Positions 1 through 64,000 of a stretch of DNA of 64,000 bases are shown in pieces. The stretch spans positions 1-64,000 of IMG/VR virus record IMGVR_UViG_3300047509_000037. One strand, given 5' to 3'. Under the pieces are notes generated by a model. It was not told the origin of the DNA, did no database searches, and saw nothing but the letters and a program-made list of their open reading frames with translations. Every line of letters starts with the position of its first letter. The stretch's first letter is position 1. The position numbers were made by a program, and so were the translations under genes. The stretch comes from a virus.

Positions 1-1091
1 GCACTGAGGAACGGAATCTGTTTGAACTCGTTCGCAGTTTCGCAAATGACGTGCGACTGGTTGAGAACGAGAATCTTCTGCTTGCGGTCCCAATACTCCA
101 GAATTTCCATCTTCTTCATCCGGGGGTCCGGTGATACTTGGATGTTCATGTCTTCAGAGTGGTGGACGATTCCTTTGGCGTGTGTCAGCCCTTCGGACAT
201 CGTTGTCTTCTGGGGCGCTTCTTGGTCCCAGATACCTTGCAGTTCAGATTCGGTTGGGATGTTCCAACCCTTGATTGCGTCACCTTCCTCGCCGTCTTTC
301 TTCGCGTTCTCAATTGCCTCGCGGAGAGCGTTGAGTTGGTAGTAGTCCATGTACTGAACGTCTACAACCCACGCGGCGCGACGGATGTCACTGACCCAAA
401 GCTGAGGGTCAACGTACACCTTGTCGATTGGTCGCCATTGGAAGAACGGCATCGGCACCGTCTTGACTTCCTGTTGGATGTCAGGCGGCACGTCTGTCGG
501 CATGGAGACGGTGGTGTTAGCGGCTTGAGGGTCGCCCGCCGGAATGTCCAGCTTGGTCGCCTTCCGCTTGTAGGTGATGATGTCTTTCCAGTTGTAGCCC
601 CACTTGAAGATGCCCGTTCCGAGGAACGCCATCTGTTCGAGTCCCCACTTCGTCTGCGTTTTGAATCCGCATTCGTCGAGGATGAAACTGAACAGTGCCG
701 TCTTCGCATCGACCACTTCCTGCTTCGTGCCGGGATGTGGACGCATGAGCATCGGCGGGTCGTCGTAGAACAGACCCTTGTAAAGCTGAGGGACAACCGC
801 GTTGCAAACCTTCGCCACGGTAAACCGCTGGACGTTTGGTTCGAGGATGTAGGTGTTGTCGTAAACCGACATCGGTCGCGGGGATTGATAAAGAAGGTCG
901 GCATCGCGCCAGAGCAATGCCCACTGGTTCTTCTCAATGTAGTTCCGCGCCATGTTCGCGCTCTGTACGACGAGAGTCAGCTTGTTGTTCTTCGTCTTCA
1001 GAGAGCCGTCGGGGTTGAAGTCTCCCGGCTGGAGAGAACCTTTCGCCATCCCATCTGTAGGCGGTGCCACAGGCAGTTTAGTTGCTTCCAT
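1..1091 (-). CDS. Portal protein (partial, C-terminus off the left edge)
   Basis: Portal proteins form the ring at the head vertex through which DNA enters and leaves. The frame reads leftward from an ATG at 1091 with AGGAGA just upstream and is still open at base 1, giving about 363 N-terminal residues. It begins 7 bp downstream of the terminase stop, the usual portal position. The N-terminal third has the segment EKNQWALLWRDADLLYQ and later a Gly/Trp-rich stretch (GTGIFKWGYNWKD), in keeping with a portal clip/wing region, but no catalytic motif exists to prove it. Position is the main support; another head-vertex protein is the alternative. Confidence 0.75.
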   Translation of the reverse strand, partial: MEATKLPVAPPTDGMAKGSLQPGDFNPDGSLKTKNNKLTLVVQSANMARNYIEKNQWALLWRDADLLYQSPRPMSVYDNTYILEPNVQRFTVAKVCNAVVPQLYKGLFYDDPPMLMRPHPGTKQEVVDAKTALFSFILDECGFKTQTKWGLEQMAFLGTGIFKWGYNWKDIITYKRKATKLDIPAGDPQAANTTVSMPTDVPPDIQQEVKTVPMPFFQWRPIDKVYVDPQLWVSDIRRAAWVVDVQYMDYYQLNALREAIENAKKDGEEGDAIKGWNIPTESELQGIWDQEAPQKTTMSEGLTHAKGIVHHSEDMNIQVSPDPRMKKMEILEYWDRKQKILVLNQSHVICETANEFKQIPFLS

Positions 1092-1098
1092 GATTCTC

Positions 1099-3093
1099 CT
1101 AGCCCATCAAGTCTGAGAGCGGGTTGTTGTTTGCCCACAACGCTTCTTCAGCATTGCGTCTGGCAACCGCGTCCGGTGCTTGGTCGGGGAACTCCAACTT
1201 CGTATTCTGTGCGTTGTACTTGTCGTATTTACCGAGTCCATGCACCATGTCGTAGTGTGACTTCGCCATCGGGTCGGGCGTGAAGTCCAGTGACGCTGCC
1301 TGAATCTTTGCTTCGGCGTCTGCGTAGCTGGAGAACGTGTTGACCATGATTGCGAGGGCATCGACGATGTCATCGTGCGTGCTCGACGCCGTGCCGAACT
1401 TCGACAACTCATCGTAGAGTTCGTCGAGGGACGGGCACGTGTTTACGAACTTCAGGCGGTCGTCTCCAAGGAATCGGAGAACCGGACCAGCCTTCATCTG
1501 CTTGGAGTTTTTCTTGTTGCCCTGTCCAAGCGGGATGAGTTCAACGGGACAACGGACTTTCAACTTGTCCATCTCGCGGTAGACTTCCCGCTGGATGTAC
1601 TTCATTGCTCCGGTGTCTTCAATGCAAACTCGTTTCGGCTTCCATTGGAGAGCCGTCGCCGCAATCATCGCGGGGAGCGTGTACTCGTCATAGCGACCGC
1701 GTTTCATGTCGATGACGTAGAACCGTCCGCCGTAAATCAGTGCGGTGATGATGACCGTGTAGTCCGCCCACGACTTCGTGCTGTAAGCGGTGTCCACGCA
1801 CGTCACAATCATCCCGGTGCCGGGAACCTCAACCGCGTTCACAGTTTTGCGAATCAGCAGTTCCCGTGGGAACTTGATGACGTGCATCTGTGTCGGGTCG
1901 TTGAGGTACTTGATTGCGAAGTACGGGTCGGTCTTTTTCAGATAGCGCAGGTTGGCATAGGTGAGAGAGTTCGGATTGTCGGGCACGTTAAACCACAGCG
2001 CCCAATCATTCTCGACCATCTCCTCCTCAATTTTGCCTTGCTTGACAGCGTCGAGGTTTGCCCACCATGCAGGACGGATGTAAATCTTCATGGGGAACTT
2101 CTCCCCATCTTCCTCATACGCCTGCTTGTTTTTGATGTCTTGACCGTAGGTATCTTCGGCGTCGTACCATGTTCCAATCTTGTCGTAGAACCCATACGGG
2201 TGCAACATAGCTTGGTTGATACTGACTTGCTTGTTGACCGCCTTCAGGCGTTCAACGGTGAGCGAGTTTTCGTTGGTCACCACGTCGTCCAGTTTCAGGA
2301 CGCATACGTGGAAGCCCGTCAAGGACTGCTCAATAGACGCGGAAAATATCGTCGGCTCTTTCCCTTTGATGGCGGTCGCGGGGGTTTGGAACTCGTTCGC
2401 TTTACCTTCATCAACCGGGATGCAGTGCTCCGCAAAGAGCACTTGGAACATTTTGTAGGTGCCGTCGTCGAACTGCTTCGGACGATAGCACTTCTTCGGG
2501 ACCATCAGGTCTTGGTACTCAGGCGTTCCTTCTTCGAGCGTGAAGTGCTCTTTGATTTCACCGATGAACTTGTCAGCCAGCTTCAACACGCCGGAGAGCA
2601 CGAGAATCGTGACTTCGGGGTACGTGATGATGTACTGGATGCTGTCTGCCATGTTCATCGTGGATTTGAAGCCGCCACGAGGGACCAAGAGAAGCCGTTG
2701 CTTCTCCTCAATGTATTGCATGGCGAACTCTTTGAAGTTCACCTTGGTTGGGTCTTTGCGGACGAAGAACTCGTTGCAGATTTCTTCGTGCGTGTTGTGA
2801 ATCGTACCGTCTTTCCAAACGTACTCGCCGTCGGACATTTCTTTGTAGCCGAGCAGCTTGCACAGGAAGAACAGATTAGTTTGCGCGAGGAACCGCGCAC
2901 GTGCGATGAGAGTTGGGTCAACGAGACCGAACTTCGCCCACACCTTCTTGCAGCGTTCGAGGCGCTCTTTGTTCATGCGCTTCAGGCTGGCTTTCGCCCG
3001 CTCGTCGAACTCCACGTCCGTCATGTCTCGGTGCTGGTAGTTCTTATCCAGCCGATGCTTCTCCACAAGGGATACGAGTGCGTCCACTTTCAC
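1099..3093 (-). CDS. terL: Terminase large subunit (TerL)
   Basis: ATP-driven DNA packaging motor and nuclease, 664 residues from a GTG at 3093. I chose this start because GGAGG lies 8 nt upstream and the residues from there look coding; the frame stays open further upstream only as a shadow of the HNH gene. The ATPase domain has a Walker A-like LLLVPRGGFKST followed by a Walker B-like VLKLDDVVT. The RNase H-like nuclease domain shows three acidic clusters in order: VTCVDTAYS, VCIEDTG and HDDIVDALA. The C-terminus overlaps nothing; the start overlaps the HNH gene by about 50 nt. Length is normal for TerL. Confidence 0.95.
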   Translation of the reverse strand: MKVDALVSLVEKHRLDKNYQHRDMTDVEFDERAKASLKRMNKERLERCKKVWAKFGLVDPTLIARARFLAQTNLFFLCKLLGYKEMSDGEYVWKDGTIHNTHEEICNEFFVRKDPTKVNFKEFAMQYIEEKQRLLLVPRGGFKSTMNMADSIQYIITYPEVTILVLSGVLKLADKFIGEIKEHFTLEEGTPEYQDLMVPKKCYRPKQFDDGTYKMFQVLFAEHCIPVDEGKANEFQTPATAIKGKEPTIFSASIEQSLTGFHVCVLKLDDVVTNENSLTVERLKAVNKQVSINQAMLHPYGFYDKIGTWYDAEDTYGQDIKNKQAYEEDGEKFPMKIYIRPAWWANLDAVKQGKIEEEMVENDWALWFNVPDNPNSLTYANLRYLKKTDPYFAIKYLNDPTQMHVIKFPRELLIRKTVNAVEVPGTGMIVTCVDTAYSTKSWADYTVIITALIYGGRFYVIDMKRGRYDEYTLPAMIAATALQWKPKRVCIEDTGAMKYIQREVYREMDKLKVRCPVELIPLGQGNKKNSKQMKAGPVLRFLGDDRLKFVNTCPSLDELYDELSKFGTASSTHDDIVDALAIMVNTFSSYADAEAKIQAASLDFTPDPMAKSHYDMVHGLGKYDKYNAQNTKLEFPDQAPDAVARRNAEEALWANNNPLSDLMG

Positions 3094-3529
3094 GGCGTTG
3101 CCTCCACAATTCAGCGTAGGCAACAATCTTTGCGAGAACGGTCGGAGAGTCTTTAGCGAAGCCGAGTATAACATTGCAGGAGTGGCAAAGAATGCCACGA
3201 ATACATTTCCCACAACTTCTCGAACTATCACAGCAAGCATGGTCGTGGTCAACGCACCATCCCCGCCCTCCGGGTTCTGTAGCCCCGCATGAAGCGCAAC
3301 ATCGACCTTGCGAATCGAATAGCGCATTCCACGCATCCGAGGTTAGCCCGTATTTCTCACGTCTACGTTTCTCAACGCATCGTTCGGGATTATCATCACG
3401 CCAACGCTTTGCGTAAGCAGCGTGCTCCTCTGGATGTTCTTTCGCACGCTTGCTAGAACGGGCGATAACTGCATCACGATTTCGGTCGTAATAACGACTA
3501 GCCGCGTCTTTCTGGTTCTGCGTTTGCAT
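3044..3529 (-). CDS. HNH homing endonuclease, endonuclease VII-like, next to terL
   Basis: 161 residues, ATG at 3529 with AGGAG upstream. It has a basic N-terminus (KRAKEHPEEHAAYAKRW) and then a recombination endonuclease VII-type zinc/catalytic core: CASCG, WCVDHDHACC, CGKCIRGILCHSCNVILG. It is free-standing, just upstream of terL, and its last 50 nt overlap the terL start in another frame. HNH genes beside conserved phage genes usually spread by homing. A hairpin and a leader shared with the HNH gene at 12142-12564 lie just upstream. Confidence 0.9.
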   Translation of the reverse strand: MQTQNQKDAASRYYDRNRDAVIARSSKRAKEHPEEHAAYAKRWRDDNPERCVEKRRREKYGLTSDAWNALFDSQGRCCASCGATEPGGRGWCVDHDHACCDSSRSCGKCIRGILCHSCNVILGFAKDSPTVLAKIVAYAELWRQRRESGRTRIPCGEASAG

Positions 3530-3550
3530 ATTTCTCCTGATAAAAGAAAT

Positions 3551-3575
3551 GGGCGATTGTTATCAGCAATCGCCC
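3551..3575 (-). terminator. Hairpin between the 198-aa gene and the HNH gene
   Basis: Perfect 9-bp inverted repeat GGGCGATTG / CAATCGCCC with a 7-nt loop. It lies in the roughly 80-bp gap between the upstream structural gene and the HNH start. Read leftward it is followed by ATTTCTTTT, so it may act as a weak intrinsic terminator or attenuator ahead of the HNH gene. Confidence 0.6.
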
Positions 3576-3607
3576 GCCAACGGGTAATTAATCCGTCAGG
3601 ATGTTCT

Positions 3608-4204
3608 TTACTTCTTATGCGACCAACCGTGCATCGCCACTGCGAGACGCCCCATCGCCGCCACATGCGGATTCGATGAATTTGCCGCTTCTTGTTTCTT
3701 CACCATCGGGATAGGTTCTCCCTCGGGAATACCTAGATGCCGATGCAAAGCCCCGCCATGCAATTTGTGCATGGAGCGGGCGAAGTGTTGTTTTTCGCTA
3801 GGACTGTGTTCCATAAAAGCATCCTCTACTGCGTTCGTGTCTTTGTCGTGATTGTCCGGGTTCTCGTGAGCCGGGACAACCTTCTCGCCCTCGTGGAGTT
3901 GATAGACTCCAGTCTTCGGGACGCTGTCACATCCGTCTTTGTACGAGCCGAGTGACTTCGTCCAATCACCGATGTCTTTCGGTGAGATAGGTTTCTCGCC
4001 TTTGATGGGCGCACGTTTGACGTGTTCCCAAGGCTGCATTGGTTCTTTCGCACGCGGCTTCGTATCGACAGGTGCCGTCGGCGTTCCGAGAGCGGCAGCG
4101 GTCATCGCCGCACGCTCGTGCAGTTCGTTCCCCAGACCGTCGGTCTCGGCGTTGCCCGCCTTGATTGCGTCTGAAGTTTGTTTTACCTTGTCGAGTATTC
4201 CCAC
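3608..4204 (-). CDS. Hypothetical structural-region protein with VPKTG/GEKVVPA motif
   Basis: 198 residues; the start sits 1 bp from the previous stop. Function not recognised. The middle carries SYKDGCDSVPKTG followed by LHEGEKVVPAHEN, almost the same module as in the neighbouring 201-aa protein. Similar Gly-Asp-x-VPKTG-x-x-x-L-H-x-GE-VVP strings occur in phage tail and structural proteins (general knowledge), so a virion role is possible. The rest is hydrophilic and His-rich at the C-terminus (HRHLGIPEG, MHGWSHKK). Confidence 0.75.
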   Translation of the reverse strand: MGILDKVKQTSDAIKAGNAETDGLGNELHERAAMTAAALGTPTAPVDTKPRAKEPMQPWEHVKRAPIKGEKPISPKDIGDWTKSLGSYKDGCDSVPKTGVYQLHEGEKVVPAHENPDNHDKDTNAVEDAFMEHSPSEKQHFARSMHKLHGGALHRHLGIPEGEPIPMVKKQEAANSSNPHVAAMGRLAVAMHGWSHKK

Positions 4205-4205
4205 G

Positions 4206-4811
4206 TTACGCTCCCGGCATTGGTGATGGAGCAGCCGTCATCGGTGCCGGAGCAGCCGCGCCTTCAGCGGGAGCCGCTTCGCCATCGTTCGGTGTGCCCG
4301 CGTGGTCTTCCATGTGATTGTGGAGTTCACTCATGTCCGACATGACGTGAGTCTCGTCGGGGTGATGCTCCGGGTGGTGATGTTTGTGGGTGATGATGTG
4401 CTTGCCGTTCGCGGACTTGGTGTGAACCATTTCCTTGATTTCTTTCTTCGGCTTTTTGTCACCCTTCGTAATTCCTGCAAACGGGTCCATTTTGTTTTCC
4501 TTTGCGGGGACGACTTTCTCCCCTTTGTGAAGCAGCGCGGGACCAGTCTTAGGTACGAAATCTGTTCCGTGCTTGTACGAACTGATGTGCGGCTCACGAA
4601 GTTGTTCGGGCGTCATCACATCGGAATGAATTGGCTTGGTCTTGACATCGACCTTTTGCACATCGCCTTTTGCGCCGCCCATGCGATACCACTTGCCTGA
4701 ACTGTTCGAGGGCAACTCAGTATCCCATCGGGGTGCGACGTTGTGCGGGTTGGGGAACACGGGACCGGGGAAATCGGCGGGTGCGCCCTTGCCCTTCGGT
4801 TTGTCAGCCAT
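4206..4811 (-). CDS. Hypothetical structural-region protein, paralogous motif to neighbour
   Basis: 201 residues, low-complexity ends. N-terminus rich in Pro/Gly; C-terminus has a His-rich tract (HKHHHPEHHPDETH) and an Ala/Pro tail. The central SYKHGTDFVPKTG with LLHKGEKVVPAKEN matches the 198-aa protein, pointing to duplication of a short module. Function unknown; probably a virion or assembly protein from its place in the structural block. Confidence 0.75.
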   Translation of the reverse strand: MADKPKGKGAPADFPGPVFPNPHNVAPRWDTELPSNSSGKWYRMGGAKGDVQKVDVKTKPIHSDVMTPEQLREPHISSYKHGTDFVPKTGPALLHKGEKVVPAKENKMDPFAGITKGDKKPKKEIKEMVHTKSANGKHIITHKHHHPEHHPDETHVMSDMSELHNHMEDHAGTPNDGEAAPAEGAAAPAPMTAAPSPMPGA

Positions 4812-4816
4812 GAGAC

Positions 4817-5074
4817 CTACTTGTTCGGAACGAGAGCCAGAGCATCCATGTCAAGCGTGAATGCTGTCGGGTCGATGCCGAGTTCTTTGACAATCTCAGC
4901 GGCGACGGCGTTCGTCGCGTTGAGTTTGTCCATGTAATCGCGCTGGGTTTTGTCAAACAAAATACGTGCGCTCATCACATCGCGCTGTGCCAAAAGCAAT
5001 TTCAGCTTGTGGTCAGCCAACAGCACCGGAACGATTTGCTCCGGTGCCGTGGTAGTTGCTTCTTTTGTCGCCAT
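4817..5074 (-). CDS. Small hypothetical protein, helical
   Basis: 85 residues, ATG at 5074 preceded by GAGGA. Predicted mostly helical (LLADHKLKLLLAQRDVMSAR), Ala/Lys rich, without Cys. No recognised domain. It sits between two structural-region genes with short gaps, so it is probably cotranscribed with them. Confidence 0.75.
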   Translation of the reverse strand: MATKEATTTAPEQIVPVLLADHKLKLLLAQRDVMSARILFDKTQRDYMDKLNATNAVAAEIVKELGIDPTAFTLDMDALALVPNK

Positions 5075-5095
5075 AAGTCCTCCTCAGGTTTATGC

Positions 5096-5389
5096 TTATC
5101 CGAATCCTAACACTGTCGGAACAACCGCGTTCAATCCTGATGTTGCGGGGATTTCTTGGGGTGCCCCAGATACAAATCGAAACAGGCGGATTTTACCGCC
5201 GTCTAATACCGAGAACAGTGGAACATTTAGAGAGTTTTGCGAAGGAGGAACTTGTCCCAAGCACACCCCTAAAAAATTGTTGTAGTTAAGACCTACCACA
5301 GAAACAGGTTCGCCGCCTGCGGGATAATCAATGATTGTCACGGTTGCAAAAACCGTAAGACTACTGAGTTGACTCAAAGTATGACTCAT
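5096..5389 (-). CDS. Small hypothetical protein downstream of tail fibre
   Basis: 97 residues, beta-rich in appearance (LTVFATVTIIDYPAGGEPVS; GGKIRLFRFVSG). It follows the fibre gene by 6 bp, so a role as fibre chaperone or small tail component is possible, though no family is recognised. Confidence 0.7.
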   Translation of the reverse strand: MSHTLSQLSSLTVFATVTIIDYPAGGEPVSVVGLNYNNFLGVCLGQVPPSQNSLNVPLFSVLDGGKIRLFRFVSGAPQEIPATSGLNAVVPTVLGFG

Positions 5390-5395
5390 GGATTC

Positions 5396-7051
5396 CTACG
5401 ATTCAAACATGACGAAGGGAATACCCGTTCCCATCGCTACCGCAGACGCCGAAAAGGTTCCGAGACTCGCAGGGATGTCCCCAGATGAGGCTCCGTTAGA
5501 CGCTTTGAAGAACTTCGTGGTATTCGCATTCAACGTCGCCATCAAAGATGACCCGATGTTCCACGGAGAAAATGGGTAAAAGTTCGCCGTCGTGTTGGAC
5601 ACTGTCCAAACAAACCGATAGGCTCCCGGCAACAGGAGGTATGTCGCAGTCAACGTGATGGCGTAACTCGTGTTACTCGTTGCTAGACTCTGGGAATTTG
5701 AAGAAAAAATTTTGTTCCCCAAGGAGTCGCTAAGACCGAAAGCCCCGGTCACCCCAGCCGCACCAACAGAACATCGCGCAGAAATGTGTTTCACTATCTG
5801 GGCTTGCCAAAGGTTAAACAGAACTCCATCTACGTCGCCCCCAGCGGTAACGTTAGCAGTACCTGCCCCTGACCCAGACCATTGCTGGCTGCCGGGAGAG
5901 ATGAAGTAATTGTTCGTGGTCAACGAACCAGAGTTGAGCAACTGGTAATTAGTCCCGTTCGAGAACAGAAGCGCCGACGAACCCGGAGGCATGACCATGA
6001 TAGTCGCACTATCAATCGTGGATGTCGTAGGCGTCACAGTAATAACGCCCGTGCCGATGTTCTTGAGCCAGCACCACCAGCCGTCAATGAATGTCGAACT
6101 CGCTCCTGCTTGTGGGAGCGTAACTGCGATAGCCGCTGCGTTGCTGAAGGTCACCGTCGTCGCACGGTCAGAATCTTGAACTGGGTAGGAAGTTCCAGTC
6201 TGGGCATTGCGACCGAGTTTCATTTCAGCCAACTTCAACATCGTATTTGAGTCAAGACCCGCGTAACCGCTGGCGGTGTCTTTTTGAGAGAGTAGTTGGT
6301 ACGTCGCACTCAACGAGGGGATGTCCGCCGCGACGAGAGCACGAAACGCTGGAGTAGCAGCGCCGCCAGAAGTGGGACCAGCAAACACAAAATTTGCAGA
6401 TTCATTCGCCCAAGAGAGAGCGATAGTTCCACTCGTCGTGATAGGTGAACCGCCGACAGTAATTTCCGTAGGGGCGGTCAACGCCACCGAAGTAACGGTT
6501 CCTGTGCCGGGGGTAAGAACTTTCAGCTTGTAAGACGATGACGCGTTGTCCCAATAAATGACGTAACCATCTTGACCAGCACCCGCCGTCCCGATAGTTG
6601 CATCAAGAGCAGCGCCGCGCAGTTTGATGACCGAGGAAGCCGTGCTTCCAGAAGTCGTGACATCACCAGTGAGGTTGCCGACTGCAATTGCAGAGCCGCC
6701 TGCTCCAATGATAAGTCCCCCAGCAGTGAGGCTGGTGCTCGTGACGTATGGCAGCGCCGGAATGTCGGCTGCTACCAGAGCACGGAAACCGGGGGTCGCC
6801 GCACCGCCAGAAGTCGGACCAGCAAACACGAAGTTTGCGGTCTCGGTCTTCCACGTCAGTGCGATAGTCCCGGCTGAAGTAATCGGTGAACCTGAAACGT
6901 TGAACTCTGTAGGAGCGGTGAATGCAACCGAAGTGACGCCCAGCGCCGCGAGGGTGATGGTCGTTACATCGTTGGTGTTCGAGACCGATGCAATACCATT
7001 GGTGAAATCAAGTTCCGAAATTCCATTGATATTGATTTTGGTCGTCGCCAT
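5396..7051 (-). CDS. Tail fibre / receptor-binding-like protein with internal repeats
   Basis: 551 residues, Ser/Thr/Gly/Ala rich and Cys-poor as in trimeric fibres. Two repeats of about 60 residues are clear: each has TAPTE.(N/T)V.GSPIT, then GTIAL.W, NFVFAGPTSGGAATP and FRALVAADIP. The N-terminal part should attach to the virion; the C-terminal 170 residues (from about residue 370) look like a separate beta-rich tip domain ending MGTGIPFVMFES. Binds the host surface by family analogy. The start ATG is 4 bp from the phosphatase stop. Confidence 0.85.
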   Translation of the reverse strand: MATTKININGISELDFTNGIASVSNTNDVTTITLAALGVTSVAFTAPTEFNVSGSPITSAGTIALTWKTETANFVFAGPTSGGAATPGFRALVAADIPALPYVTSTSLTAGGLIIGAGGSAIAVGNLTGDVTTSGSTASSVIKLRGAALDATIGTAGAGQDGYVIYWDNASSSYKLKVLTPGTGTVTSVALTAPTEITVGGSPITTSGTIALSWANESANFVFAGPTSGGAATPAFRALVAADIPSLSATYQLLSQKDTASGYAGLDSNTMLKLAEMKLGRNAQTGTSYPVQDSDRATTVTFSNAAAIAVTLPQAGASSTFIDGWWCWLKNIGTGVITVTPTTSTIDSATIMVMPPGSSALLFSNGTNYQLLNSGSLTTNNYFISPGSQQWSGSGAGTANVTAGGDVDGVLFNLWQAQIVKHISARCSVGAAGVTGAFGLSDSLGNKIFSSNSQSLATSNTSYAITLTATYLLLPGAYRFVWTVSNTTANFYPFSPWNIGSSLMATLNANTTKFFKASNGASSGDIPASLGTFSASAVAMGTGIPFVMFES

Positions 7052-7054
7052 TCG

Positions 7055-7549
7055 CTATCCTTTGAACATATCAGGCAGCGTCCGCCAGTGGTCTCGCGCC
7101 GTGACCCACATGCCCTTGGCGGGTGAGTACGGGTCGTAGAGAGTCCTGAAGATTTCTTGCGCCCTGTAAAAGCCTTGTGTCAACTCTCCGATTGCTCGAA
7201 GATACATCATCACCGTGATAGGGCTGCGGGAGTGTCCCGCATTGCAGTGGACGAAAACCGTCTCACCCTTCTGCCGCATCCTGTGAATGAATCGAAGCCC
7301 TGCTTCCAGAGGCTCCCACGGAATCATCGCGGGGTCTTCATGGTCGATGAGGTTGAGCGCCATCACGTTGCCGCGTTGGACAAAGTAATAGTTGTCATCC
7401 TTCGGAGCGCCGAGAGTGGTGTACTCTAACATTGAGCGGTGGCTGTCAATCCCATCTTTGCAGCAGCAGAGCCGCGCCATTCGCCGTCGTTTCGCTTCGG
7501 GCACGTCCTTGTCACTTCCAAGGTAAAGCCCATCAATAATTTTCTCCAC
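7055..7549 (-). CDS. Dual-specificity protein phosphatase-like
   Basis: 164 residues. The N-terminus MEKIIDGLYLGSDKDV is typical of dual-specificity phosphatases (I.dgLYLGs). The P-loop HCNAGHSRS at residues 101-109 contains the catalytic Cys102 and Arg108 (CX5R), with a plausible general acid in LIDHEDP (69-73). All key residues are present, so it should dephosphorylate phospho-Tyr/Ser/Thr or another phosphoester. It is unusual to find it between the fibre gene and the structural genes. A kinase-like gene sits at 58353-58841. Confidence 0.85.
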   Translation of the reverse strand: MEKIIDGLYLGSDKDVPEAKRRRMARLCCCKDGIDSHRSMLEYTTLGAPKDDNYYFVQRGNVMALNLIDHEDPAMIPWEPLEAGLRFIHRMRQKGETVFVHCNAGHSRSPITVMMYLRAIGELTQGFYRAQEIFRTLYDPYSPAKGMWVTARDHWRTLPDMFKG

Positions 7550-7843
7550 CTAGCAGTCCGTCAGGATGATGCTAGACTTCGGTGCCGGAGCAGGATTGAC
7601 TTGCGTTGGCACAGCAGTTGGAACTTGTGTTGGTCCGCCCTTGGCGGCTTTCGCTTTCGCGGCTTTCTCCACGAGGTCGTTGACATACGACCGGAGAACG
7701 ACGTTCGCAAAATCAACTGCGAACTTCAGCGACGTGGCGTCGAGAATCATTTTGATTCCGTTGCAATCCCACGCCTTTGCGAACATCTTCACATCATTTG
7801 GGTCAACTTGCGGGTAGCTTATCGGCATCGGAATCCTCCTCAA
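7550..7843 (-). CDS. Small hypothetical protein
   Basis: 97 residues; N-terminal globular part (VDPNDVKMFAKAWDCNGIK, DFANVVLRSYVNDLVEKA), then an Ala/Lys and Pro/Thr-rich linker to the C-terminus. It abuts the phosphatase start and overlaps the upstream gene by about 40 bp. The first codons (MRR) may not be used; an ATG five codons in is also available. No family recognised. Confidence 0.7.
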   Translation of the reverse strand: MRRIPMPISYPQVDPNDVKMFAKAWDCNGIKMILDATSLKFAVDFANVVLRSYVNDLVEKAAKAKAAKGGPTQVPTAVPTQVNPAPAPKSSIILTDC

Positions 7844-8057
7844 GAAACTTTGCCATCTTGTCGTTGAACTCGCCTTGGGTCAAATCGTCCGTGGGCTGGT
7901 TGCCCGAACCTGTCGAGTCATGGAACGAAATTTTGTAGAAACTGCGGAGCACGCAGAATCGGTCGAACCACCGCAGCCGCGTAGCGGGCGGATTTGATTT
8001 GTTAAGTGTTTCCTTCAGCGCAATCTTCGCTGCATACTCTCGTCCGAGTTTTGGCAT
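7803..8057 (-). CDS. Small hypothetical protein
   Basis: 84 residues from the ATG at 8057, chosen because GGGGAGG lies 5 nt upstream. Basic N-terminal half (MPKLGREYAAKIALKETLNK; RLRWFDRFCVLRSFYKI), acidic C-terminus (KFLEEDSDADKL). Looks like a small nucleic-acid or virion-associated protein; function unknown. Confidence 0.7.
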   Translation of the reverse strand: MPKLGREYAAKIALKETLNKSNPPATRLRWFDRFCVLRSFYKISFHDSTGSGNQPTDDLTQGEFNDKMAKFLEEDSDADKLPAS

Positions 8058-8187
8058 GTTGCCTCCCCGGAGCGAGATGGGTAATGGGGGCACGTCGCCG
8101 CGTACTTATTTCCTGTGGTGACGGCGCGGATTCACAGTTGTCCGCGAAGTGATACGGGTCCAAGAGAACATCGTACAAGATGTTCAC
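8002..8187 (-). CDS. Possible small protein (GTG start)
   Basis: 61 residues from a GTG at 8187 with AGGA 8 nt upstream. The first half (NILYDVLLDPYHFADNCES) reads like protein; the second half overlaps the next gene by 56 nt and is Arg-rich, so the frame could be a shadow there. Included because it fills a 190-bp gap in a tightly packed operon. Confidence 0.4.
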   Translation of the reverse strand: MNILYDVLLDPYHFADNCESAPSPQEISTRRRAPITHLAPGRQHAKTRTRVCSEDCAEGNT

Positions 8188-8255
8188 GGCGGTATCCTTC
8201 TCTCCTCCGAATTGAAATCTTTGCCTCGCCCCCTCGCGGGTCGGCTGGGCGTCGA

Positions 8256-8273
8256 GTCCGTTTGTGAACGGAC
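8256..8273 (-). terminator. Hairpin after the 117-aa gene
   Basis: Perfect 7-bp inverted repeat GTCCGTT / AACGGAC with a 4-nt loop, 13 bp past the stop of the 117-aa gene in the leftward direction. No following T-run, so it may be an mRNA-stabilising hairpin or partial terminator. Confidence 0.5.
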
Positions 8274-8285
8274 AAACATTTTCGA

Positions 8286-8639
8286 TTACTCGGTGTTGGG
8301 TGCTTGCGACAGACCGTTGGCGGGTTGAGAACCCGTTGGCGGGGTTGGGTCGCCATGCCCTGCGGTCGAATCATAGGATGGGACAAGCGTGTTGCCCACG
8401 TTTCCTGCGGTGCCGTCGGAGAGCAGAACTGCTGCACACTGCACAACGCCACTCACCAGCTTCAAACCTGCTTTGCCGGGAGGAACGGTGCCAAGAATCG
8501 TGCCGCTGTCATACGGAGTAATTGTTTCGAGGGATGATGCGGAGCTGCCGGTGCCGCTCAACTGGTATTGCTTCACGACGCCCACGGGCTGTACGCCTGC
8601 GGTCGCATCGCCTGCTGGTTTCAGAATTGCGCCTGCCAT
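8286..8639 (-). CDS. Hypothetical protein, possible head-decoration type
   Basis: 117 residues, Gly/Ser/Thr/Ala rich with few charges: SGTGSSASSLETITPYDSG, VPPGKAGLKLVSG. Composition and size recall small phage capsid-decoration or fibre-accessory proteins, but this is only compositional. RBS GGAA upstream of ATG at 8639; lies 10 bp after the glycosyltransferase stop. Confidence 0.65.
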   Translation of the reverse strand: MAGAILKPAGDATAGVQPVGVVKQYQLSGTGSSASSLETITPYDSGTILGTVPPGKAGLKLVSGVVQCAAVLLSDGTAGNVGNTLVPSYDSTAGHGDPTPPTGSQPANGLSQAPNTE

Positions 8640-8649
8640 AGTTTTCCTT

Positions 8650-9552
8650 TTAGTTGTCGTACCAGTCTATCGTCAGCCCGTCCGCCGCGTACTTGCTTGT
8701 GCGTTTCGAAACGAGTCCTGTTCGGTAGACATCTCCTACGGGGTTCTTCCACTCCCGGTTGCGGTCGTACTGATGCACGATGCAGAAGGGCTGCGTGGAG
8801 CCTTGAGGATAAAGGATTCCTTTTTTCAGGTCGGGCTTAGGGTCCAGCCAGAAATGATTCGGAAGGTTTCCGAAACAGTACCCGATGACCGCGAATCCTT
8901 CGCTCAGTCGTGGGACGAGTGTGATGCTTTCAAAATCTTTGTCGCGGGCTATGATGTTGAGCGCCGCCTGCTCTGCAATCTCTTTGGTGCCCGCTGCGAT
9001 GTCGCACGTGCGCCGGAAGATTTCCGCCAAAACTTCAGGCGTTCCCGCGAACGTTCCACCGTTAAGGGCTTCGTGTTCTCGGATACGAGCGTAGTCTTCA
9101 GGAGTAAACATCGCCTTGCACCAATTGTCGTTGCAGGCTTCGTTCTTGATGAAGTAACTCTCGGTTGCGATAACCAGTTTCTTATCGCCCAGATTTTTCT
9201 CCAACCATTCAGAAGGGTCGGACTGGAAGACCACGTCCCTGATGTCCATCCAGAGAACGTATCTGAACTCGTGTCCACGGTCGCGCAAGAACTGGTAAGC
9301 CAGCCTGTCGCGGTACTCGTAGAAATTTTTGTGCGCGATGTGCCAGTCGGAACTGGTCTCGCCTTGCGGCACGTCAATCAACTCGAACCCATGTTCGATG
9401 AGTTTATTTCTAACATCAGCGGCGAGGTTCCACACAAGCAGAATCTTGCGACCACGAAAGCCACACCGCTTGGAGGAGACCATGTAGGCTTCAATCCAAT
9501 CGAAGCCGACGTTGGCGAAGACGCCGAGAAGCAAATCGTTCGTGGCGTCCAT
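8650..9552 (-). CDS. Glycosyltransferase-like protein (GT-A fold)
   Basis: 300 residues. WMDIRDVVFQSDP (about residues 101-113) has the Asp-x-Asp-like metal/sugar-nucleotide site of GT-A enzymes, and the later LNGGTFAG resembles the acceptor region of GT8-like enzymes. The C-terminus ends KYAADGLTIDWYDN, a tail motif that recurs inside the 551-aa glycosyltransferase upstream. It overlaps the RmlD-like gene by one base, so the two are translationally coupled. Probably glycosylates host envelope sugars or phage proteins; donor and acceptor unknown. Confidence 0.8.
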   Translation of the reverse strand: MDATNDLLLGVFANVGFDWIEAYMVSSKRCGFRGRKILLVWNLAADVRNKLIEHGFELIDVPQGETSSDWHIAHKNFYEYRDRLAYQFLRDRGHEFRYVLWMDIRDVVFQSDPSEWLEKNLGDKKLVIATESYFIKNEACNDNWCKAMFTPEDYARIREHEALNGGTFAGTPEVLAEIFRRTCDIAAGTKEIAEQAALNIIARDKDFESITLVPRLSEGFAVIGYCFGNLPNHFWLDPKPDLKKGILYPQGSTQPFCIVHQYDRNREWKNPVGDVYRTGLVSKRTSKYAADGLTIDWYDN

Positions 9553-10409
9553 TAACCCTCCGCAAATTCCGTGATGTACTCAGCCAGCGCCGCTTTCCAG
9601 TGACGCGGCGTGAAGCCGTCGATAGGCGTGTTGACGAGAACTTCCGAGCGCGGTCGAGCCGCGTGATACTCCGTCGAGAAATACGAGGAGTCCACTGAGA
9701 CGACCGAGACTTCCCGGTCGAGCAGTCGGACGAACTCTTTGGCAATTTCGTATCGGGTTGCGGCTCCCTCACAGCACACATGAAATGTGCCGAAGTCGCC
9801 GGAGTCCAGAATCTTCTCCAGCGCGACCGCAAGGTCGGGGAGGTACGAGAGGCTGCCTGACTTATCGCCCACCGCAGCTATGGGCGTTTGCCCGCGCTCA
9901 ATCTGGCGATAAATCTTTCCTATGAATTTTGTATCGTGCTTGGGTCCGCCGCCGAAGCACCATTCGGTGCGAAGGACGACGTGCTTGATGAGAGACCGTG
10001 CGACGTTTTCACCCATCAGCTTAGTTTTACCGTATGTTGAAATCGGTCGCGTGGGTGAAAGGATGTCATACGATTCACTCTCGCCGTCGAAGACGCAAGC
10101 AGAACTGAGATAAACGTAGGTCGCGCCGATGCGCTCTGTAACGAACGCGATGTTCGCGGTTCCGAGAACGTGAGTCCGCAGAGCCTTCTCTGGGTTGAGT
10201 TCGCATTTCTCCATGTCGCAGATGGCTGTCAAATTGATGACAACGTCCGGGGCGAACAGATGAATGTCCGTCCACACCGCTGAGAAATCCTCAACGTCGA
10301 TACGGGGGATTTTACCAACTCCGGGTGCTCGAAGGGTGTGACGCTTGCTGAGATGTTTGATGAACGCGTGCCCAAGCATTCCTGAGCCGCCGAAGATGTA
10401 AATCTTCAT
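9552..10409 (-). CDS. RmlD-like dTDP-4-dehydrorhamnose reductase / extended SDR
   Basis: 285 residues from the ATG at 10409, which overlaps the upstream TGA (TGATG); the open frame runs further upstream but only as a shadow. N-terminal Rossmann motif GGSGMLGH (residues 7-14) binds NAD(P)H; the catalytic YGKTK (Tyr-x-x-x-Lys) and the preceding YLSSACVFDG are intact. It resembles RmlD and related sugar-nucleotide reductases, so it may finish synthesis of a deoxy-sugar donor used by the two neighbouring glycosyltransferases. Confidence 0.88.
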   Translation of the reverse strand: MKIYIFGGSGMLGHAFIKHLSKRHTLRAPGVGKIPRIDVEDFSAVWTDIHLFAPDVVINLTAICDMEKCELNPEKALRTHVLGTANIAFVTERIGATYVYLSSACVFDGESESYDILSPTRPISTYGKTKLMGENVARSLIKHVVLRTEWCFGGGPKHDTKFIGKIYRQIERGQTPIAAVGDKSGSLSYLPDLAVALEKILDSGDFGTFHVCCEGAATRYEIAKEFVRLLDREVSVVSVDSSYFSTEYHAARPRSEVLVNTPIDGFTPRHWKAALAEYITEFAEG

Positions 10410-12064
10410 CAGAATCCGCCTTCTCGCATTCCCCCCTTCGGGTCGGTGTGAGCCTGAATCAAAACTTCTCCAAGCTGTACGATATTGTCGCGTGTCCAAC
10501 GTTTCTTCGCAATGATGCCGCGATAGTAAAGCTGGTCGTGAACGAGTGAGCCGGGAGTCCACGTCGGAGTCGCGTCTTCCTTGCGGAGCCACGCCTCTTG
10601 AGTGTCGTAACTGAAATCACAAACCCCTGTCGGCAACCGCATCCCGCAATGAACTACTTTCACGAGAGGGTCTGCGAACGGCGCTACCATCTTGGAGAGA
10701 TAGCCGGGGAGCATGTCGTTGTCGTCGTCGAAGCAACAGACGAGGTCGCCTGTCACATATTGATAGCCACCGTTTTTCGCGTAGCAAGGATTCGCCTGTG
10801 CGCTGTGTTCGTAAATCTTGATGCGCGAGTCGTCAGGCAAATCGACTTTACCGCCGCTCTCGTTGTTGATGACAATCAACTCCCAATTGGCGTAGTCCTG
10901 CGCGAGAAGTGTTTCGACCGTTCGCCCGATGATATGCTGGCGACGGTAGGTGCCCATGATGATGCTGACCTTGGGCTGGTAATCCGTGAGCGTCACATGC
11001 GGCGTGACATCGACGACCATAATCCAGTGATACGTGCAGTAAGGAAACAGGTCGGAAATTTTTGGTTCGTCCAAGAACTCCAGAACTTCGTAGTCGTGTC
11101 CGACCATCAGCGGCGCGATGTGCGCCTTGAACGCGGCGGCGAAATTGCCCTTCGCGTTGACGATGCAGTACGAGACTCCGCGCTTTCCGTCGATGTTGTG
11201 CGTCCACCATTCGGGGTAGGTTTGATAACCCCAATCCTGTGTCAGCCCATCAGCGGCGTAGCGTCCGTTACGCGGCTGCCGTAGTATCGGCGGGCGTCCC
11301 GGTATCGGTTTTAGTTTCGGCTGGACTTGCGACATGCTTCCCCATTGCTCGTCGAAAATTTCTTTCTGCACAGCGGGCTTGCATGAGTGAAACGATGCGA
11401 ACCTGTCGAGGTTGAACGCCGACGGTACGATGTTGTACGACTTGCCGAATCCGTTCTGAACTTCAGGATGACGGAATGCAATCATCCCCTTCTGCTCCAT
11501 CACACCGCCAATCCAAAGGTCGTCAGCGTAGTTGGTGATGGGCGCGGCGATGATAGCTTTCATCGCGGCGGCAGACAACGTCATGCAACCGCCGGGAACA
11601 AACGTTCCATTCGGGCTACCTGCATAGTCGTGTTGCCAGTTGAGTTTGAAAAATTTCACAGCGTCGAAGTACGTGTCGTCATCGCAGCGGACGATGTAAT
11701 CATATCCGTTGTCGAGAGCGTACTTGCAAATCGCTTTCATCTTCGCGGGGTTCTGCGTGTACTGGTCGCCGCACGAAAGAAAAATTTCATCTTCGAGAGG
11801 CTGGCGGTCGGGTCCAGTCACAGCAACGGTGCGAGGATTTTGATTTGACTTCGCTCCCTGCGTGCGGAGACGGTTGCCGTAGAAAAATTTGAGGGTGAGT
11901 TCCGGGTCGGAAACTTTCGGAACGAGAGTTGCCCACGTGCTGCGAATCGTATTCACTCGAAGGGGCTGGTCAAGTTGGCGTTGGTCCTTCAGCCAGTCTT
12001 GCGTCAAATCGTCGATGTAGTAATCCAGACGATGACATGTCATAACCGCGATGAGAACTTTCAA
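10409..12064 (-). CDS. Two-domain glycosyltransferase (GT31-like + GT2-like fusion)
   Basis: 551 residues. The N-terminal domain (1-270) starts MKVLIAVMTCHRLDYY and has DYIVRCDDDTYFDA, the DxD of GT31-like transferases. After a linker with RYAADGLTQDWG, the C-terminal domain (about 370-551) is GT2-like: VSIIMGTYRRQHIIGRTV, AQDYANWELIVINNESG and CCFDDDNDMLPGYL. Both active sites look intact. It heads the sugar cassette and has a strong hairpin upstream. Probably builds an oligosaccharide on virion or host surface. It could also be two fused proteins with separate acceptors. Confidence 0.85.
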   Translation of the reverse strand: MKVLIAVMTCHRLDYYIDDLTQDWLKDQRQLDQPLRVNTIRSTWATLVPKVSDPELTLKFFYGNRLRTQGAKSNQNPRTVAVTGPDRQPLEDEIFLSCGDQYTQNPAKMKAICKYALDNGYDYIVRCDDDTYFDAVKFFKLNWQHDYAGSPNGTFVPGGCMTLSAAAMKAIIAAPITNYADDLWIGGVMEQKGMIAFRHPEVQNGFGKSYNIVPSAFNLDRFASFHSCKPAVQKEIFDEQWGSMSQVQPKLKPIPGRPPILRQPRNGRYAADGLTQDWGYQTYPEWWTHNIDGKRGVSYCIVNAKGNFAAAFKAHIAPLMVGHDYEVLEFLDEPKISDLFPYCTYHWIMVVDVTPHVTLTDYQPKVSIIMGTYRRQHIIGRTVETLLAQDYANWELIVINNESGGKVDLPDDSRIKIYEHSAQANPCYAKNGGYQYVTGDLVCCFDDDNDMLPGYLSKMVAPFADPLVKVVHCGMRLPTGVCDFSYDTQEAWLRKEDATPTWTPGSLVHDQLYYRGIIAKKRWTRDNIVQLGEVLIQAHTDPKGGMREGGF

Positions 12065-12086
12065 TGTTCCTCCTCAGAAACAATTC

Positions 12087-12117
12087 GAGCCGCATCAATG
12101 GGGTATTGATGCGGCTC
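12087..12117. terminator. Strong 13-bp hairpin
   Basis: Perfect 13-bp inverted repeat GAGCCGCATCAAT / ATTGATGCGGCTC around a 5-nt loop, between the HNH gene (stop at 12142) and the start of the glycosyltransferase gene. It sits only 22 bp upstream of the ATG at 12064, so it could terminate HNH transcription or regulate the sugar cassette. Confidence 0.65.
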
Positions 12118-12141
12118 TTAAACTCGGGAACGAGCCTGTCG

Positions 12142-12564
12142 TTAGACAGGGGAGGAGGTCTCGTCCCGTTTTTCAATCTTGTCTACGTAATCAAGAACTG
12201 ATTGCGCCACAAGAGTTCGTAGGGAAGGATTCATATCAATGGCGTACACAAAGCCATTATTGCACACGCGGCAGAGAAGCCCTCTCACGCACTTCTCGCA
12301 GCCAATCTTTCCTGAACAATGTTGATGGTCGTGGTCTACGTGCGGCGTCTCTGTGAAGGCACATCCACAAATCGCGCAACCCTGAGCGAACAGAGTGTCA
12401 TACGTTTCCACAGACAGACCGTGCATGTTGCGCCGCCCTGTCGAATATTCTCGTTTTCGTTTTCGTTTCTTGGAATGTTCAATACCACATGGAACACACC
12501 AGCGTTGCGCCGTTCCGGTTCCTTCGTAGGAAGCGCCGCAGGAGATACAAACCTTCGTTTTCAT
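12142..12564 (-). CDS. HNH homing endonuclease, endonuclease VII-like
   Basis: 140 residues from the ATG at 12564 (GGGAAG just upstream; the frame stays open upstream without coding character). N-terminal zinc ribbon KVCISCGASYEG ... RWCVPCG, then the endonuclease VII core CAICGCAFT, HVDHDHQHC and CEKCVRGLLCRVCNNGF. Basic spacer KKRKRKREY. Most upstream gene of the leftward block. It shares a leader (GG-Y-TAATTACCC plus hairpin) with the HNH gene near terL. Confidence 0.88.
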   Translation of the reverse strand: MKTKVCISCGASYEGTGTAQRWCVPCGIEHSKKRKRKREYSTGRRNMHGLSVETYDTLFAQGCAICGCAFTETPHVDHDHQHCSGKIGCEKCVRGLLCRVCNNGFVYAIDMNPSLRTLVAQSVLDYVDKIEKRDETSSPV

Positions 12565-13047
12565 GTTCTTCCCTTCAAGAAGAATTTGGGCGGCGTTGAA
12601 GGCACCGCCCAGACATGGGTAATTAGTCCACGTCGTTTCGTTTAAGATGTAACCGTCTTTCGTCCAGTCTAATGAGCTATGTCTGCTGGATGGGCGGCGG
12701 TTTAGCCGAAGTCTCGAAAGTCTCTCCATACCTTCTCACCCATCGTAGGATAGGGGCTGTTTGGCTGGTTAAATTTGGTCAAGCTGTTGAAAACACTCAG
12801 AAAATAATTGTTTGCGGATTCCGCGCTCCTGTGCATGTAATTTTTACACAGATAACGCGTACTAACGCGTAAACGGTTTACGCGTTTCGATTTCCTTTGT
12901 AATCAACGACTTAACTCATTTTTCGCTCTAACGCGTAAATTTCCCTTATACGCACACCCCCCTAAGAAAGTATCTAAGTATAAGAAAACAATCAATTTTT
13001 CCTGATGACTATATCAGGTGGGTGTGTAAGAGTTCCGTGTTTACGCG
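12565..13047. other. Divergent control region between leftward and rightward blocks
   Basis: About 480 bp without a convincing gene, AT-richer than its surroundings. It holds the HNH leader hairpin, a TGTAATTTTTACA palindrome (12836-12848), five copies of an ACGCGT-centred repeat (12853-13050) and the AT-rich stretch from about 12960 to 13010. Strand-switch position, repeats and low GC fit an early promoter/operator or replication-origin region. No clear -35/-10 pair was found for the leftward direction. Confidence 0.6.
12587..12611 (-). terminator. Hairpin in HNH leader
   Basis: 7-bp inverted repeat TGGGCGG / CCGCCCA with an 11-nt loop, 22 bp upstream of the HNH start, in the same relative place as the hairpin at 3551-3575 ahead of the other leftward HNH gene. 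Read leftward it is followed by AAATTCTTCTT. Confidence 0.5.
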
Positions 13048-13050
13048 TTA
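12853..13050. repeat. Five ACGCGT-centred repeats (TAACGCGTAAA type)
   Basis: Copies at 12853-12860, 12863-12870, 12877-12887 (inverted), 12929-12940 and 13040-13050 (inverted). The core TAACGCGT or its inverse TTTACGCG recurs; the two full inverted copies read TAACGCGTAAA and TTTACGCGTTA. Iteron-like clustering in a strand-switch region suggests a repressor or initiator-binding array. Confidence 0.75.
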
Positions 13051-13242
13051 GGAAAGTCCGAGGTACGCCCGATTTCCATGCAGCCTACCGACCTCCGCTT
13101 CAGACTCGTGTCGCTGGTCGGGCGTGAGGTACACCGTGAAGTCCACCATGCGCCGGAAGTCCGGGTCACCCCGGTAGAGTTCCGAATGCCTGTCGATGAA
13201 TCCCGCCTTGCGCTCGAAGTCGCGCAACTCTTGGTCATACAT
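13048..13242 (-). CDS. Small hypothetical protein
   Basis: 64 residues, highly charged (MYDQELRDFERKAGFIDRH; TPDQRHESEAEVGRL). ATG at 13242 with AAAGG upstream. Its stop codon lies within the last ACGCGT repeat. It is the first leftward gene next to the rightward promoter, a position that often holds regulators, but there is no recognisable DNA-binding motif. Confidence 0.65.
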   Translation of the reverse strand: MYDQELRDFERKAGFIDRHSELYRGDPDFRRMVDFTVYLTPDQRHESEAEVGRLHGNRAYLGLS

Positions 13243-13303
13243 GCCGCACCGCCTTTCTCGCTCGTCTTGCAGCCTAGCATTCCGCCGGAGAAAAAATCAA
13301 GTG

Positions 13304-13330
13304 TTGACTTTGAGTGGTGACCGTGATAAT
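13304..13330 (+). promoter_or_regulatory. Probable early rightward promoter
   Basis: TTGACT (13304-13309) and GATAAT (13325-13330) separated by 15 bp, in an otherwise empty stretch about 75 bp upstream of the first rightward gene. Near-consensus sigma70 boxes; the spacer is short by 1-2 bp. Confidence 0.55.
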
Positions 13331-13404
13331 CTGACTTTGGTGGGACGTGGACGTGTGTCCCGCTGTTGTTTTGAGTTGCCCTCATGGGCAGGAACGGAAA
13401 CACA

Positions 13405-13815
13405 ATGGGTCTGGTAGCGAAGAAACGGGAGTATGAACTCCTGAACGAAGGTCTGCACAATGCGACGATTACCCGCGTCGAAGACCTCGGCAAGCAGGAG
13501 ACACAGTTCGGCACGAAGGAACAAGCAGCAATCTACTTCACGAGTGCCGACCAGAAGGACAAGGAAGGCAACGCTGTTGACGCCCGTATGCGAGTCAGCA
13601 CCGAGTCGCTTCACCCGAAGTCGAACGTCGCAAAGTTGCTCACGCAGCTTGGCGTGCCGTTCGGTTCTTCCTTCGACCTGAATGACCTTGTAGGCATCAA
13701 GTGCCAAGTCGTCATCCAGCACAAAGAGACTGAGCAAGGCACCTTCGCCAATATCGTCTCTGTCCTGAAGCTGAAGGGCAAGCCCGCCCCGGCTGCGCCT
13801 GCGGAGCAGTTCTAA
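13405..13815 (+). CDS. Probable single-stranded DNA-binding-type protein
   Basis: 136 residues from the ATG at 13405 (AGGAACGGA upstream; an ATG 7 codons earlier lacks an RBS). Text such as GLHNATITRVEDLGKQETQFGTK-type beta strands and a Pro/Ala tail ending EQF resemble the SSB-like proteins that open many phage replication operons; the acidic/hydrophobic tail is short. It precedes PrimPol and PolA. The fold cannot be proven from sequence reading. Confidence 0.55.
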   Translation: MGLVAKKREYELLNEGLHNATITRVEDLGKQETQFGTKEQAAIYFTSADQKDKEGNAVDARMRVSTESLHPKSNVAKLLTQLGVPFGSSFDLNDLVGIKCQVVIQHKETEQGTFANIVSVLKLKGKPAPAAPAEQF

Positions 13816-13824
13816 CCCACCCGT

Positions 13825-13840
13825 CTGTTATTTGTAACAG
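13825..13840. promoter_or_regulatory. Dispersed palindrome CTGTTA-N4-TAACAG
   Basis: Perfect 6-bp arms around TTTG, in the gap 10 bp after the SSB-like gene. One of about 15 related sites across the rightward block; the one before 19212 reads the inverse centre CAAA. Could be an operator/stoperator or other protein-binding site. Confidence 0.5.
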
Positions 13841-13894
13841 GCTCAACGGAAGTGTGGACGCCCGTTCGCACTTCCGTTTTAGTTCGGAGGCAAG

Positions 13895-14218
13895 ATGAGC
13901 ACACGTTGGAATCGGGCAAACCCCGAACGTGCTAAAGAAATTGCAAAGAAATCATATCACATAGACCCGTTCCGCGCAAAGATGCGTGATTTTGTGCCGG
14001 AGCCAGAAATCAATCGGGCAATCGAAGCGTGGAAAATTTTTGACGGAGTGTGCCAAGGGTGCGGCACCCGGTGTTCTACGAAGTTCGATACGGACCACGA
14101 CCACATCACCAAAAAGTTTCGTGGCATCCTTGGGTCGAAGTGCAACAAGACTCTCGGATTGATGAAGGATGATATTGAGCGGCTGCTTGCACTCGCTCAA
14201 TACCTCGTGAGGATATGA
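13895..14218 (+). CDS. HNH endonuclease, endonuclease VII-like
   Basis: 107 residues, ATG with GGAGG upstream. Core: VCQGCGTRC, FDTDHDHITKKFRGILGSKCNKTLG, the shortest endonuclease VII-type member here. It sits between the SSB-like and PrimPol genes, its stop overlapping the PrimPol start (ATGATG), so it is translated with the replication operon. Confidence 0.85.
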   Translation: MSTRWNRANPERAKEIAKKSYHIDPFRAKMRDFVPEPEINRAIEAWKIFDGVCQGCGTRCSTKFDTDHDHITKKFRGILGSKCNKTLGLMKDDIERLLALAQYLVRI

Positions 14219-16305
14219 TGGGCGACCCCAAGATTGTAGCAGAACTTCGAGCAGCCGCTCAAGCATCTCTCGACCGTGGCTTCTCAATTCTTATTTGTGA
14301 ACCCCACGACAAGAACCCGTTCGTAAAGTACAGCCCACATGCGGTGAACTCCGCAACGAACGATGCGACGATTGCACTCAAGGCATGGGATGACGGGCAC
14401 GAAGCAAACTACGGCGTTGCTGGTGGTAAGAGCAACCTCGCCCTCGTTGACTGTGACCAAGGTCTCGCAGATGAAGTCGCGCTCGACGCGTGGATGAAAA
14501 AGAACAACCTGCCTGAGACGTTCACCGTCCGGTCGGGTCGCACTACGTCTGCCGGATTCCACTTGTACTACAGTGGCACCGTCCCCACGACAGGCTACAA
14601 CATCGACGGCGTCATTGGAGAAATCCGTGGCGTTGGCGCATACGTCGTTGGTCCCGGCTCCATCCACCCCTCCGGCAAGAAATACGAAATCATTCGTGAC
14701 GTTCCGGTTGTCTCCCTGCCGGAGAACTTGAAAGAGATTGCCCAGAAGAAGCACGAGACGATGGCTGCGTACCAGCCGGGAATCGACGAGAAGATTCCAG
14801 AGGGCAACCGCTGGATGCACCTTCAGTCGATGGCGGGAAAACTCCGCAATCTTGGGCTGGACCGCGACGGCATTTACACCGCGCTCAAAAATTTCTGCGT
14901 CAACAATTGCGTTAATGGTGACAACTATCCGAACGAGAAGATTGAACTCCTCGCGGACGCCGCCGACGAAAAATTCAAAGCGAATGTCGCGGGCATTGTC
15001 AGCATCGGGAAGCAGGACACCGAAGCCGACACTACAATTCCTGAGACGCCAATCTCCACGATTGACGGCGATGCTCTCGGAGACCTAAGCCTTGCGCTCA
15101 CCAACGGGACATTCATCCCGGCAGGGTTTGCTCGTGCGTCTCTGAAGGCACTCGCTGGCGCGATGCTCGACGACAACATCGGATTCCCCGGAGAACCCAG
15201 CCTACACATGCGGCACTGGAATGCGCTCATCTCATCTCGCCCAGAGATGGGAAAGGGCGAAGCCTGGAAGCGCATCATGTCTTTCATGGCACCGCTTGCG
15301 GAGCAATGCGAAATCATTTTTCCGAAGGGCGGCTTCTTCTCCTCCGGCGAACACGCCATCAAGACTCTCGCAGCCAATGACGGCAAGGCTCACCTTGCGT
15401 ACTTCGACGAAATGCGAAACCTGTTCGAGAAGGGCAACTCCAGCGGGTCAACGCTGTTTGCCAAGCTGCTCGAACTCTACGAACAGAAGCAGGGCGGCGT
15501 CGGCAGTCTGACGCACAACGCGGCGATGTTTGAGAACGTATCGCTCTCTATGACGGGCGGCTTCACTCTCGACGGCTTCGAGCGTGCGACATCCGGTAAG
15601 GGTGTTGGCGGCGACGGATTCCTGTCGCGTATGGTGCTGGAGTATTCCGGCGGCGTCAACTACCACGGTGATTGGGATGACCTTGACGCCCAGAAGGTGA
15701 ACGCGGCTGTCGCTGCAATCAAGGACGCTGTCGTGTGGCTTCGCAACTATAAGGGAGAACACAAAGGCGAACGCTTCGTTCCTGTGGAAGACTTCGACGC
15801 GAAGGCCCTCCGCATGGACTTCCAGAAGTGGCTCAAACAGCAAAAGGAAATCATTGAGAAGAACACTCCCGGCGCATCCTATGCGGCTCGTCTGGAGTCA
15901 CACTTCAAGCGCGACTTGCTCATCCGAGTTGCCTTCACCCCGGAGAAGAAGATTACCGGGAAGCTGACGCAGAAGGCAATTGATTGGGCGAAACACCAGT
16001 TGAAACTCCGATGCGAACTCTGGACGGTGGACCGGGGCGGCGACGTTCAACAAGCCGAACTGAAAATCGTCAAAGCCGTAAGAGAAAAGGGTCCGCTCAC
16101 CAAGACTGAACTTCAAAAGTTCACAAACGCAGCGAAGGGCGCAGGCGGCTTCGATGCGTGGAACCGAGCACTCACCAGTGTTACTCGCGCTGGTCAAATC
16201 GTTCTGATGCCGTACAAGAGTCAACGCGGCAAGGAAGTGTTCGGGTTCGACGGAATGTTCTGGAGTAAGAACAAAGGCACTTGGCTACCGGAGATTGATT
16301 TATGA
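14215..16305 (+). CDS. PrimPol-helicase-like replication protein
   Basis: 696 residues. Residues 1-180 look like a bifunctional primase/polymerase N-terminal domain: VAGGKSNLALVDCDQG supplies the acidic metal site and GVGAYVVGPGSIHPSGKKYE the conserved C-terminal strand of that domain. Residues 330-490 look like a DUF3987-type ATPase: SRPEMGKGEAW (Walker A-like) and HLAYFDEMRNL (Walker B). It primes and probably helps unwind phage DNA. A second ATG directly follows the first and is better spaced from GAGG. Confidence 0.85.
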   Translation: MMGDPKIVAELRAAAQASLDRGFSILICEPHDKNPFVKYSPHAVNSATNDATIALKAWDDGHEANYGVAGGKSNLALVDCDQGLADEVALDAWMKKNNLPETFTVRSGRTTSAGFHLYYSGTVPTTGYNIDGVIGEIRGVGAYVVGPGSIHPSGKKYEIIRDVPVVSLPENLKEIAQKKHETMAAYQPGIDEKIPEGNRWMHLQSMAGKLRNLGLDRDGIYTALKNFCVNNCVNGDNYPNEKIELLADAADEKFKANVAGIVSIGKQDTEADTTIPETPISTIDGDALGDLSLALTNGTFIPAGFARASLKALAGAMLDDNIGFPGEPSLHMRHWNALISSRPEMGKGEAWKRIMSFMAPLAEQCEIIFPKGGFFSSGEHAIKTLAANDGKAHLAYFDEMRNLFEKGNSSGSTLFAKLLELYEQKQGGVGSLTHNAAMFENVSLSMTGGFTLDGFERATSGKGVGGDGFLSRMVLEYSGGVNYHGDWDDLDAQKVNAAVAAIKDAVVWLRNYKGEHKGERFVPVEDFDAKALRMDFQKWLKQQKEIIEKNTPGASYAARLESHFKRDLLIRVAFTPEKKITGKLTQKAIDWAKHQLKLRCELWTVDRGGDVQQAELKIVKAVREKGPLTKTELQKFTNAAKGAGGFDAWNRALTSVTRAGQIVLMPYKSQRGKEVFGFDGMFWSKNKGTWLPEIDL

Positions 16306-16526
16306 AGCGCAAAAGAGCACAAGCACGAAAGTCAACAGACCTTCGCACCGTAGACAAAGAATCCCAATCATATTGGGAGGAAGTTCTCGCACGAGAGAAT
16401 CTTCGCATGACACGCGGCAACGACACGCGGCTCGTGTACGTCGGAGACGGAGCGGCTGTAGAACGTATCCACAACGAGGTCATCTCGGATATGGGTAGGG
16501 TTGAGCCACATTCTGCTGGAGAGTAA
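16302..16526 (+). CDS. Small basic hypothetical protein in replication operon
   Basis: 74 residues, overlapping the PrimPol stop (TATGA) and ending 0 bp before the PolA start codon. Basic N-terminus MKRKRAQARKSTDLR, then LVYVGDGAAVERIHNEV. No family recognised; translational coupling suggests a replication accessory role. Confidence 0.75.
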   Translation: MKRKRAQARKSTDLRTVDKESQSYWEEVLARENLRMTRGNDTRLVYVGDGAAVERIHNEVISDMGRVEPHSAGE

Positions 16527-18614
16527 ATGAAGAAACTTTGGTTGGATTTTGAAACGCGGTCCTTCATCGACCTGAAGGACTGCGGGCTTGACAAGTACGC
16601 GAAAGATGTCACGACTGAAGTGCTCATGCTTGCGTGGGCGTTCGACGACGATGCGGTCAACCTCTGGTTGCCGTGTCTCGGAGAGCCTATGCCCGAAGCA
16701 CTCAAAGCGGGGTTGGAAGACCCCGACGTGATGAAGATGGCGTGGAACTACAACTTCGAGAAAGACATCTTCCAGTATCGCGTGGGAATCATCATCCCGC
16801 AGGCACAGTGGTTTGACCCCAGCGTGCTCTGTGCGTACATGTCCCTGCCTGTCGGCTTGGACCGCGCCGCGAATGCGCTCAACATCGACATTGAGTTGAA
16901 GAAGACTGTTATCACTGGCAAAAATAAGCCTGTGAAGCTATTTTCGGAGCCGTCGAAGCGAACGAAGACGTTCCTCAAAAAGAATCCGGGGATGCCGGAG
17001 TTCTACTACAAAGATTGGAACTCGGACCCAGAGAAGTGGCAGGAGTTCTGCGATTATTGTAAGCAGGACGTTGTGGCAGAACGTGCCGTGTGGTATGGCG
17101 CGGTCGCACTCAATTGCCCCATCACTGAGGAGGAAACTCGTGCGTGGCTGCTCGACCAGCGCATGAACGACACGGGCGTCTACATCGACACGCAGTTCGT
17201 CGCCAACGCGAAGAACATCGCTATCGTCGAAGCCGACGGTCTCGTGAAAGAGACGAAGGACATCACGGGGCTGGAGAACCCGAACTCCCCGAAGCAACTG
17301 AAGGAATGGTTGCAAGCGAGGAAGTATCCGTTCAACTCGCTCGACAAGGCGCACGTTGAGGAAGCCCTGAAAGAAAAAGGGCATCTCTGCCTGCCGCCAC
17401 TTGTCGTTGACGTTCTAGACCTGAAACAAAAACTCGGCGGGTCCGCGTACAAGAAATTGCAGACCATCGAAGACCGCATCGGCAGCGACAGCCGACTGCG
17501 TGACCAGTTCGTCTACCACGGTGCTCACACCGGACGGTGGTCTGGACGCGGCGTGCAGTTACAGAACTTGTTCAAGCCGAGCAAAGATGTCAGCACGTTG
17601 CGTGACCCAATCGTCAACGCAATTCGCGGCAACTCGCTCGACCTCGAACTCATCGTTTCGGAGTACAACAAATCCGTCGCGGAGTTCAACGCGAAGGAAC
17701 CCGACGCGAAAAAACATAAGAAGCCCATCAAGGGCGTCACGACGATGCAGGCGGTCGCAGGCACGATTCGCGCCGCATTCATCCCGACGCCGGGATACAA
17801 ATTCTCCGTAAGCGATTTGGCACAGATTGAGTCCCGCGTTCTCGCGGCTCTCGCTGGTTGTCAGACGATGATTGATGCCTATGCGAAAGGTCTCGACCTT
17901 TACAAAGACATCATGTCGTTCCTGCTCAACAAGCCATACGACACGATTACCAGCGCAGAGCGTGCCGACGGCAAGGTCATCATCCTTGGTTGCGGCTTCG
18001 GCATGGGCTGGGAGAAATTCATTGACTACGCGGCAACGTTCGGTGTTACACTGGACGAGAAGACGGCGAAGACCTACGTCAACGCCTTCCGCGAGAAGTA
18101 CAGCGAGATTCCGGCATACTGGAAGGCTCTCGACAAGGCTTGTGTCACAGCGACGAAGCTGAACATCTGCGTCTACGTCAAAGGCGTGGTCGTCGATGGG
18201 CGCAATCCTGAAATGCTCAAAATCAAATTGCCGTCCCAACGGTGCTTGCATTATCTGCATCCGAAAGTGACGCAAGAGATGACTGAGTGGGGCGCGGTTC
18301 GTGAGGGAGTCTCTTACGAAGCGTTCGACGAGAAAGGTCTTCAACTCAAGCGGCTCTACGGCGGACTCATCTGCGAAAACGTTGTGCAGGCTGTCGCACG
18401 CGACATCCTACTCAACGGAATGTTTGAAGCAGAGAAGGTCGGCTTCAGAATCGTAATGACAATTCACGACGAAGTGGTGGGAGAGTCACCGCTCACTTCT
18501 CCGCTCACGTTCAAGGACATGGAACACGCCATGACACGAACGCCTGAGTGGGCAGAGGGCATGGGGTTCGTTCTCGCTGCGGAAGGATATGACTGTGCTT
18601 ACTACCGAAAGTAA
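16527..18614 (+). CDS. polA: DNA polymerase I-like (family A) with 3'-5' exonuclease
   Basis: 695 residues, ATG preceded by GGAGAG. The exonuclease domain starts LWLDFETRSFIDL (Exo I, Asp7 and Glu9), continues MAWNYNFEKDIF (Exo II) and YCKQDVVAERAVWY (Exo III), so proofreading looks intact. Polymerase motifs: TGRWSGRGVQLQNL near residue 331, SVSDLAQIESRVLAALAG (motif A) near 428, an ILGCGFGMGWEKF O-helix region, and MTIHDEVVGE (motif C) near 644. There is no 5'-3' exonuclease domain. It is the replicative polymerase. Confidence 0.95.
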   Translation: MKKLWLDFETRSFIDLKDCGLDKYAKDVTTEVLMLAWAFDDDAVNLWLPCLGEPMPEALKAGLEDPDVMKMAWNYNFEKDIFQYRVGIIIPQAQWFDPSVLCAYMSLPVGLDRAANALNIDIELKKTVITGKNKPVKLFSEPSKRTKTFLKKNPGMPEFYYKDWNSDPEKWQEFCDYCKQDVVAERAVWYGAVALNCPITEEETRAWLLDQRMNDTGVYIDTQFVANAKNIAIVEADGLVKETKDITGLENPNSPKQLKEWLQARKYPFNSLDKAHVEEALKEKGHLCLPPLVVDVLDLKQKLGGSAYKKLQTIEDRIGSDSRLRDQFVYHGAHTGRWSGRGVQLQNLFKPSKDVSTLRDPIVNAIRGNSLDLELIVSEYNKSVAEFNAKEPDAKKHKKPIKGVTTMQAVAGTIRAAFIPTPGYKFSVSDLAQIESRVLAALAGCQTMIDAYAKGLDLYKDIMSFLLNKPYDTITSAERADGKVIILGCGFGMGWEKFIDYAATFGVTLDEKTAKTYVNAFREKYSEIPAYWKALDKACVTATKLNICVYVKGVVVDGRNPEMLKIKLPSQRCLHYLHPKVTQEMTEWGAVREGVSYEAFDEKGLQLKRLYGGLICENVVQAVARDILLNGMFEAEKVGFRIVMTIHDEVVGESPLTSPLTFKDMEHAMTRTPEWAEGMGFVLAAEGYDCAYYRK

Positions 18615-18709
18615 AGAAGGTCTCAACCCATCCATCCCGTGCAACCTCAGCCGAACATTCGATGAGGAGCGCCACGCTCCGGCGGGGATGGTCGAGCCGT
18701 CGAGTTTTA

Positions 18710-19126
18710 ATGAAAGAAAACATGACACGACAAACATTGTGGGCGCGACGGAATTATAAGAAGAACCGTCGCAAACGTCTCGCATGGGAGAAGTCACACC
18801 AGATTCTCCTCATGTGGCACCGAGCGAAAAATCGCGCAAAGAAGTTGGGCGTGCCTTTCACCATATCGGTCGAAGACATTCAGATTCCGAAAGTCTGTCC
18901 TGTTCTTCACACCCCTATTCGATGGCGTGCGAAGAATCGTGACAACTCTCCGAGTTTGGACAGGCGACGTGCGGACCTCGGTTACGTGCCGGGAAACGTC
19001 GTGGTCATATCAAACCGAGCGAATCGAATCAAGAGCGATGCGACTGCGGCGGAACTCTGGTTCGTCTGGAACTATTGTCGTCGTCAAATTTTGCTTGACA
19101 CAGGCGTCGATAACCTGCTAGGGTAA
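18710..19126 (+). CDS. HNH-type endonuclease (SPSLDRR family)
   Basis: 138 residues from the ATG at 18710 (another ATG four codons on). N-terminal AKNRAKKLGVPFTISVEDI, then VCPVLHTPI, NSPSLDRRRADLGYVPGNVVVIS and RANRIKSDATAAEL. This layout matches a phage endonuclease family found free-standing. It lies just after polA. Decayed and intact relatives are at 26728-26950 and 49514-49996. Confidence 0.85.
   Translation: MKENMTRQTLWARRNYKKNRRKRLAWEKSHQILLMWHRAKNRAKKLGVPFTISVEDIQIPKVCPVLHTPIRWRAKNRDNSPSLDRRRADLGYVPGNVVVISNRANRIKSDATAAELWFVWNYCRRQILLDTGVDNLLG
19095..19124 (+). promoter_or_regulatory. Promoter TTGACA-N18-TAGGGT
   Basis: TTGACA 19095-19100 and TAGGGT 19119-19124 near the end of the HNH gene, facing the small membrane protein and the tmRNA. 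The same TTGACA-N18-TAG arrangement occurs at 40333 and 45449. Confidence 0.5.
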
Positions 19127-19188
19127 AAGAGTGAGCGGGGATGGCAGATGCCTCGACCCGTAGGGTGGCAACCTGCCTATCCGCCATT

Positions 19189-19202
19189 TGTTACAAATAA
19201 CA
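19189..19202. promoter_or_regulatory. Dispersed palindrome TGTTA-CAAA-TAACA
   Basis: Perfect 5-bp arms, immediately upstream of the AGGAGG ribosome-binding site of the 72-aa gene. In this position a bound protein could block translation or transcription start. Member of the GTTA-N4-TAAC family. Confidence 0.5.
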
Positions 19203-19211
19203 GGAGGAAAC

Positions 19212-19430
19212 ATGGACATCCTGGGATACCTGATTGGACTGCTGGTGGGCGCTGCCCTCGGCTACGCATTTCGCGGACGCATTCGTTCGACCATCGGTAC
19301 GGTCGGCGCGACTGCCAAGCTGGGCGCAGTGAAGGCGAAGACGGCTGTTGTGAAAGACGCCGTTGATGCTCACGCCGCCGTGGTTGCCGATGTGCATACC
19401 GCCATCGAAGACCTCGACAAGAAACTTTAA
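19212..19430 (+). CDS. Small membrane protein
   Basis: 72 residues, ATG with AGGAGG. N-terminal transmembrane segment ILGYLIGLLVGAALGYAF, then a charged amphipathic Ala/Val-rich helix (VKAKTAVVKDAVDAHAAVV). Similar single-TM plus helix peptides occur in phages without known function; holin-like action is possible. First gene after the TTGACA-N18-TAGGGT promoter. Confidence 0.7.
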   Translation: MDILGYLIGLLVGAALGYAFRGRIRSTIGTVGATAKLGAVKAKTAVVKDAVDAHAAVVADVHTAIEDLDKKL

Positions 19431-19578
19431 CCAAGATTCCCGAACGGATGGGTAGCGTGCGGCTGACCAGTGGATGCGACAAGAAACCCCACACAGCGGA
19501 CGAGGCTTTGGCTCAGTAGGGAAATGACATCGGGACGGCGAGGGGCGGAAGAAGGCTAAACTCATACCTCAACTAGTT

Positions 19579-19979
19579 GTGCCGAGCCTTTCTAGTAGGC
19601 ACATGCCGCGACGATTTACGCACGTATGAAGCGCAGGCTTCTGTTGTCGGACGCGGGTTCGACTCCCGCCGCCTCCACCAAGAGCACCAATAATTCCGAC
19701 GGCACCCTTCAGAGGGGACTCGCCGCGAGTATAGAGGGATTTCTGAATTGGTGTTCTTGACGGGGGCGTCATGGTTTCGACGGCGGCTGATGCAGGCGGG
19801 GACGTGCCGGGGTGCTGTGGCTCACCGACCGAAAGGTTAGAGCGCAAGAACGAGTTGCGCCAACGAGACATCAGAAAAAACACTTGCTAAGACTAACACT
19901 CTTGCAATGGGCGCTGCCGCTGGTCGGTAGTTCTCACGCGGCTTGGTCCCCACCGTGTCAAATAACGGGGACACTTTTT
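19579..19979 (+). ncRNA. ssrA: Circularly permuted tmRNA (ssrA-like) precursor
   Basis: The 3' acceptor half comes first: T-arm GCGGGTTCGACTCCCGC, acceptor strand CGCCTCC and encoded ACCA ending at 19680. After an 81-nt intervening segment comes the 5' half, starting GGGGGCG at 19762 followed by the tmRNA-typical TGGTTTCGACGG. GGGGGCG pairs with CGCCTCC in all 7 positions (one G-U). Directly beyond the acceptor ends, AAGAGCACCAAT (19680-19691) pairs with ATTGGTGTTCTT (19747-19758), extending the stem by 12 bp (one G-U) as expected for a permuted precursor. ACGTGC in the 5' half complements GCACGT in the 3' half (helix 2). A tag reading frame runs 19859-19930. A GTGTC/GACAC hairpin followed by TTTTT closes the gene. 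The left boundary is approximate. Confidence 0.85.
19859..19930 (+). other. Predicted tmRNA tag reading frame
   Basis: GCC AAC GAG ACA ... GGT CGG TAG encodes a 23-residue tag beginning ANETSEK and ending MGAAAGR. The start matches the common Ala-Asn-Glu/Asp tag opening. The end lacks the Leu-Ala-Ala type proteolysis signal usual for cellular tags. Frame assignment is by analogy to the resume codon and needs support from folding. Confidence 0.55.
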
Positions 19980-19994
19980 CTCAGGAGAACCAAC

Positions 19995-20261
19995 ATGAGC
20001 AAAGAATCGACATCCGTCAGCGTGGGCTTTCCGCTGGCAAGCATTCTCACCGTCATCTTCGTCATTGCGAAGTTGATGGGCACCGTGGCGTGGTCTTGGT
20101 GGTGGGTGTTCTCACCGCTGTGGATTAGCGCCCTTCTCGGCATCGGTGTCTTCGTCATCATCATCATCATGGTCGTGGCGGCAATCATCGCCGTCATCGC
20201 CGCAATTCTCGACAAGTTCACGGGCACACGCTGTTGTGGAACACCGGGGAAATCTCGGTGA
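19995..20261 (+). CDS. Small membrane protein, two to three TM segments
   Basis: 88 residues from the ATG at 19995 (CAGGAG upstream). Hydrophobic runs: FPLASILTVIFVIAKLMG, FSPLWISALLGIGVFVIIII and MVVAAIIAVIAAIL; ends with a basic Cys-containing tail. Size and topology fit a holin or superinfection-type membrane protein. No family recognised. It follows the tmRNA terminator-like hairpin by 15 bp. Confidence 0.7.
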   Translation: MSKESTSVSVGFPLASILTVIFVIAKLMGTVAWSWWWVFSPLWISALLGIGVFVIIIIMVVAAIIAVIAAILDKFTGTRCCGTPGKSR

Positions 20262-20333
20262 ACAGCTACGCAAAGAGTCCCTGACTGATTGAACGGCTGG
20301 CAATTCTAGAACAAGCCACGCCTAGTAATCTTT

Positions 20334-20368
20334 GTGGACCGGAGGTTCGACTCCTCAGGTGCCCACCA
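20334..20368 (+). tRNA. tRNA-like 3' element (T-arm, acceptor strand, CCA)
   Basis: ACCGGAGGTTCGACTCCTC then AGGTGCCC and ACCA at 20365-20368 form a T-arm and an acceptor 3' strand with encoded CCA. No matching GGGCACC 5' strand lies at normal tRNA distance; the nearest GGGCAC (20222) is inside the upstream coding gene. It may be a degenerate tRNA, part of a split tRNA or another tmRNA-like piece. Confidence 0.35.
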
Positions 20369-20384
20369 GATTTACGGAGGAAGC

Positions 20385-20663
20385 ATGAGTGAAGAACGCG
20401 ACATGGACAAAGCGATGACTGACAACGTTCAGGAGCGCATGGAAATCGGGCGTGCGATGATTCGCCGTTCGGTTGCTGCCGACGCAGTGTTGGAAATTCA
20501 CCCGTTCGACCTGTTCCACAAGATTCGCAACCCTCTCGTCATTGACGTGCTGATGCTCAACATGTTCGACCGCCAGTTCTACGTCATCGACGGAGAAGTG
20601 TGCGAGGTCGCCGTCGTCCCGAACAAGACCAAGTTGGCTGATGTGATGGACCCGTCCAAGTGA
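20385..20663 (+). CDS. Hypothetical protein
   Basis: 92 residues from the ATG at 20385 (GGAGGAAG upstream). Acidic N-terminal helix (MSEERDMDKAMTDNVQERME), hydrophobic core IRNPLVIDVLMLNMFDRQFYVID. No domain recognised. Its stop overlaps the next GTG (GTGA). Confidence 0.75.
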   Translation: MSEERDMDKAMTDNVQERMEIGRAMIRRSVAADAVLEIHPFDLFHKIRNPLVIDVLMLNMFDRQFYVIDGEVCEVAVVPNKTKLADVMDPSK

Positions 20664-20803
20664 ACAAGGTCGCACATTTTCTCGTTGCGCTGATGGCGTG
20701 GGAGTGTGGAGCAACTACACTTGCGTTCGTCTACACCGGACAGTGGAAGCTGGCGGCTTACTGGCTGGGCGCGACCATCAACACCGCCGTATATTATTTC
20801 TAG
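20660..20803 (+). CDS. Small membrane peptide
   Basis: 47 residues from a GTG overlapping the previous stop. Two hydrophobic helices (KVAHFLVALMAW; WKLAAYWLGATINTAVYYF). Translationally coupled to the 92-aa protein. Function unknown. Confidence 0.6.
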   Translation: MNKVAHFLVALMAWECGATTLAFVYTGQWKLAAYWLGATINTAVYYF

Positions 20804-20812
20804 GAGCACGCC

Positions 20813-21418
20813 ATGAGTGGAGTTCTCATCACCAGCGACGAGCACTACGGGCACGAGCGCATCATCGAACTCGCCAATCGTCCGTTCGTCTCCGTCGAGG
20901 AGATGCAGGAAACCATCATTGAGCGGCACAACAAGAAAGTTCCGAACAACCCTAACTACCTGACGATTCACGCCGGGGATTTGTTCTGGCATTCGATGAA
21001 CTCAAGCGATGCCGCTGTCATTCTCACGCGGCTGCACGGGCGTCACGCGTTCCTGTACGGCAACCACGACGAACTCATCGAAGGCAACCAATTTCTCCAG
21101 ATGATGTTCAAGTGGGTGAAGGGTAAGAACAAGGTTGGCGGCGCGACCACCATCAATCACAACAAGCACAGCCTGACCATCTCGCATTTCGCTCGACGTG
21201 TTTGGCAATCCAGCCACAAAGGACACTGGCACGTTTACGGGCACTCGCACTCGGCGCTCCCCGGACTCGGCAAGTCGTTCGACATTGGTGTGGACGGCAA
21301 TGACTTTACTCCGTGGGCGCTGGAGGAAATCGAAGCGAAGATGAACTCGCTACCTCAGCATCACACCATCAACACACCGGAGCCGGGAGCACTGATGTGG
21401 TCGATGATGGGAATCTGA
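20813..21418 (+). CDS. Calcineurin-like metallophosphoesterase
   Basis: 201 residues. All five metallophosphatase blocks are visible: SDEHYGH (Asp9, His11), HAGDLFW (Asp56), YGNHD (Asn84, His85), ISHFARR and VYGHSHS. It hydrolyses phosphoesters with two metal ions; phage members are linked to nucleotide or nucleic-acid repair. RBS GGAG before ATG. Ends where a small Cys protein begins in another frame. Confidence 0.9.
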   Translation: MSGVLITSDEHYGHERIIELANRPFVSVEEMQETIIERHNKKVPNNPNYLTIHAGDLFWHSMNSSDAAVILTRLHGRHAFLYGNHDELIEGNQFLQMMFKWVKGKNKVGGATTINHNKHSLTISHFARRVWQSSHKGHWHVYGHSHSALPGLGKSFDIGVDGNDFTPWALEEIEAKMNSLPQHHTINTPEPGALMWSMMGI

Positions 21419-21501
21419 CGGCGTGCCGCGAGTGCGGACAAACGGGTTTTCACAAGATGAGTTGCGACACTGGCGGTTTCCGAAAACTGGAGTTCAAATG
21501 A
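21397..21501 (+). CDS. Short zinc-binding peptide
   Basis: 34 residues from a GTG at 21397 with GGGAG 9 nt upstream, overlapping the phosphoesterase end by 22 nt. Contains ACRECGQTGFHKMSCDTGGF, a Cys/His cluster like the Zn-knuckle peptides common in phages. Its stop overlaps the next start (ATGA). Confidence 0.5.
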   Translation: MVDDGNLTACRECGQTGFHKMSCDTGGFRKLEFK

Positions 21502-21620
21502 GTGACTTCATGTGGCGGGCTGGTCTTGGTCTGATGTTCACGTTCTCTGCGTGGGGCTTGCTCCACCTGAACCACGAAGTCTGGGCGACATTGCCCGCAG
21601 GCGCGGGCGTTATCTCTTAG
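21498..21620 (+). CDS. Small membrane peptide
   Basis: 40 residues from the ATG at 21498 (GGAG 5-6 nt upstream). One TM helix: MWRAGLGLMFTFSAWGLLHL. Overlaps the previous stop by 4 nt. No family recognised. Confidence 0.55.
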   Translation: MSDFMWRAGLGLMFTFSAWGLLHLNHEVWATLPAGAGVIS

Positions 21621-21668
21621 CGGTCACGCTCTGGGACGCTCTCGGGAGAAACTACTAGCGAGGGCGAC

Positions 21669-22541
21669 ATGGCATCAGAGGCGAACGTCCAACTCTACAT
21701 GGAAGGGTTGTGTAAAGTTGCGACCCAAGGAAACGTCTCTGTCAATTTCGCGTGGTTTGCGAACCGGATGGAGTTGTTCTGCAATAAGTGCAAGCAGACG
21801 TTGACCGCCGCGAAGCCTGAAGACACGACCATAGATTACGCGGTCCAAGAATTTCTCAAGCTGCATCTGCACAAGGTTCACCCGGACTATTGCTCGTGTG
21901 AGACCTGTGCTGCCATCGTCGCGCAAAAACAGAAAGAGACGTGGGGTGACAAAAAGAATCCGTGGGCTAAGAACGAAGTCCCTCTGACTGCGGACTTCAA
22001 GCCCGTGCCGCAACAATCGTTCACTGGCGAGGAAGCCTACAAGACCGCGATGGATGCGGCGCTCACGAAACCCGACGCGGTCGTGATGACAAACATCGAA
22101 GTGCCTGACCCGGACGGATATGGGCTGACGAACCTGCCCAAGATAAAACCGCCGATGAACAACTACGACAAGGATGCTCCATACCTTGCGGAGAAATTGA
22201 AATCGGTCCAGCAAGAGTACGCCGCGAAGGTGAACGACGTAGCGAACAAGATTAAGCTGCTTCAACTCTCGTCGCAGGAAGCGAAACTTGAGGCGATGCA
22301 ACAGAAGGTAGCCGCCGCTCAGAAAGCATTTGAGGAACAGGCGAAAGCTGTCACGGCGGAAGATGGGGTTTACTACTCGAAAGAGACCGTCGAGAAACTA
22401 AAGCAGCAACTAGAAGGATTCGGCTATAAGAAGCCGCTGCAAATCATACAGCATCAGCCTTACGTTCCGCCGCAACCGCCCGCTCCGGCTCCAAAGAAAG
22501 AGAAGCCGCTCAAGCAGGCAGCGGGAAGGAAAATCCGATGA
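21669..22541 (+). CDS. Zinc-finger/coiled-coil protein with C-terminal GRKIR
   Basis: 290 residues. N-terminal Cys/His region LFCNKCKQTL ... HLHKVHPDYCSCETC, probably zinc-binding; central coiled coil (residues about 170-245, AKVNDVANKIKLLQ, EAMQQKVAAAQKAFEEQ); Pro-rich segment VPPQPPAPAP; then KEKPLKQAAGRKIR at the very end. The same terminal pentapeptide occurs in five other proteins of this phage. Function unknown; looks like a scaffold or adaptor. Overlaps the GNAT gene by 4 nt. Confidence 0.75.
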   Translation: MASEANVQLYMEGLCKVATQGNVSVNFAWFANRMELFCNKCKQTLTAAKPEDTTIDYAVQEFLKLHLHKVHPDYCSCETCAAIVAQKQKETWGDKKNPWAKNEVPLTADFKPVPQQSFTGEEAYKTAMDAALTKPDAVVMTNIEVPDPDGYGLTNLPKIKPPMNNYDKDAPYLAEKLKSVQQEYAAKVNDVANKIKLLQLSSQEAKLEAMQQKVAAAQKAFEEQAKAVTAEDGVYYSKETVEKLKQQLEGFGYKKPLQIIQHQPYVPPQPPAPAPKKEKPLKQAAGRKIR

Positions 22542-22981
22542 GACTCTACGTCAAAGACAAGGGCTTCGAGGATTCAATAGTTGCGCTGAATCGGGAAGCC
22601 TTCAGCGGCATCGAACGTGCGCCGGATGGAATCGTCCGCGACACATTTCAGAATGCCGACGCGGTGTTCACGATTCACAACGACACGACGATGCTGGGCG
22701 CTGCGATGGTGACCACCAAAGCGGGCTACGGTCCTGAGCCGTACATCTGGAGTATCGCCGTCAAAGAATCGGCACGAGGTCTGGGGATCGGCGGCACGCT
22801 GCTCGACGAAGTTGCGCTCTACGCGAGGGAACTTCCCTCGACCGGAACATATCTGATTGTCAACAGCAACAACGCGAACGCCCAGCGACTTTACCTGAAG
22901 CACGGCTATCGCGTGATGAAATTTTTGCCACGTTACTACGGAAGCGACGGTGACGGGGTTATGATGAGGAGACCACTATGA
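22538..22981 (+). CDS. GNAT-family acetyltransferase
   Basis: 147 residues. The acetyl-CoA loop is IAVKESARGLGIGGTLLDEV (Gly-x-Gly-x-Gly after the strand) and the C-terminal NSNNANAQRLYLKHGYRVM matches the GNAT motif B. Acetylates an amine of a protein or small molecule; substrate unknown. Start ATGA overlaps the upstream stop, end overlaps the next ATG. Confidence 0.88.
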   Translation: MRLYVKDKGFEDSIVALNREAFSGIERAPDGIVRDTFQNADAVFTIHNDTTMLGAAMVTTKAGYGPEPYIWSIAVKESARGLGIGGTLLDEVALYARELPSTGTYLIVNSNNANAQRLYLKHGYRVMKFLPRYYGSDGDGVMMRRPL

Positions 22982-23406
22982 GCCAAAACATTGAATGCAC
23001 CAACTGCCACGACGTTATCACTCTCGAAGGCGGACGCACGATTGAAATCCCTTTCGTGTGCAATCCCTGTCGCGTTGAAGCGGAACCCGTCGAGTCCAAC
23101 TACGAAGCGTCGGCTGAAGGTGAGCCGGAACTCGAACACGATTTCGCCACGACTGAGAACACTACGATTCTCATCAACGATTTGTCAGACCAGCTTGCCG
23201 CGTCACAAGAAACAGTGACGGTGCTCGTCGAGAAATTGACACAGGCTGAGGAGTTCATCGGCGCGGAAGTTGACCGCTCGACGAAGTTTCTCGAAGACCT
23301 GACGAACCTCACCCAGCGCAACGCCGAACTGGAACTCGAAGCGGAAGGTCTGAGAACCGCCGCCGCAAAGTTGCTCAAAGCGTTCCTTGAAAAAATCGAA
23401 CTCTAA
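22978..23406 (+). CDS. Zinc-ribbon plus coiled-coil protein
   Basis: 142 residues. N-terminal four-Cys ribbon IECTNCHDVI ... FVCNPCRVE, acidic linker, then a long coiled coil from about residue 60 (LSDQLAASQETVTVLVEKLTQ) to the end. No family name. The 4-nt overlap with the GNAT gene implies cotranslation. Confidence 0.75.
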   Translation: MSQNIECTNCHDVITLEGGRTIEIPFVCNPCRVEAEPVESNYEASAEGEPELEHDFATTENTTILINDLSDQLAASQETVTVLVEKLTQAEEFIGAEVDRSTKFLEDLTNLTQRNAELELEAEGLRTAAAKLLKAFLEKIEL

Positions 23407-23569
23407 GAAGGGTGCTGCGCCCGTCCAGGCTGAGCACTCGTTTGAGCAGGCGTATATGGTGCAGGACGGAATCAAGCACGAGTTCACGGGCACGCTGTTC
23501 ATCCCCGCCCCGGCGAGGCGGCGAAAATCGAAGCCCGTGAGCGCGAGAGCCGACCGACACCAGAACTGA
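23387..23569 (+). CDS. Small hypothetical protein (TTG start)
   Basis: 60 residues from TTG at 23387, overlapping the previous gene by 20 nt. Sequence such as SFEQAYMVQDGIKHEFTG and TLFIPAPARRRKSK reads as coding. Basic C-terminus. RBS is weak, so the start is uncertain. Confidence 0.5.
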   Translation: MKKSNSKKGAAPVQAEHSFEQAYMVQDGIKHEFTGTLFIPAPARRRKSKPVSARADRHQN

Positions 23570-23677
23570 CGCGTGACTCGTCTGTCGATTACACGACGGT
23601 CATCGCGCCGTTTCCCGGCAATGGACAACACAGCGAGTCAAGATGTCCGGTATGGACATGCTGAGATTGAGGCAAAA

Positions 23678-24379
23678 ATGAACGCAGCTATCTTCGTCAT
23701 ATCATGTTGGCAAAATTATGCGCGGCGTCAGGCTATCCGTGCGACGTGGGCGAAGCTCTCGCCACTTCCCGTGTACTTCGTTCTCGGTCGTCCGTCGTAC
23801 CTTATCGGAACTCCGAAGGAACCGGATGCGGTCGTTGTCAACGCGTTCGACGATTACATTCACCTTCCCGAAAAAGTTCATGCGATGGTCGATTTTGCGT
23901 CCGCGTCCTACGACAAGATTCTCAAGGTTGATGACGACGCGTTCGTTGCCGCCGACCGATTCCCGGCGAACATCCCAGACGCTTCCTACGTAGGGCACGT
24001 CTGTCAGAACAAACCGGGGAGCACTGTTTACTGTCACGGCGGCGCGGGCTACTGGCTCGACATGAAAGCTATGGCAGCCATCAACGTGAGCAAGCCGTCG
24101 GGTCTGTCCGAAGATGCCTACGTCGCTCGTGCGTGTTTCTCTCAGGGCATTCATCCCGTGAACGACACGCGATACATCGTTGAGTCAGGACCGTTCCGCT
24201 GGCATCGCTTGCCTCGTGCGTCAAACGACTTGCTCGTGACGAGTGAGTTCACCGCCGAAGAAATGGAGCGTTGTCTCCGCATGTATCAAGCGGACGACCG
24301 CGAAGACAAAATGTCCGCAGACGAATACAAAGCGAAGGTGCTCCGTGCCCGACCCGAAAATTCGCCAACGCAAATTTGA
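23678..24379 (+). CDS. GT31-like glycosyltransferase
   Basis: 233 residues from the ATG at 23678 (TGAGGC upstream; the longer frame adds 35 less protein-like residues). Starts AAIFVISCWQNYARRQAIR, has ILKVDDDAFVAADRF (DxD metal site) and the later LSEDAYVARACFSQG, as in galactosyltransferase-type GT31 enzymes. Related to the N-terminal half of the two-domain enzyme at 10409-12064. Lies in the early block, so it more likely modifies host or phage molecules inside the cell. Confidence 0.82.
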   Translation: MNAAIFVISCWQNYARRQAIRATWAKLSPLPVYFVLGRPSYLIGTPKEPDAVVVNAFDDYIHLPEKVHAMVDFASASYDKILKVDDDAFVAADRFPANIPDASYVGHVCQNKPGSTVYCHGGAGYWLDMKAMAAINVSKPSGLSEDAYVARACFSQGIHPVNDTRYIVESGPFRWHRLPRASNDLLVTSEFTAEEMERCLRMYQADDREDKMSADEYKAKVLRARPENSPTQI

Positions 24380-24761
24380 GTGGGCGGAACCTGAACCACC
24401 TAAACTTGAATCTGAGTGGACGTATCAGTACCAGTATCAGGTCGGAAACAAAATCAAGACCGCGACAGGTCTGAAGACAGCGACCGCGACGAACGTATTG
24501 CTGGCGGGTAACACGCAGGTTCTCACGAAGGCGAAGTTGCAAGCGGCTGTGAAGGCTCTGGCGGCAATGCCGTCTAATCCGCCCGCGTTCATCATACACC
24601 CATTCGCAGTGAAAGACTTGCTTGACGATAGCAAGGTCGCTGTGATAGATTTGGAGACAGTGGAAGCGAAGGCGCTAATCGAACTTTGGGAGGAGAATGC
24701 GACATGGAAAAAACCAGAGCCAAAAGTCTATTCCTTCCCCTCATCATCTTCGCTCTCCTGA
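24345..24761 (+). CDS. Hypothetical protein with QYQYQ segment
   Basis: 138 residues from GTG at 24345 (AAGG 6-9 nt upstream), overlapping the glycosyltransferase end. Basic start, then WTYQYQYQVGNKIKT, an Ala/Thr-rich middle and a helical C-terminus. The QYQYQ string also occurs in the 74-aa protein at 58807. No family recognised. Confidence 0.65.
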   Translation: MPDPKIRQRKFEWAEPEPPKLESEWTYQYQYQVGNKIKTATGLKTATATNVLLAGNTQVLTKAKLQAAVKALAAMPSNPPAFIIHPFAVKDLLDDSKVAVIDLETVEAKALIELWEENATWKKPEPKVYSFPSSSSLS

Positions 24762-25333
24762 CGCCCGCTTTCGCTGCGAAGAAAATGTTTCCGGCTACGC
24801 GTGACAGCGTGCCTGCGGAGAACCGCAGAGCCGACGCCGCCGGGATACCGAGATACAGGGACGAGCGTTCGATGGCTGGTGACGTTGAACGCAGAGTGCT
24901 TGTCCCTGTTCCAATTACGTGCAACAAGAAGTTGCCGGAGAACCGAAGATATGTTCGCGTGGACACCGCCGACTTCATGCTCGAACTGGACACACGTTTC
25001 CATTTGGCGACTGGTGGCTGGCTTGTGGTTAACTCTGCCGTTCGCCCTGCGACAGTCCAGAAACGATTGGCGTCTCGCAATCGCAACGCTGCGCCTGCCG
25101 ATGGCGCGAGAGCGTCGTCTCACGAACGTGGCACGACATTCGATTTGAGCAAGAGGATGCGGCGCGGGCAACTCCGCTGGCTGCTCATCCAGTTGATGTG
25201 TTATCGGTCGATGGGGAGAATCCTCATCATCGAAGAAAGAGCGTGCATTCATGTTTACGTCGATGCCGGAATCCTACCGACAGGAATTGCTGTCGGAGCC
25301 GAAAGCGGTGGTGACTACATTCACGAAATGTAG
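24704..25333 (+). CDS. Secreted M15-like peptidase / DUF5715-like protein
   Basis: 209 residues from the ATG at 24704 (GGGAGGAG upstream). Signal peptide LFLPLIIFALLTPAFAAKK, then LVVNSAVRPATVQKRL, ASSHERGTTFDLSKR (the S-x-H-x-x-G-x-x-x-D zinc motif of M15 D,D-peptidases) and CIHVYV with the distal His. Resembles DUF5715/VanY-type wall peptidases and should cleave peptidoglycan cross-bridges in the periplasm. A plausible endolysin or wall-remodelling enzyme. It overlaps the previous gene by 58 nt. Confidence 0.75.
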   Translation: MEKTRAKSLFLPLIIFALLTPAFAAKKMFPATRDSVPAENRRADAAGIPRYRDERSMAGDVERRVLVPVPITCNKKLPENRRYVRVDTADFMLELDTRFHLATGGWLVVNSAVRPATVQKRLASRNRNAAPADGARASSHERGTTFDLSKRMRRGQLRWLLIQLMCYRSMGRILIIEERACIHVYVDAGILPTGIAVGAESGGDYIHEM

Positions 25334-25616
25334 GCACGAGCAAGTCTCCGGCGGGAACGTCGCGGACCCCGGCGCTGAAATGAAGCGCCAGCTTTTGCAC
25401 GTTGAGTTCAAGACGCAAGAGGGGATGTGTCCCGTGTGCAACGGAGAAATCCCGGCGCAAAATTTCGTTCGTAGCCGATGGGCGTTATGGGGAATTGGCT
25501 GGCCCCGGCTAGGGGAAGCAGGGTTACAGCCTAGTGGGAGTGGAGGTTCGATTCCTCTCGTGCCCGATGTGCGGCACCCAATCGTTCTGCGGGAGCACGT
25601 CCCTGGGGGATGGTGA
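25308..25616 (+). CDS. Small protein with CPVC zinc ribbon (C-terminus doubtful)
   Basis: 102 residues from a GTG at 25308 (GGAG upstream); an ATG at 25251 is also in frame. The first 60 residues (KCRHEQVSGGNVADPGAEM, VEFKTQEGMCPVCNGEIP) look coding with a CPVC pair. The last 35 residues run through the tRNA-like element and read as non-protein, so the natural end may have been lost. Confidence 0.5.
   Translation: MVTTFTKCRHEQVSGGNVADPGAEMKRQLLHVEFKTQEGMCPVCNGEIPAQNFVRSRWALWGIGWPRLGEAGLQPSGSGGSIPLVPDVRHPIVLREHVPGGW
25480..25566 (+). tRNA. Degenerate tRNA-like element with enlarged anticodon loop
   Basis: GGGCGT/GTGCCC acceptor ends (with wobble pairs), D-like arm GGGG...CCCC containing GG, anticodon-position stem GCTAG/CTAGT and T-arm GGAGGTTCGATTCCTCT. 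The anticodon-position loop is 18 nt instead of 7, position 8 is not T, and no CCA follows. Possibly a decayed tRNA or tRNA-like decoy; its T-arm closely matches the element at 20334-20368. Confidence 0.35.
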
Positions 25617-25802
25617 GCGCCAACAACTGCTGCGTTGCCTCAGTCCAGCGCCACTGTAAACTCCATGCGGCGCGTATCAGAATGTAACAAACAAGCGCGA
25701 GGTCATCAACGCCCAGCGCCCGTTACCGCCGCGTCTTCCCGTGCAAGAAATGGCGGGTGAAACCGACCAGTTTCCGCGACCATGAGGGCGGCGTTTACAC
25801 GG

Positions 25803-25820
25803 TTGTTATCTAGTAAACAA
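25803..25820. promoter_or_regulatory. Dispersed palindrome TTGTTA-TCTAG-TAAACAA
   Basis: Inverted-repeat site of the GTTA family with a 5-nt centre, 22 bp before the terminator stem. Confidence 0.4.
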
Positions 25821-25841
25821 AAATTTCTAAAAATTATTTTT

Positions 25842-25876
25842 GCCCACCGCTCATCCCGGTGGGCGTTTTTATTTTG
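25842..25876 (+). terminator. Intrinsic terminator
   Basis: Perfect 8-bp stem GCCCACCG / CGGTGGGC with 7-nt loop followed by GTTTTTATTTTG. Classic rho-independent terminator ending the 19-25.6 kb operon; the upstream A-rich stretch could serve the opposite strand. Confidence 0.88.
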
Positions 25877-25990
25877 TACCGCCGTCGGCAGCGGGACGAC
25901 CGGGACGTTGACGCCGGGGAACCTACGACCGGGAGCGGGGTAACCACGAAAAATTTTAGAAAAATTTCAGGCAGGTTACCTGCCCCCGGA

Positions 25991-26003
25991 TGTAATTTTT
26001 ACA
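25991..26003. repeat. Palindrome TGTAATTTTTACA, second copy
   Basis: Same 13-mer as at 12836-12848 in the divergent control region; flanks match too (ATGTAATTTTTACAC). Inverted repeat TGTAA/TTACA around TTT. Probably a binding site shared by the two non-coding regions. Confidence 0.5.
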
Positions 26004-26411
26004 CGCACAAGTACAGGGCGTTGGCTTAGGCAAGGCCTGGCGGCGGCACAAGGACACCGGGTGGGTGACCGCACCCGCCCTTCGCCGGAGAGGAGGTAAC
26101 ATCCTTTGGCTCAACGACTTAGCAGGTTGACCTTCGCTCTGTCTTCTCCCTCGAACTTTATCGCGGAAGTCCTTTGGTATGCGTCAGATGCAGACCAGCC
26201 CGTCACTCACTGCCAATTGTAGTCCCAAATGTAGTCTTATCATGCACTTACAGCGATGAAACAAAACGTCATATTGTTTCATGGCACGAAAGTGGTGTGC
26301 GATAGCGCGAAAGTGGGCGGAACAAGAGGCGAAGTTCGGGGCGTAGCCTCAGCCCTTGGATTGGCGAAGCGATGGCGAAGGGTTTCGCTCTCTGTTCCCT
26401 GTTACCTTGTG

Positions 26412-26428
26412 CTGTTAGATAGTAACAG
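26412..26428. promoter_or_regulatory. Dispersed palindrome CTGTTA-GATAG-TAACAG
   Basis: Perfect 6-bp arms with a 5-nt centre. Further members follow at 26483-26496 (TGTTA-CAAA-TAAAC), 26620-26634 (TGTTA-CGTTG-TAACA, perfect arms) and 27058-27071 (TGTTA-TATG-TAAAC), the densest cluster in the window. Confidence 0.5.
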
Positions 26429-26727
26429 CGAATGAGAAGCGAAGGCGAGCTGGCTGGGCATTCGCATTCCCTTCTCCCCTGTTGTTACAAATAAACTCCA
26501 GCGAAGCCACGAGCCTTGACACCGACGCCTGTTGTGTGCCTCTGCATATCTCTCTGGTATCTCCTCTGCGTTCTCCTGGTGACCGACTCTGGGTGCGTGC
26601 CCGAATTGCTCGGTGAGCGTGTTACGTTGTAACAACACGTAGGCGAACATAAAGCGAACACGCGGAATAGACTAATGGACGTGCATCGCAATAGACTAAT
26701 GAGAGCACAGCGAAGGAATAGCGAACA

Positions 26728-26950
26728 TCACCACGAGGTAGGAATGCCCTTCAGGGCGAACACAGAGCGAAGCTGCGCGTAGCGTGCGATGGCTCGTAGT
26801 TCGTCTGGTGTGCCGTCTGACTTCATGCGGTTTGCTCTGCCTGAATGGGACGCCACGTTTGCGTGCTCTTGACTTGGCTGCACGCCACAGGTACAATGCG
26901 CGGTTTGTGTGCGCTCGTGCTTGCTGTAGACTGCTTTGCACGTGGCGATG
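26728..26950 (-). pseudogene. Decayed HNH endonuclease (SPSLDRR family)
   Basis: One leftward frame encodes LYLWRAAKSRARKRGVPF ending at 26843; a second frame starting at 26841 continues GRANRMKSDGTPDELRAIARY. In the intact relatives at 18710 and 49514 these two blocks are separated by about 60 residues holding the Cys pair and SPSLDRR catalytic region. So the core was deleted, the ends were joined directly and the frame was lost. The exact 5' limit cannot be set. Confidence 0.7.
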
Positions 26951-27170
26951 TTCTTCGCGCCATGCGTGCATCGTTCGATTATAGGCATAGAGACCTCCAT
27001 GCTCAGAATAGCACGATTTGCGCTCACCTGTCAACCAGCCTGTCAATGGCACGATGGTGTTATATGTAAACGACACGAAGGTGCTAGGTCGGCATAGCAC
27101 TCTCGTGCCGTTCCCATGTGTGCCCGCTTCCTATATGATTTAGAAAGTAAATCGCAGTGAGGAGACGGCA

Positions 27171-27476
27171 ATGACATCGCAAACACTGGCAGCACTCGAA
27201 GGTTTCATCGCAGCACTGAACGCGAAGTTCAACACCATCGACGGCACGACCACGGGCTACGTGTTCAGCATCGACCGCCCCGGCATCAAGTTCACACGCA
27301 TCGTCCAGCGTGGCGTCAACGGCGGGCTATCGCGGTCGGTCTATTGCTTCGTGGACGCCGACGGCAACATCTACAAGGCGGCTGGCTGGAAGGCACCTGC
27401 TAAGGGCGTGCGGTCCACGCTGGCGACTGTTGATGTGTCTAAGGTTGACCCTTACGGCTCGTGGCTCTATCGCTAG
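27171..27476 (+). CDS. Conserved small phage protein
   Basis: 101 residues, ATG with GAGGAGA upstream. Ends VDPYGSWLYR with an internal GNIYKAAGWKAPAKGVR; similar proteins with KAAGWKAPAKG are common in unrelated phages, function unknown. Compact alpha/beta look, FIAALNAKFNTIDG at the N-terminus. Starts the next rightward operon after the non-coding region. Confidence 0.85.
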   Translation: MTSQTLAALEGFIAALNAKFNTIDGTTTGYVFSIDRPGIKFTRIVQRGVNGGLSRSVYCFVDADGNIYKAAGWKAPAKGVRSTLATVDVSKVDPYGSWLYR

Positions 27477-27529
27477 GTCGAACGCCCGCAAGGGCGTCCA
27501 GCCGTTAGGCGGCTGCTGAGGAGACCAAT

Positions 27530-27775
27530 ATGGGACACGCATCAACAGCAATGCGAGTGAGAGAAGCGAAGGAACGCAAGCCCGAAGACTTCTGTGCCAA
27601 TCCACGCTGCCTGGCGCATTCGCACGGCGCAAGGTTTGAACCCTTGCAAGAAACATCCGGTCGCAACTGTCCCGGCGCTAGTGCCGACTCAGACCACGTT
27701 CGATGTGCTCAAGGTGCGCTAGACTTGACACGCGTGTTAGACTTTAACTCTGGAGGATGCCATGTACGGTTTTGA
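27530..27775 (+). CDS. Small Cys-containing protein
   Basis: 81 residues, ATG with GAGGAG upstream. First 35 residues (MRVREAKERKPEDFCANPRCLAHSH) recall small phage zinc peptides. The C-terminal part runs over a promoter-like CTTGACACGCGTG repeat and may not be under selection. Confidence 0.5.
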   Translation: MGHASTAMRVREAKERKPEDFCANPRCLAHSHGARFEPLQETSGRNCPGASADSDHVRCAQGALDLTRVLDFNSGGCHVRF

Positions 27776-27839
27776 AGCGAAGCACATAGCACGGCGCATT
27801 GCGATGCACGACGACAAGTGGGCGAGGATGAGCGCATGA
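27761..27839 (+). CDS. Very small peptide
   Basis: 25 residues, GGAGG 5 nt before the ATG; MYGFEAKHIARRIAMHDDKW is helix-like. Stop overlaps the next start (ATGA), a typical coupling in this genome. Confidence 0.5.
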
Positions 27840-28069
27840 TTGACCCTAACCATCTGTTCACCGTGCATCACACGTACACGGGGCTGGGCTGCGCCGTCTG
27901 CGGTCTCGCGCCGTGTGAGCACCCGTCGTTCGATTGGCTGGTCGAAGGCGAGAAACGAATCGACCCTCTAGACAGGAGCAATGCGCCATGCGTCGTCATC
28001 ACAGGCAGCACCATTCGCAAGTGGAAGAACCGCGACTGCCGCACGCGAGAGGTCGTGGAACATGTATAG
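27836..28069 (+). CDS. Small zinc-binding protein
   Basis: 77 residues from the ATG at 27836. Motif CAVCGLAPCEH with later HPSFDWL; likely one zinc site. The stop overlaps the HNH start. Function unknown. Confidence 0.7.
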   Translation: MIDPNHLFTVHHTYTGLGCAVCGLAPCEHPSFDWLVEGEKRIDPLDRSNAPCVVITGSTIRKWKNRDCRTREVVEHV

Positions 28070-28448
28070 GCATTTTCAGCGCAACAAAGCGGCGGCGAAG
28101 ATTCAGCAACGCGAGTGGGAGAGAGCCGCCAAGCGTGCTCAACGTGCGGAGGAGTTTATAAGTAAACCGTGCCCGTATTGCGGCACGATGATGACAATGG
28201 GAGACGACAATCCGAACACACTCACGAGTGAGAGCGAAGACCACATCGTGCCACGCTGCAAAGGCGGACGCGCTACCGTCGTCGTCTGTGTCGCGTGCAA
28301 TCGCGATAAGCATCACCTGGGCCTGGGCGAATATCGCGCCGTGCTCTGCGTTCGTCGGCGCACGTTTCACGTGTTCTACTTTGAGCGACAGGCGGCGCTG
28401 CATCTGCTCTGGAATGCGCTGGCATTGTTCAACAGGTTTGCGATATGA
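28062..28448 (+). CDS. HNH endonuclease (McrA-like)
   Basis: 128 residues from the ATG at 28062. Basic helix, then PCPYCGTMMT, SESEDHIVPRCKGG and VVCVACNRDKHHLG: the Cys pairs and D-H of the classic HNH fold. Free-standing and partly overlapped by the GIY-YIG gene, making a two-nuclease pair. Confidence 0.85.
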   Translation: MYRHFQRNKAAAKIQQREWERAAKRAQRAEEFISKPCPYCGTMMTMGDDNPNTLTSESEDHIVPRCKGGRATVVVCVACNRDKHHLGLGEYRAVLCVRRRTFHVFYFERQAALHLLWNALALFNRFAI

Positions 28449-28822
28449 ACACGCGTCGAAATTACTTCAGCGCATCAAAGCGGGCACGCATCGCAGGCGA
28501 TGAACTCGCGGCTGCTATCGCGGCATCTTCACGTGAATGGCACACCTATATGATTCTCGCAGAAAAGACGAAGCTGGTGAAGATTGGACACGCACGCGAT
28601 GTTGCGAAACGTCTTGAGGGTTTGCGTGCTGTCAATGCAGACTCACTCCGGCTGCTATGCGTGGTGCCTGAGACCGAGAAGGAATTGCACAAGCGGTTCG
28701 CGCATCTCCGCACGCACGGCGAATGGTTCAAATATCACAACGATATTCGGTGGTTCGTCGAGCACCGTTCCTCACGGGAAAATCACCAAGAACTACCTGC
28801 CCAAAGCGAATTATCCTCGTAA
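28445..28822 (+). CDS. GIY-YIG nuclease (T5orf172/MUG113-like)
   Basis: 125 residues, ATGA overlap with the HNH stop. Core TYMILAEKTKLVKIGHARDVAKRL with KELHKRFAHLRTHGEWFK matches T5orf172-type GIY-YIG domains: KIG replaces YIG and the Arg/His of the conserved helix are present. Likely a DNA endonuclease, possibly mobile. Confidence 0.82.
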   Translation: MNTRRNYFSASKRARIAGDELAAAIAASSREWHTYMILAEKTKLVKIGHARDVAKRLEGLRAVNADSLRLLCVVPETEKELHKRFAHLRTHGEWFKYHNDIRWFVEHRSSRENHQELPAQSELSS

Positions 28823-28861
28823 GTCGTTGATTCTAAACCGAAAATAGTTGAAAGATTTATG

Positions 28862-28889
28862 TTGCAAGGTTCCGGGTATCTGCTATGAT
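28862..28889 (+). promoter_or_regulatory. Promoter of the structured RNA
   Basis: TTGCAA (28862-28867), 16-bp spacer, TATGAT (28884-28889). No gene follows for 640 bp, so the transcript should start near 28896 and run through the structured segment. Confidence 0.6.
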
Positions 28890-28894
28890 TGTTT

Positions 28895-29515
28895 CAGTTC
28901 GACGGTCCTTGACAACCTAAGCAGAAGCCCACAGGGGAGAGGCAAAGCAAAGCCCCTGAGACTAGCCGAAGCGGAATAGAAGTCCTGAGACGGTGACCGA
29001 AACCGTTTCATACCAGCGTAACGCACTAATGCAAGCCGAAACCGGACAGTCCTAGAACATCCGGCAGGGGCTACAGGATGCGAACCGCGAGACGCCGCAC
29101 AACGGCACGGTATGAGGCGCAACGGCTGAACCCGTAAGGCTGAGTGAACATCCTGACCACTCAAATCATCGGCTCCACGGAGCGAGATGGAAACACAACG
29201 ACAGCGCACAATCGAAAACGTGTAGCGTTCACGAACCCAGAAAGCAGATTGCCTTCGATGGCAAACGGCACGTGCAGACGACCGTATCTGACGACAATGA
29301 GAAGCGTGAATGCTGCGAGTCAGTCGATTGACTAACGATTACCTGTTCCGCATCTCCCGCGAAAGCGGTTGGAACAACGGGCGCATCCCTCGTGGGTGCG
29401 CTCGAAAATTTCTGGAGGCTACGAAACGCAGACGTGTGGACCTGGATGAAGCGAAGACCGAAAATCCTAGCAGGGTATCAGGGCGTGGTAGTAGAGACGG
29501 CAACACCGTCAAATC
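28895..29515 (+). ncRNA. Putative large structured non-coding RNA
   Basis: No coding frame fits this stretch. Helices seen: AGGGG/CCCCT (28933/28953), CCGGA/TCCGG (29042/29060), CAGGATG/CATCCTG (29074/29149, enclosing GCCG/CGGC at 29094/29103), a CCGC-GAAA-GCGG tetraloop (29357-29368), GCGCA/TGCGC (29381/29397) and a closing GACGG/CCGTC (29496/29506). Size, own promoter and position in a phage with tRNAs recall giant phage RNAs such as GOLLD or ROOL. I could not match it to a known class, and a group I intron is not excluded. Confidence 0.5.
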
Positions 29516-29534
29516 GCAGTGAGGAGCAAACATC

Positions 29535-30458
29535 ATGGCATCACTCGCACCCGCATTCAATCAGACAGTCAACGTCACGAAGGCAACCCAAGAATGCGTG
29601 TACATCACGACGCACTATCACATGGGCATCGGTCGGATGCGACAGATTAGCCTCGACACGAAGAACGTCACGACCGCTGACGCGTCGGAACTGCGTCACC
29701 AGAAGCGGCTGATTGATTCGCCTGAACTCGACGCCATCCGTTCGCAGGATGGATTCATGCAGCGCCACATCGACAGCGTCACCTGTGCTTGCGACAAGAG
29801 CACGCGGTTCCTGCCGAAGCCCGAACTGGCGAAGCTGTACAAGGCGCTGGTCGCATACCAGACCATCCGGCGTCCGAAACTCGTGGACGCATTCATGGCG
29901 AAGTATGAAGCCCTCGAAGCTGCGGACTTCACGCCACTGGCTGAAGTGCTGGGCGACAAGTTTGACCGTGCCGATTATCCGAAGGCTGACACGGTTCGCG
30001 CTGGCTTCTACATGACGTTCCGCATTCGTCCGGTCGGTAGCGTGAACCTTGAAGGCTGCCCTGACTTCGTCATTGCGATGGAGTTGGAGAAAGAACTGAG
30101 CGAACGCACTGCCGCAATCGAAGCGTGGAAGGACACGCTGCGGTTGGCTGGTCTCGCTGCCGTAGAGACCCTGGCGAAGGCACTGTCGCCTGACCCGGAT
30201 GGCAAGCGCAAGAAACTCTACGAGAGCAACGTCGAGAACCTGAAGCAATACCTCGACACATTCACCAACCGCGACCTCGCCTCTGACATCGAATATCAGA
30301 AGACGGTCGTCGAACCGCTGAAAGCTATGATGCGCGGCGTCTCAATCGAAAAGTTGCGAGAGAGCGACAACCTGAAAGTTGAAATCGCTGCCAAGCTGGA
30401 AGGCATCAAGAAGAATGCCAGCCGGCTCGTGCAAGTCACTGGTCGTAAAATTCGCTAG
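29535..30458 (+). CDS. DUF3150-like partner of the AAA ATPase, GRKIR tail
   Basis: 307 residues, RBS GAGGAG. Largely helical (ELAKLYKALVAYQTIRRPKLVDAFMAKYE; ELEKELSERTAAIEAWKDTL), ending VQVTGRKIR. Here the GRKIR codons are GGT CGT AAA ATT CGC, unlike the other copies, and no downstream start overlaps them. Helical proteins of this kind often sit upstream of phage MoxR/Ycf46-type ATPases; the family name is tentative. Confidence 0.65.
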   Translation: MASLAPAFNQTVNVTKATQECVYITTHYHMGIGRMRQISLDTKNVTTADASELRHQKRLIDSPELDAIRSQDGFMQRHIDSVTCACDKSTRFLPKPELAKLYKALVAYQTIRRPKLVDAFMAKYEALEAADFTPLAEVLGDKFDRADYPKADTVRAGFYMTFRIRPVGSVNLEGCPDFVIAMELEKELSERTAAIEAWKDTLRLAGLAAVETLAKALSPDPDGKRKKLYESNVENLKQYLDTFTNRDLASDIEYQKTVVEPLKAMMRGVSIEKLRESDNLKVEIAAKLEGIKKNASRLVQVTGRKIR

Positions 30459-30509
30459 ACAACAGCCCTCCCCCGGCTGTACACTTCAAAAGTTCACGAG
30501 GAGAACACA

Positions 30510-30713
30510 ATGAAGACATTCGCTACGTTGTTCGCTATCGCGGTAGGCTTCTGGTGCTTCCCGCTTATCGGCATCGCGGTCGCTGCGATTGCTCTGGTAT
30601 GTTTGCTCGTGGACGACAGCAGCACTCGCACGCAGAAAGAACTGGTCAAGAAATATGCTCAAGCAAAAAAGATGTCAACACAATCGCGCTCTACACCTTT
30701 GCCGAGAGTGTAA
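30510..30713 (+). CDS. Small membrane protein
   Basis: 67 residues, GAGGAG upstream. Two hydrophobic segments (FATLFAIAVGFWCFPLIGIAV, AAIALVCLLV), then a polar tail with Lys/Ser. Overlaps the zinc peptide by 59 nt. Function unknown. Confidence 0.65.
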   Translation: MKTFATLFAIAVGFWCFPLIGIAVAAIALVCLLVDDSSTRTQKELVKKYAQAKKMSTQSRSTPLPRV

Positions 30714-30804
30714 CGGCGTAGGGTTTTGTGAGCATGACAAACTTCGCACCTACTGCACACGATGCAAGGGCGGTGGAACCTGCCAACATGGGCGGGTTCG
30801 ATAA
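30655..30804 (+). CDS. Cys/His-rich zinc peptide (DnaJ-Zn-like repeats)
   Basis: 49 residues, ATG at 30655. Alternating pairs: RCQHNRALHLCRECNGVGFC, EHDKLRTYCTRCKGGGTCQH: two to three zinc knuckles like the C-x-x-C-x-G repeats of DnaJ. Different frame from the membrane protein it overlaps. Confidence 0.7.
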   Translation: MLKQKRCQHNRALHLCRECNGVGFCEHDKLRTYCTRCKGGGTCQHGRVR

Positions 30805-30808
30805 TCGC

Positions 30809-30886
30809 ATGAAGATGTCGCAAACCGAATCCGAATTTCTGAAACAGGTTGCACGTATCTACAAACTTCGCATTGAGGAGATTTAG
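30809..30886 (+). CDS. Very small peptide before the ATPase
   Basis: 25 residues (MKMSQTESEFLKQVARIYKL). Ends 2 bp before the ATPase ATG and contains its RBS (GAGGAG). May be a leader peptide coupling translation. Confidence 0.45.
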   Translation: MKMSQTESEFLKQVARIYKLRIEEI

Positions 30887-30888
30887 TC

Positions 30889-32451
30889 ATGTCTAAGACA
30901 TTCATTCAGATGTTCACGGATGCCCGCGCAGTCTCGACACCGAACGTCGCAATCAAGACGTTCGACAACGCGTCCACCATCCAAGGTATTCGCGCTTCAC
31001 TCGGCGGCGAACTCGCTGAGTTAACGCCGTTCGTATCGTGGGATGGTATCCACGGTCTCAAAGGTCTGAACGACTCCGGCGTCGAAGCGGTCGATGCGAT
31101 GTGCAAGAAAGCTGACGGCGGCGCTGGGGTTGACCGCGCTGCCACGGTTGACTTGACCATCTGTCTCGCCACGCTTGAAGAAGCGGACGAGGATGTCATC
31201 GCCTTCATTCACAACCCGCAATTGTTTTGGGACAAAGACCCGCGTGCCATTCAGGGCATGTGGAATCTGCGTGACCCCAACAAGGCGGCTGGCAACATGC
31301 TGGTGCTCTTGCTTGGTCCTGGCGACGAACTGCCTGCGGAACTTCAGCAGGACACGCTGGTGCTCGAAGAACCGTTGCCCACGCGTGACCAGCTTGCGAA
31401 AATCGTGACCGACACCTACGGTTACTTCGCACAGAAATATCCCGCGTGCAAAAAGGGACCGTCGGCTGAAGTGCTCAAGGCTGCGGTCGATGCACTCATC
31501 GGTCTGCCAGCGTTCCCGGCTGACCAGGCTGTTGCGATGTGCTTGGACAAAGCCACGGGCATTCTCGACATCGAAACCCTGTGGGCACGCAAGCGCAGCA
31601 TCGTGAGCCAGAACCCCGGACTCAGCTACCACGCTGGGAAAGAGAAGCTGGCTGACATGTACGGATGCGCCCCGATTCAGGCATTCGGCAAGGCTTTCAT
31701 GGGCGGCAAGTTCGCTCCCACACTCATCGTCCGCATGGATGAAATCGAAAAGCAATTCGCTGGCGCTGGCACGGATAGCAGCGGCACGAAAGGCAACCTG
31801 CTTGGTGAGTGGCTGACGTGGGTGAACGACAAGCGCATCGTGTGCTCGTTGTTCGTCGGCGTTCCGGGTTCGTCCAAGTCGCACAGCGTTTACTGCATCG
31901 GCGGCGAGTACGGTCGTCCGGTCATCAACTACAGCATCCCCGGCATGGAGCATGAGCACGTCGGCATGTCTTCACGTCACCAGCGCACAGCGCACCGCGT
32001 GCTGGACGCAATCAGCGACGAGAAAATCTGGCTCATCGCTACTGCGAACAACATCGACGGCTTGCCGCCGGAGCTAATCTCCCGGTTCCAAGTCGGCGGC
32101 ATTTTCTTCTTCGATGCTCCTGACTCCGATGAGAAGCAGGGCATTATGAAGCTGAAGATGAAAGCCTACGGTCTCGACGCAAACCAGGACGTTCCGAACA
32201 TGGACGACTGGACTGGTCGTGACGTTGACAACTGCGCTCGTAAGGCGCTCACGCTGGGTATCGACTTGGACAACGCGTCGAAGTTCATCGTGCCACTGCT
32301 CCAGTCACACGGGGCGCAGATGGATGCACTGCGGCAATCCGCCAGCGGTCGCTTCCTCGCAGCCAACAAAGAAGGCGTGTACAAATACAGTCCTCCTGTT
32401 AAGAAACCTATTGTCACCGTCACAAACCCTGAGGGTAGGAAAGTCAGGTAG
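30889..32451 (+). CDS. Ycf46-like AAA ATPase, GRKVR tail
   Basis: 520 residues. The N-terminal 300 residues are a separate domain. Walker A GVPGSSKS is at 324-331; then INYSIPGMEHEHVG, AHRVLDAISDEK, sensor-1 LIATANNIDGLPPELISRF and FFFDAPDSDEKQGIM, which closely follow Ycf46-type ATPases. The segment that should hold a DE Walker B between Walker A and sensor 1 is absent, so hydrolysis may be altered. The C-terminus is EGRKVR. It is followed by DUF1257 and DUF2997 genes, which also neighbour each other in cyanobacteria and other phages. Confidence 0.8.
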   Translation: MSKTFIQMFTDARAVSTPNVAIKTFDNASTIQGIRASLGGELAELTPFVSWDGIHGLKGLNDSGVEAVDAMCKKADGGAGVDRAATVDLTICLATLEEADEDVIAFIHNPQLFWDKDPRAIQGMWNLRDPNKAAGNMLVLLLGPGDELPAELQQDTLVLEEPLPTRDQLAKIVTDTYGYFAQKYPACKKGPSAEVLKAAVDALIGLPAFPADQAVAMCLDKATGILDIETLWARKRSIVSQNPGLSYHAGKEKLADMYGCAPIQAFGKAFMGGKFAPTLIVRMDEIEKQFAGAGTDSSGTKGNLLGEWLTWVNDKRIVCSLFVGVPGSSKSHSVYCIGGEYGRPVINYSIPGMEHEHVGMSSRHQRTAHRVLDAISDEKIWLIATANNIDGLPPELISRFQVGGIFFFDAPDSDEKQGIMKLKMKAYGLDANQDVPNMDDWTGRDVDNCARKALTLGIDLDNASKFIVPLLQSHGAQMDALRQSASGRFLAANKEGVYKYSPPVKKPIVTVTNPEGRKVR

Positions 32452-32453
32452 GT

Positions 32454-32834
32454 ATGCGCGATATTAAGAAACTGAAAGCGAAATGGTATCGCCATGCTCA
32501 CTCCATCGGTGGAAAGTATCGAAACACTCGGGCGAGTGCTAAGAGACGAGGACTCCAATTCACTCTTACACTCGCGGAGTTTAGGGCTATCCTAAAGAAG
32601 CCGTGTGCCTACGGTGATGCCATCCACAGTCTGAAGTTACACGTCGGCATCGACCGGAAGGACAACCAGCGCGGGTACGTTCGAGGTAATTGCGTGGCGT
32701 GTTGTGGAAAGCACAATCACATCAAAGGCACGTGGGCGTCGTATCGCCAGATGCGTTCTCTGATGCAAGAGTGCAAGAACAAAGCATTCACCACTTGCCA
32801 AGACAACGTGGGCGGGCGTAAAATTCCATCTTAG
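32454..32834 (+). CDS. HNH-like endonuclease after the ATPase
   Basis: 126 residues, starting 2 bp after the ATPase stop. NTRASAKRRGLQFTLTLAEF, then LHVGIDRKDNQRGYVRGNCVACCGKHNHIKG, the DR...GY...N...C.xCN-like core. It ends GGRKIPS, strikingly close to the GRKIR tail, as if the insertion carried or copied the end of the ATPase gene. Confidence 0.75.
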   Translation: MRDIKKLKAKWYRHAHSIGGKYRNTRASAKRRGLQFTLTLAEFRAILKKPCAYGDAIHSLKLHVGIDRKDNQRGYVRGNCVACCGKHNHIKGTWASYRQMRSLMQECKNKAFTTCQDNVGGRKIPS

Positions 32835-32844
32835 GAGCATTCAC

Positions 32845-33258
32845 GTGAAAGCATTCCCGAAGACAGAGCGAAAGATTCTGACGGTCACCATCGACGAGAA
32901 CGGTGACATGTTATATCTAAAAACTGATTCGTGCGATGTGCTTCTCGAACTCGGTGAGACAGTCACGAAGCGTGCGAGTCACGTTGAGCCTGTGAGCGTG
33001 CCCCTGCGGTACGCGTTCAGGTTGCTCCGCATGTTCGGAGATAAGACACGCGTGGCAGAGTGGACGCGTCACTGGCAATGCGAATGGCTGGTGGACACGA
33101 GACCCGTCGGTGGTCCGGTGCTCACGTATGCCGATGTCGAGCCGCGCTACAAAAACTTGAGTGCGCCAATCGGCAAGCGCATCGCAACATGGCGCAATCG
33201 CCAGGACGCGATTGACGCCGAAATTATTTTCTTGAACGAATGGTTCCTCACGCGGTAG
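32845..33258 (+). CDS. Hypothetical protein
   Basis: 137 residues, AGGAG upstream. Starts KAFPKTERKILTVTIDENGDMLYL; later HWQCEWLVDTRPVGGPVLTY. Compact alpha/beta look; no family recognised. Contains a GTTA-type site (32909) within codons. Confidence 0.75.
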   Translation: MKAFPKTERKILTVTIDENGDMLYLKTDSCDVLLELGETVTKRASHVEPVSVPLRYAFRLLRMFGDKTRVAEWTRHWQCEWLVDTRPVGGPVLTYADVEPRYKNLSAPIGKRIATWRNRQDAIDAEIIFLNEWFLTR

Positions 33259-33285
33259 AATCCAATTCTCGAAGGGAGCAACACC

Positions 33286-33720
33286 ATGAGCGAGTATCGC
33301 AAGAGCACGACGAACTGCAAAGACCGGGAAGTGCTGATTGGCGCACTGATTGAGATGGGCTACAAGCGTGAGCACATCGAAATCCACGAGCAAGCCCAGC
33401 AGCTAATCGACTTCCAAGGGCACCCCACACGCTACATCGACCCGACAGGCGACAAGGCGAACGTCATCGTTCGTCGCAGGCATGTGGGCGGCGCTGCGAA
33501 CGACCTTGGGTTCAAGCTGAATCCAGAGACGGGCACCTACGACGCAATCATCAGCCGCTACGACAGCGGCAAGCACAATGCGAAGTGGCTTGCTGGTCTG
33601 AAGACGAACTACGCTGAGAAGGGCTTGGCGAAGACCCTGAAGAAACAGGGCTTCAAATATCTCGGCAAGGAAATCGTCAACGGCAAGATTCAAATCAAGT
33701 ACATGGACATGAAGGCGTAG
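33286..33720 (+). CDS. DUF1257 (Ycf35-like) protein
   Basis: 144 residues, GGGAGC upstream. REVLIGALIEMGYKREHIEIH and the KGLAKTLKKQGFKYLGKEIVNGKI end match the DUF1257/Ycf35 family, found in plastids, cyanobacteria and phages next to Ycf46-type ATPases and DUF2997. Role unknown; part of the same module as the ATPase. Confidence 0.82.
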   Translation: MSEYRKSTTNCKDREVLIGALIEMGYKREHIEIHEQAQQLIDFQGHPTRYIDPTGDKANVIVRRRHVGGAANDLGFKLNPETGTYDAIISRYDSGKHNAKWLAGLKTNYAEKGLAKTLKKQGFKYLGKEIVNGKIQIKYMDMKA

Positions 33721-33755
33721 AGCCAACATCCAAATTCAACCAGGAGAAAAACATC

Positions 33756-33950
33756 ATGGCGAAAATTCTGACAGCGACGATTGACCCCGCGACCGGAGAG
33801 ATGGAAGTTGACCTCTCCGGCTACAAGGGCAAAGGTTGCCACGCGGTTCAAGAGGCAATCAGCAAAGCGATGGGCAGCACGACCATCGAAGACAAACGCA
33901 AGCGCGAGTACAACGACGTGGAAGTGAGCAAGGTCTGCGTCCGGTCGTGA
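33756..33950 (+). CDS. DUF2997 protein
   Basis: 64 residues, AGGAG upstream. TATIDPATGEMEVDLSGYKG and HAVQEAISKAMGSTT fit DUF2997, the small partner of DUF1257. The following HNH start overlaps its stop (GTGA). Confidence 0.82.
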   Translation: MAKILTATIDPATGEMEVDLSGYKGKGCHAVQEAISKAMGSTTIEDKRKREYNDVEVSKVCVRS

Positions 33951-34312
33951 ACCAGCCCGCATACAAGGGACACGTCGTCGAGTATCGTGCATACCACGAT
34001 GCCCGACGGCGATGTCTGAATCCGAAATGCGCAGACTACCCGAACTACGGCGGACGTGGAATCCAATTCCTGTTTGCATCGTTCGAGGAGTTCTTCGACG
34101 TGCTAGGCGAACGCCCGCCGGGGAAGATGCTTGACCGCATCAACAACGATGGGCACTACGAGAAGGGCAACGTCCGGTGGGCGTCTCGTGCCGTGAGCCT
34201 CAAGAACCAGAGGCATCCGAAGATTGCCAGCCTAGCGAACTTCACAACGTCCGAACTGCTGGCGGAACTCGCCAAGCGAATCTCCAAAGGGGAAATCAAA
34301 TGTTCATTGTAA
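33947..34312 (+). CDS. HNH/AP2-type endonuclease
   Basis: 121 residues from a GTG overlapping the DUF2997 stop. AYHDARRRCLNPKCADYPNY, YGGRGIQFLFASFEEF, LGERPPGKMLDRINNDGHYE and KGNVRWASRAV: the LDRI-NDG-YE-GN-RW core of phage HNH/AP2 nucleases. Interrupts a DUF2997-131-aa gene pair. Confidence 0.88.
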   Translation: MNQPAYKGHVVEYRAYHDARRRCLNPKCADYPNYGGRGIQFLFASFEEFFDVLGERPPGKMLDRINNDGHYEKGNVRWASRAVSLKNQRHPKIASLANFTTSELLAELAKRISKGEIKCSL

Positions 34313-34695
34313 CGCCAAACGGAGTAATCATCGACGCTCAAGAGTACGCACGCATCATCACCCGCCTTGCCTTCAAGGTGCTGAAGTCCAGCATCGAAGA
34401 CAAAGACATCCAGCGTTTGCTGCCCTTCCAGACCTCTCTGGAACTCGGCAACCACGTCCACATCGTGAACGAATCAGCCTACGCGGTTGAGACGAAGTAC
34501 CACGTCATCACCGACGGCGATACGCTCTGTGCTCGTGGCGGTCGTCCGCGTGGCACCGTGACAGGCACAGCGCCCACGTGCCCAGGCTGCTTGGCGAAGG
34601 CTCAGGGCATCGTCGTCAACCACCTGCTCGACCAAGCGGCGGGAGATTTTCTCGCGGTCGCTTACAAACTTCAGGAGGTTGCTGAGGGCAACTAA
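34300..34695 (+). CDS. Hypothetical protein with possible zinc site
   Basis: 131 residues from the ATG at 34300 (AAGGGG upstream), overlapping the HNH stop. FIVTPNGVIIDAQEYARIIT and TGTAPTCPGCLAKAQG. No family recognised. Confidence 0.7.
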   Translation: MFIVTPNGVIIDAQEYARIITRLAFKVLKSSIEDKDIQRLLPFQTSLELGNHVHIVNESAYAVETKYHVITDGDTLCARGGRPRGTVTGTAPTCPGCLAKAQGIVVNHLLDQAAGDFLAVAYKLQEVAEGN

Positions 34696-34717
34696 TGACC
34701 GAGCACTAGGAGACCCT

Positions 34718-34864
34718 ATGAAATTATTTTTCTTCGCAGGCGGCAGTATCGTGTATGCTCTGTGTGTGGTCGTAGCCGGAAGATTTTTGAAACTGGTTCG
34801 CACTCCCCCAACTCCAACACCGGAGAAACCAAGTGCCACTAGCAACATTCGCCGGAGTGCCTGA
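34718..34864 (+). CDS. Small membrane protein
   Basis: 48 residues, AGGAG upstream. One TM segment (KLFFFAGGSIVYALCVVVAG) and a Pro-rich basic tail. The end overlaps the next GTG gene in another frame. Confidence 0.6.
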   Translation: MKLFFFAGGSIVYALCVVVAGRFLKLVRTPPTPTPEKPSATSNIRRSA

Positions 34865-35195
34865 TGGTCCCGTCATCGCATTGGCAAAACTGAGGCTGGA
34901 GAAATCCAAACTCAAAATGCCGTGCGAGACGCGGGCGCAAGCACTGAACATCCTGCGTAGCATTCAACCAGCACCAGCGAAGAATGCGCCGCTCAACATC
35001 AAATCAGCCTCGGTCGTGCATGACGCGTGCCGCAACTGTGGTAAGCCAATACCGTTCGGGACTCCATGCAAGGTGTGCTTCAACGGCGAACTGCCAGAGC
35101 ACATCTCGTGCAAGAAAGTCAGCAAGACCAAGCGGCAAGAGGAAGCGGCATTGCGTAAGTTGTACCTCGAAGCCATCAAACAAGTCTCGTGGTAA
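34833..35195 (+). CDS. Zinc-ribbon protein
   Basis: 120 residues from GTG at 34833 (GGAGAAACC upstream). C-terminal CRNCGKPIPFGTPCKVCFNG four-Cys ribbon after a helical N-terminal region. One of many Cys4 proteins in this block. Confidence 0.7.
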   Translation: MPLATFAGVPDGPVIALAKLRLEKSKLKMPCETRAQALNILRSIQPAPAKNAPLNIKSASVVHDACRNCGKPIPFGTPCKVCFNGELPEHISCKKVSKTKRQEEAALRKLYLEAIKQVSW

Positions 35196-35229
35196 TTCGC
35201 ATTTCAACTCAGCCCTGAGGAGGGTCATC

Positions 35230-35403
35230 ATGCCTGGATACGGAGCGAAGGAAGCACGCATCAACAAAGAGCGCCAGCCGCGAGTCAATCTGTGTACCTG
35301 CGGGAAAGAAATTGACAACGGTGCGCTCCTGTGTCAAGATTGCTATGAGGAGATTCATGGACAATCAAACACAGAAGTTAACGAGGGGCGCGAAGTCTCG
35401 TAG
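35230..35403 (+). CDS. Small zinc-ribbon protein
   Basis: 57 residues, GAGGAGG upstream. LCTCGKEIDNGALLCQDCYEEI forms one zinc ribbon. Overlaps the following HNH gene by 47 nt in another frame. Confidence 0.7.
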   Translation: MPGYGAKEARINKERQPRVNLCTCGKEIDNGALLCQDCYEEIHGQSNTEVNEGREVS

Positions 35404-35878
35404 GAAATGGCGTAGTCGTTGTATCGAACAGGGTTTGTGCGTGGGGTGTGGGCGAACTCCCAACACGGGTGGTCCGCCGCACATGTGCGAACCCTGTGCA
35501 ACGCGCCAGAAAAATTATGGAACTGAACGTCGTGCGCGGGCAAAGTCAATCGGGCTGTGTACCCTTTGCGGTAAGAACCCTCCGATTGTTGGACGACGTT
35601 TATGTTCCGCGTGCGTGCTCTACCACAAGTTAAGCGATTTGAGGAGTGCGGGTTTATCGGAAGCTGAGGTAGACCGTGCCCATCATGCCGTCATAAATTT
35701 TCAAAACCTGTGCGATGCGTGTGGTCGCAATGACTGTGGAAGGTGGTGTCTAGACCATGACCACGACAGAAAAATCTTTAGAGGAATCGTCGGAAACAAG
35801 TGTAACCTCGCCCTTGGGCACGCCCGCGACAATGCAGACACCCTACGGCTACTCGCCGCATACATCGACCGAAGATGA
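35357..35878 (+). CDS. HNH endonuclease with three zinc ribbons
   Basis: 173 residues from the ATG at 35357 (GAGGAG upstream). CVGCGRTPNTGGPPHMCEPC, then LCTLCGKNPPIVGRRLCSAC, then the endonuclease VII core LCDACGRND, WCLDHDHDRKIFRGIVGNKCNLALG. The extra N-terminal ribbons probably bind DNA. Confidence 0.88.
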   Translation: MDNQTQKLTRGAKSRRKWRSRCIEQGLCVGCGRTPNTGGPPHMCEPCATRQKNYGTERRARAKSIGLCTLCGKNPPIVGRRLCSACVLYHKLSDLRSAGLSEAEVDRAHHAVINFQNLCDACGRNDCGRWCLDHDHDRKIFRGIVGNKCNLALGHARDNADTLRLLAAYIDRR

Positions 35879-35902
35879 GGGTGAGGAAGCGCGGCGGACC
35901 CG

Positions 35903-36070
35903 ATGACGTGCAAACGTTGTGGACTCGCCCGCCCAGAGCGTTACGGCATAGGCTGGCGCTGTGGGTGCTGCGGGTTGTTATATGTAACAGACGGGGTTGG
36001 GGTAGTGGTATCGGCAGGGTCTCCAAAGCCCATGCCAGCAGGTTCGACCCCTGCCAGCCCCGCCAAATAG
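35903..36070 (+). CDS. Possible zinc peptide overlapping tRNA-Trp
   Basis: 55 residues from the ATG at 35903. First 30 residues MTCKRCGLARPERYGIGWRC and CCGLLYV look like a zinc ribbon; the rest reads through tRNA-Trp. Either a truncated gene or chance. Confidence 0.35.
   Translation: MTCKRCGLARPERYGIGWRCGCCGLLYVTDGVGVVVSAGSPKPMPAGSTPASPAK
35976..35989. promoter_or_regulatory. Dispersed palindrome TGTTA-TATG-TAACA
   Basis: Perfect 5-bp arms ending 3 bp before the first base of tRNA-Trp. Family member of the GTTA-N4-TAAC sites. Confidence 0.5.
35993..36065 (+). tRNA. tRNA-Trp (CCA)
   Basis: Acceptor GGGGTTG pairs with CAGCCCC, discriminator G, encoded CCA. Anticodon loop CTCCAAA gives anticodon CCA (U33, A37 present). 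T-arm GCAGGTTCGACCCCTGC. 73 nt. The first anticodon-stem pair is A-A. Confidence 0.88.
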
Positions 36071-36183
36071 CCAGAAATGCCACTTTCCCGCCCCCGCCCT
36101 GAGGGTTTGGGCGTCGGATGGGTCTTAGCCTACCCTGGCACGCCGGAGGGCTTAAATCGACCGCAAACGCAAAACGGAGGGCT

Positions 36184-36426
36184 ATGAGCCAAGCTGAGAG
36201 TAACAGGACGCGCCGGGGTGCCATATCCGAGCTACAAACCGCCGCCGACCTGAGCGACGACTGGCGAATGGCGTCATCATTCGACCGAAAGGAATCCATG
36301 AGCTACTGGACAGAAAAAATCGGATGGCGTGAGAGCATCACGACGCTGTGCGGCTGGCTGAATGAAATCATCCCGCTCATCGCGTTCGCGTTTCTCATCG
36401 CGCTGTGGATGAGTGGTGCCCGATGA
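36184..36426 (+). CDS. Small membrane protein
   Basis: 80 residues from the ATG at 36184 (GGAGGG upstream). The N-terminal part is polar; the end is a TM helix (IIPLIAFAFLIALWMSG). A second well-placed start at 36298 (AAAGGA) gives a 42-residue form beginning MSYWTEK. Confidence 0.6.
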   Translation: MSQAESNRTRRGAISELQTAADLSDDWRMASSFDRKESMSYWTEKIGWRESITTLCGWLNEIIPLIAFAFLIALWMSGAR

Positions 36427-36500
36427 GTTGTAATCGACAACAGAAATATGATGCACAAACCTTAGAACGGTTAGCAAAATACTTGAGGAGGCGAACATGA
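36423..36500 (+). CDS. Very small basic peptide
   Basis: 25 residues (MSCNRQQKYDAQTLERLAKY). ATGA overlaps at both ends, and it contains the RBS of the next gene. Likely translated by coupling; function unknown. Confidence 0.5.
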   Translation: MSCNRQQKYDAQTLERLAKYLRRRT

Positions 36501-36688
36501 GTTTCACAGCCTTCTTTCAGGCAGATGGTGAACTGCGCTACACCATCGGCACGACGAAGATGCAACACACCGCAGACTTCGCCGCAGAGAATTTCATCAA
36601 GCGCATGACGCACCCTGAGGTTGGTATCTGGTGGGTGTGGGTCGAGGAGACCAATGACCCGGACGACGAAGCAAAAAGAAATCGCTAG
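36497..36688 (+). CDS. Small hypothetical protein
   Basis: 63 residues, GAGGAGG upstream. TAFFQADGELRYTIGTTKM; PEVGIWWVWVEETND. Beta-rich look, no family. Confidence 0.7.
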   Translation: MSFTAFFQADGELRYTIGTTKMQHTADFAAENFIKRMTHPEVGIWWVWVEETNDPDDEAKRNR

Positions 36689-36851
36689 TCATTGCACGTG
36701 CCCGCATTGTAAGCTGGCTCACAAGATGCCCGCCTACGTCTACGCACATTGGGAAGACGCGTTCACCGTGACGTGTGCCGATGAAGGCGAGACCAAGGGA
36801 TGCGGCAAACAGTTCGAGATGTTTCAGGGAGAGACCGAATGTATAAACTGA
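36654..36851 (+). CDS. Small zinc-binding protein
   Basis: 65 residues from the ATG at 36654 (GAGGAG upstream), overlapping the previous gene. HCTCPHCKLAHKMPAYVYAH, VTCADEGETKGCGKQF: a split four-Cys site. Confidence 0.7.
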   Translation: MTRTTKQKEIASHCTCPHCKLAHKMPAYVYAHWEDAFTVTCADEGETKGCGKQFEMFQGETECIN

Positions 36852-37480
36852 ACGGTAAGAACCTCAGCCTCGCACGTCTCATCCCACGAGGGAAAGACGC
36901 GGACAAGCGTTTGAAATATCTCCACGTCAACAACAAGGGCGTCACCGCTGTCAGCCCCGAACTGGTCGCACGCGTCACACTGCCTGACGGTGTAGCGCAG
37001 CCCCAGCAGTCGGTCATCTACCCGCAGGAGTCTCTTGATTCGATTCCGATGGGAGCACGTGCGCCGGAGAGCAACGAACTGGTGACACTGACTGGAGACA
37101 AGCCCGCGTTCACAGGTCCGCACTATCTCGTGCCGATGGTGGACAAGTGCTTCCCAGAGCCGACAGAGACCACCGCGACGTTCACGTGCAACGGAGAACT
37201 TCTCCGCAAGCTGCTCACGGTCGCGTGCGAAGTGTGCAACGACAGCAACAAGACTCTGCGTCTTCGCATCGTTGACAACGGCAAGGCTCTACGCGTGGAC
37301 ACGTATCGCCAGCCGGGAGAACAAGAATTTTGTGGCGTCATCAAACCAATTGAGTACGACGGCGATTACATCCCCGGCGAGATTCCATCAGGTACGCCGA
37401 AGGTCGAGAAGAAACCTCAGCAGACAGGTCTGTTGCTGAAGACCAGCGCCGGGAGGAAAATCCGAGGCGAGGGTGAGTAA
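36839..37480 (+). CDS. Possible sliding-clamp-like protein, GRKIR near C-terminus
   Basis: 213 residues from the ATG at 36839. YLHVNNKGVTAVSPELVARVTLP and TFTCNGELLRKLLTVACEV with LRLRIVDNGKALRVDTY and GVIKPIEYDGDYI resemble the repeated strands and helices of small phage beta-clamp-like proteins, but this is a fold-level impression. The C-terminus is TSAGRKIRGEGE, the only copy with residues after the pentapeptide. Its stop overlaps the next GTG. Confidence 0.55.
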   Translation: MYKLNGKNLSLARLIPRGKDADKRLKYLHVNNKGVTAVSPELVARVTLPDGVAQPQQSVIYPQESLDSIPMGARAPESNELVTLTGDKPAFTGPHYLVPMVDKCFPEPTETTATFTCNGELLRKLLTVACEVCNDSNKTLRLRIVDNGKALRVDTYRQPGEQEFCGVIKPIEYDGDYIPGEIPSGTPKVEKKPQQTGLLLKTSAGRKIRGEGE

Positions 37481-38669
37481 CGGTTGCTTCCATGAGATGC
37501 AGAATGGCGCTACCGCCGTCATCCGGCATCAAATGATTAACGGAGACATCTGGGTTAGGTGTCTTCGATGCGGCGACACGTGGCACTCCGAGGAGGAGTT
37601 CGCAATGAGCACAGGCACGGGGAAAGCGAAATGCAAACACACTCAGTGGACCACCGACAAGGTGACCGGGGTGAAGATGTGTACGGATTGCGGCACTGAC
37701 CTTGCCAAACATCCGAAGTGCAATCACGCCCTGGCGAAAATCGTCATCGAAAATGGAATGACGAAGACGCAATGTGAGAAGTGCGGAGTGATTGTCACAG
37801 AGGGTCCGGTGCAATCCGTGAAGGTTCCGCTGGGCTATGAGAAGCGATTGCTCCCGATTCCGAACGTGCGCCCCGTCGGACAGTGGGTCAAGGAAGGATT
37901 CGGAGCATTCCAGCCGAAGACACGACAGCAAGCGCAGATTCTCATCGACGAGTGGAACGAAGCATGTCAGACGAACGGCATGAAAGTTGAGTACCGCCTG
38001 CCCGTGGTGAATGTTGACTTACGTTGCAAGAAATGCGATACTCTCGTGAACGAGACGTACAAGGGCGATGTCTGCCTCTCGTGTCACCTTCAGGAGAAAA
38101 TGGCAATGGCGAAAGAACCTAAGGTCTCGAAGTCGAACCCCGATTTTGATATTTACGGAATGCCTGTCTGGAAGACCAAGAACAAACCCGCGTTCAACGT
38201 TAACAGCACTCCGGCGAAACCTGTCACGAAGAAACCAACTCTCATGGTCGTGCCGAAGGCTCCTGTCGTTCACACCGAGGGAGACATCTGGGAATTACCA
38301 CACGTCAATGCTCCGTTTATGAGTAAGCAATGGGCGTACCAAGGCAGCGCATCGACGCCGTATGTCATCACGCACTACCAGACCAAGCGCGATGGCGCGG
38401 TGACGAAAGATGGTTGGGCTTGCTCGTGCATGAATTTTACGCGGAAGACCCCACGCACCGAATGCAAGCACATCCTGAAGACGATGATGAAGAACGGCAC
38501 GAAGCCCACGGCTGATGCGAAGCTGGCGGCGGTACCCGATGAGACCCTGAAGGCGTTCCAGAAGTGGCAGCGCGAACAAGCGGCGGCGGGCGTCCCGGTC
38601 GGTGCGGGCGTCGGCGCTGAGAAGGGCAAGCTGAACATGTTTGAGAACAAGGGGAGGAAAATCCGATGA
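37473..38669 (+). CDS. Zinc-finger and SWIM-domain protein, GRKIR tail
   Basis: 398 residues from GTG at 37473. Four or five Cys pairs in the first 210 residues (VRCLRCGDTWH, MCTDCGTDL, QCEKCGVIV, LRCKKCDTL, VCLSCHL). Near residue 310 a SWIM motif: WACSCMNFTRKTPRTECKH (C-x-C-xn-C-x-H), which binds DNA or protein. It ends ENKGRKIR, with codons doubling as RBS for the next gene. A DNA-associated adaptor is likely. Confidence 0.75.
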   Translation: MSNGCFHEMQNGATAVIRHQMINGDIWVRCLRCGDTWHSEEEFAMSTGTGKAKCKHTQWTTDKVTGVKMCTDCGTDLAKHPKCNHALAKIVIENGMTKTQCEKCGVIVTEGPVQSVKVPLGYEKRLLPIPNVRPVGQWVKEGFGAFQPKTRQQAQILIDEWNEACQTNGMKVEYRLPVVNVDLRCKKCDTLVNETYKGDVCLSCHLQEKMAMAKEPKVSKSNPDFDIYGMPVWKTKNKPAFNVNSTPAKPVTKKPTLMVVPKAPVVHTEGDIWELPHVNAPFMSKQWAYQGSASTPYVITHYQTKRDGAVTKDGWACSCMNFTRKTPRTECKHILKTMMKNGTKPTADAKLAAVPDETLKAFQKWQREQAAAGVPVGAGVGAEKGKLNMFENKGRKIR

Positions 38670-38980
38670 AGCATATCGCAATTTTCAGGGTAGAGGGGTA
38701 CTCCAAAACGGGAACCGACCAGGCTTTCGTCACGGGGAAAGGCGAGGAGTCAGTGACCACGCATCTCAAGGCGGACAGTTGGAATCCCGGCGCACGCATC
38801 GGAGCGTTCACACTGCACTCGCTGGAGAGCAAAGCACCTGAGTGGAAGGATGGTTTCATCGTCACTCTGGAACCGTTGCCACCAAAGCCCGAAGGCGCGG
38901 ACTACACCGGATATCTAAAGCAGGTAATCGCGGAGAAGCTAGACCCAACTCCAGCACCGAGCGGGAGAAAAATCCGATGA
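38666..38980 (+). CDS. Small protein with GRKIR tail
   Basis: 104 residues, ATGA overlap. KHIAIFRVEGYSKTGTDQAF, FIVTLEPLPPKPEG; ends TPAPSGRKIR. Third consecutive gene with this tail. No domain recognised. Confidence 0.75.
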   Translation: MKHIAIFRVEGYSKTGTDQAFVTGKGEESVTTHLKADSWNPGARIGAFTLHSLESKAPEWKDGFIVTLEPLPPKPEGADYTGYLKQVIAEKLDPTPAPSGRKIR

Positions 38981-39255
38981 CGGACAGAGACGCACTCATT
39001 CAAATCGGCAACCTTGTGGGCGCACCCACGTCGGCATACTTCCCAGAGCAAGAGCGCAAGCAACTGGTGAAACGTCTTCAGGACATCAGCGCCATTGTAC
39101 AGGCCCAGCTAGGCGTTCCGACGCCGCCTGCGAAGCACCCAGACGACACTAGACAGAACCCCGGCATCGGTGCTATATTGAATGGGTCGTTCTATCGTCC
39201 GAGCCGATTCAACAAAATCGACGAGGAAGACAACGGGAGGGACATCGGAAAATGA
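38977..39255 (+). CDS. Small hypothetical protein
   Basis: 92 residues from the ATG at 38977, overlapping the previous stop. YFPEQERKQLVKRLQDISAI is a helix; the C-terminus is acidic (NKIDEEDNGRDIGK). Its end overlaps the next ATG. Confidence 0.7.
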   Translation: MTDRDALIQIGNLVGAPTSAYFPEQERKQLVKRLQDISAIVQAQLGVPTPPAKHPDDTRQNPGIGAILNGSFYRPSRFNKIDEEDNGRDIGK

Positions 39256-39398
39256 GCATGTCAGCCAAGGCAGTTCTGGCGCGGTTCGGCGGCAACGTCA
39301 CCGCAGCCTGCGATTATTGCGAAACGATGGCGCGAACCTACGCCAACCTGACCACGGAGTATCGTGGATACCGTGAGGAGATTCTGAGCCATGTCTAA
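39252..39398 (+). CDS. Small hypothetical protein
   Basis: 48 residues. MSAKAVLARFGGNVTAACDY, CETMARTYANLTTEYRGY. ATGA overlap upstream, 8-nt overlap with the ligase start downstream; GAGGAG inside it serves the ligase. Confidence 0.65.
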   Translation: MSMSAKAVLARFGGNVTAACDYCETMARTYANLTTEYRGYREEILSHV

Positions 39399-40305
39399 AT
39401 TCCCAAAGCCCATGCTTGCTGAAGCGGTCGAGAACTTCGCCGCTCTCACTTTTCCGAAGATGGCGTCACCGAAACTCGACGGCATTCGTGGCACCGTTCA
39501 CGCGGGCATTCTCCGCTCACGGTCACTGAAAGATATTCCGAACGTTCACGTGCAGAAGAAATTCGCGGGACTCCGCGAAGGGCTGGATGGTGAGTTCATC
39601 GTCGGTGACCCGTATGGTCCTGAGGTCTACGACCGCACTCGCCGCGTCATCATGGAGTCGGGTAAGAAGACCAACGCGGACGACGTTCGCTACTACGTCT
39701 TTGATTCCCAGCCTCAGGATGACGCGCTGCCTTTTCACGTGCGCTACGACTCCCTGCCGAACGCAGCCGCCGGGAAGACGGATGTCATCGTCGTGCCCCA
39801 CATTGTTATAAGTAACTTGGAAGAACTGGAGCAATACGAGAACGCGATGTTGTCGAAGGGCTTCGAGGGCGTCATGCTCCGTGACCCTGTCGGACCCTAC
39901 AAGCACGGTCGGTCCACCGAAGCGGAGGGCTGGCTTGTGAAGGTGAAGCGTTACGTCGATGACGAGTGCCGCGTGCTCTCGTGCTACGAGGAGATGGGGA
40001 ACAACAACGAATCGTTCACCAACGAACTTGGACGCACCGCACGGTCAGCATCGAAGGCTGGCAAGACTGGCAATGACACGCTGGGCGGATTCAACGCCGT
40101 CGGTCTCACCGGGAAGTACAAGGGCGTCGAGTTCCAAGTCGCGGTCTCCAGCCTGAAGCACCCAGAGCGCAAAGCAATCTGGGACACGCGTGATGAACAG
40201 GTCGGAAAGATTCTGACCTACAAGTGGTTCCCAATCGGTAGCGAAGAAAAACCACGTCACCCGATGTTCAAAAACTGGCGAGAAGTCATAGATATGAGCG
40301 AATGA
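39391..40305 (+). CDS. ATP-dependent DNA ligase
   Basis: 304 residues. Motif I SPKLDGIRG gives the adenylated Lys28 (K-x-D-G); RSRSLKDIPN, LDGEFIVGD (motif III region), FEGVMLRDP (motif IV) and GWLVKVKRY (motif V) follow, then an OB domain. It seals nicks using ATP. Small T7-like size. A GTTA-type site lies in the coding sequence at 39804. Confidence 0.93.
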   Translation: MSKFPKPMLAEAVENFAALTFPKMASPKLDGIRGTVHAGILRSRSLKDIPNVHVQKKFAGLREGLDGEFIVGDPYGPEVYDRTRRVIMESGKKTNADDVRYYVFDSQPQDDALPFHVRYDSLPNAAAGKTDVIVVPHIVISNLEELEQYENAMLSKGFEGVMLRDPVGPYKHGRSTEAEGWLVKVKRYVDDECRVLSCYEEMGNNNESFTNELGRTARSASKAGKTGNDTLGGFNAVGLTGKYKGVEFQVAVSSLKHPERKAIWDTRDEQVGKILTYKWFPIGSEEKPRHPMFKNWREVIDMSE

Positions 40306-40367
40306 TGTACGACCCAAAGACCCACAAGTTTGTTGACAAAGCCAGAGCCGCCGTGGTAGGCTTGTAG
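40302..40367 (+). CDS. Possible very small peptide
   Basis: 21 residues from an ATG overlapping the ligase stop (ATGA): MMYDPKTHKFVDKARAAVVG. The integrase promoter lies inside it. Could be a chance frame. Confidence 0.3.
   Translation: MMYDPKTHKFVDKARAAVVGL
40333..40362 (+). promoter_or_regulatory. Promoter TTGACA-N18-TAGGCT, leaderless
   Basis: TTGACA 40333-40338 and TAGGCT 40357-40362. The integrase ATG is only 7 bp after the -10 box, at the expected transcription start, so the message would be leaderless. Confidence 0.5.
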
Positions 40368-40369
40368 GC

Positions 40370-40876
40370 ATGTTGAAATCAATGACACGCGAAGAACTGG
40401 ACAGGCTGCTCGAAGTCGCCAAGCAAGAGTCCTTCATGGACTACCTGATGATGCTCGTGACGTTTCTCCACGGGCTTCGAGTCTCCGAGACGTTGTCGCT
40501 GACAAAAGACAACATCGTCAACGGCTACATCGTCGTGAAGCGCGGCAAGGGTTCGCACAAATGCGAACATCCCCTCTTACTCACGCCGAGCGAAGCCGAG
40601 CACCTGTCCAGTATCGAAGGCAAGTTCTTCACGATGTCGCGCATCACGTTCTGGCGCAGGATGCAGAAATACGGTGCGACCGCTGGGCTGGCTCCATACC
40701 TGAGGCACCCGCACACGCTGAAGCACACGTGCGGCAGGCTGGGGTTTAAGGGCGGCATGACGGTGCCCGACCTCGTCGAGTGGCTTGGTCACAAGAATCC
40801 AGCGATGGCTCTGGTGTATTCCGCCAGTGATATTGACACGGCGTCACGAGCGTTCGCCGCTGCGGTGGGACGCTGA
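40370..40876 (+). CDS. Tyrosine recombinase, catalytic domain only
   Basis: 168 residues, about half an ordinary integrase; the core-binding N-terminal domain is missing. GLRVSETLSL (Arg37), KRGKGSHK (Lys), HTLKHTCGRLG (His115; Lys118 where Arg is usual), WLGHKN (His141) and Tyr150 in MALVYS. It may integrate or resolve DNA, or be a regulator. The Arg-to-Lys change in HxxR is notable. The next gene starts at its stop (TGATGG). Confidence 0.85.
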   Translation: MLKSMTREELDRLLEVAKQESFMDYLMMLVTFLHGLRVSETLSLTKDNIVNGYIVVKRGKGSHKCEHPLLLTPSEAEHLSSIEGKFFTMSRITFWRRMQKYGATAGLAPYLRHPHTLKHTCGRLGFKGGMTVPDLVEWLGHKNPAMALVYSASDIDTASRAFAAAVGR

Positions 40877-41079
40877 TGGACGGCTTGGCGTGGTTGCTCA
40901 AAGACATGAAGCCTATGCCGCCGGAAGTGAAAGAGGCATACAAGGGGACTGAGTTCACGTGTGAGTGCGGCGGGATGGTCATCCCGCAAACGATGGATGA
41001 CGGCATCTGCTTTTCTTGCAAAGCAATTCTGAAACTCGCGGAATGCGAATACGAGGAGGCTAACGATGACACCACCTAA
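40876..41079 (+). CDS. Small zinc-ribbon protein
   Basis: 67 residues, TGATG overlap with the integrase. FTCECGGMVI ... GICFSCKAIL four-Cys ribbon, acidic end. Probably cotranslated with the recombinase. Function unknown. Confidence 0.75.
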   Translation: MDGLAWLLKDMKPMPPEVKEAYKGTEFTCECGGMVIPQTMDDGICFSCKAILKLAECEYEEANDDTT

Positions 41080-42118
41080 AGGGCGCTACGCATGGTTTGG
41101 ACCGGACGAACCCGTACACCGGGAGAAGTCGCAAATTCCGTGGGGGAGAGCAATCATCTGGTTTATTCTTGCGGCGCTGGCGGTCTGGGCGGTAGATGCC
41201 CACGGGCAAGAAAGGCTCTATGACATCGAAGACGGCACAACAGCGGTATCTCCATTCACCCAGGGGTCGAGCGGCGACCGACCGGAGACATGCGCGGTAT
41301 CGCACGCGACCCAAGAACAAGTTTCGCATCTACCAGTATCGTGCGACCCGTCTTCTCAAGGTGGAATTTTCTTTGGGGTTCGAGCATTTCTGCAATCTGA
41401 TTGCACAAGCGTGCCGTTACTGTGGAGACCCTGCGACGGGGATAGACCGACTCAACAACGCCGAAGGCTACACCGCGACGAACAGCGTCCCCTGTTGCGG
41501 GATGTGCAATCGCATGAAACTCAAATGGGGCGAGGACTTGTTTCTTGCTCAAATCGAGAAGATTTATCGGCATCGGTTCATGCCGTCGCCTGTGCAATCG
41601 CTAGAACTGAAGGCTTCTTTACCAAGAGAACAAAACCCAATCGCTACAACAATCCGGGGGACATCCGAGGGTTTGGCGAGACGCGATACGCCGGGGAGAT
41701 TGGACGAGACCGATTCGGTTATGTGATTTTTAAGTCCTCAGCGTTCGGCTGGGCTGCATTGACGCGGAACCTCCAGCGCATCGTGGACGGCACGAGCACG
41801 TACTACTCGACCGACCCGACGTTCGCAGAGATTGCGAAGGCATACGCGACCGACAAACGGTGGGGCAAGAGCGTGTGCAAGATTCTCCAAATCAATCCGC
41901 GAGCAACGATGCGGGAGTACCTTGGGCTGGCTCCACTGGTGAGGATGACATGGAACTCAAATGCGGACATCTTGAAGCGCATACTTGCACCGCTTGCGGA
42001 CAGTGTCGGGCTTGTCGCCACACCTACGTTGAGCGTGCGGACGGGTGGGTTTGGTGTCGGTGTCCTAATCTCAGATGGAGGCGGGTATTACAAATCCGAA
42101 ACATATCAACGACCGTAA
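41066..42118 (+). CDS. Signal-anchored endolysin-like gene invaded by an HNH gene
   Basis: A 350-codon open frame. Residues 1-60 contain a TM/signal-arrest helix (RAIIWFILAALAVWAV). Residues 170-300 match the lysozyme-like/P5 muralytic fold: VACAIARTEGFF, NRYNNPGDIRGFGE (catalytic Glu in TEG), FGYVIFKSSAFGWAALTRNL. The middle (about 55-165) is non-protein-like in this frame and coincides with the HNH gene in another frame. Either the HNH gene sits in the lysin gene, or the lysin now starts at an internal ATG near 41524. Cuts peptidoglycan. Confidence 0.6.
   Translation: MTPPKGRYAWFGPDEPVHREKSQIPWGRAIIWFILAALAVWAVDAHGQERLYDIEDGTTAVSPFTQGSSGDRPETCAVSHATQEQVSHLPVSCDPSSQGGIFFGVRAFLQSDCTSVPLLWRPCDGDRPTQQRRRLHRDEQRPLLRDVQSHETQMGRGLVSCSNREDLSASVHAVACAIARTEGFFTKRTKPNRYNNPGDIRGFGETRYAGEIGRDRFGYVIFKSSAFGWAALTRNLQRIVDGTSTYYSTDPTFAEIAKAYATDKRWGKSVCKILQINPRATMREYLGLAPLVRMTWNSNADILKRILAPLADSVGLVATPTLSVRTGGFGVGVLISDGGGYYKSETYQRP
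41220..41726 (+). CDS. HNH endonuclease nested in the lysin frame
   Basis: 168 residues from the ATG at 41220 (AAAGG upstream). KFRIYQYRATRLLKVEFSLG, CRYCGDPATGIDRLNNAEGY, TNSVPCCGMCNRMKLKWGED: core like that of the HNH at 32454. After about residue 130 its frame runs over the lysin domain codons, so the C-terminal 35-40 residues are doubtful. Confidence 0.75.
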   Translation: MTSKTAQQRYLHSPRGRAATDRRHARYRTRPKNKFRIYQYRATRLLKVEFSLGFEHFCNLIAQACRYCGDPATGIDRLNNAEGYTATNSVPCCGMCNRMKLKWGEDLFLAQIEKIYRHRFMPSPVQSLELKASLPREQNPIATTIRGTSEGLARRDTPGRLDETDSVM

Positions 42119-42611
42119 ACGAAACACATGTCTTCGATGCGCCCAAACTTTCTTAACGTACTTTCGATTAGAGAGTGGACGATACCTGAATTGCGCGAAT
42201 CGAAAACTGTGTTTCGAGTGCAACCCTTTGAAGTCCGGCAAACACTACGCAGAAAGAACACCCGCCTGCGAGAAATGTGGTGCGACAGAACCTAGCGGGA
42301 AATGGTGTGACTCTTGCTACCGGAATCAACGACGGTGGGCACACAAACGTCGCGCAGTGGAACTGTTGGGCGGCAAATGTAATCGCTGCTCGTGGTCAGG
42401 ACACATCGCAGGTTATGACTTCCATCATCCTGCGGACGATAAAGAATTTACGCCGAGCCAGATGCTATCTTTCAGTTGGGAGAAATTCTGGAGTGAGGCG
42501 CAGAAGTGCGAACTACTCTGTGCGATTTGCCATCGCATCGAACACTCAAAATTCGAGGAGGAGCCACATGAAGGGATTGAAGGAAGCAACCAAGAACCTC
42601 AAGCTAGTTGA
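42075..42611 (+). CDS. HNH endonuclease
   Basis: 178 residues, starting within the lysin end. N-terminal ribbons CLRCAQTFLTYF ... LCFECN and CEKCGATEPSGKWCDSC, then GGKCNRCSWSGHIAGYDFHH, LLCAICHRIEHSK. The D-F-H-H and CxxCH elements form the active core. The RBS is unclear and the exact start uncertain. Overlaps the next gene by 44 nt. Confidence 0.8.
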   Translation: MEAGITNPKHINDRKRNTCLRCAQTFLTYFRLESGRYLNCANRKLCFECNPLKSGKHYAERTPACEKCGATEPSGKWCDSCYRNQRRWAHKRRAVELLGGKCNRCSWSGHIAGYDFHHPADDKEFTPSQMLSFSWEKFWSEAQKCELLCAICHRIEHSKFEEEPHEGIEGSNQEPQAS

Positions 42612-42774
42612 CACCGACGCGATTGCCGCGAAGGGGAAGCTGGCATACCGGATGGGCATCGAACGCCGGAACAACCCGGAGAACACACCGACCGCACGCA
42701 CCGTGTGGGAGCGTGGCTGGGATGCGGCGAAGGTCGAGTTCGAGGCGATGCAACTCCGCTGGAAATCTCTGTAA
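42568..42774 (+). CDS. Small hypothetical protein
   Basis: 68 residues from the ATG at 42568 (GAGGAG upstream). MKGLKEATKNLKLVDTDAIA, WERGWDAAKVEFEAMQLRW. Similar small helical peptides (ending in RGWDA..) are common in phages. Function unknown. Confidence 0.7.
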   Translation: MKGLKEATKNLKLVDTDAIAAKGKLAYRMGIERRNNPENTPTARTVWERGWDAAKVEFEAMQLRWKSL

Positions 42775-42887
42775 ACCGTTTCACAATTAGGTGACGACCT
42801 ACGTCGATGTATTGGAGTTCACAATGGGAAACGATTCTGTTTCTGCTTTTCCTCGTGTCGCGCACGGGGAGAAAATTCGGAGTAATT

Positions 42888-43154
42888 TTGGGCATCTATC
42901 AGAAGAACCACTACGACCGACGCATGGTCGAATACCAGCGGTTGAAGTCTAAGCCGTGTCGAGATTGCAAGAAAAAGTTTCATCCGGTGTGCATGGATTG
43001 GGACCATCGACCACGCACAAAGAAACTCGCAGATGTCTCACGTTTGGTCATCGCCCGCTGTTCGTGGAAGCGTGTCCTTGCGGAGATTAGAAAGTGTGAC
43101 CTCGTGTGCGCGAACTGCCACAGACTTCGCACGTTCAGAAGGGAACAATACTAA
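42888..43154 (+). CDS. Small HNH endonuclease
   Basis: 88 residues from TTG at 42888 with GGAG 5 nt upstream; a longer frame starts at 42807. PCRDCKKKFHPVCMDWDHRP, ADVSRLV, KCDLVCANCHRLRTFRRE. Same subfamily as the HNH at 42075, so a tandem pair of related nucleases. Confidence 0.78.
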   Translation: MGIYQKNHYDRRMVEYQRLKSKPCRDCKKKFHPVCMDWDHRPRTKKLADVSRLVIARCSWKRVLAEIRKCDLVCANCHRLRTFRREQY

Positions 43155-43155
43155 T

Positions 43156-43332
43156 ATGCCTTGGGACGATTCTTTAAGTGCGGTCCACAACGATGACACG
43201 AAAGTCGTTGGTCGCGCACTCAACGCAGTAAACTTTATCGAAGTCGATTGGGAAGCCGTCGAACGCCGGAACGCCGGATACCTCGCGGTCAACATCGCCA
43301 ACAGCCGAAAGCGAGAACAAGATGCCAAGTAA
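43156..43332 (+). CDS. Small hypothetical protein
   Basis: 58 residues from the ATG at 43156 (GAAGGGAA upstream). WDDSLSAVHNDDTKVVGRAL, FIEVDWEAVERRNAGYLAV. No family. Overlaps the next start. Confidence 0.65.
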   Translation: MPWDDSLSAVHNDDTKVVGRALNAVNFIEVDWEAVERRNAGYLAVNIANSRKREQDAK

Positions 43333-43609
43333 AAAGCGCAAGCTGCTACAAGCTGAAATCGAATACCTCGACCCGCTCAACTGCGGCTCGACACTCGGCT
43401 ACAACATCGTCGACGGTCGCCGGGGACTCTATGGCGACGTGGACATCACTGATTGCAATCGCAAGGTGACGTGGAACTTCAGCGTCAGCGACGAGAATCC
43501 GCTGGCGAAAATCGACTGTGCTATCGGTCTGCTCATTCGATTCCGGTCGAAGCTGGACCTAGAACTTTCCAAGGCGAAGAAGCGCCGCCCGCGAAAACCG
43601 AGGGCTTGA
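43322..43609 (+). CDS. Hypothetical protein
   Basis: 95 residues. LNCGSTLGYNIVDGRRGLYG, VTWNFSVSDENPLAKIDCA; basic C-terminal tail SKAKKRRPRKPRA. Short beta-rich protein, possibly nucleic-acid binding. Starts 11 nt before the previous stop. Confidence 0.7.
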   Translation: MPSKKRKLLQAEIEYLDPLNCGSTLGYNIVDGRRGLYGDVDITDCNRKVTWNFSVSDENPLAKIDCAIGLLIRFRSKLDLELSKAKKRRPRKPRA

Positions 43610-43643
43610 CACGCGTGGTATACTAGTGTCTGGAGGATTTCTC

Positions 43644-43919
43644 ATGGACAAAGAAAAATCGGTCAAGGTCGTCACGCTCGAAGGCACATTCCCTGAACTG
43701 GTCGTGAAGCACGTGTACCAGCAAGGGCGGGGCACCGGGAGCAACATCCGTGCCGCTGCCGCCGCTGCCATTCGGGATTTGATGAGTAAGCCGGGATTGA
43801 AAGCCCGCCGCATCACATCTGCGAAGTTGACAATGAGCATTGGAACGCGTATAGTCGATTCAGTCGAATCCACGGAGGGCACCAATGTCGCTGATGGTCT
43901 ACAAAAATCGAACGGTTGA
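43644..43919 (+). CDS. Hypothetical protein
   Basis: 91 residues from the ATG at 43644 (GGAGG upstream; GTG at 43626 possible). VKVVTLEGTFPELVVKHVYQ, GSNIRAAAAAAIRDLMSKP. Downstream of the CTTGACACGCGTG repeat. No family. Confidence 0.7.
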   Translation: MDKEKSVKVVTLEGTFPELVVKHVYQQGRGTGSNIRAAAAAAIRDLMSKPGLKARRITSAKLTMSIGTRIVDSVESTEGTNVADGLQKSNG

Positions 43920-44394
43920 AGTCATCGAAACGTCCGGCTCGTTGTCCAAGATTAACGACGACGGCAACGAGTACAGCGTGAAAACCGCCAGCCTCAAGGC
44001 ACCGAAGACGCCCCGGCGTCCCAAGAGCCTGAACATCGTCACCATCACGGAGAGCATGAAGCCCTTTGTGACATATCTGCTCACCGCTCAGGCGAAGACC
44101 TTGCTCACGCTGGAAGCACAGTGTGAGGAGATGGACTTCGCGGTTCGCAAACAGTACACCGCTCTGACGGGCGGCGACGAACTGGTCGAGGGTGCGGGCT
44201 ACCACGTCGCGCCGGAGTCAGCCAAGAAAGAAGGCTGCGAGGGTAGTGTCACATTCGTCATGCCAACCGACGAGTCCATCATCACACCGGAGATTACCGC
44301 CATGATGACACAGCGTCCCGGTCTCATCAACCGAATCGGTTTCGTGTGGGCTTTGGTCGAAGCCGGATTCAAGGTGGCGCGGGTTCTCGGATAG
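43885..44394 (+). CDS. Hypothetical protein
   Basis: 169 residues, GGAGGGC upstream, overlapping the previous gene. MVYKNRTVEVIETSGSLSKI, then basic linker APKTPRRPKS, helix LTAQAKTLLTLEAQCEEMD. Precedes the PD-(D/E)XK nuclease by 7 bp; may be its partner. Family not recognised. Confidence 0.7.
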   Translation: MSLMVYKNRTVEVIETSGSLSKINDDGNEYSVKTASLKAPKTPRRPKSLNIVTITESMKPFVTYLLTAQAKTLLTLEAQCEEMDFAVRKQYTALTGGDELVEGAGYHVAPESAKKEGCEGSVTFVMPTDESIITPEITAMMTQRPGLINRIGFVWALVEAGFKVARVLG

Positions 44395-44401
44395 GAGTCG
44401 C

Positions 44402-45475
44402 ATGGCTCTCAAGATTCACAAATACCCGGACCTGTCGGGACCTCTGTACCATTACAACAATAGCGTCAAGCTGAGATTCAGCCCGAAGCACTGGCTCTAT
44501 CTGCTCGAAGGTGCCGACGGTTCCCTGACTCCAATCTCCGGCGTCACGAATACGCTGAAGATTGTGGACAAGAGTCAGGCACTCATCGGCTGGGCGACTC
44601 GGCTGTTCATGGAGAAAGCCGTCGCGCTTCTTCAAGAGTGTCGCCGGGGAAACATGGTCGAGGTCGAGTACGAAGACTTGATTACGATTTTGATGAAGGC
44701 GAAGGACGAGCACCGCAACGTGCTCGAAGCGGCGGGAGACACCGGACACAGCGCACACGCGTTCGTCGAATCTCTCATCCGTGCGACCGCAGTCGAAGAC
44801 GAGAACCGTCGGCTGGAGATACTGGCGAAGTTCCCTGAGGATGAGCGTGCATCGAACGCGGCTATCGCGTGCTTGGCGTTCTTCGCGGAGCACAACGTCC
44901 GGTACATCGCGGCGGAGCAACGCGTCTTCTCACTGGAGTGGTTAGTCGCGGGGATGATGGACGGCGACGTTCTGATGGACTCGTGCGACGATGCCGACTG
45001 TCCCTGCCAGCAACACGCACCGTTCAAGGACAGGCGCATGGTGCTGGATTTGAAGACCAGCAACCAAGTCGTAGCGACGTACTTCGCGCAAGCGAATTTC
45101 TATTGGAAGGCGAAGGTCGAGGAGTTCCCCGACACCAAGTTTGACGGTGTCGTCATCCTCAGGCTGGGCAAAGACGACGCGGCTGAGTTCGAGCCGTGGA
45201 TTCACTTCGGAGACGAAGCGCACGAGCGGCATCTGCGGTTCTTCAAGCGGGCACTGGACCTGAAGCAATCGGTCGAAGAAGTCGAAGGCGAGATGAAGTC
45301 GGTCAAGGCAGCCCTACGCGCTAAGGCGCAGGCGGCGAAGGACGCGGCGATGCGTATCGCGTGCCCCAAGGCGAAGGTCTATAAGGGCAGCCGCAAGAGC
45401 AAGTGCTTCGACGACGGCACACAATGTGAGGCGTGCGCGAAGATTTACTTGACAGCCAATAGCACGAAAGTGTAG
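44402..45475 (+). CDS. PD-(D/E)XK nuclease (RecB/Cas4-like exonuclease)
   Basis: 357 residues. ISGVTNTLKIVDKSQALIGW (N-terminal helix motif), GHSAHAFVES (His), VAGMMDGDVLMD (Asp of motif II), MVLDLKTSNQ (D-x-K motif III) and QANFYWKAK: the full RecB-type nuclease order. The C-terminus has Cys residues (CPKAK, CFDDGTQCEACAKI) that could hold an iron-sulfur or zinc site. Likely the phage recombination or DNA-degradation exonuclease. Confidence 0.85.
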   Translation: MALKIHKYPDLSGPLYHYNNSVKLRFSPKHWLYLLEGADGSLTPISGVTNTLKIVDKSQALIGWATRLFMEKAVALLQECRRGNMVEVEYEDLITILMKAKDEHRNVLEAAGDTGHSAHAFVESLIRATAVEDENRRLEILAKFPEDERASNAAIACLAFFAEHNVRYIAAEQRVFSLEWLVAGMMDGDVLMDSCDDADCPCQQHAPFKDRRMVLDLKTSNQVVATYFAQANFYWKAKVEEFPDTKFDGVVILRLGKDDAAEFEPWIHFGDEAHERHLRFFKRALDLKQSVEEVEGEMKSVKAALRAKAQAAKDAAMRIACPKAKVYKGSRKSKCFDDGTQCEACAKIYLTANSTKV

Positions 45476-45478
45476 TAT
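45449..45478 (+). promoter_or_regulatory. Promoter TTGACA-N18-TAGTAT
   Basis: TTGACA 45449-45454 and TAGTAT 45473-45478 at the end of the nuclease gene, 20 bp upstream of the next ATG. Confidence 0.55.
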
Positions 45479-45497
45479 TGAAAGAGTGGAGGGACAC

Positions 45498-45713
45498 ATG
45501 ACTATCGGCAAAGTAGGGAACATAGCAGTCAGCGGAGTGGTCGAAATTGCGCAGCGGTACGAAGCTGCTGGTAACCGTCGTATCGCGTGTCAAGCCGCAA
45601 TCGACGAGTACCTCGACCGTCCTGAGTACAAAAAACTTTGCAAGGCTTTGCGGGATGCCGACGCTGCATGGCGTGCGGCAGGAGCCGAATATGAAACTGG
45701 TCGTTTGGTCTAA
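45498..45713 (+). CDS. Small helical protein
   Basis: 71 residues from the ATG at 45498 (GGAGG upstream). VVEIAQRYEAAGNRRIACQA, LCKALRDADAAWRAAGAEYE. No family recognised. Confidence 0.65.
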   Translation: MTIGKVGNIAVSGVVEIAQRYEAAGNRRIACQAAIDEYLDRPEYKKLCKALRDADAAWRAAGAEYETGRLV

Positions 45714-45725
45714 CGGGAGGGATAC

Positions 45726-46022
45726 ATGACTTTTGCAAAGGATGCACTCAGGCAGGCGAAGCGCCTTACACGCAAAGAGCGCAACAAGGCGGGCAAGCTG
45801 GCGAAAGCCGCTGCACGTGAAGCTGCTACCAAGATTCCCACCATCGAAGTTCCCCCGGTGCCGCGTAGTGTTTCGTCGCTGGCATTTCTGGGCGGCAAGC
45901 AGTACCGCCAGCACGGTCTGAGCATGAAGAACCGCCCCGGCAATCACATGCTGCACGAGGAAGCGGAAGCTGAGAACCACGCACGTTCACTGACGGCGTA
46001 TCAACCGAGCGCGGAGTTATAA
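45726..46022 (+). CDS. Small basic hypothetical protein
   Basis: 98 residues, GGGAGG upstream. Lys/Arg/Ala-rich N-terminus (LRQAKRLTRKERNKAGKLAK), polar C-terminus. The stop lies in a GTTA-type site. Function unknown. Confidence 0.65.
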   Translation: MTFAKDALRQAKRLTRKERNKAGKLAKAAAREAATKIPTIEVPPVPRSVSSLAFLGGKQYRQHGLSMKNRPGNHMLHEEAEAENHARSLTAYQPSAEL

Positions 46023-46027
46023 ATAAA

Positions 46028-46177
46028 ATGAACTTCTTCAAATACATGCGACCAGAGAACGAAAAAATTTCTTCTATCCTGTTCGCCATGCTTGACAACA
46101 AGGATGTGCGTCCGGTAATCTGGAAGAAGGTTAAGCACGTGACCGCCGGGGGTCAACCCGATGGTCGATTCGCATAG
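46028..46177 (+). CDS. Small hypothetical protein
   Basis: 49 residues. MNFFKYMRPENEKISSILFA, DVRPVIWKKVKHV. Weak RBS, but the composition is coding-like and it fits the gap. Confidence 0.5.
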   Translation: MNFFKYMRPENEKISSILFAMLDNKDVRPVIWKKVKHVTAGGQPDGRFA

Positions 46178-46197
46178 CCTCTGAGGAGGGACACATC

Positions 46198-46575
46198 ATG
46201 GCAACTTCAAAAACCAAAACCGGAGCCACACTCGTCTCGACCATCGGCGGTCGTGTCAAGTATCGCTTCACTTCCATCCTGATGAAGCAGGTCCAAAGCA
46301 GATACGCCTACTTCGCAACCAAGAACGAGATTTTCTCGCTCATCAACAGCCTGTTCCGCACGGAAGTCGCTGAGTTCCCGACGATTGTTTACACCGGGAC
46401 GCAGGGTCGCACGACCTACAACGCCCGCAAGAACAGCTACGGTGGATTCAGCATCGGCTGTCAAGACTTCGACCGCAACACGGTTCGCGCTATCGCAGCC
46501 AGCGTCGGTCACTCGAAGTCATTCATCAACGCGTACCTGCCCCGGTTGGCGAAAGCCGCTGCCGCTGGTCGCTAG
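46198..46575 (+). CDS. Hypothetical protein
   Basis: 125 residues, GAGGAGG upstream. STIGGRVKYRFTSILMKQVQ, FPTIVYTGTQGRTTYNARKN. Compact, basic; no family recognised. Confidence 0.7.
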   Translation: MATSKTKTGATLVSTIGGRVKYRFTSILMKQVQSRYAYFATKNEIFSLINSLFRTEVAEFPTIVYTGTQGRTTYNARKNSYGGFSIGCQDFDRNTVRAIAASVGHSKSFINAYLPRLAKAAAAGR

Positions 46576-46682
46576 ACTGTACAGCAGGGAGCCTGAACTA
46601 CCAGCCCTGTCACTCGCGTTGAAACGGTAGACTGATGCGGCGAATAACACGCGTGCCAAATTCAAATTCAGGAGACACAAAC

Positions 46683-46919
46683 ATGAGCATGACATCGAAA
46701 GTAATCAACCTGCTCCGGCTAGCAATTCTCAATGCTCTGGCGAACGGTTCGAGCGCCAGCAACCAAAGTCTTCGCTCCGTCGTCGGCAGTGTTTACTCAC
46801 TGCGTTCGATTCAGGAAGCGACCCAGAAGATGACCAAAGAGGGACTGCTCGTCGCGTCCACTCGTGGTGTCTACAAGTTGAACACGAACGTCCCGCAGGC
46901 AATTGGCGCGACGGCGTAG
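46683..46919 (+). CDS. Winged-helix-like small protein
   Basis: 78 residues from the ATG at 46683 (AGGAG upstream). VINLLRLAILNALANGSSAS, YSLRSIQEATQKMTKEGLLV, STRGVYKLN: helix-turn-helix followed by a wing. Possibly a regulator, though the fold is inferred only from the pattern. Confidence 0.6.
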   Translation: MSMTSKVINLLRLAILNALANGSSASNQSLRSVVGSVYSLRSIQEATQKMTKEGLLVASTRGVYKLNTNVPQAIGATA

Positions 46920-47012
46920 TCCCTTCGAGGGGCGTGGTTCCTCACGAGATGGGGACTAACGCGGAGGATGCGAGCCTCCCGCCACATTGTTGTTTGATTC
47001 AGGAGAGTTCAC

Positions 47013-47468
47013 ATGGCTCGTGCAGGAAAGAAAGACGTTCTCGCCGCAGGCGGGAGCAAGATGGTCATCGCAGGCGGCATTGGAGAGAGCGACCCGCTAC
47101 GCAACGTATCGAAGGAAGGGCGTGACGACACACCGATTCCAGCGTTCGAGAAACCTGTCGAACCCAAGATGGAGTTCATCCCCAAGAACGGTCACATCCT
47201 CGTTCGCCGCGACACCCCGGTCGAAGCGAAGGGTCTGGTCGAACTGGTGCAGGACGAAGCCGCGAAAGAAAAACCTGCTCAGGGCATCGTGCTTGAGACG
47301 AATTGTGTTGACTACGTCGTCGGCACTCGTGTAGTGTTTGGAAAGTATTCGGGCACTGAGTTCAAGCTGAACGGCGAGTTGCTGCTCATCATGCGTGACG
47401 AAGACGTTCAAGGGCTGCTCGTGCAGGCGGAACCCGACAGCGAAGTAGAAATCGAAATCCTTCCGTAG
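47013..47468 (+). CDS. GroES-like co-chaperonin
   Basis: 151 residues with a 50-residue N-terminal extension. GHILVRRDTPVEAKGLVELV is the GroES opening strand and start of the mobile loop; IVLETN, VGTRVVFGKYSGTEFKLNGE and LLLIMRDEDVQGLL match the Cpn10 C-terminal half. It caps host GroEL to help fold phage proteins, as T4 gp31 does. RBS AGGAGA. Confidence 0.88.
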   Translation: MARAGKKDVLAAGGSKMVIAGGIGESDPLRNVSKEGRDDTPIPAFEKPVEPKMEFIPKNGHILVRRDTPVEAKGLVELVQDEAAKEKPAQGIVLETNCVDYVVGTRVVFGKYSGTEFKLNGELLLIMRDEDVQGLLVQAEPDSEVEIEILP

Positions 47469-47479
47469 AGGAGTCCAAC

Positions 47480-48226
47480 ATGGAGAAAGCTGCAATCGTC
47501 GGAGACGCGGACGTATCTCGCGCAACACACGTCCGCCGCCGCATCACCAATCTGGTCAAGGCAGCCAACACGAGCGACTTTGACCTTGCCGAATTGTTCC
47601 ACGAGTCAAAGAAGAACCAGTACCCCGCGATGTGGGGCTTCGAGTCCTTCTCTGCTTACGGCAAGGCTCTGGCGAAGGACTACAACTTCAAGTGGACGAA
47701 GGTCTACTACCTGACTCGCATTGCTGAGAACATGGAAGCCGCGAAGCTGGAGCGTTCGCAGTACGAACCCGTTGGCAAGACCAAGCTGCGAATGATTTCC
47801 CGGCTGAAGCCTGACACCGAGTTCAACGGCGTCTCCGTCTCTATCCTGATTCGGGAACTGACGCTGAAGGCTGGGCAGATGTCACCAGACGAAGTCCAGT
47901 ACGAGGTCGATAAGATTCTCGGACTGACGGAAGATGAGTCGATGTCATGGCTCAACATCCGTGTGAAGAAGATGGCGAAGGACAACGTCATCATGCCGTC
48001 CATCGCTCTCGCAAAGAAACACATCGGGAGCGTTGGGCAGGACGAAGAAGGACAGTCGCAGGACGCAAGTGAAGGTCGCTGTCTCGAACTCATCTGTGCG
48101 AACTTCCTCGCGGACCCGAACTACAACAACGAGCAACCGCCGGATACCGCCGCGAAGATTCAAGCAGCCGCCGATGCAACCGAGGCGGCGCAAGAGGAAA
48201 ACGAACAACCAACCAACGACGAATAA
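47480..48226 (+). CDS. Hypothetical protein
   Basis: 248 residues, AGGAG upstream. Helical N-terminal part (NLVKAANTSDFDLAELFHES), WGFESFSAYGKALAKDYNFK resembles a helical DNA-binding arrangement, acidic C-terminus (EAAQEENEQPTNDE). Between GroES and Clp-like genes. No family recognised. Confidence 0.75.
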   Translation: MEKAAIVGDADVSRATHVRRRITNLVKAANTSDFDLAELFHESKKNQYPAMWGFESFSAYGKALAKDYNFKWTKVYYLTRIAENMEAAKLERSQYEPVGKTKLRMISRLKPDTEFNGVSVSILIRELTLKAGQMSPDEVQYEVDKILGLTEDESMSWLNIRVKKMAKDNVIMPSIALAKKHIGSVGQDEEGQSQDASEGRCLELICANFLADPNYNNEQPPDTAAKIQAAADATEAAQEENEQPTNDE

Positions 48227-48239
48227 CTGGAGGGTGCCA

Positions 48240-49280
48240 ATGCCATTCCGAAAGCTGGACATCACCCGCAAGACTGGTGAGGCAACCGCTCTGGCAACGA
48301 AACTCGAAGGACTCATCGTGGGACAGCGGGCACCTAAAGACGCTCTCCTGTCGGTCGTAGACCGCATCCAAAGTGGGTTCTATGACAAGACGAGACCCGT
48401 CGGCATCTTCCTCTTTCTCGGACCCACCGGGACGGGAAAGACCGGAGTAGCCGAGGCGTTCACGATGGGTCTGTTCAATAACCCGAAGATGTTGATGAAG
48501 GTGGATTGCGCAGAGTTCCAGCACTCGCACGAGATTGCGAAGCTAGTTGGCAGCCCTCCCGGTTATCTGGGACACCGCGAGACGCATCCGTACTTCACCA
48601 ACAATTCGCTCAAGGCGCATCGCACCGATGCCTTTCCATTCACGCCGATTCTGTTCGACGAGATTGAGAAGGCAAGCGACTCACTCTGGAATCTCCTGCT
48701 GGGTATTCTGGATAAGGGCACGCTCACGACGGGCGCCAACGAAGTCGTGGACATGAAGCCCACAATCATTTTGATGACCAGCAACGTCGGGGCGTCGGAG
48801 ATGTCGGAAGACAAGTCTCTGGGCTTCGTCGGCAAGACCACAGTTGATGATGCCAAGCTGGAGTCAATCGCTCTGGCGGCGGCACGGCGGAAGTTCTCGC
48901 CGGAGTTCCTGAACCGCATCGACTACATTTTGAACTTCAAGACTCTGACTGAAGACGAACTCAAACAGGTTCTCGCGCTTCAGTTGCAATTGCTTCAAGA
49001 CCGCATCGTCGTTGACTCGAAGGTGCTCTTTGAACTGCGTGTCTCCAGCCGGGGACTCGCGCAATTGCTGGTGGATGGTTATGACCGTCGCTACAACGCA
49101 CGGCATCTCAAGCGGACGATAGACAAACACATCTCCGCTCCGCTAACGAGTCTTGTCGCCACGGGGCAGATAATGAACGAAGACGTTGTCATCGTTGACT
49201 ACCTCGAAGGCGACTGGCGATATGTGGCAGTACCGAGGGCGAATGCTCCCCAAGGCGATTTCTCAGGCAGTCTACCGTAG
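48240..49280 (+). CDS. ClpB/ClpA-type AAA+ unfoldase, single AAA domain
   Basis: 346 residues from the ATG at 48240 (GGAGGG upstream). It corresponds to the second AAA domain of ClpA/B: LFLGPTGTGKTGVAE (Walker A, 61-68), SPPGYLGH (pore loop), ILFDEIEKAS (Walker B), IILMTSNVGA (sensor 1), FLNRIDYI (Arg finger), YNARHLKRTIDKHI (sensor 2). No N-domain or first ATPase. Unfolds or remodels proteins, alone or with host partners. The C-terminus overlaps the next HNH. Confidence 0.9.
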   Translation: MPFRKLDITRKTGEATALATKLEGLIVGQRAPKDALLSVVDRIQSGFYDKTRPVGIFLFLGPTGTGKTGVAEAFTMGLFNNPKMLMKVDCAEFQHSHEIAKLVGSPPGYLGHRETHPYFTNNSLKAHRTDAFPFTPILFDEIEKASDSLWNLLLGILDKGTLTTGANEVVDMKPTIILMTSNVGASEMSEDKSLGFVGKTTVDDAKLESIALAAARRKFSPEFLNRIDYILNFKTLTEDELKQVLALQLQLLQDRIVVDSKVLFELRVSSRGLAQLLVDGYDRRYNARHLKRTIDKHISAPLTSLVATGQIMNEDVVIVDYLEGDWRYVAVPRANAPQGDFSGSLP

Positions 49281-49569
49281 AGACGGCTGGAAATGTCGTT
49301 CCTGCAACAACCGCAATGGGCTTGACCCGCACCACGTCATATTCCAAAGCGCAGGCGGACCCGACACACTGGACAACCTGCTGGCGCTCTGCCGCAAATG
49401 CCACGATGACATTCACGCCGGGAGACTGGTGCTGGAAGTCCTTCGTAAGCTGGAGAGCAACCTTGACGTTCGATTCTGGAAGCGTGCTGCGTGGGAGATT
49501 TACAGGAGTGTAAATGAAGACTTGCACCAAGTGTCAAACATCGAAGAACCCGAAAACGGATTTTCATAA
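49222..49569 (+). CDS. HNH endonuclease (classic)
   Basis: 115 residues from the ATG at 49222. PKAISQAVYRRDGWKCRSC, LDPHHVIFQSAGGPDTLDNL, LCRKCHDDIHAG: textbook H-N-H with zinc Cys pairs. Overlaps the Clp gene end by 58 nt and the next HNH by 55. Confidence 0.9.
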   Translation: MWQYRGRMLPKAISQAVYRRDGWKCRSCNNRNGLDPHHVIFQSAGGPDTLDNLLALCRKCHDDIHAGRLVLEVLRKLESNLDVRFWKRAAWEIYRSVNEDLHQVSNIEEPENGFS

Positions 49570-49996
49570 GGATAAGAGTACGAAAGACGGGTTGCGCTAT
49601 TGGTGTAAGGCGTGTGCGCGACCCGCTGCGGTGAGCTACGCTCGACGAAATCCTGAGGAAAAGACGCATCGTCACCGAGACTACAAGCGAGACAACCCTG
49701 AACACTACTTATTGTGGCAGGCGAAACATCGCGCCAAGCGGAATGGTCTAGTCTTTGAGTTAGTGCCGGGAGATATACAAATCCCGCCGACCTGTCCGGT
49801 GTTGAAGATACCCATCTATCCGGGGAAACGAAACTCTCCGAACTCACCGAGTCTCGATAGGCGGGACAATGACGAAGGCTACACGAAGGCGAACACTCAA
49901 GTGATTTCGTATCGGGCGAATGTACTTAAACGAGACGCCACGGTCACTGAGTTGAAATTGTTCGCGGACTGGATTGTGGGGACGTATGGAACTTAG
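49514..49996 (+). CDS. HNH-type endonuclease (SPSLDRR family)
   Basis: 160 residues, AGGAG upstream. N-terminal ribbon CTKCQTSKNPKTDF, YWCKACARP; then AKHRAKRNGLVFELVPGDIQ, CPVLKIPIY, NSPSLDRRDNDEGY, VISYRANVLKRDATVTELK. Direct relative of the gene at 18710. Its stop overlaps the helicase start. Confidence 0.88.
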   Translation: MKTCTKCQTSKNPKTDFHKDKSTKDGLRYWCKACARPAAVSYARRNPEEKTHRHRDYKRDNPEHYLLWQAKHRAKRNGLVFELVPGDIQIPPTCPVLKIPIYPGKRNSPNSPSLDRRDNDEGYTKANTQVISYRANVLKRDATVTELKLFADWIVGTYGT

Positions 49997-51653
49997 GAGT
50001 TACCAGCAGGACGCACTCAATTCCATCGTTACAAACTATGACGCGGGGGCGAGAAAACTTCTCATTCAATCGGCAACTGGAACAGGGAAAACGATAATTT
50101 TCGCATCCCTGTACGAGCGCATGAAGTCCCGAATACCCGGACAGATGTGGGTTCTGTCTCACACGGAAGAACTAGTTGTCCAGAATTTGAAGAAACTCCA
50201 ACAGGTGAACCGAGCCCTGAAGGTAGGCAAAGAGATGGCGGGGAGTTATGCCGACCCTGATTGCGATATAATCTCGGCGTGCGTGGCGACAACAGGTAGA
50301 CACGGAACGAAACGCAATGACAGATTTAATTGGGGGAATGTTTCCCTGCTCACAATCGACGAGGCTCATCACTCCACCGCTGACGCATACGGACGAGTCA
50401 TCGACCTTGTCGGCATTAACAGCCCCGGCTCGAACAAACTTCTGGTCGGCGTTACGGCAACGGCTCAACGTCCTGACGGCAAGGCTCTGTCTGAAGTTTT
50501 CGACAAAGTTGCCTACGTGTATGGGATGCGGCAAGCCATCGAAGAAGGATGGCTCGTGCGTGTTCGGGGATACCGAGTATCGACGGACACATCCGTGGAC
50601 GACGTATCGGTTTCATCTGGGGACTTCTCCGTCACCAAGCTGGCGGCACGTGTCAACACGGAAGCACGAAATCGACAAGTCGTAGAGGCATGGGCGAAGC
50701 TGGCGGGCGACCGCCGAACGGTTGTGTTCTGCGCCGACATCGACCATGCGAAGGCAATGGCTGAGGAGTTTAAGAAGTCAGGCGTACTCGCGGAAGCTGT
50801 CTGGGGTGAAGACCCGGAGCGCGAGTCAAAACTGGAGACACACCGTGCGGGAAAAATTCAAGTTATTTGTAACTGCGCTGTACTCGTGGAAGGCTACGAT
50901 GACCCAAGCATTGCGTGCGTTGTACTGGCTCGTCCTACCACGTCTCCTGTCCTATTTTCCCAGATGGTAGGACGCGGGACTCGTCTCGCAGAAGGCAAGA
51001 AAGACCTTATCGTCATCGACGTGGTGGACGCATCGTCCAGCCACTCGCTCATCACCCTGCCGACGCTGTTGGGCCTGCAAGGCATCCTAGACCTTCGTGG
51101 GCGCGACGTGCTCACGGTTGTTGAGGAGATGGAGGAGATTCAGTTAGCGAACCCCGGCATCGACCTGTCGAAGCTGGACGACGTTGCGAAGCTGAAGACC
51201 CTCGTCGAACAAGTCAACCTGTTCACCATCCGGTTCCCGGCTGAAGTCGAAGCGAACAGCGAGTTGACTTGGTTCAAAGCGATTGACGGCGGCTACAAGA
51301 TGCTCGTGCCGAAAGATGGACCGGAGCCTGCGGGCTTCATGCGAATTTACCAGAACCAACTCGGCTCGTGGGACATCATCGGGAGCATCAAAGGCAGGGC
51401 GCTTCAGGCGAACCGCGCCACGATGGAAGACGCGTTCAAGGCGACTGATGAACAGATTCGTAAGCGGCTGTCGAAGATGGCTCTGTCTTACGTGAAACGT
51501 GAGGCTACATGGCACGGCAAACCAGTCACGAGTGGACAGATAAAAATGCTGGCGCGGTTGTTCCCGAAGAAGTTGTTTCCTTTGGAGTCGATGACATCGG
51601 GGATGGCGTCCAAGATAATCAGCGAACGCCTAGCACGCAAGCACAAAGGTTGA
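49986..51653 (+). CDS. SF2 DEAD/DEAH-type DNA helicase
   Basis: 555 residues from the ATG at 49986. ELRSYQQDAL (Q-like motif), SATGTGKTII (I), SLLTIDEAHHST (II, DEAH), VGVTATAQRP (III), then VVFCADIDHA, NCAVLVEGYD and QMVGRGTRLA (V-VI). A UvsW/RecQ-like unwinding or fork-remodelling role is likely. A C-terminal 170-residue domain has no recognised family. A GTTA-type site lies in codons at 50862. Confidence 0.92.
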   Translation: MELRSYQQDALNSIVTNYDAGARKLLIQSATGTGKTIIFASLYERMKSRIPGQMWVLSHTEELVVQNLKKLQQVNRALKVGKEMAGSYADPDCDIISACVATTGRHGTKRNDRFNWGNVSLLTIDEAHHSTADAYGRVIDLVGINSPGSNKLLVGVTATAQRPDGKALSEVFDKVAYVYGMRQAIEEGWLVRVRGYRVSTDTSVDDVSVSSGDFSVTKLAARVNTEARNRQVVEAWAKLAGDRRTVVFCADIDHAKAMAEEFKKSGVLAEAVWGEDPERESKLETHRAGKIQVICNCAVLVEGYDDPSIACVVLARPTTSPVLFSQMVGRGTRLAEGKKDLIVIDVVDASSSHSLITLPTLLGLQGILDLRGRDVLTVVEEMEEIQLANPGIDLSKLDDVAKLKTLVEQVNLFTIRFPAEVEANSELTWFKAIDGGYKMLVPKDGPEPAGFMRIYQNQLGSWDIIGSIKGRALQANRATMEDAFKATDEQIRKRLSKMALSYVKREATWHGKPVTSGQIKMLARLFPKKLFPLESMTSGMASKIISERLARKHKG

Positions 51654-51674
51654 AGAAGCTGGAGGAAGACAAGG

Positions 51675-51788
51675 GTGGTCGTCGATGTGATGATTGCCGC
51701 CGGGGATTTGAACCCGGACGCGATTGAGACAGCCAAGCACGAGAAGGCTCTCACCATCTGGAAGTACCTGCATCATCAGGAGGGCTAG
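51675..51788 (+). CDS. Very small protein (GTG start)
   Basis: 37 residues; VDVMIAAGDLNPDAIETAKH, WKYLHHQEG. GAGGAAG upstream; stop at the next TTG start. Plausible coupled peptide. Confidence 0.5.
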   Translation: MVVDVMIAAGDLNPDAIETAKHEKALTIWKYLHHQEG

Positions 51789-52124
51789 TTGCTGACACCG
51801 GAAAAAGAACAACGCATTCAAGAAATCACCGCAGAGATTGCGGCAGAAGTGACCCGCGCCACGAGGATGTTTGAACCGATGAACTCTCCGCATGAAGCCG
51901 AGGGTGTCATCCGTGAGGAGTTCGACGAGTTCTGGGATGAAGTGAAGGCGTACAATCCCCGCAAGAACCGCGACACCCGTCCCGCGATGCGAACCGAGTT
52001 GATTCAGTTAGCAGCGATGGCAACACGAGCAGTGCTTGATGTCATCGACTTTGGGAAGCACTACGAGGCGCAACCATGCTACAACCCCGTTCCGACGCAA
52101 CCTACTACCGAAACTTCCAACTGA
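51789..52124 (+). CDS. MazG-like protein
   Basis: 111 residues from TTG at 51789 (GGAG upstream). EAEGVIREEFDEFWDEVKAY and TELIQLAAMATRAVLDVID have the E-x-x-E pattern of MazG-type nucleotide pyrophosphohydrolases. May hydrolyse (p)ppGpp or dNTPs. Overlaps the next gene by 49 nt. Confidence 0.65.
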   Translation: MLTPEKEQRIQEITAEIAAEVTRATRMFEPMNSPHEAEGVIREEFDEFWDEVKAYNPRKNRDTRPAMRTELIQLAAMATRAVLDVIDFGKHYEAQPCYNPVPTQPTTETSN

Positions 52125-52417
52125 GCAAATTTCAGGTGGGCATCCTCAAGCGCCTTGCCAACGGTAAGGTCAAGGTCTACTGTATGCCTGCCGGGACGCT
52201 GCGCGACAAGCGCCGCGACGAGATGAACATCCAGTTCAACGAGGTTCTGCAACTCGTGGAGATGGGGATGGTCAACGACGTGAGCGACGGTGAGAAGTTC
52301 AAATCCATCGTCGAACAGCATCGCGTGAACGAAGGGCGCGACGTTGTGGTCGTGTGGCTCAACGGATTCGGGCAAGAGATGTGGGGAAGGACTCCGTGGG
52401 ACAAACAACGAAACTGA
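52076..52417 (+). CDS. Hypothetical protein
   Basis: 113 residues. FQVGILKRLANGKVKVYCMP, FNEVLQLVEMGMVNDVSDGE: reads like a small winged-helix-type protein. No strong RBS, but overlapping coupling to the MazG-like gene. Confidence 0.65.
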   Translation: MLQPRSDATYYRNFQLSKFQVGILKRLANGKVKVYCMPAGTLRDKRRDEMNIQFNEVLQLVEMGMVNDVSDGEKFKSIVEQHRVNEGRDVVVVWLNGFGQEMWGRTPWDKQRN

Positions 52418-52956
52418 ACACGAAGGACCGAGCCAAAGCAAAGCGGCTCATGGATACTTACCAGCAAACTCTGGAGGAACACAATGCAAAGCGAACAGAC
52501 CAAACCAACGCCTGCGCCATCTGCCGCCGACCGTTCAGCCAGTATCAAGCCTACCAAGACCACGACCATAAGTGCTGTGCCCGTCCCCGGAAAAAAGAAG
52601 GTCGGTACTGTGGTAAGTGCAACCGTGGACTCCTGTGTTTTCTTTGCAACAAGAAAGCCGTAGCGTGGCTGGAGCAACTAGCGAAGTGGGGCATCGACAT
52701 TGAAAAGGTGCTTGAATACATTCGCTTCTGGACAAGAGAGATTACGTTGAAAGGTGGATATGCCTCTAAAGCCCCGAAAGCAAAAACCCCGCGAAAGCGA
52801 AAGTCCAAAGCCGGAGTACCGCGCAAACAAAAAAGCGTTCGACCAAGTTCTGAGCCGAGTGCGCCAGAACGGGGAAGTGACAGTGGGTCCGGTGAAAGCA
52901 GTGAAGTCAAGTGGTGGCGGTGGGAAGCCAGCGGCGATGAACCCAGCCGTCCCTAG
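52396..52956 (+). CDS. HNH endonuclease, endonuclease VII-like, with long tail
   Basis: 186 residues from GTG at 52396 (GGAAGGA upstream). CAICRRPFSQYQAYQDHDHK, YCGKCNRGLLCFLCNKK; then VLEYIRFWTREITLKGG. From about residue 110 the frame runs basic and Ser-rich over the next gene, so true selection there is doubtful. Confidence 0.8.
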   Translation: MGQTTKLNTKDRAKAKRLMDTYQQTLEEHNAKRTDQTNACAICRRPFSQYQAYQDHDHKCCARPRKKEGRYCGKCNRGLLCFLCNKKAVAWLEQLAKWGIDIEKVLEYIRFWTREITLKGGYASKAPKAKTPRKRKSKAGVPRKQKSVRPSSEPSAPERGSDSGSGESSEVKWWRWEASGDEPSRP

Positions 52957-53221
52957 CATGGTCGAATTTCTGTGCGACGTGTTCCTCGCGGTGAAGCGTG
53001 TGCTCCCGCGTGACATCTCGTTCGAGAAGTTCCGTCAGGCTTACACGTTCCCCATCACCGATGACTACATCGAACAGGAGCGGTTCGCTCAGTTCGTTCT
53101 CCGCGACCGTCGGCATAGTGCAGAGCAACGCATCGGCGCTGAGTTCATTCGCGTCGGGATTTTCCCACTGACCAAGTACATGAAGTGTCCCCGCAAGCCG
53201 CGACCGAAGAACGCGGTCTAA
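52760..53221 (+). CDS. Hypothetical protein
   Basis: 153 residues from the ATG at 52760 (AAAGG upstream). Basic N-terminus (RKQKPRESESPKPEYRANK), then VEFLCDVFLAVKRVLPRDIS and FVLRDRRHSAEQRIGAEFIR. No family; 197 nt overlap the HNH tail. Confidence 0.65.
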   Translation: MPLKPRKQKPRESESPKPEYRANKKAFDQVLSRVRQNGEVTVGPVKAVKSSGGGGKPAAMNPAVPSMVEFLCDVFLAVKRVLPRDISFEKFRQAYTFPITDDYIEQERFAQFVLRDRRHSAEQRIGAEFIRVGIFPLTKYMKCPRKPRPKNAV

Positions 53222-53256
53222 ATTTTTGTGTCAAATCCAACCTGAGGTACAACGCA

Positions 53257-53616
53257 ATGACAGCTACAGCGGTACTCCACAAGGAACGTAAACGTAGGGA
53301 ACGCAAGACGAAGCGAGGGGCGGTGACTCTCGAAGTCAACGTGAAGCGGCAACTCTCGGCTGAGATTGGCGAAGACGAATTGCCGCAGGGTGAGAAGTTC
53401 ATCCTGCTTCAGAAGTACGGAGTGGCGGCTCCACGCATTGACCGTCTCGTGACAAAACCCGTTTGGATGGAGGAACGTTTATGGCGACAGAAGAACAACG
53501 ATTGGATGCGGGCAACGAAGGGTCTAGTGCCAGCGAAGCAGCAACCGCGAACGCAGGCGCAACAGAGGCACCAACAGTCACAGCGCCCGACTACTCGAAC
53601 CTCCCGCCAGAGCTAA
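53257..53616 (+). CDS. Small basic protein
   Basis: 119 residues from the ATG at 53257. ERKRRERKTKRGAVTLEVNV, EKFILLQKYGVAAPRIDRLV; Gln/Arg-rich C-terminus overlaps the next gene in another frame, so the tail is doubtful. Confidence 0.6.
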   Translation: MTATAVLHKERKRRERKTKRGAVTLEVNVKRQLSAEIGEDELPQGEKFILLQKYGVAAPRIDRLVTKPVWMEERLWRQKNNDWMRATKGLVPAKQQPRTQAQQRHQQSQRPTTRTSRQS

Positions 53617-54011
53617 GACCTGACGCAGACGGCAACCCGCCCGTGCTCACCGAAGCCCTGATGCGGAAACTCCGGGGGGAGTATTTCACGGTCAAACATG
53701 CGAGGCTCGACAACTGCGAACACCGCATTGACCTGATTACGGAGCCACGCACGAATTGTCAGAACTGCTGGTGGAATTGGTTCAACATCCACCCGCAGTT
53801 GATTGAAACCACCGACCAGTTCTTTCGGACTAAGGGGAAGGAACCGCTCATAGCCATGAGGGGCAAACGCTACTTCAAAATGTTTCTTCGGTTCATGAGC
53901 ACGGTGTGCCAACTTCAGAAAGAACAAGAGGCACTCAATGCCAAGCAGATACGTGAAGCGAACCCGCCGAGCGTTGAAGATGAACGAAATATGGAGGATA
54001 TGTGGCGCTAA
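53481..54011 (+). CDS. Hypothetical protein before recA
   Basis: 176 residues from the ATG at 53481 (GGAGG upstream). Ala/Glu-rich N-terminus, then HARLDNCEHRIDLITEPRTN, CQNCWWNWFNIHP: a Cys/His-containing region. C-terminus acidic. Overlaps the RecA GTG by 10 nt. No family recognised. Confidence 0.7.
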   Translation: MATEEQRLDAGNEGSSASEAATANAGATEAPTVTAPDYSNLPPELRPDADGNPPVLTEALMRKLRGEYFTVKHARLDNCEHRIDLITEPRTNCQNCWWNWFNIHPQLIETTDQFFRTKGKEPLIAMRGKRYFKMFLRFMSTVCQLQKEQEALNAKQIREANPPSVEDERNMEDMWR

Positions 54012-55126
54012 CAGCGGGAGTCAAATCGACGGCGGCAACGCCGGAGAAGTCGGAGGAGAAGTCGTTCGTGAAACCACAGACCAAGGCGGACAAGTTGCAA
54101 GCGGTCTCGTCGGCGGCGAAGTCACTCAATAACACGTACAAAGACCCGAAGTTAGTCCAGAAGCTAGGGAAGAAGGCAGGCGCACTCCGCTTGCCTTCTC
54201 TCGCGCTTGGACTACCGACGGTAGACGAAGATGTCATCGGTTGCGGCGGATTGCCCGACGGTCGCATCATCGAAATCTATGGACCGGAGTCGGCTGGTAA
54301 GACTGCCATCTCCCTGCACGCAATCGCGCAGGCGCAGGCTGGTGGTGACCTAGCTGCCATCGTGGATGCCGAGCACGCACTGATGCTCTCGCACGCGAAG
54401 ACTCTGGGCGTCAACATCGACGAACTCATCATCTCGCAGCCTGACTACGGTGAGCAGGCATTGGAGGTTGTCCTTGGTCTTGCTGAGACTGGCGCGGTGC
54501 GTCTTATTGTCGTTGATTCGGTATCCGCACTCGTCCCGAAAGCCGAGTTGGACGGAGATATGGGAGACAGCCACATGGGTCTCCAAGCGCGACTGATGTC
54601 TCAGGCGATGCGGAAACTCGTGGGCGTCTCTGCGAAGACGGGCACGACAATCATCTTCATCAACCAAGTGCGCGAGAAAATCGGCGTCATGTTCGGCAAC
54701 CCGGAGACCACAACGGGCGGGCGTGCTCTGAAGTTTTACGCGTCACTCCGCTTCGAGGTTCGGCGTCTGTCGAAGACTGACGGCGGTGAAATCATCGACC
54801 CCGTGACCAAGCTGCACATCGGTCACCGGATGCGTGTGAAGAACGTCAAGAACAAAGTAGGCTCACCATTCCGCGAGACCTGCGTGGACTTGCTCTACGA
54901 TAAAGGGTTTGACAAACGGGCGGACACTCTGGAATACTTGCTTGGGCAGGACGTTGTCATCGTCGGAGACATGACGAAGGACAACAAGGGCAACGGCGTG
55001 TCGAAGGGTTGGCTGGGGTTCGAGGGCGAGAGCTACCGAAAATCGGACTTGACATTGGACCCCGTTTACGATAAGGTTGCACTAGCGGCGAAGAAGGTCA
55101 TCGACGCGAAACTTCAACAGCAGTAA
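54002..55126 (+). CDS. recA: RecA recombinase
   Basis: 374 residues from GTG at 54002 (GGAGG upstream). GPESAGKT Walker A (94-101), VDAEHAL (Walker B region), LIVVDSVSALVPKAELDGDM with the following L1 loop, FINQVREKIGVMFGNPETT (L2 region). The usual C-terminus is replaced by a short DAKLQQQ tail. It pairs homologous DNA strands for repair and genome replication. Phage-encoded, complete. Confidence 0.95.
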   Translation: MALTAGVKSTAATPEKSEEKSFVKPQTKADKLQAVSSAAKSLNNTYKDPKLVQKLGKKAGALRLPSLALGLPTVDEDVIGCGGLPDGRIIEIYGPESAGKTAISLHAIAQAQAGGDLAAIVDAEHALMLSHAKTLGVNIDELIISQPDYGEQALEVVLGLAETGAVRLIVVDSVSALVPKAELDGDMGDSHMGLQARLMSQAMRKLVGVSAKTGTTIIFINQVREKIGVMFGNPETTTGGRALKFYASLRFEVRRLSKTDGGEIIDPVTKLHIGHRMRVKNVKNKVGSPFRETCVDLLYDKGFDKRADTLEYLLGQDVVIVGDMTKDNKGNGVSKGWLGFEGESYRKSDLTLDPVYDKVALAAKKVIDAKLQQQ

Positions 55127-55161
55127 ACACGTGGGTGCTCCGTTCCGTAAGGACGGGGAGT

Positions 55162-55196
55162 TCGCCAAGCGTGCGGCATAGCCGCGAGAGTGGCTT
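55162..55196 (+). other. Structured leader hairpin
   Basis: CCAAGC / GCTTGG outer pair enclosing GCGGC / GCCGC, in the 216-bp gap after recA. No T-run. Could regulate translation of the zinc protein or be a small RNA. A weak ORF at 55237 was not called. Confidence 0.45.
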
Positions 55197-55342
55197 GGTG
55201 ATTGGATACACCCACCTTAGCGGGCGGTAGTTGAATATGTCACAACACCGGGAACGCAGGGCAGTGCTCTACGAAAGCCTGCTCGTGCCCTCGGAAGCGT
55301 TGGTTAAAACCCAACCCGCCCCATCACTTTCTGGAGGGTGCC

Positions 55343-55699
55343 ATGAGCAAGAAGAACCGTGTCGTGCCGAAGACTGTCAACCTGAAGGACGCCGTGTTCG
55401 CGTACTTCTCCATGTGCTGCAATGAAATTGCCGAGAAGCCTTCCTGCGTCGTGCCTCAGGGCGAACGTGTGGGAACGTATCTCGGTGCGGTGCCCGACCC
55501 TGCCAAGCGCAATCTGACGCTGGGCACGTGGCGCTGCTCGAAGTGCAAGAAGAAGTGCAAGGTGACCCGGACGGCAAAGAGCGCCGGTGCCCAGTCCAGA
55601 CCACCTTCGCGGGATAGTTCCCGTGCGGTAACATTTTCTCAATCTCGCGCCTTAGACGCGCAATTATTCCCGAACGGGAACATTCTGGAGGAACCATGA
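55343..55699 (+). CDS. Zinc-binding hypothetical protein
   Basis: 118 residues, GGAGGG upstream. FAYFSMCCNEIAEKPSC, WRCSKCKKKCKVT four-Cys cluster, polar C-terminus. Overlaps the RNA ligase start by 4 nt (ATGA). Could assist the ligase. Confidence 0.7.
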   Translation: MSKKNRVVPKTVNLKDAVFAYFSMCCNEIAEKPSCVVPQGERVGTYLGAVPDPAKRNLTLGTWRCSKCKKKCKVTRTAKSAGAQSRPPSRDSSRAVTFSQSRALDAQLFPNGNILEEP

Positions 55700-56886
55700 G
55701 CCACGCAGACCATATGATGGGGTTAAGCCCATCGCAACCTCGTGACACCCACGCGGTACGCATCATCGTCGTAGGACCGATTCTGCCTCACCCGAACGCC
55801 GACAAGTTAGAAATAACAATGGTCGGCGGCTATCAAATCGTCACCGGGAAGGGCAACTTCAAAGAGGGCGACCTCGCGGTCTACATCCAGCCCGACAGCG
55901 TCGTTCCACAGACCGAGCCGTTCAAGTTCATCTGGGCTGACCACGTCGGCATCGACGGCAAGGTGCCAGAGAAGCGCCGCCGCATCACGGTGAAGCGTCT
56001 TCGCAAAGAGTACAGCGAAGGACTGCTCATGCCCGTGACGGATTTCCCGACCGAGTTGGTGTGTGGAATCCTACAGCAACGTGCCAGCCTCAACCTTCGG
56101 GTCGAAGGCATCGACGTTGCCGAACTCCTCGGCATCACGCACTACGTCCCTGAGTTCGACAAGGAATCGACGAAGGCGGACATCGCTGTGTCCCCGAAGC
56201 GCCGCTACCCGAAGACCCTGCGTGGATGGTTCTATTGGACCCTCCGCAAGATTGGGTTCAAGAATGCGGGCGGTCGGAGCTACGCTGAGGAAGTCAGCTT
56301 CCAACTCCCGGTCTACGACATCGACGCTCTGAAGAACCACAAGAACTGGTTCGACGAGACCGACATCGTTCAGGTGACCGAGAAGATTCACGGCAGCAAT
56401 GCGCGGTTCACTTTCATCCTCGACGATGAAAAGCAGGTTCTCGGTCCCGGCAAGTTCTACGTCGGCTCCCACGAGCAGTGGAAGATGGACGGCGCGAACG
56501 TGTGGTGGAACGTTGCCCGTGCCTTCCCTCAGATTGAGGAGTGGTGCGTGCAGAACCCCGGCAAGGTTCTCTATGGCGAGGTTGGTCCGACTCAAAAGGG
56601 CTATCGCTACGGAGCCGAGCAGGGCGAGACGTTCTTCTTCGCGTTCGATGTCTACGACCCGAAGACGAACAACTGGACGTGGGCTGGTAATGAAGGCTTT
56701 GCGCCAACCGTGCCCATCCTCTACGTCGGCTCTTATGACTTCGAGAAGGTGAAGGCTCTGGTCGACGGAAAGAGCACCGTGCCTCAGGCTCAGAACATCC
56801 GTGAGGGTGTCGTAGTTCGCCGCCTCTCCGACAGTCGCAAGCTGAAGATTGTCAGCAACAGTTATCTAGAAAGTGACGCTAAGTGA
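55696..56886 (+). CDS. RNA ligase (DRB0094/Rnl5-like)
   Basis: 396 residues, ATGA overlap. N-terminal OB-like part HPNADKLEITMVGGYQIVTG and GDLAVYIQPDSVVP; the ligase core starts VTEKIHGSNARF with Lys230 as the adenylated residue (K-x-H-G), followed by GEVGPTQKGYRYG, FFFAFDVYD and EGVVVRRLSD. It joins 5'-phosphate and 3'-OH RNA ends, e.g. to repair cleaved tRNA. Second ligase besides the DNA ligase. Confidence 0.88.
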   Translation: MSHADHMMGLSPSQPRDTHAVRIIVVGPILPHPNADKLEITMVGGYQIVTGKGNFKEGDLAVYIQPDSVVPQTEPFKFIWADHVGIDGKVPEKRRRITVKRLRKEYSEGLLMPVTDFPTELVCGILQQRASLNLRVEGIDVAELLGITHYVPEFDKESTKADIAVSPKRRYPKTLRGWFYWTLRKIGFKNAGGRSYAEEVSFQLPVYDIDALKNHKNWFDETDIVQVTEKIHGSNARFTFILDDEKQVLGPGKFYVGSHEQWKMDGANVWWNVARAFPQIEEWCVQNPGKVLYGEVGPTQKGYRYGAEQGETFFFAFDVYDPKTNNWTWAGNEGFAPTVPILYVGSYDFEKVKALVDGKSTVPQAQNIREGVVVRRLSDSRKLKIVSNSYLESDAK

Positions 56887-57224
56887 ACTTGAAGATATGC
56901 CCGCACACCGGACAACCGGGGCGGTCAAAATGCAATCTGTGCATCAACGATTTGCGTAAGAAGCACCGAGCCGCCGACCCCGAAACATATAGAGGGTACT
57001 CCCGAAAGTGGCATCGTAAGAAGTACGGCGTCAACACAGGGGAGCGGCGGGTGGGAACTTGCCCTTTATGTGATGCGGAAGGCGTCGAACTCCGACCCGA
57101 CCACAATCACGAAACCAATAAGTTGCGGGACTGGATTTGCGCCCGCTGTAACATGGCGTTGGGCTTCATGGAGCAGAACTCGAACCTCCGAAGACTACTC
57201 GCATACTTGGAGAAACACAAATGA
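56883..57224 (+). CDS. HNH endonuclease, endonuclease VII-like
   Basis: 113 residues from a GTG overlapping the RNA ligase stop. KCNLCINDLRKKHRAADPET, GTCPLCDAEG, RPDHNHETNKLRDWICARCN, MALGFMEQN. Same type as the terL-adjacent enzyme. Overlaps the following gene start. Confidence 0.85.
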   Translation: MNLKICPHTGQPGRSKCNLCINDLRKKHRAADPETYRGYSRKWHRKKYGVNTGERRVGTCPLCDAEGVELRPDHNHETNKLRDWICARCNMALGFMEQNSNLRRLLAYLEKHK

Positions 57225-57634
57225 AGAAGACCATCGGTTGGTTTATCATCCTTGCCGCTCTGTTCCTGTGTCTAGCTGGGTTGATGATAGGGACCGGGCA
57301 TGCTTCGACCACGTCTAGGACCAACGCATTCGGTGCCCAGACGATTACCAGCGACCCAAACGTCACTCTGGTTGCTTCCTTACTCGGTGGAGAGGTTCAC
57401 AAGGACAGCGACGGGCGTCTAGGCTACAATCTGCGCCTGCATCCCAAGTACACGTTTGGTCTCTATGACGAGAGCATCATGTTCTGCGGCGACATCCGGG
57501 GACAGATGGACGGCAAGCAGACGACGTTTCAGGCTTACACCTATCGTCGCGCAGCCAGCCGACTCATCGACGGCATACCGTGCCACGCTCTCGTTGGCGT
57601 GGACGATGTGAAAAATGAGAAAGGGATTCAGTGA
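57221..57634 (+). CDS. Exported or membrane-anchored hypothetical protein
   Basis: 137 residues, ATGA overlap. N-terminal signal/TM segment WFIILAALFLCLAGLMIGTG, then a periplasmic beta-rich domain (YNLRLHPKYTFGLYDESIMF; two Cys). No lipobox in the usual place. Next to the transpeptidase-fold gene; may act in lysis or envelope change. Confidence 0.65.
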   Translation: MKKTIGWFIILAALFLCLAGLMIGTGHASTTSRTNAFGAQTITSDPNVTLVASLLGGEVHKDSDGRLGYNLRLHPKYTFGLYDESIMFCGDIRGQMDGKQTTFQAYTYRRAASRLIDGIPCHALVGVDDVKNEKGIQ

Positions 57635-58017
57635 ACTTCAAATTTGAAATCAAGACGGGCATCCTGTACGGACTCGACGGCAAGAAGGTTTGGGCTGGGT
57701 ACGCGGGCGGAAACTGTGGGAAAAATCCTGAGGCAATCAACAACCCGGACTTCATCAAAGTCAAGAGCGTCGGTCCACTCTGCCCCGGCATCTACACGTT
57801 CGGCACGCCCGTGGCTCAGTCGCACCTTGGACCGTTCGCCATTCCACTCATCCCTGACCCAAGCAACGAGATGTACGGTCGCGGGGACTTCTTCTGCCAC
57901 GGCGACACAACGCCATCCGGCAAGGCTTCTGAGGGTTGCGTTATTATGCCGCGATGGGTCCGCGATATGCTCTGGGCGTCACCGTGCCACACGATTGAAG
58001 TAGTCATCTCACTCTAG
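57631..58017 (+). CDS. L,D-transpeptidase-fold protein (DUF2778/Tlde1-like)
   Basis: 128 residues from a GTG overlapping the previous stop (GTGA). PGIYTFGTPVAQ, GDFFCHGDTTPSGKASEGCVIM: the H-x-D ... S-x-G-C motif of YkuD/DUF2778 enzymes, which cut or cross-link peptidoglycan. No signal peptide, so delivery may need the neighbouring exported protein or a holin. Small and complete. Confidence 0.75.
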   Translation: MNFKFEIKTGILYGLDGKKVWAGYAGGNCGKNPEAINNPDFIKVKSVGPLCPGIYTFGTPVAQSHLGPFAIPLIPDPSNEMYGRGDFFCHGDTTPSGKASEGCVIMPRWVRDMLWASPCHTIEVVISL

Positions 58018-58027
58018 GAGCGCACAC

Positions 58028-58429
58028 ATGGATTCTGTCGGCAGCAAACCGGACCTATTCGGTGTGGGAACCCGTTACGACCACTACGTCGAATTGCGAG
58101 AGGTCTTCGCGCTAGGCTCAGAGGTCATTGACGGGCTGGAGAAAACCAACCGCATCTGCGAGGCTGACAAGGTGCTGCGGACCAAGTTACAGGGAGCCGT
58201 CGAGGTTATAAATAAACGGCTCTCGTACCTGAGCAACTTCGAGCAACTGACGGTCTACAGTTCTGCGCTGGCTACGATGACTCGTGTCGTCGAACTCCAG
58301 CGCAAGGCGGGCAACTTGCCGGAGACCAAGAGTGGGAAGTTCGGAGCGACCAATGAGCAAGCAGCGGCGCAAGATGTCAATCAAGTACGTCCTGAAGAAA
58401 GTAAGGGCGGCGAAACCCTCAACGCCTAA
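58028..58429 (+). CDS. Helical hypothetical protein
   Basis: 133 residues, AGGAG upstream. Long helices LREVFALGSEVIDGLEKTNR, LRTKLQGAVEVINKRL; polar C-terminus overlapping the kinase-like gene. A GTTA-type site lies in its codons (58204). Confidence 0.7.
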   Translation: MDSVGSKPDLFGVGTRYDHYVELREVFALGSEVIDGLEKTNRICEADKVLRTKLQGAVEVINKRLSYLSNFEQLTVYSSALATMTRVVELQRKAGNLPETKSGKFGATNEQAAAQDVNQVRPEESKGGETLNA

Positions 58430-58841
58430 AGAGTTCCGTGCCCTCGGTCTTACGCTGCGTGCGATTGGCTCCGGCGCATTCCGAGACGTGTTCAAGGTCA
58501 CCAACTGCGACCTAGTCGTGAAGTTCCCGATGGAAGGCAGGACGTGCGGCAAGAAGCATACGCTGTCTGAAGTGCGGCGGCTCACGCGGCTGAGGAAGTC
58601 ACGAGTGATGCGACCGCATCTGCCAGAGGTCTTCTATCTCGACAAGCAGCACGGCGTCGTCATCATGCGCTACTACCCTGAGTACGAGTCGTTCGAGACG
58701 CAGGCTGGCTCTATGGGGAACCTGATTCAGAGGCTCATCTATGCACACACCCGCGTTCGCACTAGCGACATTCACACAGGCAACGTTCACAAACGGAGAA
58801 CGAACCATGAGCAATCTGTCATTATCGACCTTGGTTATTGA
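58353..58841 (+). CDS. Protein-kinase-like protein
   Basis: 162 residues from the ATG at 58353. LRAIGSGAFRDVFKV is the Gly-rich loop, LVVKFPM the ATP-binding Lys strand, HGVVIMRYYPEYESF the hinge, and SDIHTGNV plus VIIDLGY the catalytic Asn and DLG metal site near the C-terminus. The catalytic Asp position reads D-I-H. The usual C-lobe after DLG is absent, so it is a minimal kinase. Possible partner of the phage phosphatase at 7055. Confidence 0.75.
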   Translation: MSKQRRKMSIKYVLKKVRAAKPSTPKEFRALGLTLRAIGSGAFRDVFKVTNCDLVVKFPMEGRTCGKKHTLSEVRRLTRLRKSRVMRPHLPEVFYLDKQHGVVIMRYYPEYESFETQAGSMGNLIQRLIYAHTRVRTSDIHTGNVHKRRTNHEQSVIIDLGY

Positions 58842-59031
58842 CCCGCACTTCTGGCAGTCGTTCCAGTACCAGTACCAGTACAACCGACCAGACACGAAGG
58901 TGGGCGAGAAGACGACCATCTACGGACGCTGGTTCTGCGCTGGCGTCAAATGCGACGAGTGCATGGTACGCTGGTCTTGCTCTCTCGAAGCCGACGGACC
59001 AACGTTCGAGCCATGCGAGATGCACCGATGA
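58807..59031 (+). CDS. Small Cys-containing protein with QYQYQ segment
   Basis: 74 residues from the ATG at 58807 (GGAG upstream), overlapping the kinase end. FWQSFQYQYQYNRPDTKVGE; then CAGVKCDECMVRWSCSLEAD. The QYQYQ stretch is shared with the protein at 24345. No family. Confidence 0.65.
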   Translation: MSNLSLSTLVIDPHFWQSFQYQYQYNRPDTKVGEKTTIYGRWFCAGVKCDECMVRWSCSLEADGPTFEPCEMHR

Positions 59032-59390
59032 GATTCGCCAACGGGCGCTACCCAATCGCACACGACCAAGAGCAGGAACCGATTGACAACCCATCGCAGC
59101 GTCTCATCCTCCAAGACGATTCGCTGAAGATGCGGAAGCGACCGGACTACGCTTACGACACCGAGAACGGATACGCCCGCGTCTGGACGTGGTGGTACAC
59201 TCCCAAAGACTGTACCGACATGATTAAGGACGTGCGGGCGAAGGGGCTTGCGAAGGGCTTGCTGAAGATGGAGATTCTCATCGCGCAAGAGGCTTACGCT
59301 GAGTCGATGGATTGGTTCACACGAAATGGATTTGAGCGCGACGAGGGACGTGGGTCAGGCGACCTACTCTCTTTCGTTCGGGCGCTGTAG
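59028..59390 (+). CDS. GNAT-like or related small protein
   Basis: 120 residues from the ATG at 59028 (ATGA overlap). ARVWTWWYTPKDCTDMIKDV, AKGLLKMEILIAQEAYAESM and DWFTRNGFERDEG resemble the C-terminal half of an acetyltransferase; no clear CoA loop, so uncertain. Ends 2 bp before tRNA-Leu. Confidence 0.5.
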   Translation: MRFANGRYPIAHDQEQEPIDNPSQRLILQDDSLKMRKRPDYAYDTENGYARVWTWWYTPKDCTDMIKDVRAKGLAKGLLKMEILIAQEAYAESMDWFTRNGFERDEGRGSGDLLSFVRAL

Positions 59391-59391
59391 T

Positions 59392-59478
59392 GCGGTTGTG
59401 GCGGAACTGGTAGACGCACAGCGTTGAGGTCGCTGTGGGAGCAATCCCGTGAAGGTTCGAGTCCTTTCAACCGCACCA
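59392..59478 (+). tRNA. tRNA-Leu (GAG)
   Basis: 87 nt. GCGGTTG acceptor pairs with CAACCGC, encoded CCA; anticodon loop TTGAGGT with anticodon GAG; long variable arm TGGGAGCAATCCCG typical of class II; T-arm TTCGAGT. Reads CTC/CTT codons. Confidence 0.95.
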
Positions 59479-59489
59479 AAAGAAAAAGA

Positions 59490-59544
59490 GGCCCGCTGTC
59501 AATATAGTTCCATCATGAAACCATATTTGACAGTGGGCCTTTTG
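59490..59544 (+). terminator. Long hairpin terminator after tRNA-Leu
   Basis: AGGCCCGCTGTCAA near 59490 pairs with TTGACAGTGGGCCT (one internal mismatch), followed by TTT. It closes the long rightward operon. The right arm contains TTGACA which, with TAAGAT 17 bp later, could also serve as promoter for the outer-membrane protein gene. Confidence 0.75.
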
Positions 59545-59578
59545 CATGTTAAGATGTGGTAAGTTCTAGGAGGAACCC

Positions 59579-60277
59579 ATGAAAACTTTGTTTCGGATGT
59601 TCGCCGTTCTTTCGCTGCTTGTAATGTCGGCGGTTGCCCAGATTCCAACGCCGTACGTCTACGCCGGGGGAATTATTAACGGCTCTGGATATTCTACCGT
59701 TGCAAGTCTGGCGGGAGTCGGCCTCTCGTCGGAGTCAAACCATTTCTCTTGGCGTGCGGAAGCGGACTACGATAACGCCAAAAAGGTCGATGACGGAGTC
59801 AACGGAATCTCGGGACATAACACAGGACGCGACCGAGGGCTACGCACGTCGGTCTACTATCGTTTTAGCAATGGCTGGATGTTTGGCCCCGGTGCTCGAT
59901 GGTCCGAGCTATCAACAACAGGCTATCAAAAACAATCGTGGCACGGAACGATGGGCGTAGGAAAAGACTTCATCAGAGACAACTATTCTTTCCGATTGAC
60001 CGCCGACGTTCTTGTGCCAAGGATTGGTTCAGAGCATGTCAACCAACAGGGCTGTACAATCCCTAAAGGGCAGTGTACGAGTGGGCCACAAGGTGTCGAT
60101 GTTCATTACGTCCTGCCATCTCCAGCACTCCACGGACATTTCTTTTTCATGGTCGATGCTGGCGTATACGTCGTTCACACGACAGTGACCAGCACCGACC
60201 CGAAGTTGACCGCCCTGCAAATCGCCGCGAAACAAACGACCGGAAGCACATCATTCACATTACTAGTTCGATTCTAG
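59579..60277 (+). CDS. Outer-membrane beta-barrel protein
   Basis: 232 residues, AGGAGG upstream. Signal peptide TLFRMFAVLSLLVMSAVAQ; alternating beta strands rich in Tyr/Phe/Gly (YSTVASLAGVGLSS, HFSWRAEADYDNAKK, SVYYRFSNGWMFGPGARW); C-terminal FTLLVRF with terminal Phe, the BAM insertion signal. Phage-encoded OMPs (e.g. Lom-like) often alter the infected cell's surface or exclude other phages. Its end overlaps the leftward gene by 4 nt. Confidence 0.82.
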   Translation: MKTLFRMFAVLSLLVMSAVAQIPTPYVYAGGIINGSGYSTVASLAGVGLSSESNHFSWRAEADYDNAKKVDDGVNGISGHNTGRDRGLRTSVYYRFSNGWMFGPGARWSELSTTGYQKQSWHGTMGVGKDFIRDNYSFRLTADVLVPRIGSEHVNQQGCTIPKGQCTSGPQGVDVHYVLPSPALHGHFFFMVDAGVYVVHTTVTSTDPKLTALQIAAKQTTGSTSFTLLVRF

Positions 60278-61989
60278 CTTGCTTTTTGGAGAACAAATAC
60301 AATAGTGACATGGACAGTGACGGTGTTGAGACTCAAGGTAAGAGTCCACGCCGTCGCTGCCGTTGTAGCCGGAAGGGGCGGGTCGAAACTCACATTGATG
60401 ACCGTTGGGTCCGCTGTCGCAGCCGCCAGAGCACCTGTGTCCATATCGAAAATATACGTGTTCGTTCCATCACTCAGACTAGCAGTGAAGGCTAAGTCAG
60501 TCGTCGCCGCCGGAGTGACTGTCAAAACCAGAGTCGAGATGTCCGCAAAGATTCCCGCCGCTTGAGCCGCAACAACAGTTGTCGCTACACTGGAATTCGT
60601 GATAGTGGTTGCTTGCCCCTTTGTCTGGCCGCGACGATACGGCTTCACGAACACACTGCCTTGATAATCAGACTGGATAGCTACTGATTGGCCCGCTGCG
60701 AGAGACGGTGCAGTAGTCTGGTTAACACTCAGAGTCGCAACAGCATTCGCTGGGGCCGTGGCTGCGGTAATGACCGCGTCCAGAGCCGCTGCGGTCGAAC
60801 CGCTGATACCAACTTTCTGTACACCTGAAGCCGCCGTTGAAACAGCCGCGTTACCGATGTTCTTTGTATTGTGGTCGAGAACCCCCGCTGTGGTTTCGAG
60901 ACTCGTTCCTGCACGACCTTCGATACCGACAAGCTGGACGCCCGCCGCCGCAGTGCTGCAAGCAATGCCCACAACAGAGGACAAATCCCCCTTCAGGGCA
61001 GTAGTTGCCGCGATAACAGCAGCTTGTGTGGTGCCGTCCCAAATCTTGACCTGTGAGTCGTTAGATACCGTGACACGAGGAGCACCCGTGCCGGAGACAC
61101 CAGTCCCCGTCAGAATTGCATTTCCCGCAATCTGGTCGAGACTCTCCCGAATAAACCCATTCGGGGTACTCAGCAACGGCTTGAATCCCGTCACCGCCCC
61201 GCCCGCGTTCGTGGTATATGACCCACCCAGAGAAATCGCGAGTGGTACAGTTTCCACAACCGACAGAGTAATAGTACCTTGAGTAGTGACTGTACTCAGC
61301 CGTGCTCGAAGTTGACCAAAGCCGACATTACGAATTTCATATGTAGCCGTGGCTGCAGTCCCTACCGGGTTAGATGAACTGAAGAACGAACTCGACGGGA
61401 CCAGAATATCTTGAACATTGGTCGCGGTCCATGTCGCTCCACCATCAGTCGTGTACTCGAAGGTGATAGCCCCGTTAGCCGAGCCTGTCTGGGTGACTTG
61501 TACTGTGACAAATGCGGGACTGTCACCCGAAACTGTGAGATTGGCAGTCGTGTTGAGCGGCGTACTGGAGTTCCACGTAGCCACACTAGTATTCACTAGG
61601 CCCGCAGGCTGTGAGGCAACGGGAGTCATGCCGGACTCACCCTGAATTGAAATCACATCAACTGATGGAGTCCCAGCTACGCCCACTGCTGGTTGCTTCG
61701 CACTGGTTGCTGCTCCAGTCGGAGTCACAGATGCCGCGACATTGACATTAAGATTTCCAGAAGGGTCAAGAGAGACAGGCTGGAGAACTCCACTCTCGCT
61801 ACCGCCAACGAGTGTAGCCGAGGAAGGTGCCCCCGCACCTATTGGAGCGACAGAAGCGTTAGAGCCTCCACCAGAGGTCACGTTGACCTTCAGGGCACCA
61901 GTACTATCAACATCTGCGAGATTTCCCGAGAAACCTTCAATGATAGATTTCGGACCTTGCACAACAGGATTTTGAACGGGCTGAGTCAT
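60274..61989 (-). CDS. Large Ser/Thr/Ala-rich structural or adhesin-like protein
   Basis: 571 residues, hardly any Cys. Repetitive small-residue text typical of fibre, baseplate-wedge or Ig-like adhesin proteins (SFEYTTDGGATWTATNVQ-type strands, GNAAVSTAASGVQKVGISGS repeated similarly nearby). An A9 run rather than an RBS lies before the ATG at 61989. Probably a tail or head-fibre component; first large gene of the right-hand leftward block. Exact role unknown. Confidence 0.7.
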   Translation of the reverse strand: MTQPVQNPVVQGPKSIIEGFSGNLADVDSTGALKVNVTSGGGSNASVAPIGAGAPSSATLVGGSESGVLQPVSLDPSGNLNVNVAASVTPTGAATSAKQPAVGVAGTPSVDVISIQGESGMTPVASQPAGLVNTSVATWNSSTPLNTTANLTVSGDSPAFVTVQVTQTGSANGAITFEYTTDGGATWTATNVQDILVPSSSFFSSSNPVGTAATATYEIRNVGFGQLRARLSTVTTQGTITLSVVETVPLAISLGGSYTTNAGGAVTGFKPLLSTPNGFIRESLDQIAGNAILTGTGVSGTGAPRVTVSNDSQVKIWDGTTQAAVIAATTALKGDLSSVVGIACSTAAAGVQLVGIEGRAGTSLETTAGVLDHNTKNIGNAAVSTAASGVQKVGISGSTAAALDAVITAATAPANAVATLSVNQTTAPSLAAGQSVAIQSDYQGSVFVKPYRRGQTKGQATTITNSSVATTVVAAQAAGIFADISTLVLTVTPAATTDLAFTASLSDGTNTYIFDMDTGALAAATADPTVINVSFDPPLPATTAATAWTLTLSLNTVTVHVTIVFVLQKAS

Positions 61990-62000
61990 GATTTTTTTTT

Positions 62001-62225
62001 CTACACTTCATTCCCGAAGTGTGTAGGGTCCGGTTGCCAAGTGACCGGATTTGAGTCTAGGCTGGGGTTTGTCGCAGGAATCGGATTGCCGAAATGCGAC
62101 GGATTAGGAGTGGGCCAAGTCACAGGATTACTATCATCCTTCGGACTCGCGGGAGGAACCGGATTTCCTTTTCGATAACTCTTTCCGGTCGTGTTGAGGT
62201 CAGTACGTACAACACCTTCAGGCAT
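62001..62225 (-). CDS. Small Pro-rich protein with internal repeat
   Basis: 74 residues. Two imperfect copies of SNPVTW-x-x-x-P-x-HFGN (about residues 32-46 and 58-73). Non-globular; maybe a linker or short virion component. Starts 19 bp downstream of tRNA-Ala in the leftward direction. Confidence 0.65.
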   Translation of the reverse strand: MPEGVVRTDLNTTGKSYRKGNPVPPASPKDDSNPVTWPTPNPSHFGNPIPATNPSLDSNPVTWQPDPTHFGNEV

Positions 62226-62244
62226 GACGACCTTTCAGAATCTT

Positions 62245-62319
62245 TGGTGGACAGTACAGGGGTTGAACCTGCAACCTCCTGCGTGCAAGGCAGGCGCTCT
62301 CCCATTGAGCTAACCGCCC
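62245..62319 (-). tRNA. tRNA-Ala (TGC)
   Basis: 75 nt. GGGCGGT acceptor pairs with ACTGTCC (two G-U); D-arm GCTC...GAGC; anticodon loop CTTGCAC gives TGC; T-arm GCAGGTTCAACCCCTGT; A73 and encoded CCA. Confidence 0.92.
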
Positions 62320-62434
62320 ACAGGACATGTACTGGCACGATTCCCGAGGCACAAGGCCGCAGGGTTGACAGCCGACTCCGTAGAGTCTCCCGCATGTCCA
62401 CGGGTTCTCACAGCAATCGATAGGCTATTTCGCA

Positions 62435-62560
62435 TTACTCCATCGATGTGTAGTTGTTGTTCATCGGTGCCCGCCACAGAACGCGAATGGCTGCGTAGCC
62501 ATTGGCGACATCGTCGGCGGTCATCGTGTAAATCACTTTAGTGCAATTGGGCGAAGACAT
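62435..62560 (-). CDS. Very small protein between tRNAs
   Basis: 41 residues, GAGAGGG upstream of the ATG at 62560. MSSPNCTKVIYTMTADDVAN, GYAAIRVLWRAPMNNNYTS. Coding-like; no family. Too short for most gene callers. Confidence 0.6.
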   Translation of the reverse strand: MSSPNCTKVIYTMTADDVANGYAAIRVLWRAPMNNNYTSME

Positions 62561-62675
62561 GGTGCCCTCTCCACTCCAACACAGGACCGGAGTAGGCGAA
62601 CACGTTATGACTGTGTAGTAGCCCGAAGTGCGACTAGGTTAGAACGTTCGGAGCCGTTCTCTGCTCCCGAAGTTT

Positions 62676-62753
62676 TGGTAGCGGGAGTTGGATTTGAACC
62701 AACGTACTCTGGATTATGAGACCAGCGAGGGAACCGGACTCCTCTATCCCGCC
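62676..62753 (-). tRNA. tRNA-Met (CAT)
   Basis: 78 nt. GGCGGGA/TCCCGCT acceptor (one G-U at the end), D-arm GAGG...CCTC, anticodon loop CTCATAA, T-arm TTGGTTCAAATCCAA, encoded CCA. Elongator-Met or, after lysidine modification, Ile2; identity elements were not resolved. Confidence 0.92.
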
Positions 62754-62759
62754 ATCGGG

Positions 62760-63470
62760 TTAAGGCTTGATTGCTTCACGACCGAGGAACCCGACAGCAA
62801 CACCAGCCCAGAAAGTTTTCCACTTACTCCGGCGGGCGTCTTTCACGAGGGCATCCTTCTCATCTTTCCATGCCTTCGCGTTCTTGTCGTCTTCGGTCTT
62901 CATGCTGCCGATAAGTTTATCGCGGTCAGCCACTTGTGTCAAGGCTGATGCGGTATTCGCTTGCGAGTCACTCAACTGCTCTTTGGTGTCTGTCAGGTCT
63001 GCGCTACAAGCATCTGACAAAAGTTTCGTAGCGGTGAACTGCTGGAGGTCTACCGTCGGCACGTTCGCGCCGGAGTCGGTTGCGACCAACGGCGTAGGCA
63101 GCGCCGGATACGCGGCGTTCAAATCTGCGACCGCCTCAGGCGGCGTCTTCGGTGCCGTGACTTCTACCACCTTCTTCTGGGTAGCTGCGTCACGAGCGAC
63201 GATGGTCTGGACGAGCGTTGCAATCTCGGCGTCCTTCGCGGCACGCTCTTGTTGCGCGACGGCGTCGTGTTGCGCCATCGTAGCCGTCATCTGGTCAACG
63301 ATTGCTTTCTGTGCGGCGGCATCCTTCGCGGAGACCGATGCTTCGATGTCCGCCTTATGTGCGGCGTAGTCGATGTACTTGGTCGTCCCCATGAACCCGA
63401 CCGCGAGAACCGCTGCGATGATGATGAGACGTTCGTGTGCAACGAACCACTTCAGATACGTGTCCAGCAT
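62760..63470 (-). CDS. Spanin/holin-like membrane coiled-coil protein
   Basis: 236 residues. N-terminal TM helix (LIIIAAVLAVGFMGTTKYI), a long Ala/Gln/Asp coiled coil (residues 40-125 and 145-210), and WKTFWAGVAVGFLGREAIKP at the C-terminus, a second short hydrophobic segment. Architecture resembles an Rz-type i-spanin; a structural role is the alternative. ATG preceded by GGAGA. Confidence 0.6.
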   Translation of the reverse strand: MLDTYLKWFVAHERLIIIAAVLAVGFMGTTKYIDYAAHKADIEASVSAKDAAAQKAIVDQMTATMAQHDAVAQQERAAKDAEIATLVQTIVARDAATQKKVVEVTAPKTPPEAVADLNAAYPALPTPLVATDSGANVPTVDLQQFTATKLLSDACSADLTDTKEQLSDSQANTASALTQVADRDKLIGSMKTEDDKNAKAWKDEKDALVKDARRSKWKTFWAGVAVGFLGREAIKP

Positions 63471-63478
63471 GTTGTCTC

Positions 63479-63682
63479 CTACTGATTGACGAGAAACGTT
63501 CCGTCGTCACTAATCTGCGTTCCCGGCAGACCGCTCAACTGGTCGAGTGCCTGTTGGAACACTTGACGCTTCACTTCAAGGTCGGCAGAAGCCGCCTGAA
63601 TGGTTGCGAACGCCGTCTTGTACGCGGCAACCTTTGAACTGATTGCCGATTGCTGCGGTGCTGTCAACGGTGTGACCTTCAT
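63479..63682 (-). CDS. Small helical protein
   Basis: 67 residues from the ATG at 63682 (AGGAGAAG upstream). TAPQQSAISSKVAAYKTAFA, VKRQVFQQALDQLSGLPGTQ: amphipathic helices. Sits 8 bp before the spanin-like start; a possible lysis or virion partner. Confidence 0.7.
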   Translation of the reverse strand: MKVTPLTAPQQSAISSKVAAYKTAFATIQAASADLEVKRQVFQQALDQLSGLPGTQISDDGTFLVNQ

Positions 63683-63944
63683 GCTTCTCCTGTGGTGCCA
63701 GTTTGTCCGAACTAGGAAACGGATTGGGTGGCGAGTGGAAGTCGAATCCACCAGAGGTCAGGTTCACAGCCTGCCATAACATTCCCAGAGTTATCATCGC
63801 CACAATTTGCCGCACACGCTCACCGGGGTAACTTCGTTCTTGTCCCGCGTTGGTGTGCGGACTTAATCTGGTCCCCGTGGCAGGTGGTGTGCCCTGCGAC
63901 CCTCGCCTTCCAATGGCGATGCTGACCACATTTCTCAGCTTCAC
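63576..63944 (-). CDS. Possible membrane protein (GTG overlap start)
   Basis: 122-codon frame from a GTG overlapping an upstream TGA (GTGA), an arrangement used elsewhere here. A hydrophobic segment IVAMITLGMLWQAVNL follows a basic stretch (ERSYPGERVRQ). The C-terminal 35 residues overlap the 67-aa gene and look non-coding, so the real gene may be shorter or frameshifted. Confidence 0.4.
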   Translation of the reverse strand: MKLRNVVSIAIGRRGSQGTPPATGTRLSPHTNAGQERSYPGERVRQIVAMITLGMLWQAVNLTSGGFDFHSPPNPFPSSDKLAPQEKHEGHTVDSTAAIGNQFKGCRVQDGVRNHSGGFCRP

Positions 63945-64000
63945 GGGGTCATAGAATTTGTGTGGGTCTTCGGCTCACGCTTCAGGTTACACCCACTGTC
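63941..64000 (-). CDS. C-terminal fragment of a gene running in from the right edge
   Basis: The last 19 codons before a TGA, ending KREPKTHTNSMTP. Only the end is visible, so nothing can be said about function; it supports continued leftward coding beyond 64 kb. Confidence 0.4.
   Translation of the reverse strand, partial: DSGCNLKREPKTHTNSMTP

Follow-up and report, generated by a model that had tools for sequence, protein, structure and literature searches.

The window, a 64,000-nucleotide stretch of a 96,151-base IMG/VR virus record, carries an intact and conserved circularly permuted tmRNA gene, and the phage to which it belongs very probably infects Acidobacteriota. In the reading that we favor, with a probability of roughly 0.85, this RNA is processed into two pieces, is charged by the host, rescues stalled ribosomes with a tag that does not end in LAA, and shares a common permuted ancestry with the tmRNAs of other phages. 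The gene anatomy, covariation, synteny, phage kinship, and absence of SmpB on which this reading draws were observed directly.

Anatomy of the permuted tmRNA gene

A sequence-only reading of this DNA had proposed a phage-encoded, circularly permuted tmRNA, and three separate analyses bear it out. ARAGORN calls a permuted tmRNA with the tag AKTNTLAMGAAAGR, the general permuted family in Rfam (RF04321, tmRNA_permuted; curated cut-off of 47 bits) matches positions 19620 to 19946 with 65 bits (E=2.8e-10), and the helices covary among homologs. RF04321 is the sole permuted Rfam model that the window tmRNA passes; the alpha_tmRNA (RF01849, cut-off of 50) and beta_tmRNA (RF01850, cut-off of 84) models, which had been put forward as checks, do not list it at their cut-offs.

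The 3' half of the RNA is encoded first and is followed by the 5' half, and the two acceptor strands are complementary. The acceptor piece (19620–19680, plus strand) contains the 3' strand of P2 (19620–19625), the T arm, the 3' strand of the acceptor stem, and an encoded CCACCA whose last base is at 19680; its real 5' end may lie further upstream than 19620. An intervening transcribed segment of 81 nt (19681–19761, plus strand), presumed to be removed, leads to the coding piece (19762–19973, plus strand). This second piece opens with the 5' strand of the acceptor stem, GGGGGCG, at 19762 and continues with a D-loop-like TGGTTTCGACGG, the 5' strand of P2 (19802–19807), a region expected to form PK1, the tag frame, and a terminal hairpin. 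The G3·U70 alanine identity pair is present together with the encoded CCA.

The ends that had been claimed for the two halves, 19680 for the CCA and 19762 for the 5' half, were found exactly there by direct reading, and the acceptor pairing GGGGGCG/CGCCUCC, the TTTCGACGG assigned to the tmRNA 5' domain, and the P2 pairing of GCACGT with ACGTGC are likewise in place. The 12-bp helix described for the intervening segment also exists, between 19681–19691 and 19747–19757, with the correction that it has 11 contiguous pairs and reaches 12 only if the A of the CCA is counted. The final four bases of the segment, UGAC (19758–19761), face ACCA.

The tag reading frame (19886–19930, plus strand) consists of the resume codon GCU, 14 amino acids, and the stop codon UAG. 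Beyond it lies the terminal hairpin (19945–19973, plus strand; GTCCCC...GGGGAC), with a variant of the loop found in the relatives of this gene. The 3' end assigned by ARAGORN (20021) is too far downstream, as the following gene already begins at 19995, and the coding piece probably ends with the hairpin that finishes near 19973.

Two flanking genes serve as synteny markers, a DNA polymerase I-type gene upstream (16527–18614, plus strand; PHROG 17, 363 bits) and a phosphoesterase gene downstream (20813–21418, plus strand; phrog_547). A scan of 19100–20400 found no sigma-70-like promoter. Single-sequence folding of 19588–19990 is not distinctive (z = -1.38), and the structural claim therefore rests on covariation.

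Relatives and covariation

A search of viral contigs with the upstream DNA polymerase identified the relatives L002–L006 (59–75% identity), and a profile search with the polymerase added L312 (74%), L313 (72%), and L317 (55%); the contigs of L313 and L317 stop inside or soon after the polymerase gene. A permuted tmRNA lies 3' of the polymerase in L002–L006 and in L312, such that the gene sits just past the polymerase in every found relative whose polymerase is at least 59% identical and whose contig reaches the tmRNA site. The tmRNA of L002, missed by ARAGORN, scores 49 bits with the covariance model and has CCACTG in place of an encoded CCA. That of L005 scores 72.8 bits with alpha_tmRNA (cut-off of 50) and 66.8 bits with beta_tmRNA (cut-off of 84). 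Motif scans contributed L248, L249, L252, and L023, with L249 and L023 located in jumbo-sized contigs. With window positions 1–25000 as the query, no near-identical phage was found in the phage collection.

Fourteen permuted tmRNA genes were compared side by side. All of them form the 7-bp acceptor stem and keep G3·U70, and the stem is swapped as a whole between members (GGGGGCG/CGCCUCC, GGGCUUG/CAAGUCC, GGGCCCG/CGGGUCC, and GGGGACG/CGUCUCC). In the 12 genes that allow its placement, P2 is fully paired (6/6) by six different solutions. The intervening helix is paired at 9 to 10 of 10 positions, in the same register, in 11 of the 14 genes; L023, L249, and Tunturi_3, a cultured phage described below, have short and different intervening segments. 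In the L249 and L023 segments, the sequence after CCACCA is able to pair with CCACCA itself (CCACCAUAAAAUUUUGGUGG), an arrangement that would mask the CCA until processing.

Covariation was tested on 12 of these genes, with L023 and L249 left out, as no P2 was placed in them. Standard pairs fill 97.1% of the 276 pair cells, a share that is favored by the way the alignment was made, with sequences cut by hand to the helices in a fixed register; such cutting cannot itself create double changes. Across P2, the acceptor stem, and the intervening helix, changes on both sides occur at 17 of 23 pairs, including 4 of the 6 pairs of P2. The intervening helix, for which the sequence-only reading had regarded a lack of compensatory change as telling against it, shows double changes at 10 of 10 counted pairs. 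The covariation score is 0.76 versus 0.195 in shuffles, none of 500 shuffles was as high on any measure, and slid-register controls pair at 36 to 52%.

Host of the phage and cultured relatives

The terminase of the window has its best match in Tunturi_3 (44%, E=1e-171), with the next match at about 1e-12 among 50,697 phage records. The major capsid protein is 76.7% identical to that of Tunturi_3 and a portal-region protein 67%, and numerous further genes are held in common. Tunturi_3 is a cultured phage of Tunturiibacter (Acidobacteriota), and because of this kinship we assign the window phage, very probably, to a host of the same phylum.

Tunturi_3 encodes a permuted tmRNA of its own (63 bits; L305:39373-39597, minus strand) between its polymerase and phosphoesterase genes. 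Permuted tmRNAs are also present in Tunturi_4 (79 bits; L127:3971-4380) and in the jumbo phage Tunturi_5 (86 bits; PP885688 157899-158195, minus strand). All three genes are unannotated, there being no tmRNA feature at these sites in the sequence records, and the word tmRNA is absent from the paper on the isolation of the Tunturi phages. Tunturi_3, Tunturi_4, and Tunturi_5 are mutually unrelated. A search of Tunturi_1 and Tunturi_2, which are related to each other, found no permuted tmRNA, and three of four unrelated types of cultured Acidobacteriota phage thus carry one.

tmRNA genes of acidobacterial genomes

The 5' motif GGGGGCGTCANGGYWTCGAYGG occurs at no fewer than 118 genome loci, mostly in Acidobacteriota one-piece tmRNAs among the matches listed. 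ARAGORN calls one-piece genes at these loci nearly throughout, with no convincing permuted gene among them. When 396 Acidobacteriota genomes were searched with RF04321, 13 scored over the cut-off; permuted tmRNAs in acidobacterial chromosomes were nevertheless rejected, as the inspected loci are one-piece genes, often a tRNA together with a one-piece tmRNA, and a tRNA just 5' of a one-piece tmRNA imitates the permuted order. Two of 30 loci (L270 and L288) gave no ARAGORN call, and every classifiable acidobacterial genome tmRNA is one-piece. The one-piece tmRNAs of Acidobacteriota, such as that of Edaphobacter/Tunturiibacter lichenicola with the tag AEPQFALAA, differ from the window tmRNA in their standard order, in being a single RNA, and in a 9-aa tag with an LAA end; their 5' end (GGGGGCGTCA) is similar to that of the window tmRNA.

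An odd locus in Edaphobacter aggregans DSM 19364 (L253; G002:C26:54034-54188, minus strand) shows the permuted order: a T arm comes first and a tmRNA-like 5' half second, with a perfect 19-bp intervening stem joining them. No tag was recognized at this locus, and the same genome also has a one-piece tmRNA.

Origin of the permuted gene

Judged by its shared features, the window gene most likely descends from a stock of permuted tmRNAs that is seen in other phages as well. A 14-nt loop, RCYUNGNAACAGAA, caps the hairpin past the tag in 8 of the 14 genes of the window and Acidobacteriota-phage set when at most one mismatch is allowed. The same loop is found in about half of the other phage and prophage permuted genes, including those of Melnitz and of Alcaligenes and Acinetobacter phages, and in none of 199 one-piece genes; in the window gene itself this loop has diverged and does not match at up to two mismatches. 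Similarly, an intervening helix of 7 to 15 bp in near-identical register occurs in other phage permuted tmRNAs, for example L017, L063, L081, L116, L122, and L403, where it starts right after the CCA and stops four bases before G1 (a 0/4 register). This helix is not in the Rfam model alignments shown. The terminal loop common to permuted genes and the shared register of the helix together favor a common permuted stock.

Alternatively, acidobacterial phages could have captured a one-piece tmRNA from acidobacteria and permuted it on their own, which would add a further origin of permuted tmRNA. The loop, the identical 0/4 register, and GUAUGAAG after P2, all shared with other permuted genes, speak against this. 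We consider such an origin unlikely, even though P2 of the GCAUG/CAUGC type and CCGGGGUG, both characteristic of one-piece genes, are retained in several members, and GGGGGCGTCANGGYWTCGAYGG is found where noted above. A tree of the TLD/PK1 region, whose deep nodes are without support, likewise does not nest the family within other permuted genes. The 5' end of the window tmRNA, GGGGGCGTCANGG, resembles acidobacterial one-piece tmRNAs, a likeness that could reflect host ancestry; we gave it little weight, as GGGGGCG is the acceptor strand and is also present in other viral permuted genes (chosen by their acceptor).

Tags and possible partners

The tags of these genes end in AAAGR in the window, L004, L006, and L312, in AAAA in L003, L248, and L249, in AAHA in L005 and L023, and in TAGM in L002. 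L252 has a tag of 26 aa with a VAA end, and the tags of Tunturi_3, Tunturi_4, and Tunturi_5 are long (29, 33, and 34 aa) and basic, for example AKNSPVVRGTAKVLSFARKFVPAVSSTRAFAMAA, with LAA, VAA, or MAA ends. All 14 genes preserve a tag frame with a resume codon and a stop. With AAAGR in place of a hydrophobic LAA or VAA end, the window tag is not of the canonical SsrA degradation type; for E. coli SsrA, non-LAA ends escape ClpXP. Tags of this kind may reflect selection for rescue and not for degradation.

No match to SmpB (PF01668) was found in the window's record or in the relatives, and host SmpB must therefore serve. A ClpA/ClpC-D2-like single-ring AAA+ protein is encoded at 48033–49280 (plus strand) and also in the records of L003, L004, L006, L023, and L249, with the ClpP-docking tripeptide [LI]GF in the window phage and all five relatives (GFGF in one). 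That this protein is a partner of the tag is conjecture. A private tagging system, in which host ClpXP does not read AAAGR and the like and the phage AAA+ protein either picks the tagged products for unfolding with host ClpP or leaves them undegraded, seems to us improbable. Near the AAA+ gene is a GroES-like (Cpn10) gene (47013–47468), and this proximity suggests a protein-quality cluster.

Genes with an RF-1 domain (ArfB-like) are found in Tunturi_3 (ORF125, by annotation), in Tunturi_4 (ORF53, which adjoins the tmRNA), and in the jumbo contigs G407 and G408, all of which also carry a permuted tmRNA. As a partner of the window tmRNA such a gene was rejected, being absent from the window phage.

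Proposed function and alternatives

For transcription, processing, charging, activity, the fate of tagged proteins, and the route of acquisition, we infer the following scheme. A single precursor would be transcribed, its intervening segment folding back between the CCA and a point just before the 5' half, and host RNase P together with 3' processing would cut this segment out. The acceptor and coding pieces would stay joined through the acceptor stem and P2, and host AlaRS would charge the RNA through G3·U70. Host EF-Tu and SmpB could then bring the charged tmRNA to ribosomes stalled in infection, where the 14-residue tag would be added and the ribosome released at UAG, sustaining translation for the phage. 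Fragments tagged with AAAGR would probably be handled otherwise than host-tagged ones, because the tag lacks the ClpXP-type LAA end. Phages infecting hosts with a one-piece tmRNA would have retained or adapted the gene. The functions proposed earlier, ribosome rescue after host mRNA decay and phage-specific tagging, are plausible for the window tmRNA.

The RNA might instead act as a decoy, sequestering SmpB or AlaRS of the host and so blocking host trans-translation, in the manner of the DS6A mycobacteriophage tmRNA, which has no tag. A decoy would not require a resume codon, tag frame, and stop, and their retention throughout the 14 genes makes this function very unlikely. Tag-less RNAs do occur at a related polymerase locus: directly 5' of a polymerase gene that is a distant relative of the window's, the viral contig 3300035034_002275 (L007; 5917–5998) encodes a tmRNA-like RNA of about 80 nt in standard order (RF00023, 56 bits) that is alike in kind to the DS6A RNA, and a 75-nt RNA resembling it is found in L092 at position 1712. 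Tag-less RNA of such kind inhibits E. coli tmRNA (PMC11915505; PMC4131195).

That the gene is a nonfunctional relic, or the remnant of an attachment site from a past integration into the tmRNA gene of a host, is hardly credible: numerous viral contigs do have tmRNA-like sequence near a contig end, as attachment-site fragments might, but the window gene is complete (both halves, tag, and CCA) and lies mid-genome in a phage, all of its helices show compensatory changes across phages about 60% identical in polymerase, the tag frame is kept in all members, and a one-piece host tmRNA could not donate the permuted order.

Relation to known phage tmRNAs

Permuted tmRNAs are less rare in phages than the sequence-only reading had claimed, and two-piece tmRNAs in phages were already known. 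When 18,146 phage genomes were surveyed in 2022, 133 unique tmRNA structures emerged; 53 were two-piece, and 50 of these came from marine or aquatic phages (PMC9004378). A 2025 tmRNA database holds 79 bacteriophage sequences (PMC11915505); we saw further permuted genes in Stenotrophomonas, Alcaligenes, and Acinetobacter phages. What is new here is the soil acidobacterial-phage lineage, its tag ends, and the mismatch in architecture between phage and host, and the lineage with its unusual tags appears to be undescribed so far. Phage two-piece tmRNAs, so far seen in marine phages and phages of Proteobacteria, are thereby extended to Acidobacteriota phages from soil. Because the architectures of these phages and their presumed hosts differ, phage and host RNAs could be told apart within one cell, and with the plaque-forming Tunturi/Tunturiibacter pairs the retention of a phage tmRNA is directly testable.

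The Methylophilales phage Melnitz and the Pelagibacter phage Mosig likewise carry a permuted gene with a tag, and the terminal loop of Melnitz is similar to that of the window's relatives. As in the window phage, their tmRNA is not of the host's own lineage (PMC9004378). Unlike the window phage, however, both are marine and have hosts among the Proteobacteria, the Melnitz tag (ANDNYVPVDYALAA) ends in LAA instead of AAAGR, and their tmRNA has been described with a glutamine riboswitch, whereas no Rfam riboswitch family matched in the window. The Stenotrophomonas (Menderavirus), Alcaligenes, and Acinetobacter phages share both the permuted tmRNA and the intervening helix with the window, but their tmRNAs pass beta_tmRNA (92–94 bits) and that of the window does not. 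The chromosomal genes of RF04321 (alpha, beta, and cyanobacterial) agree with the window gene in order, T arm, acceptor pairing, and tag region; the window gene stands apart from them in its AAAGR tag end and in being carried by a phage whose host phylum uses the one-piece form.
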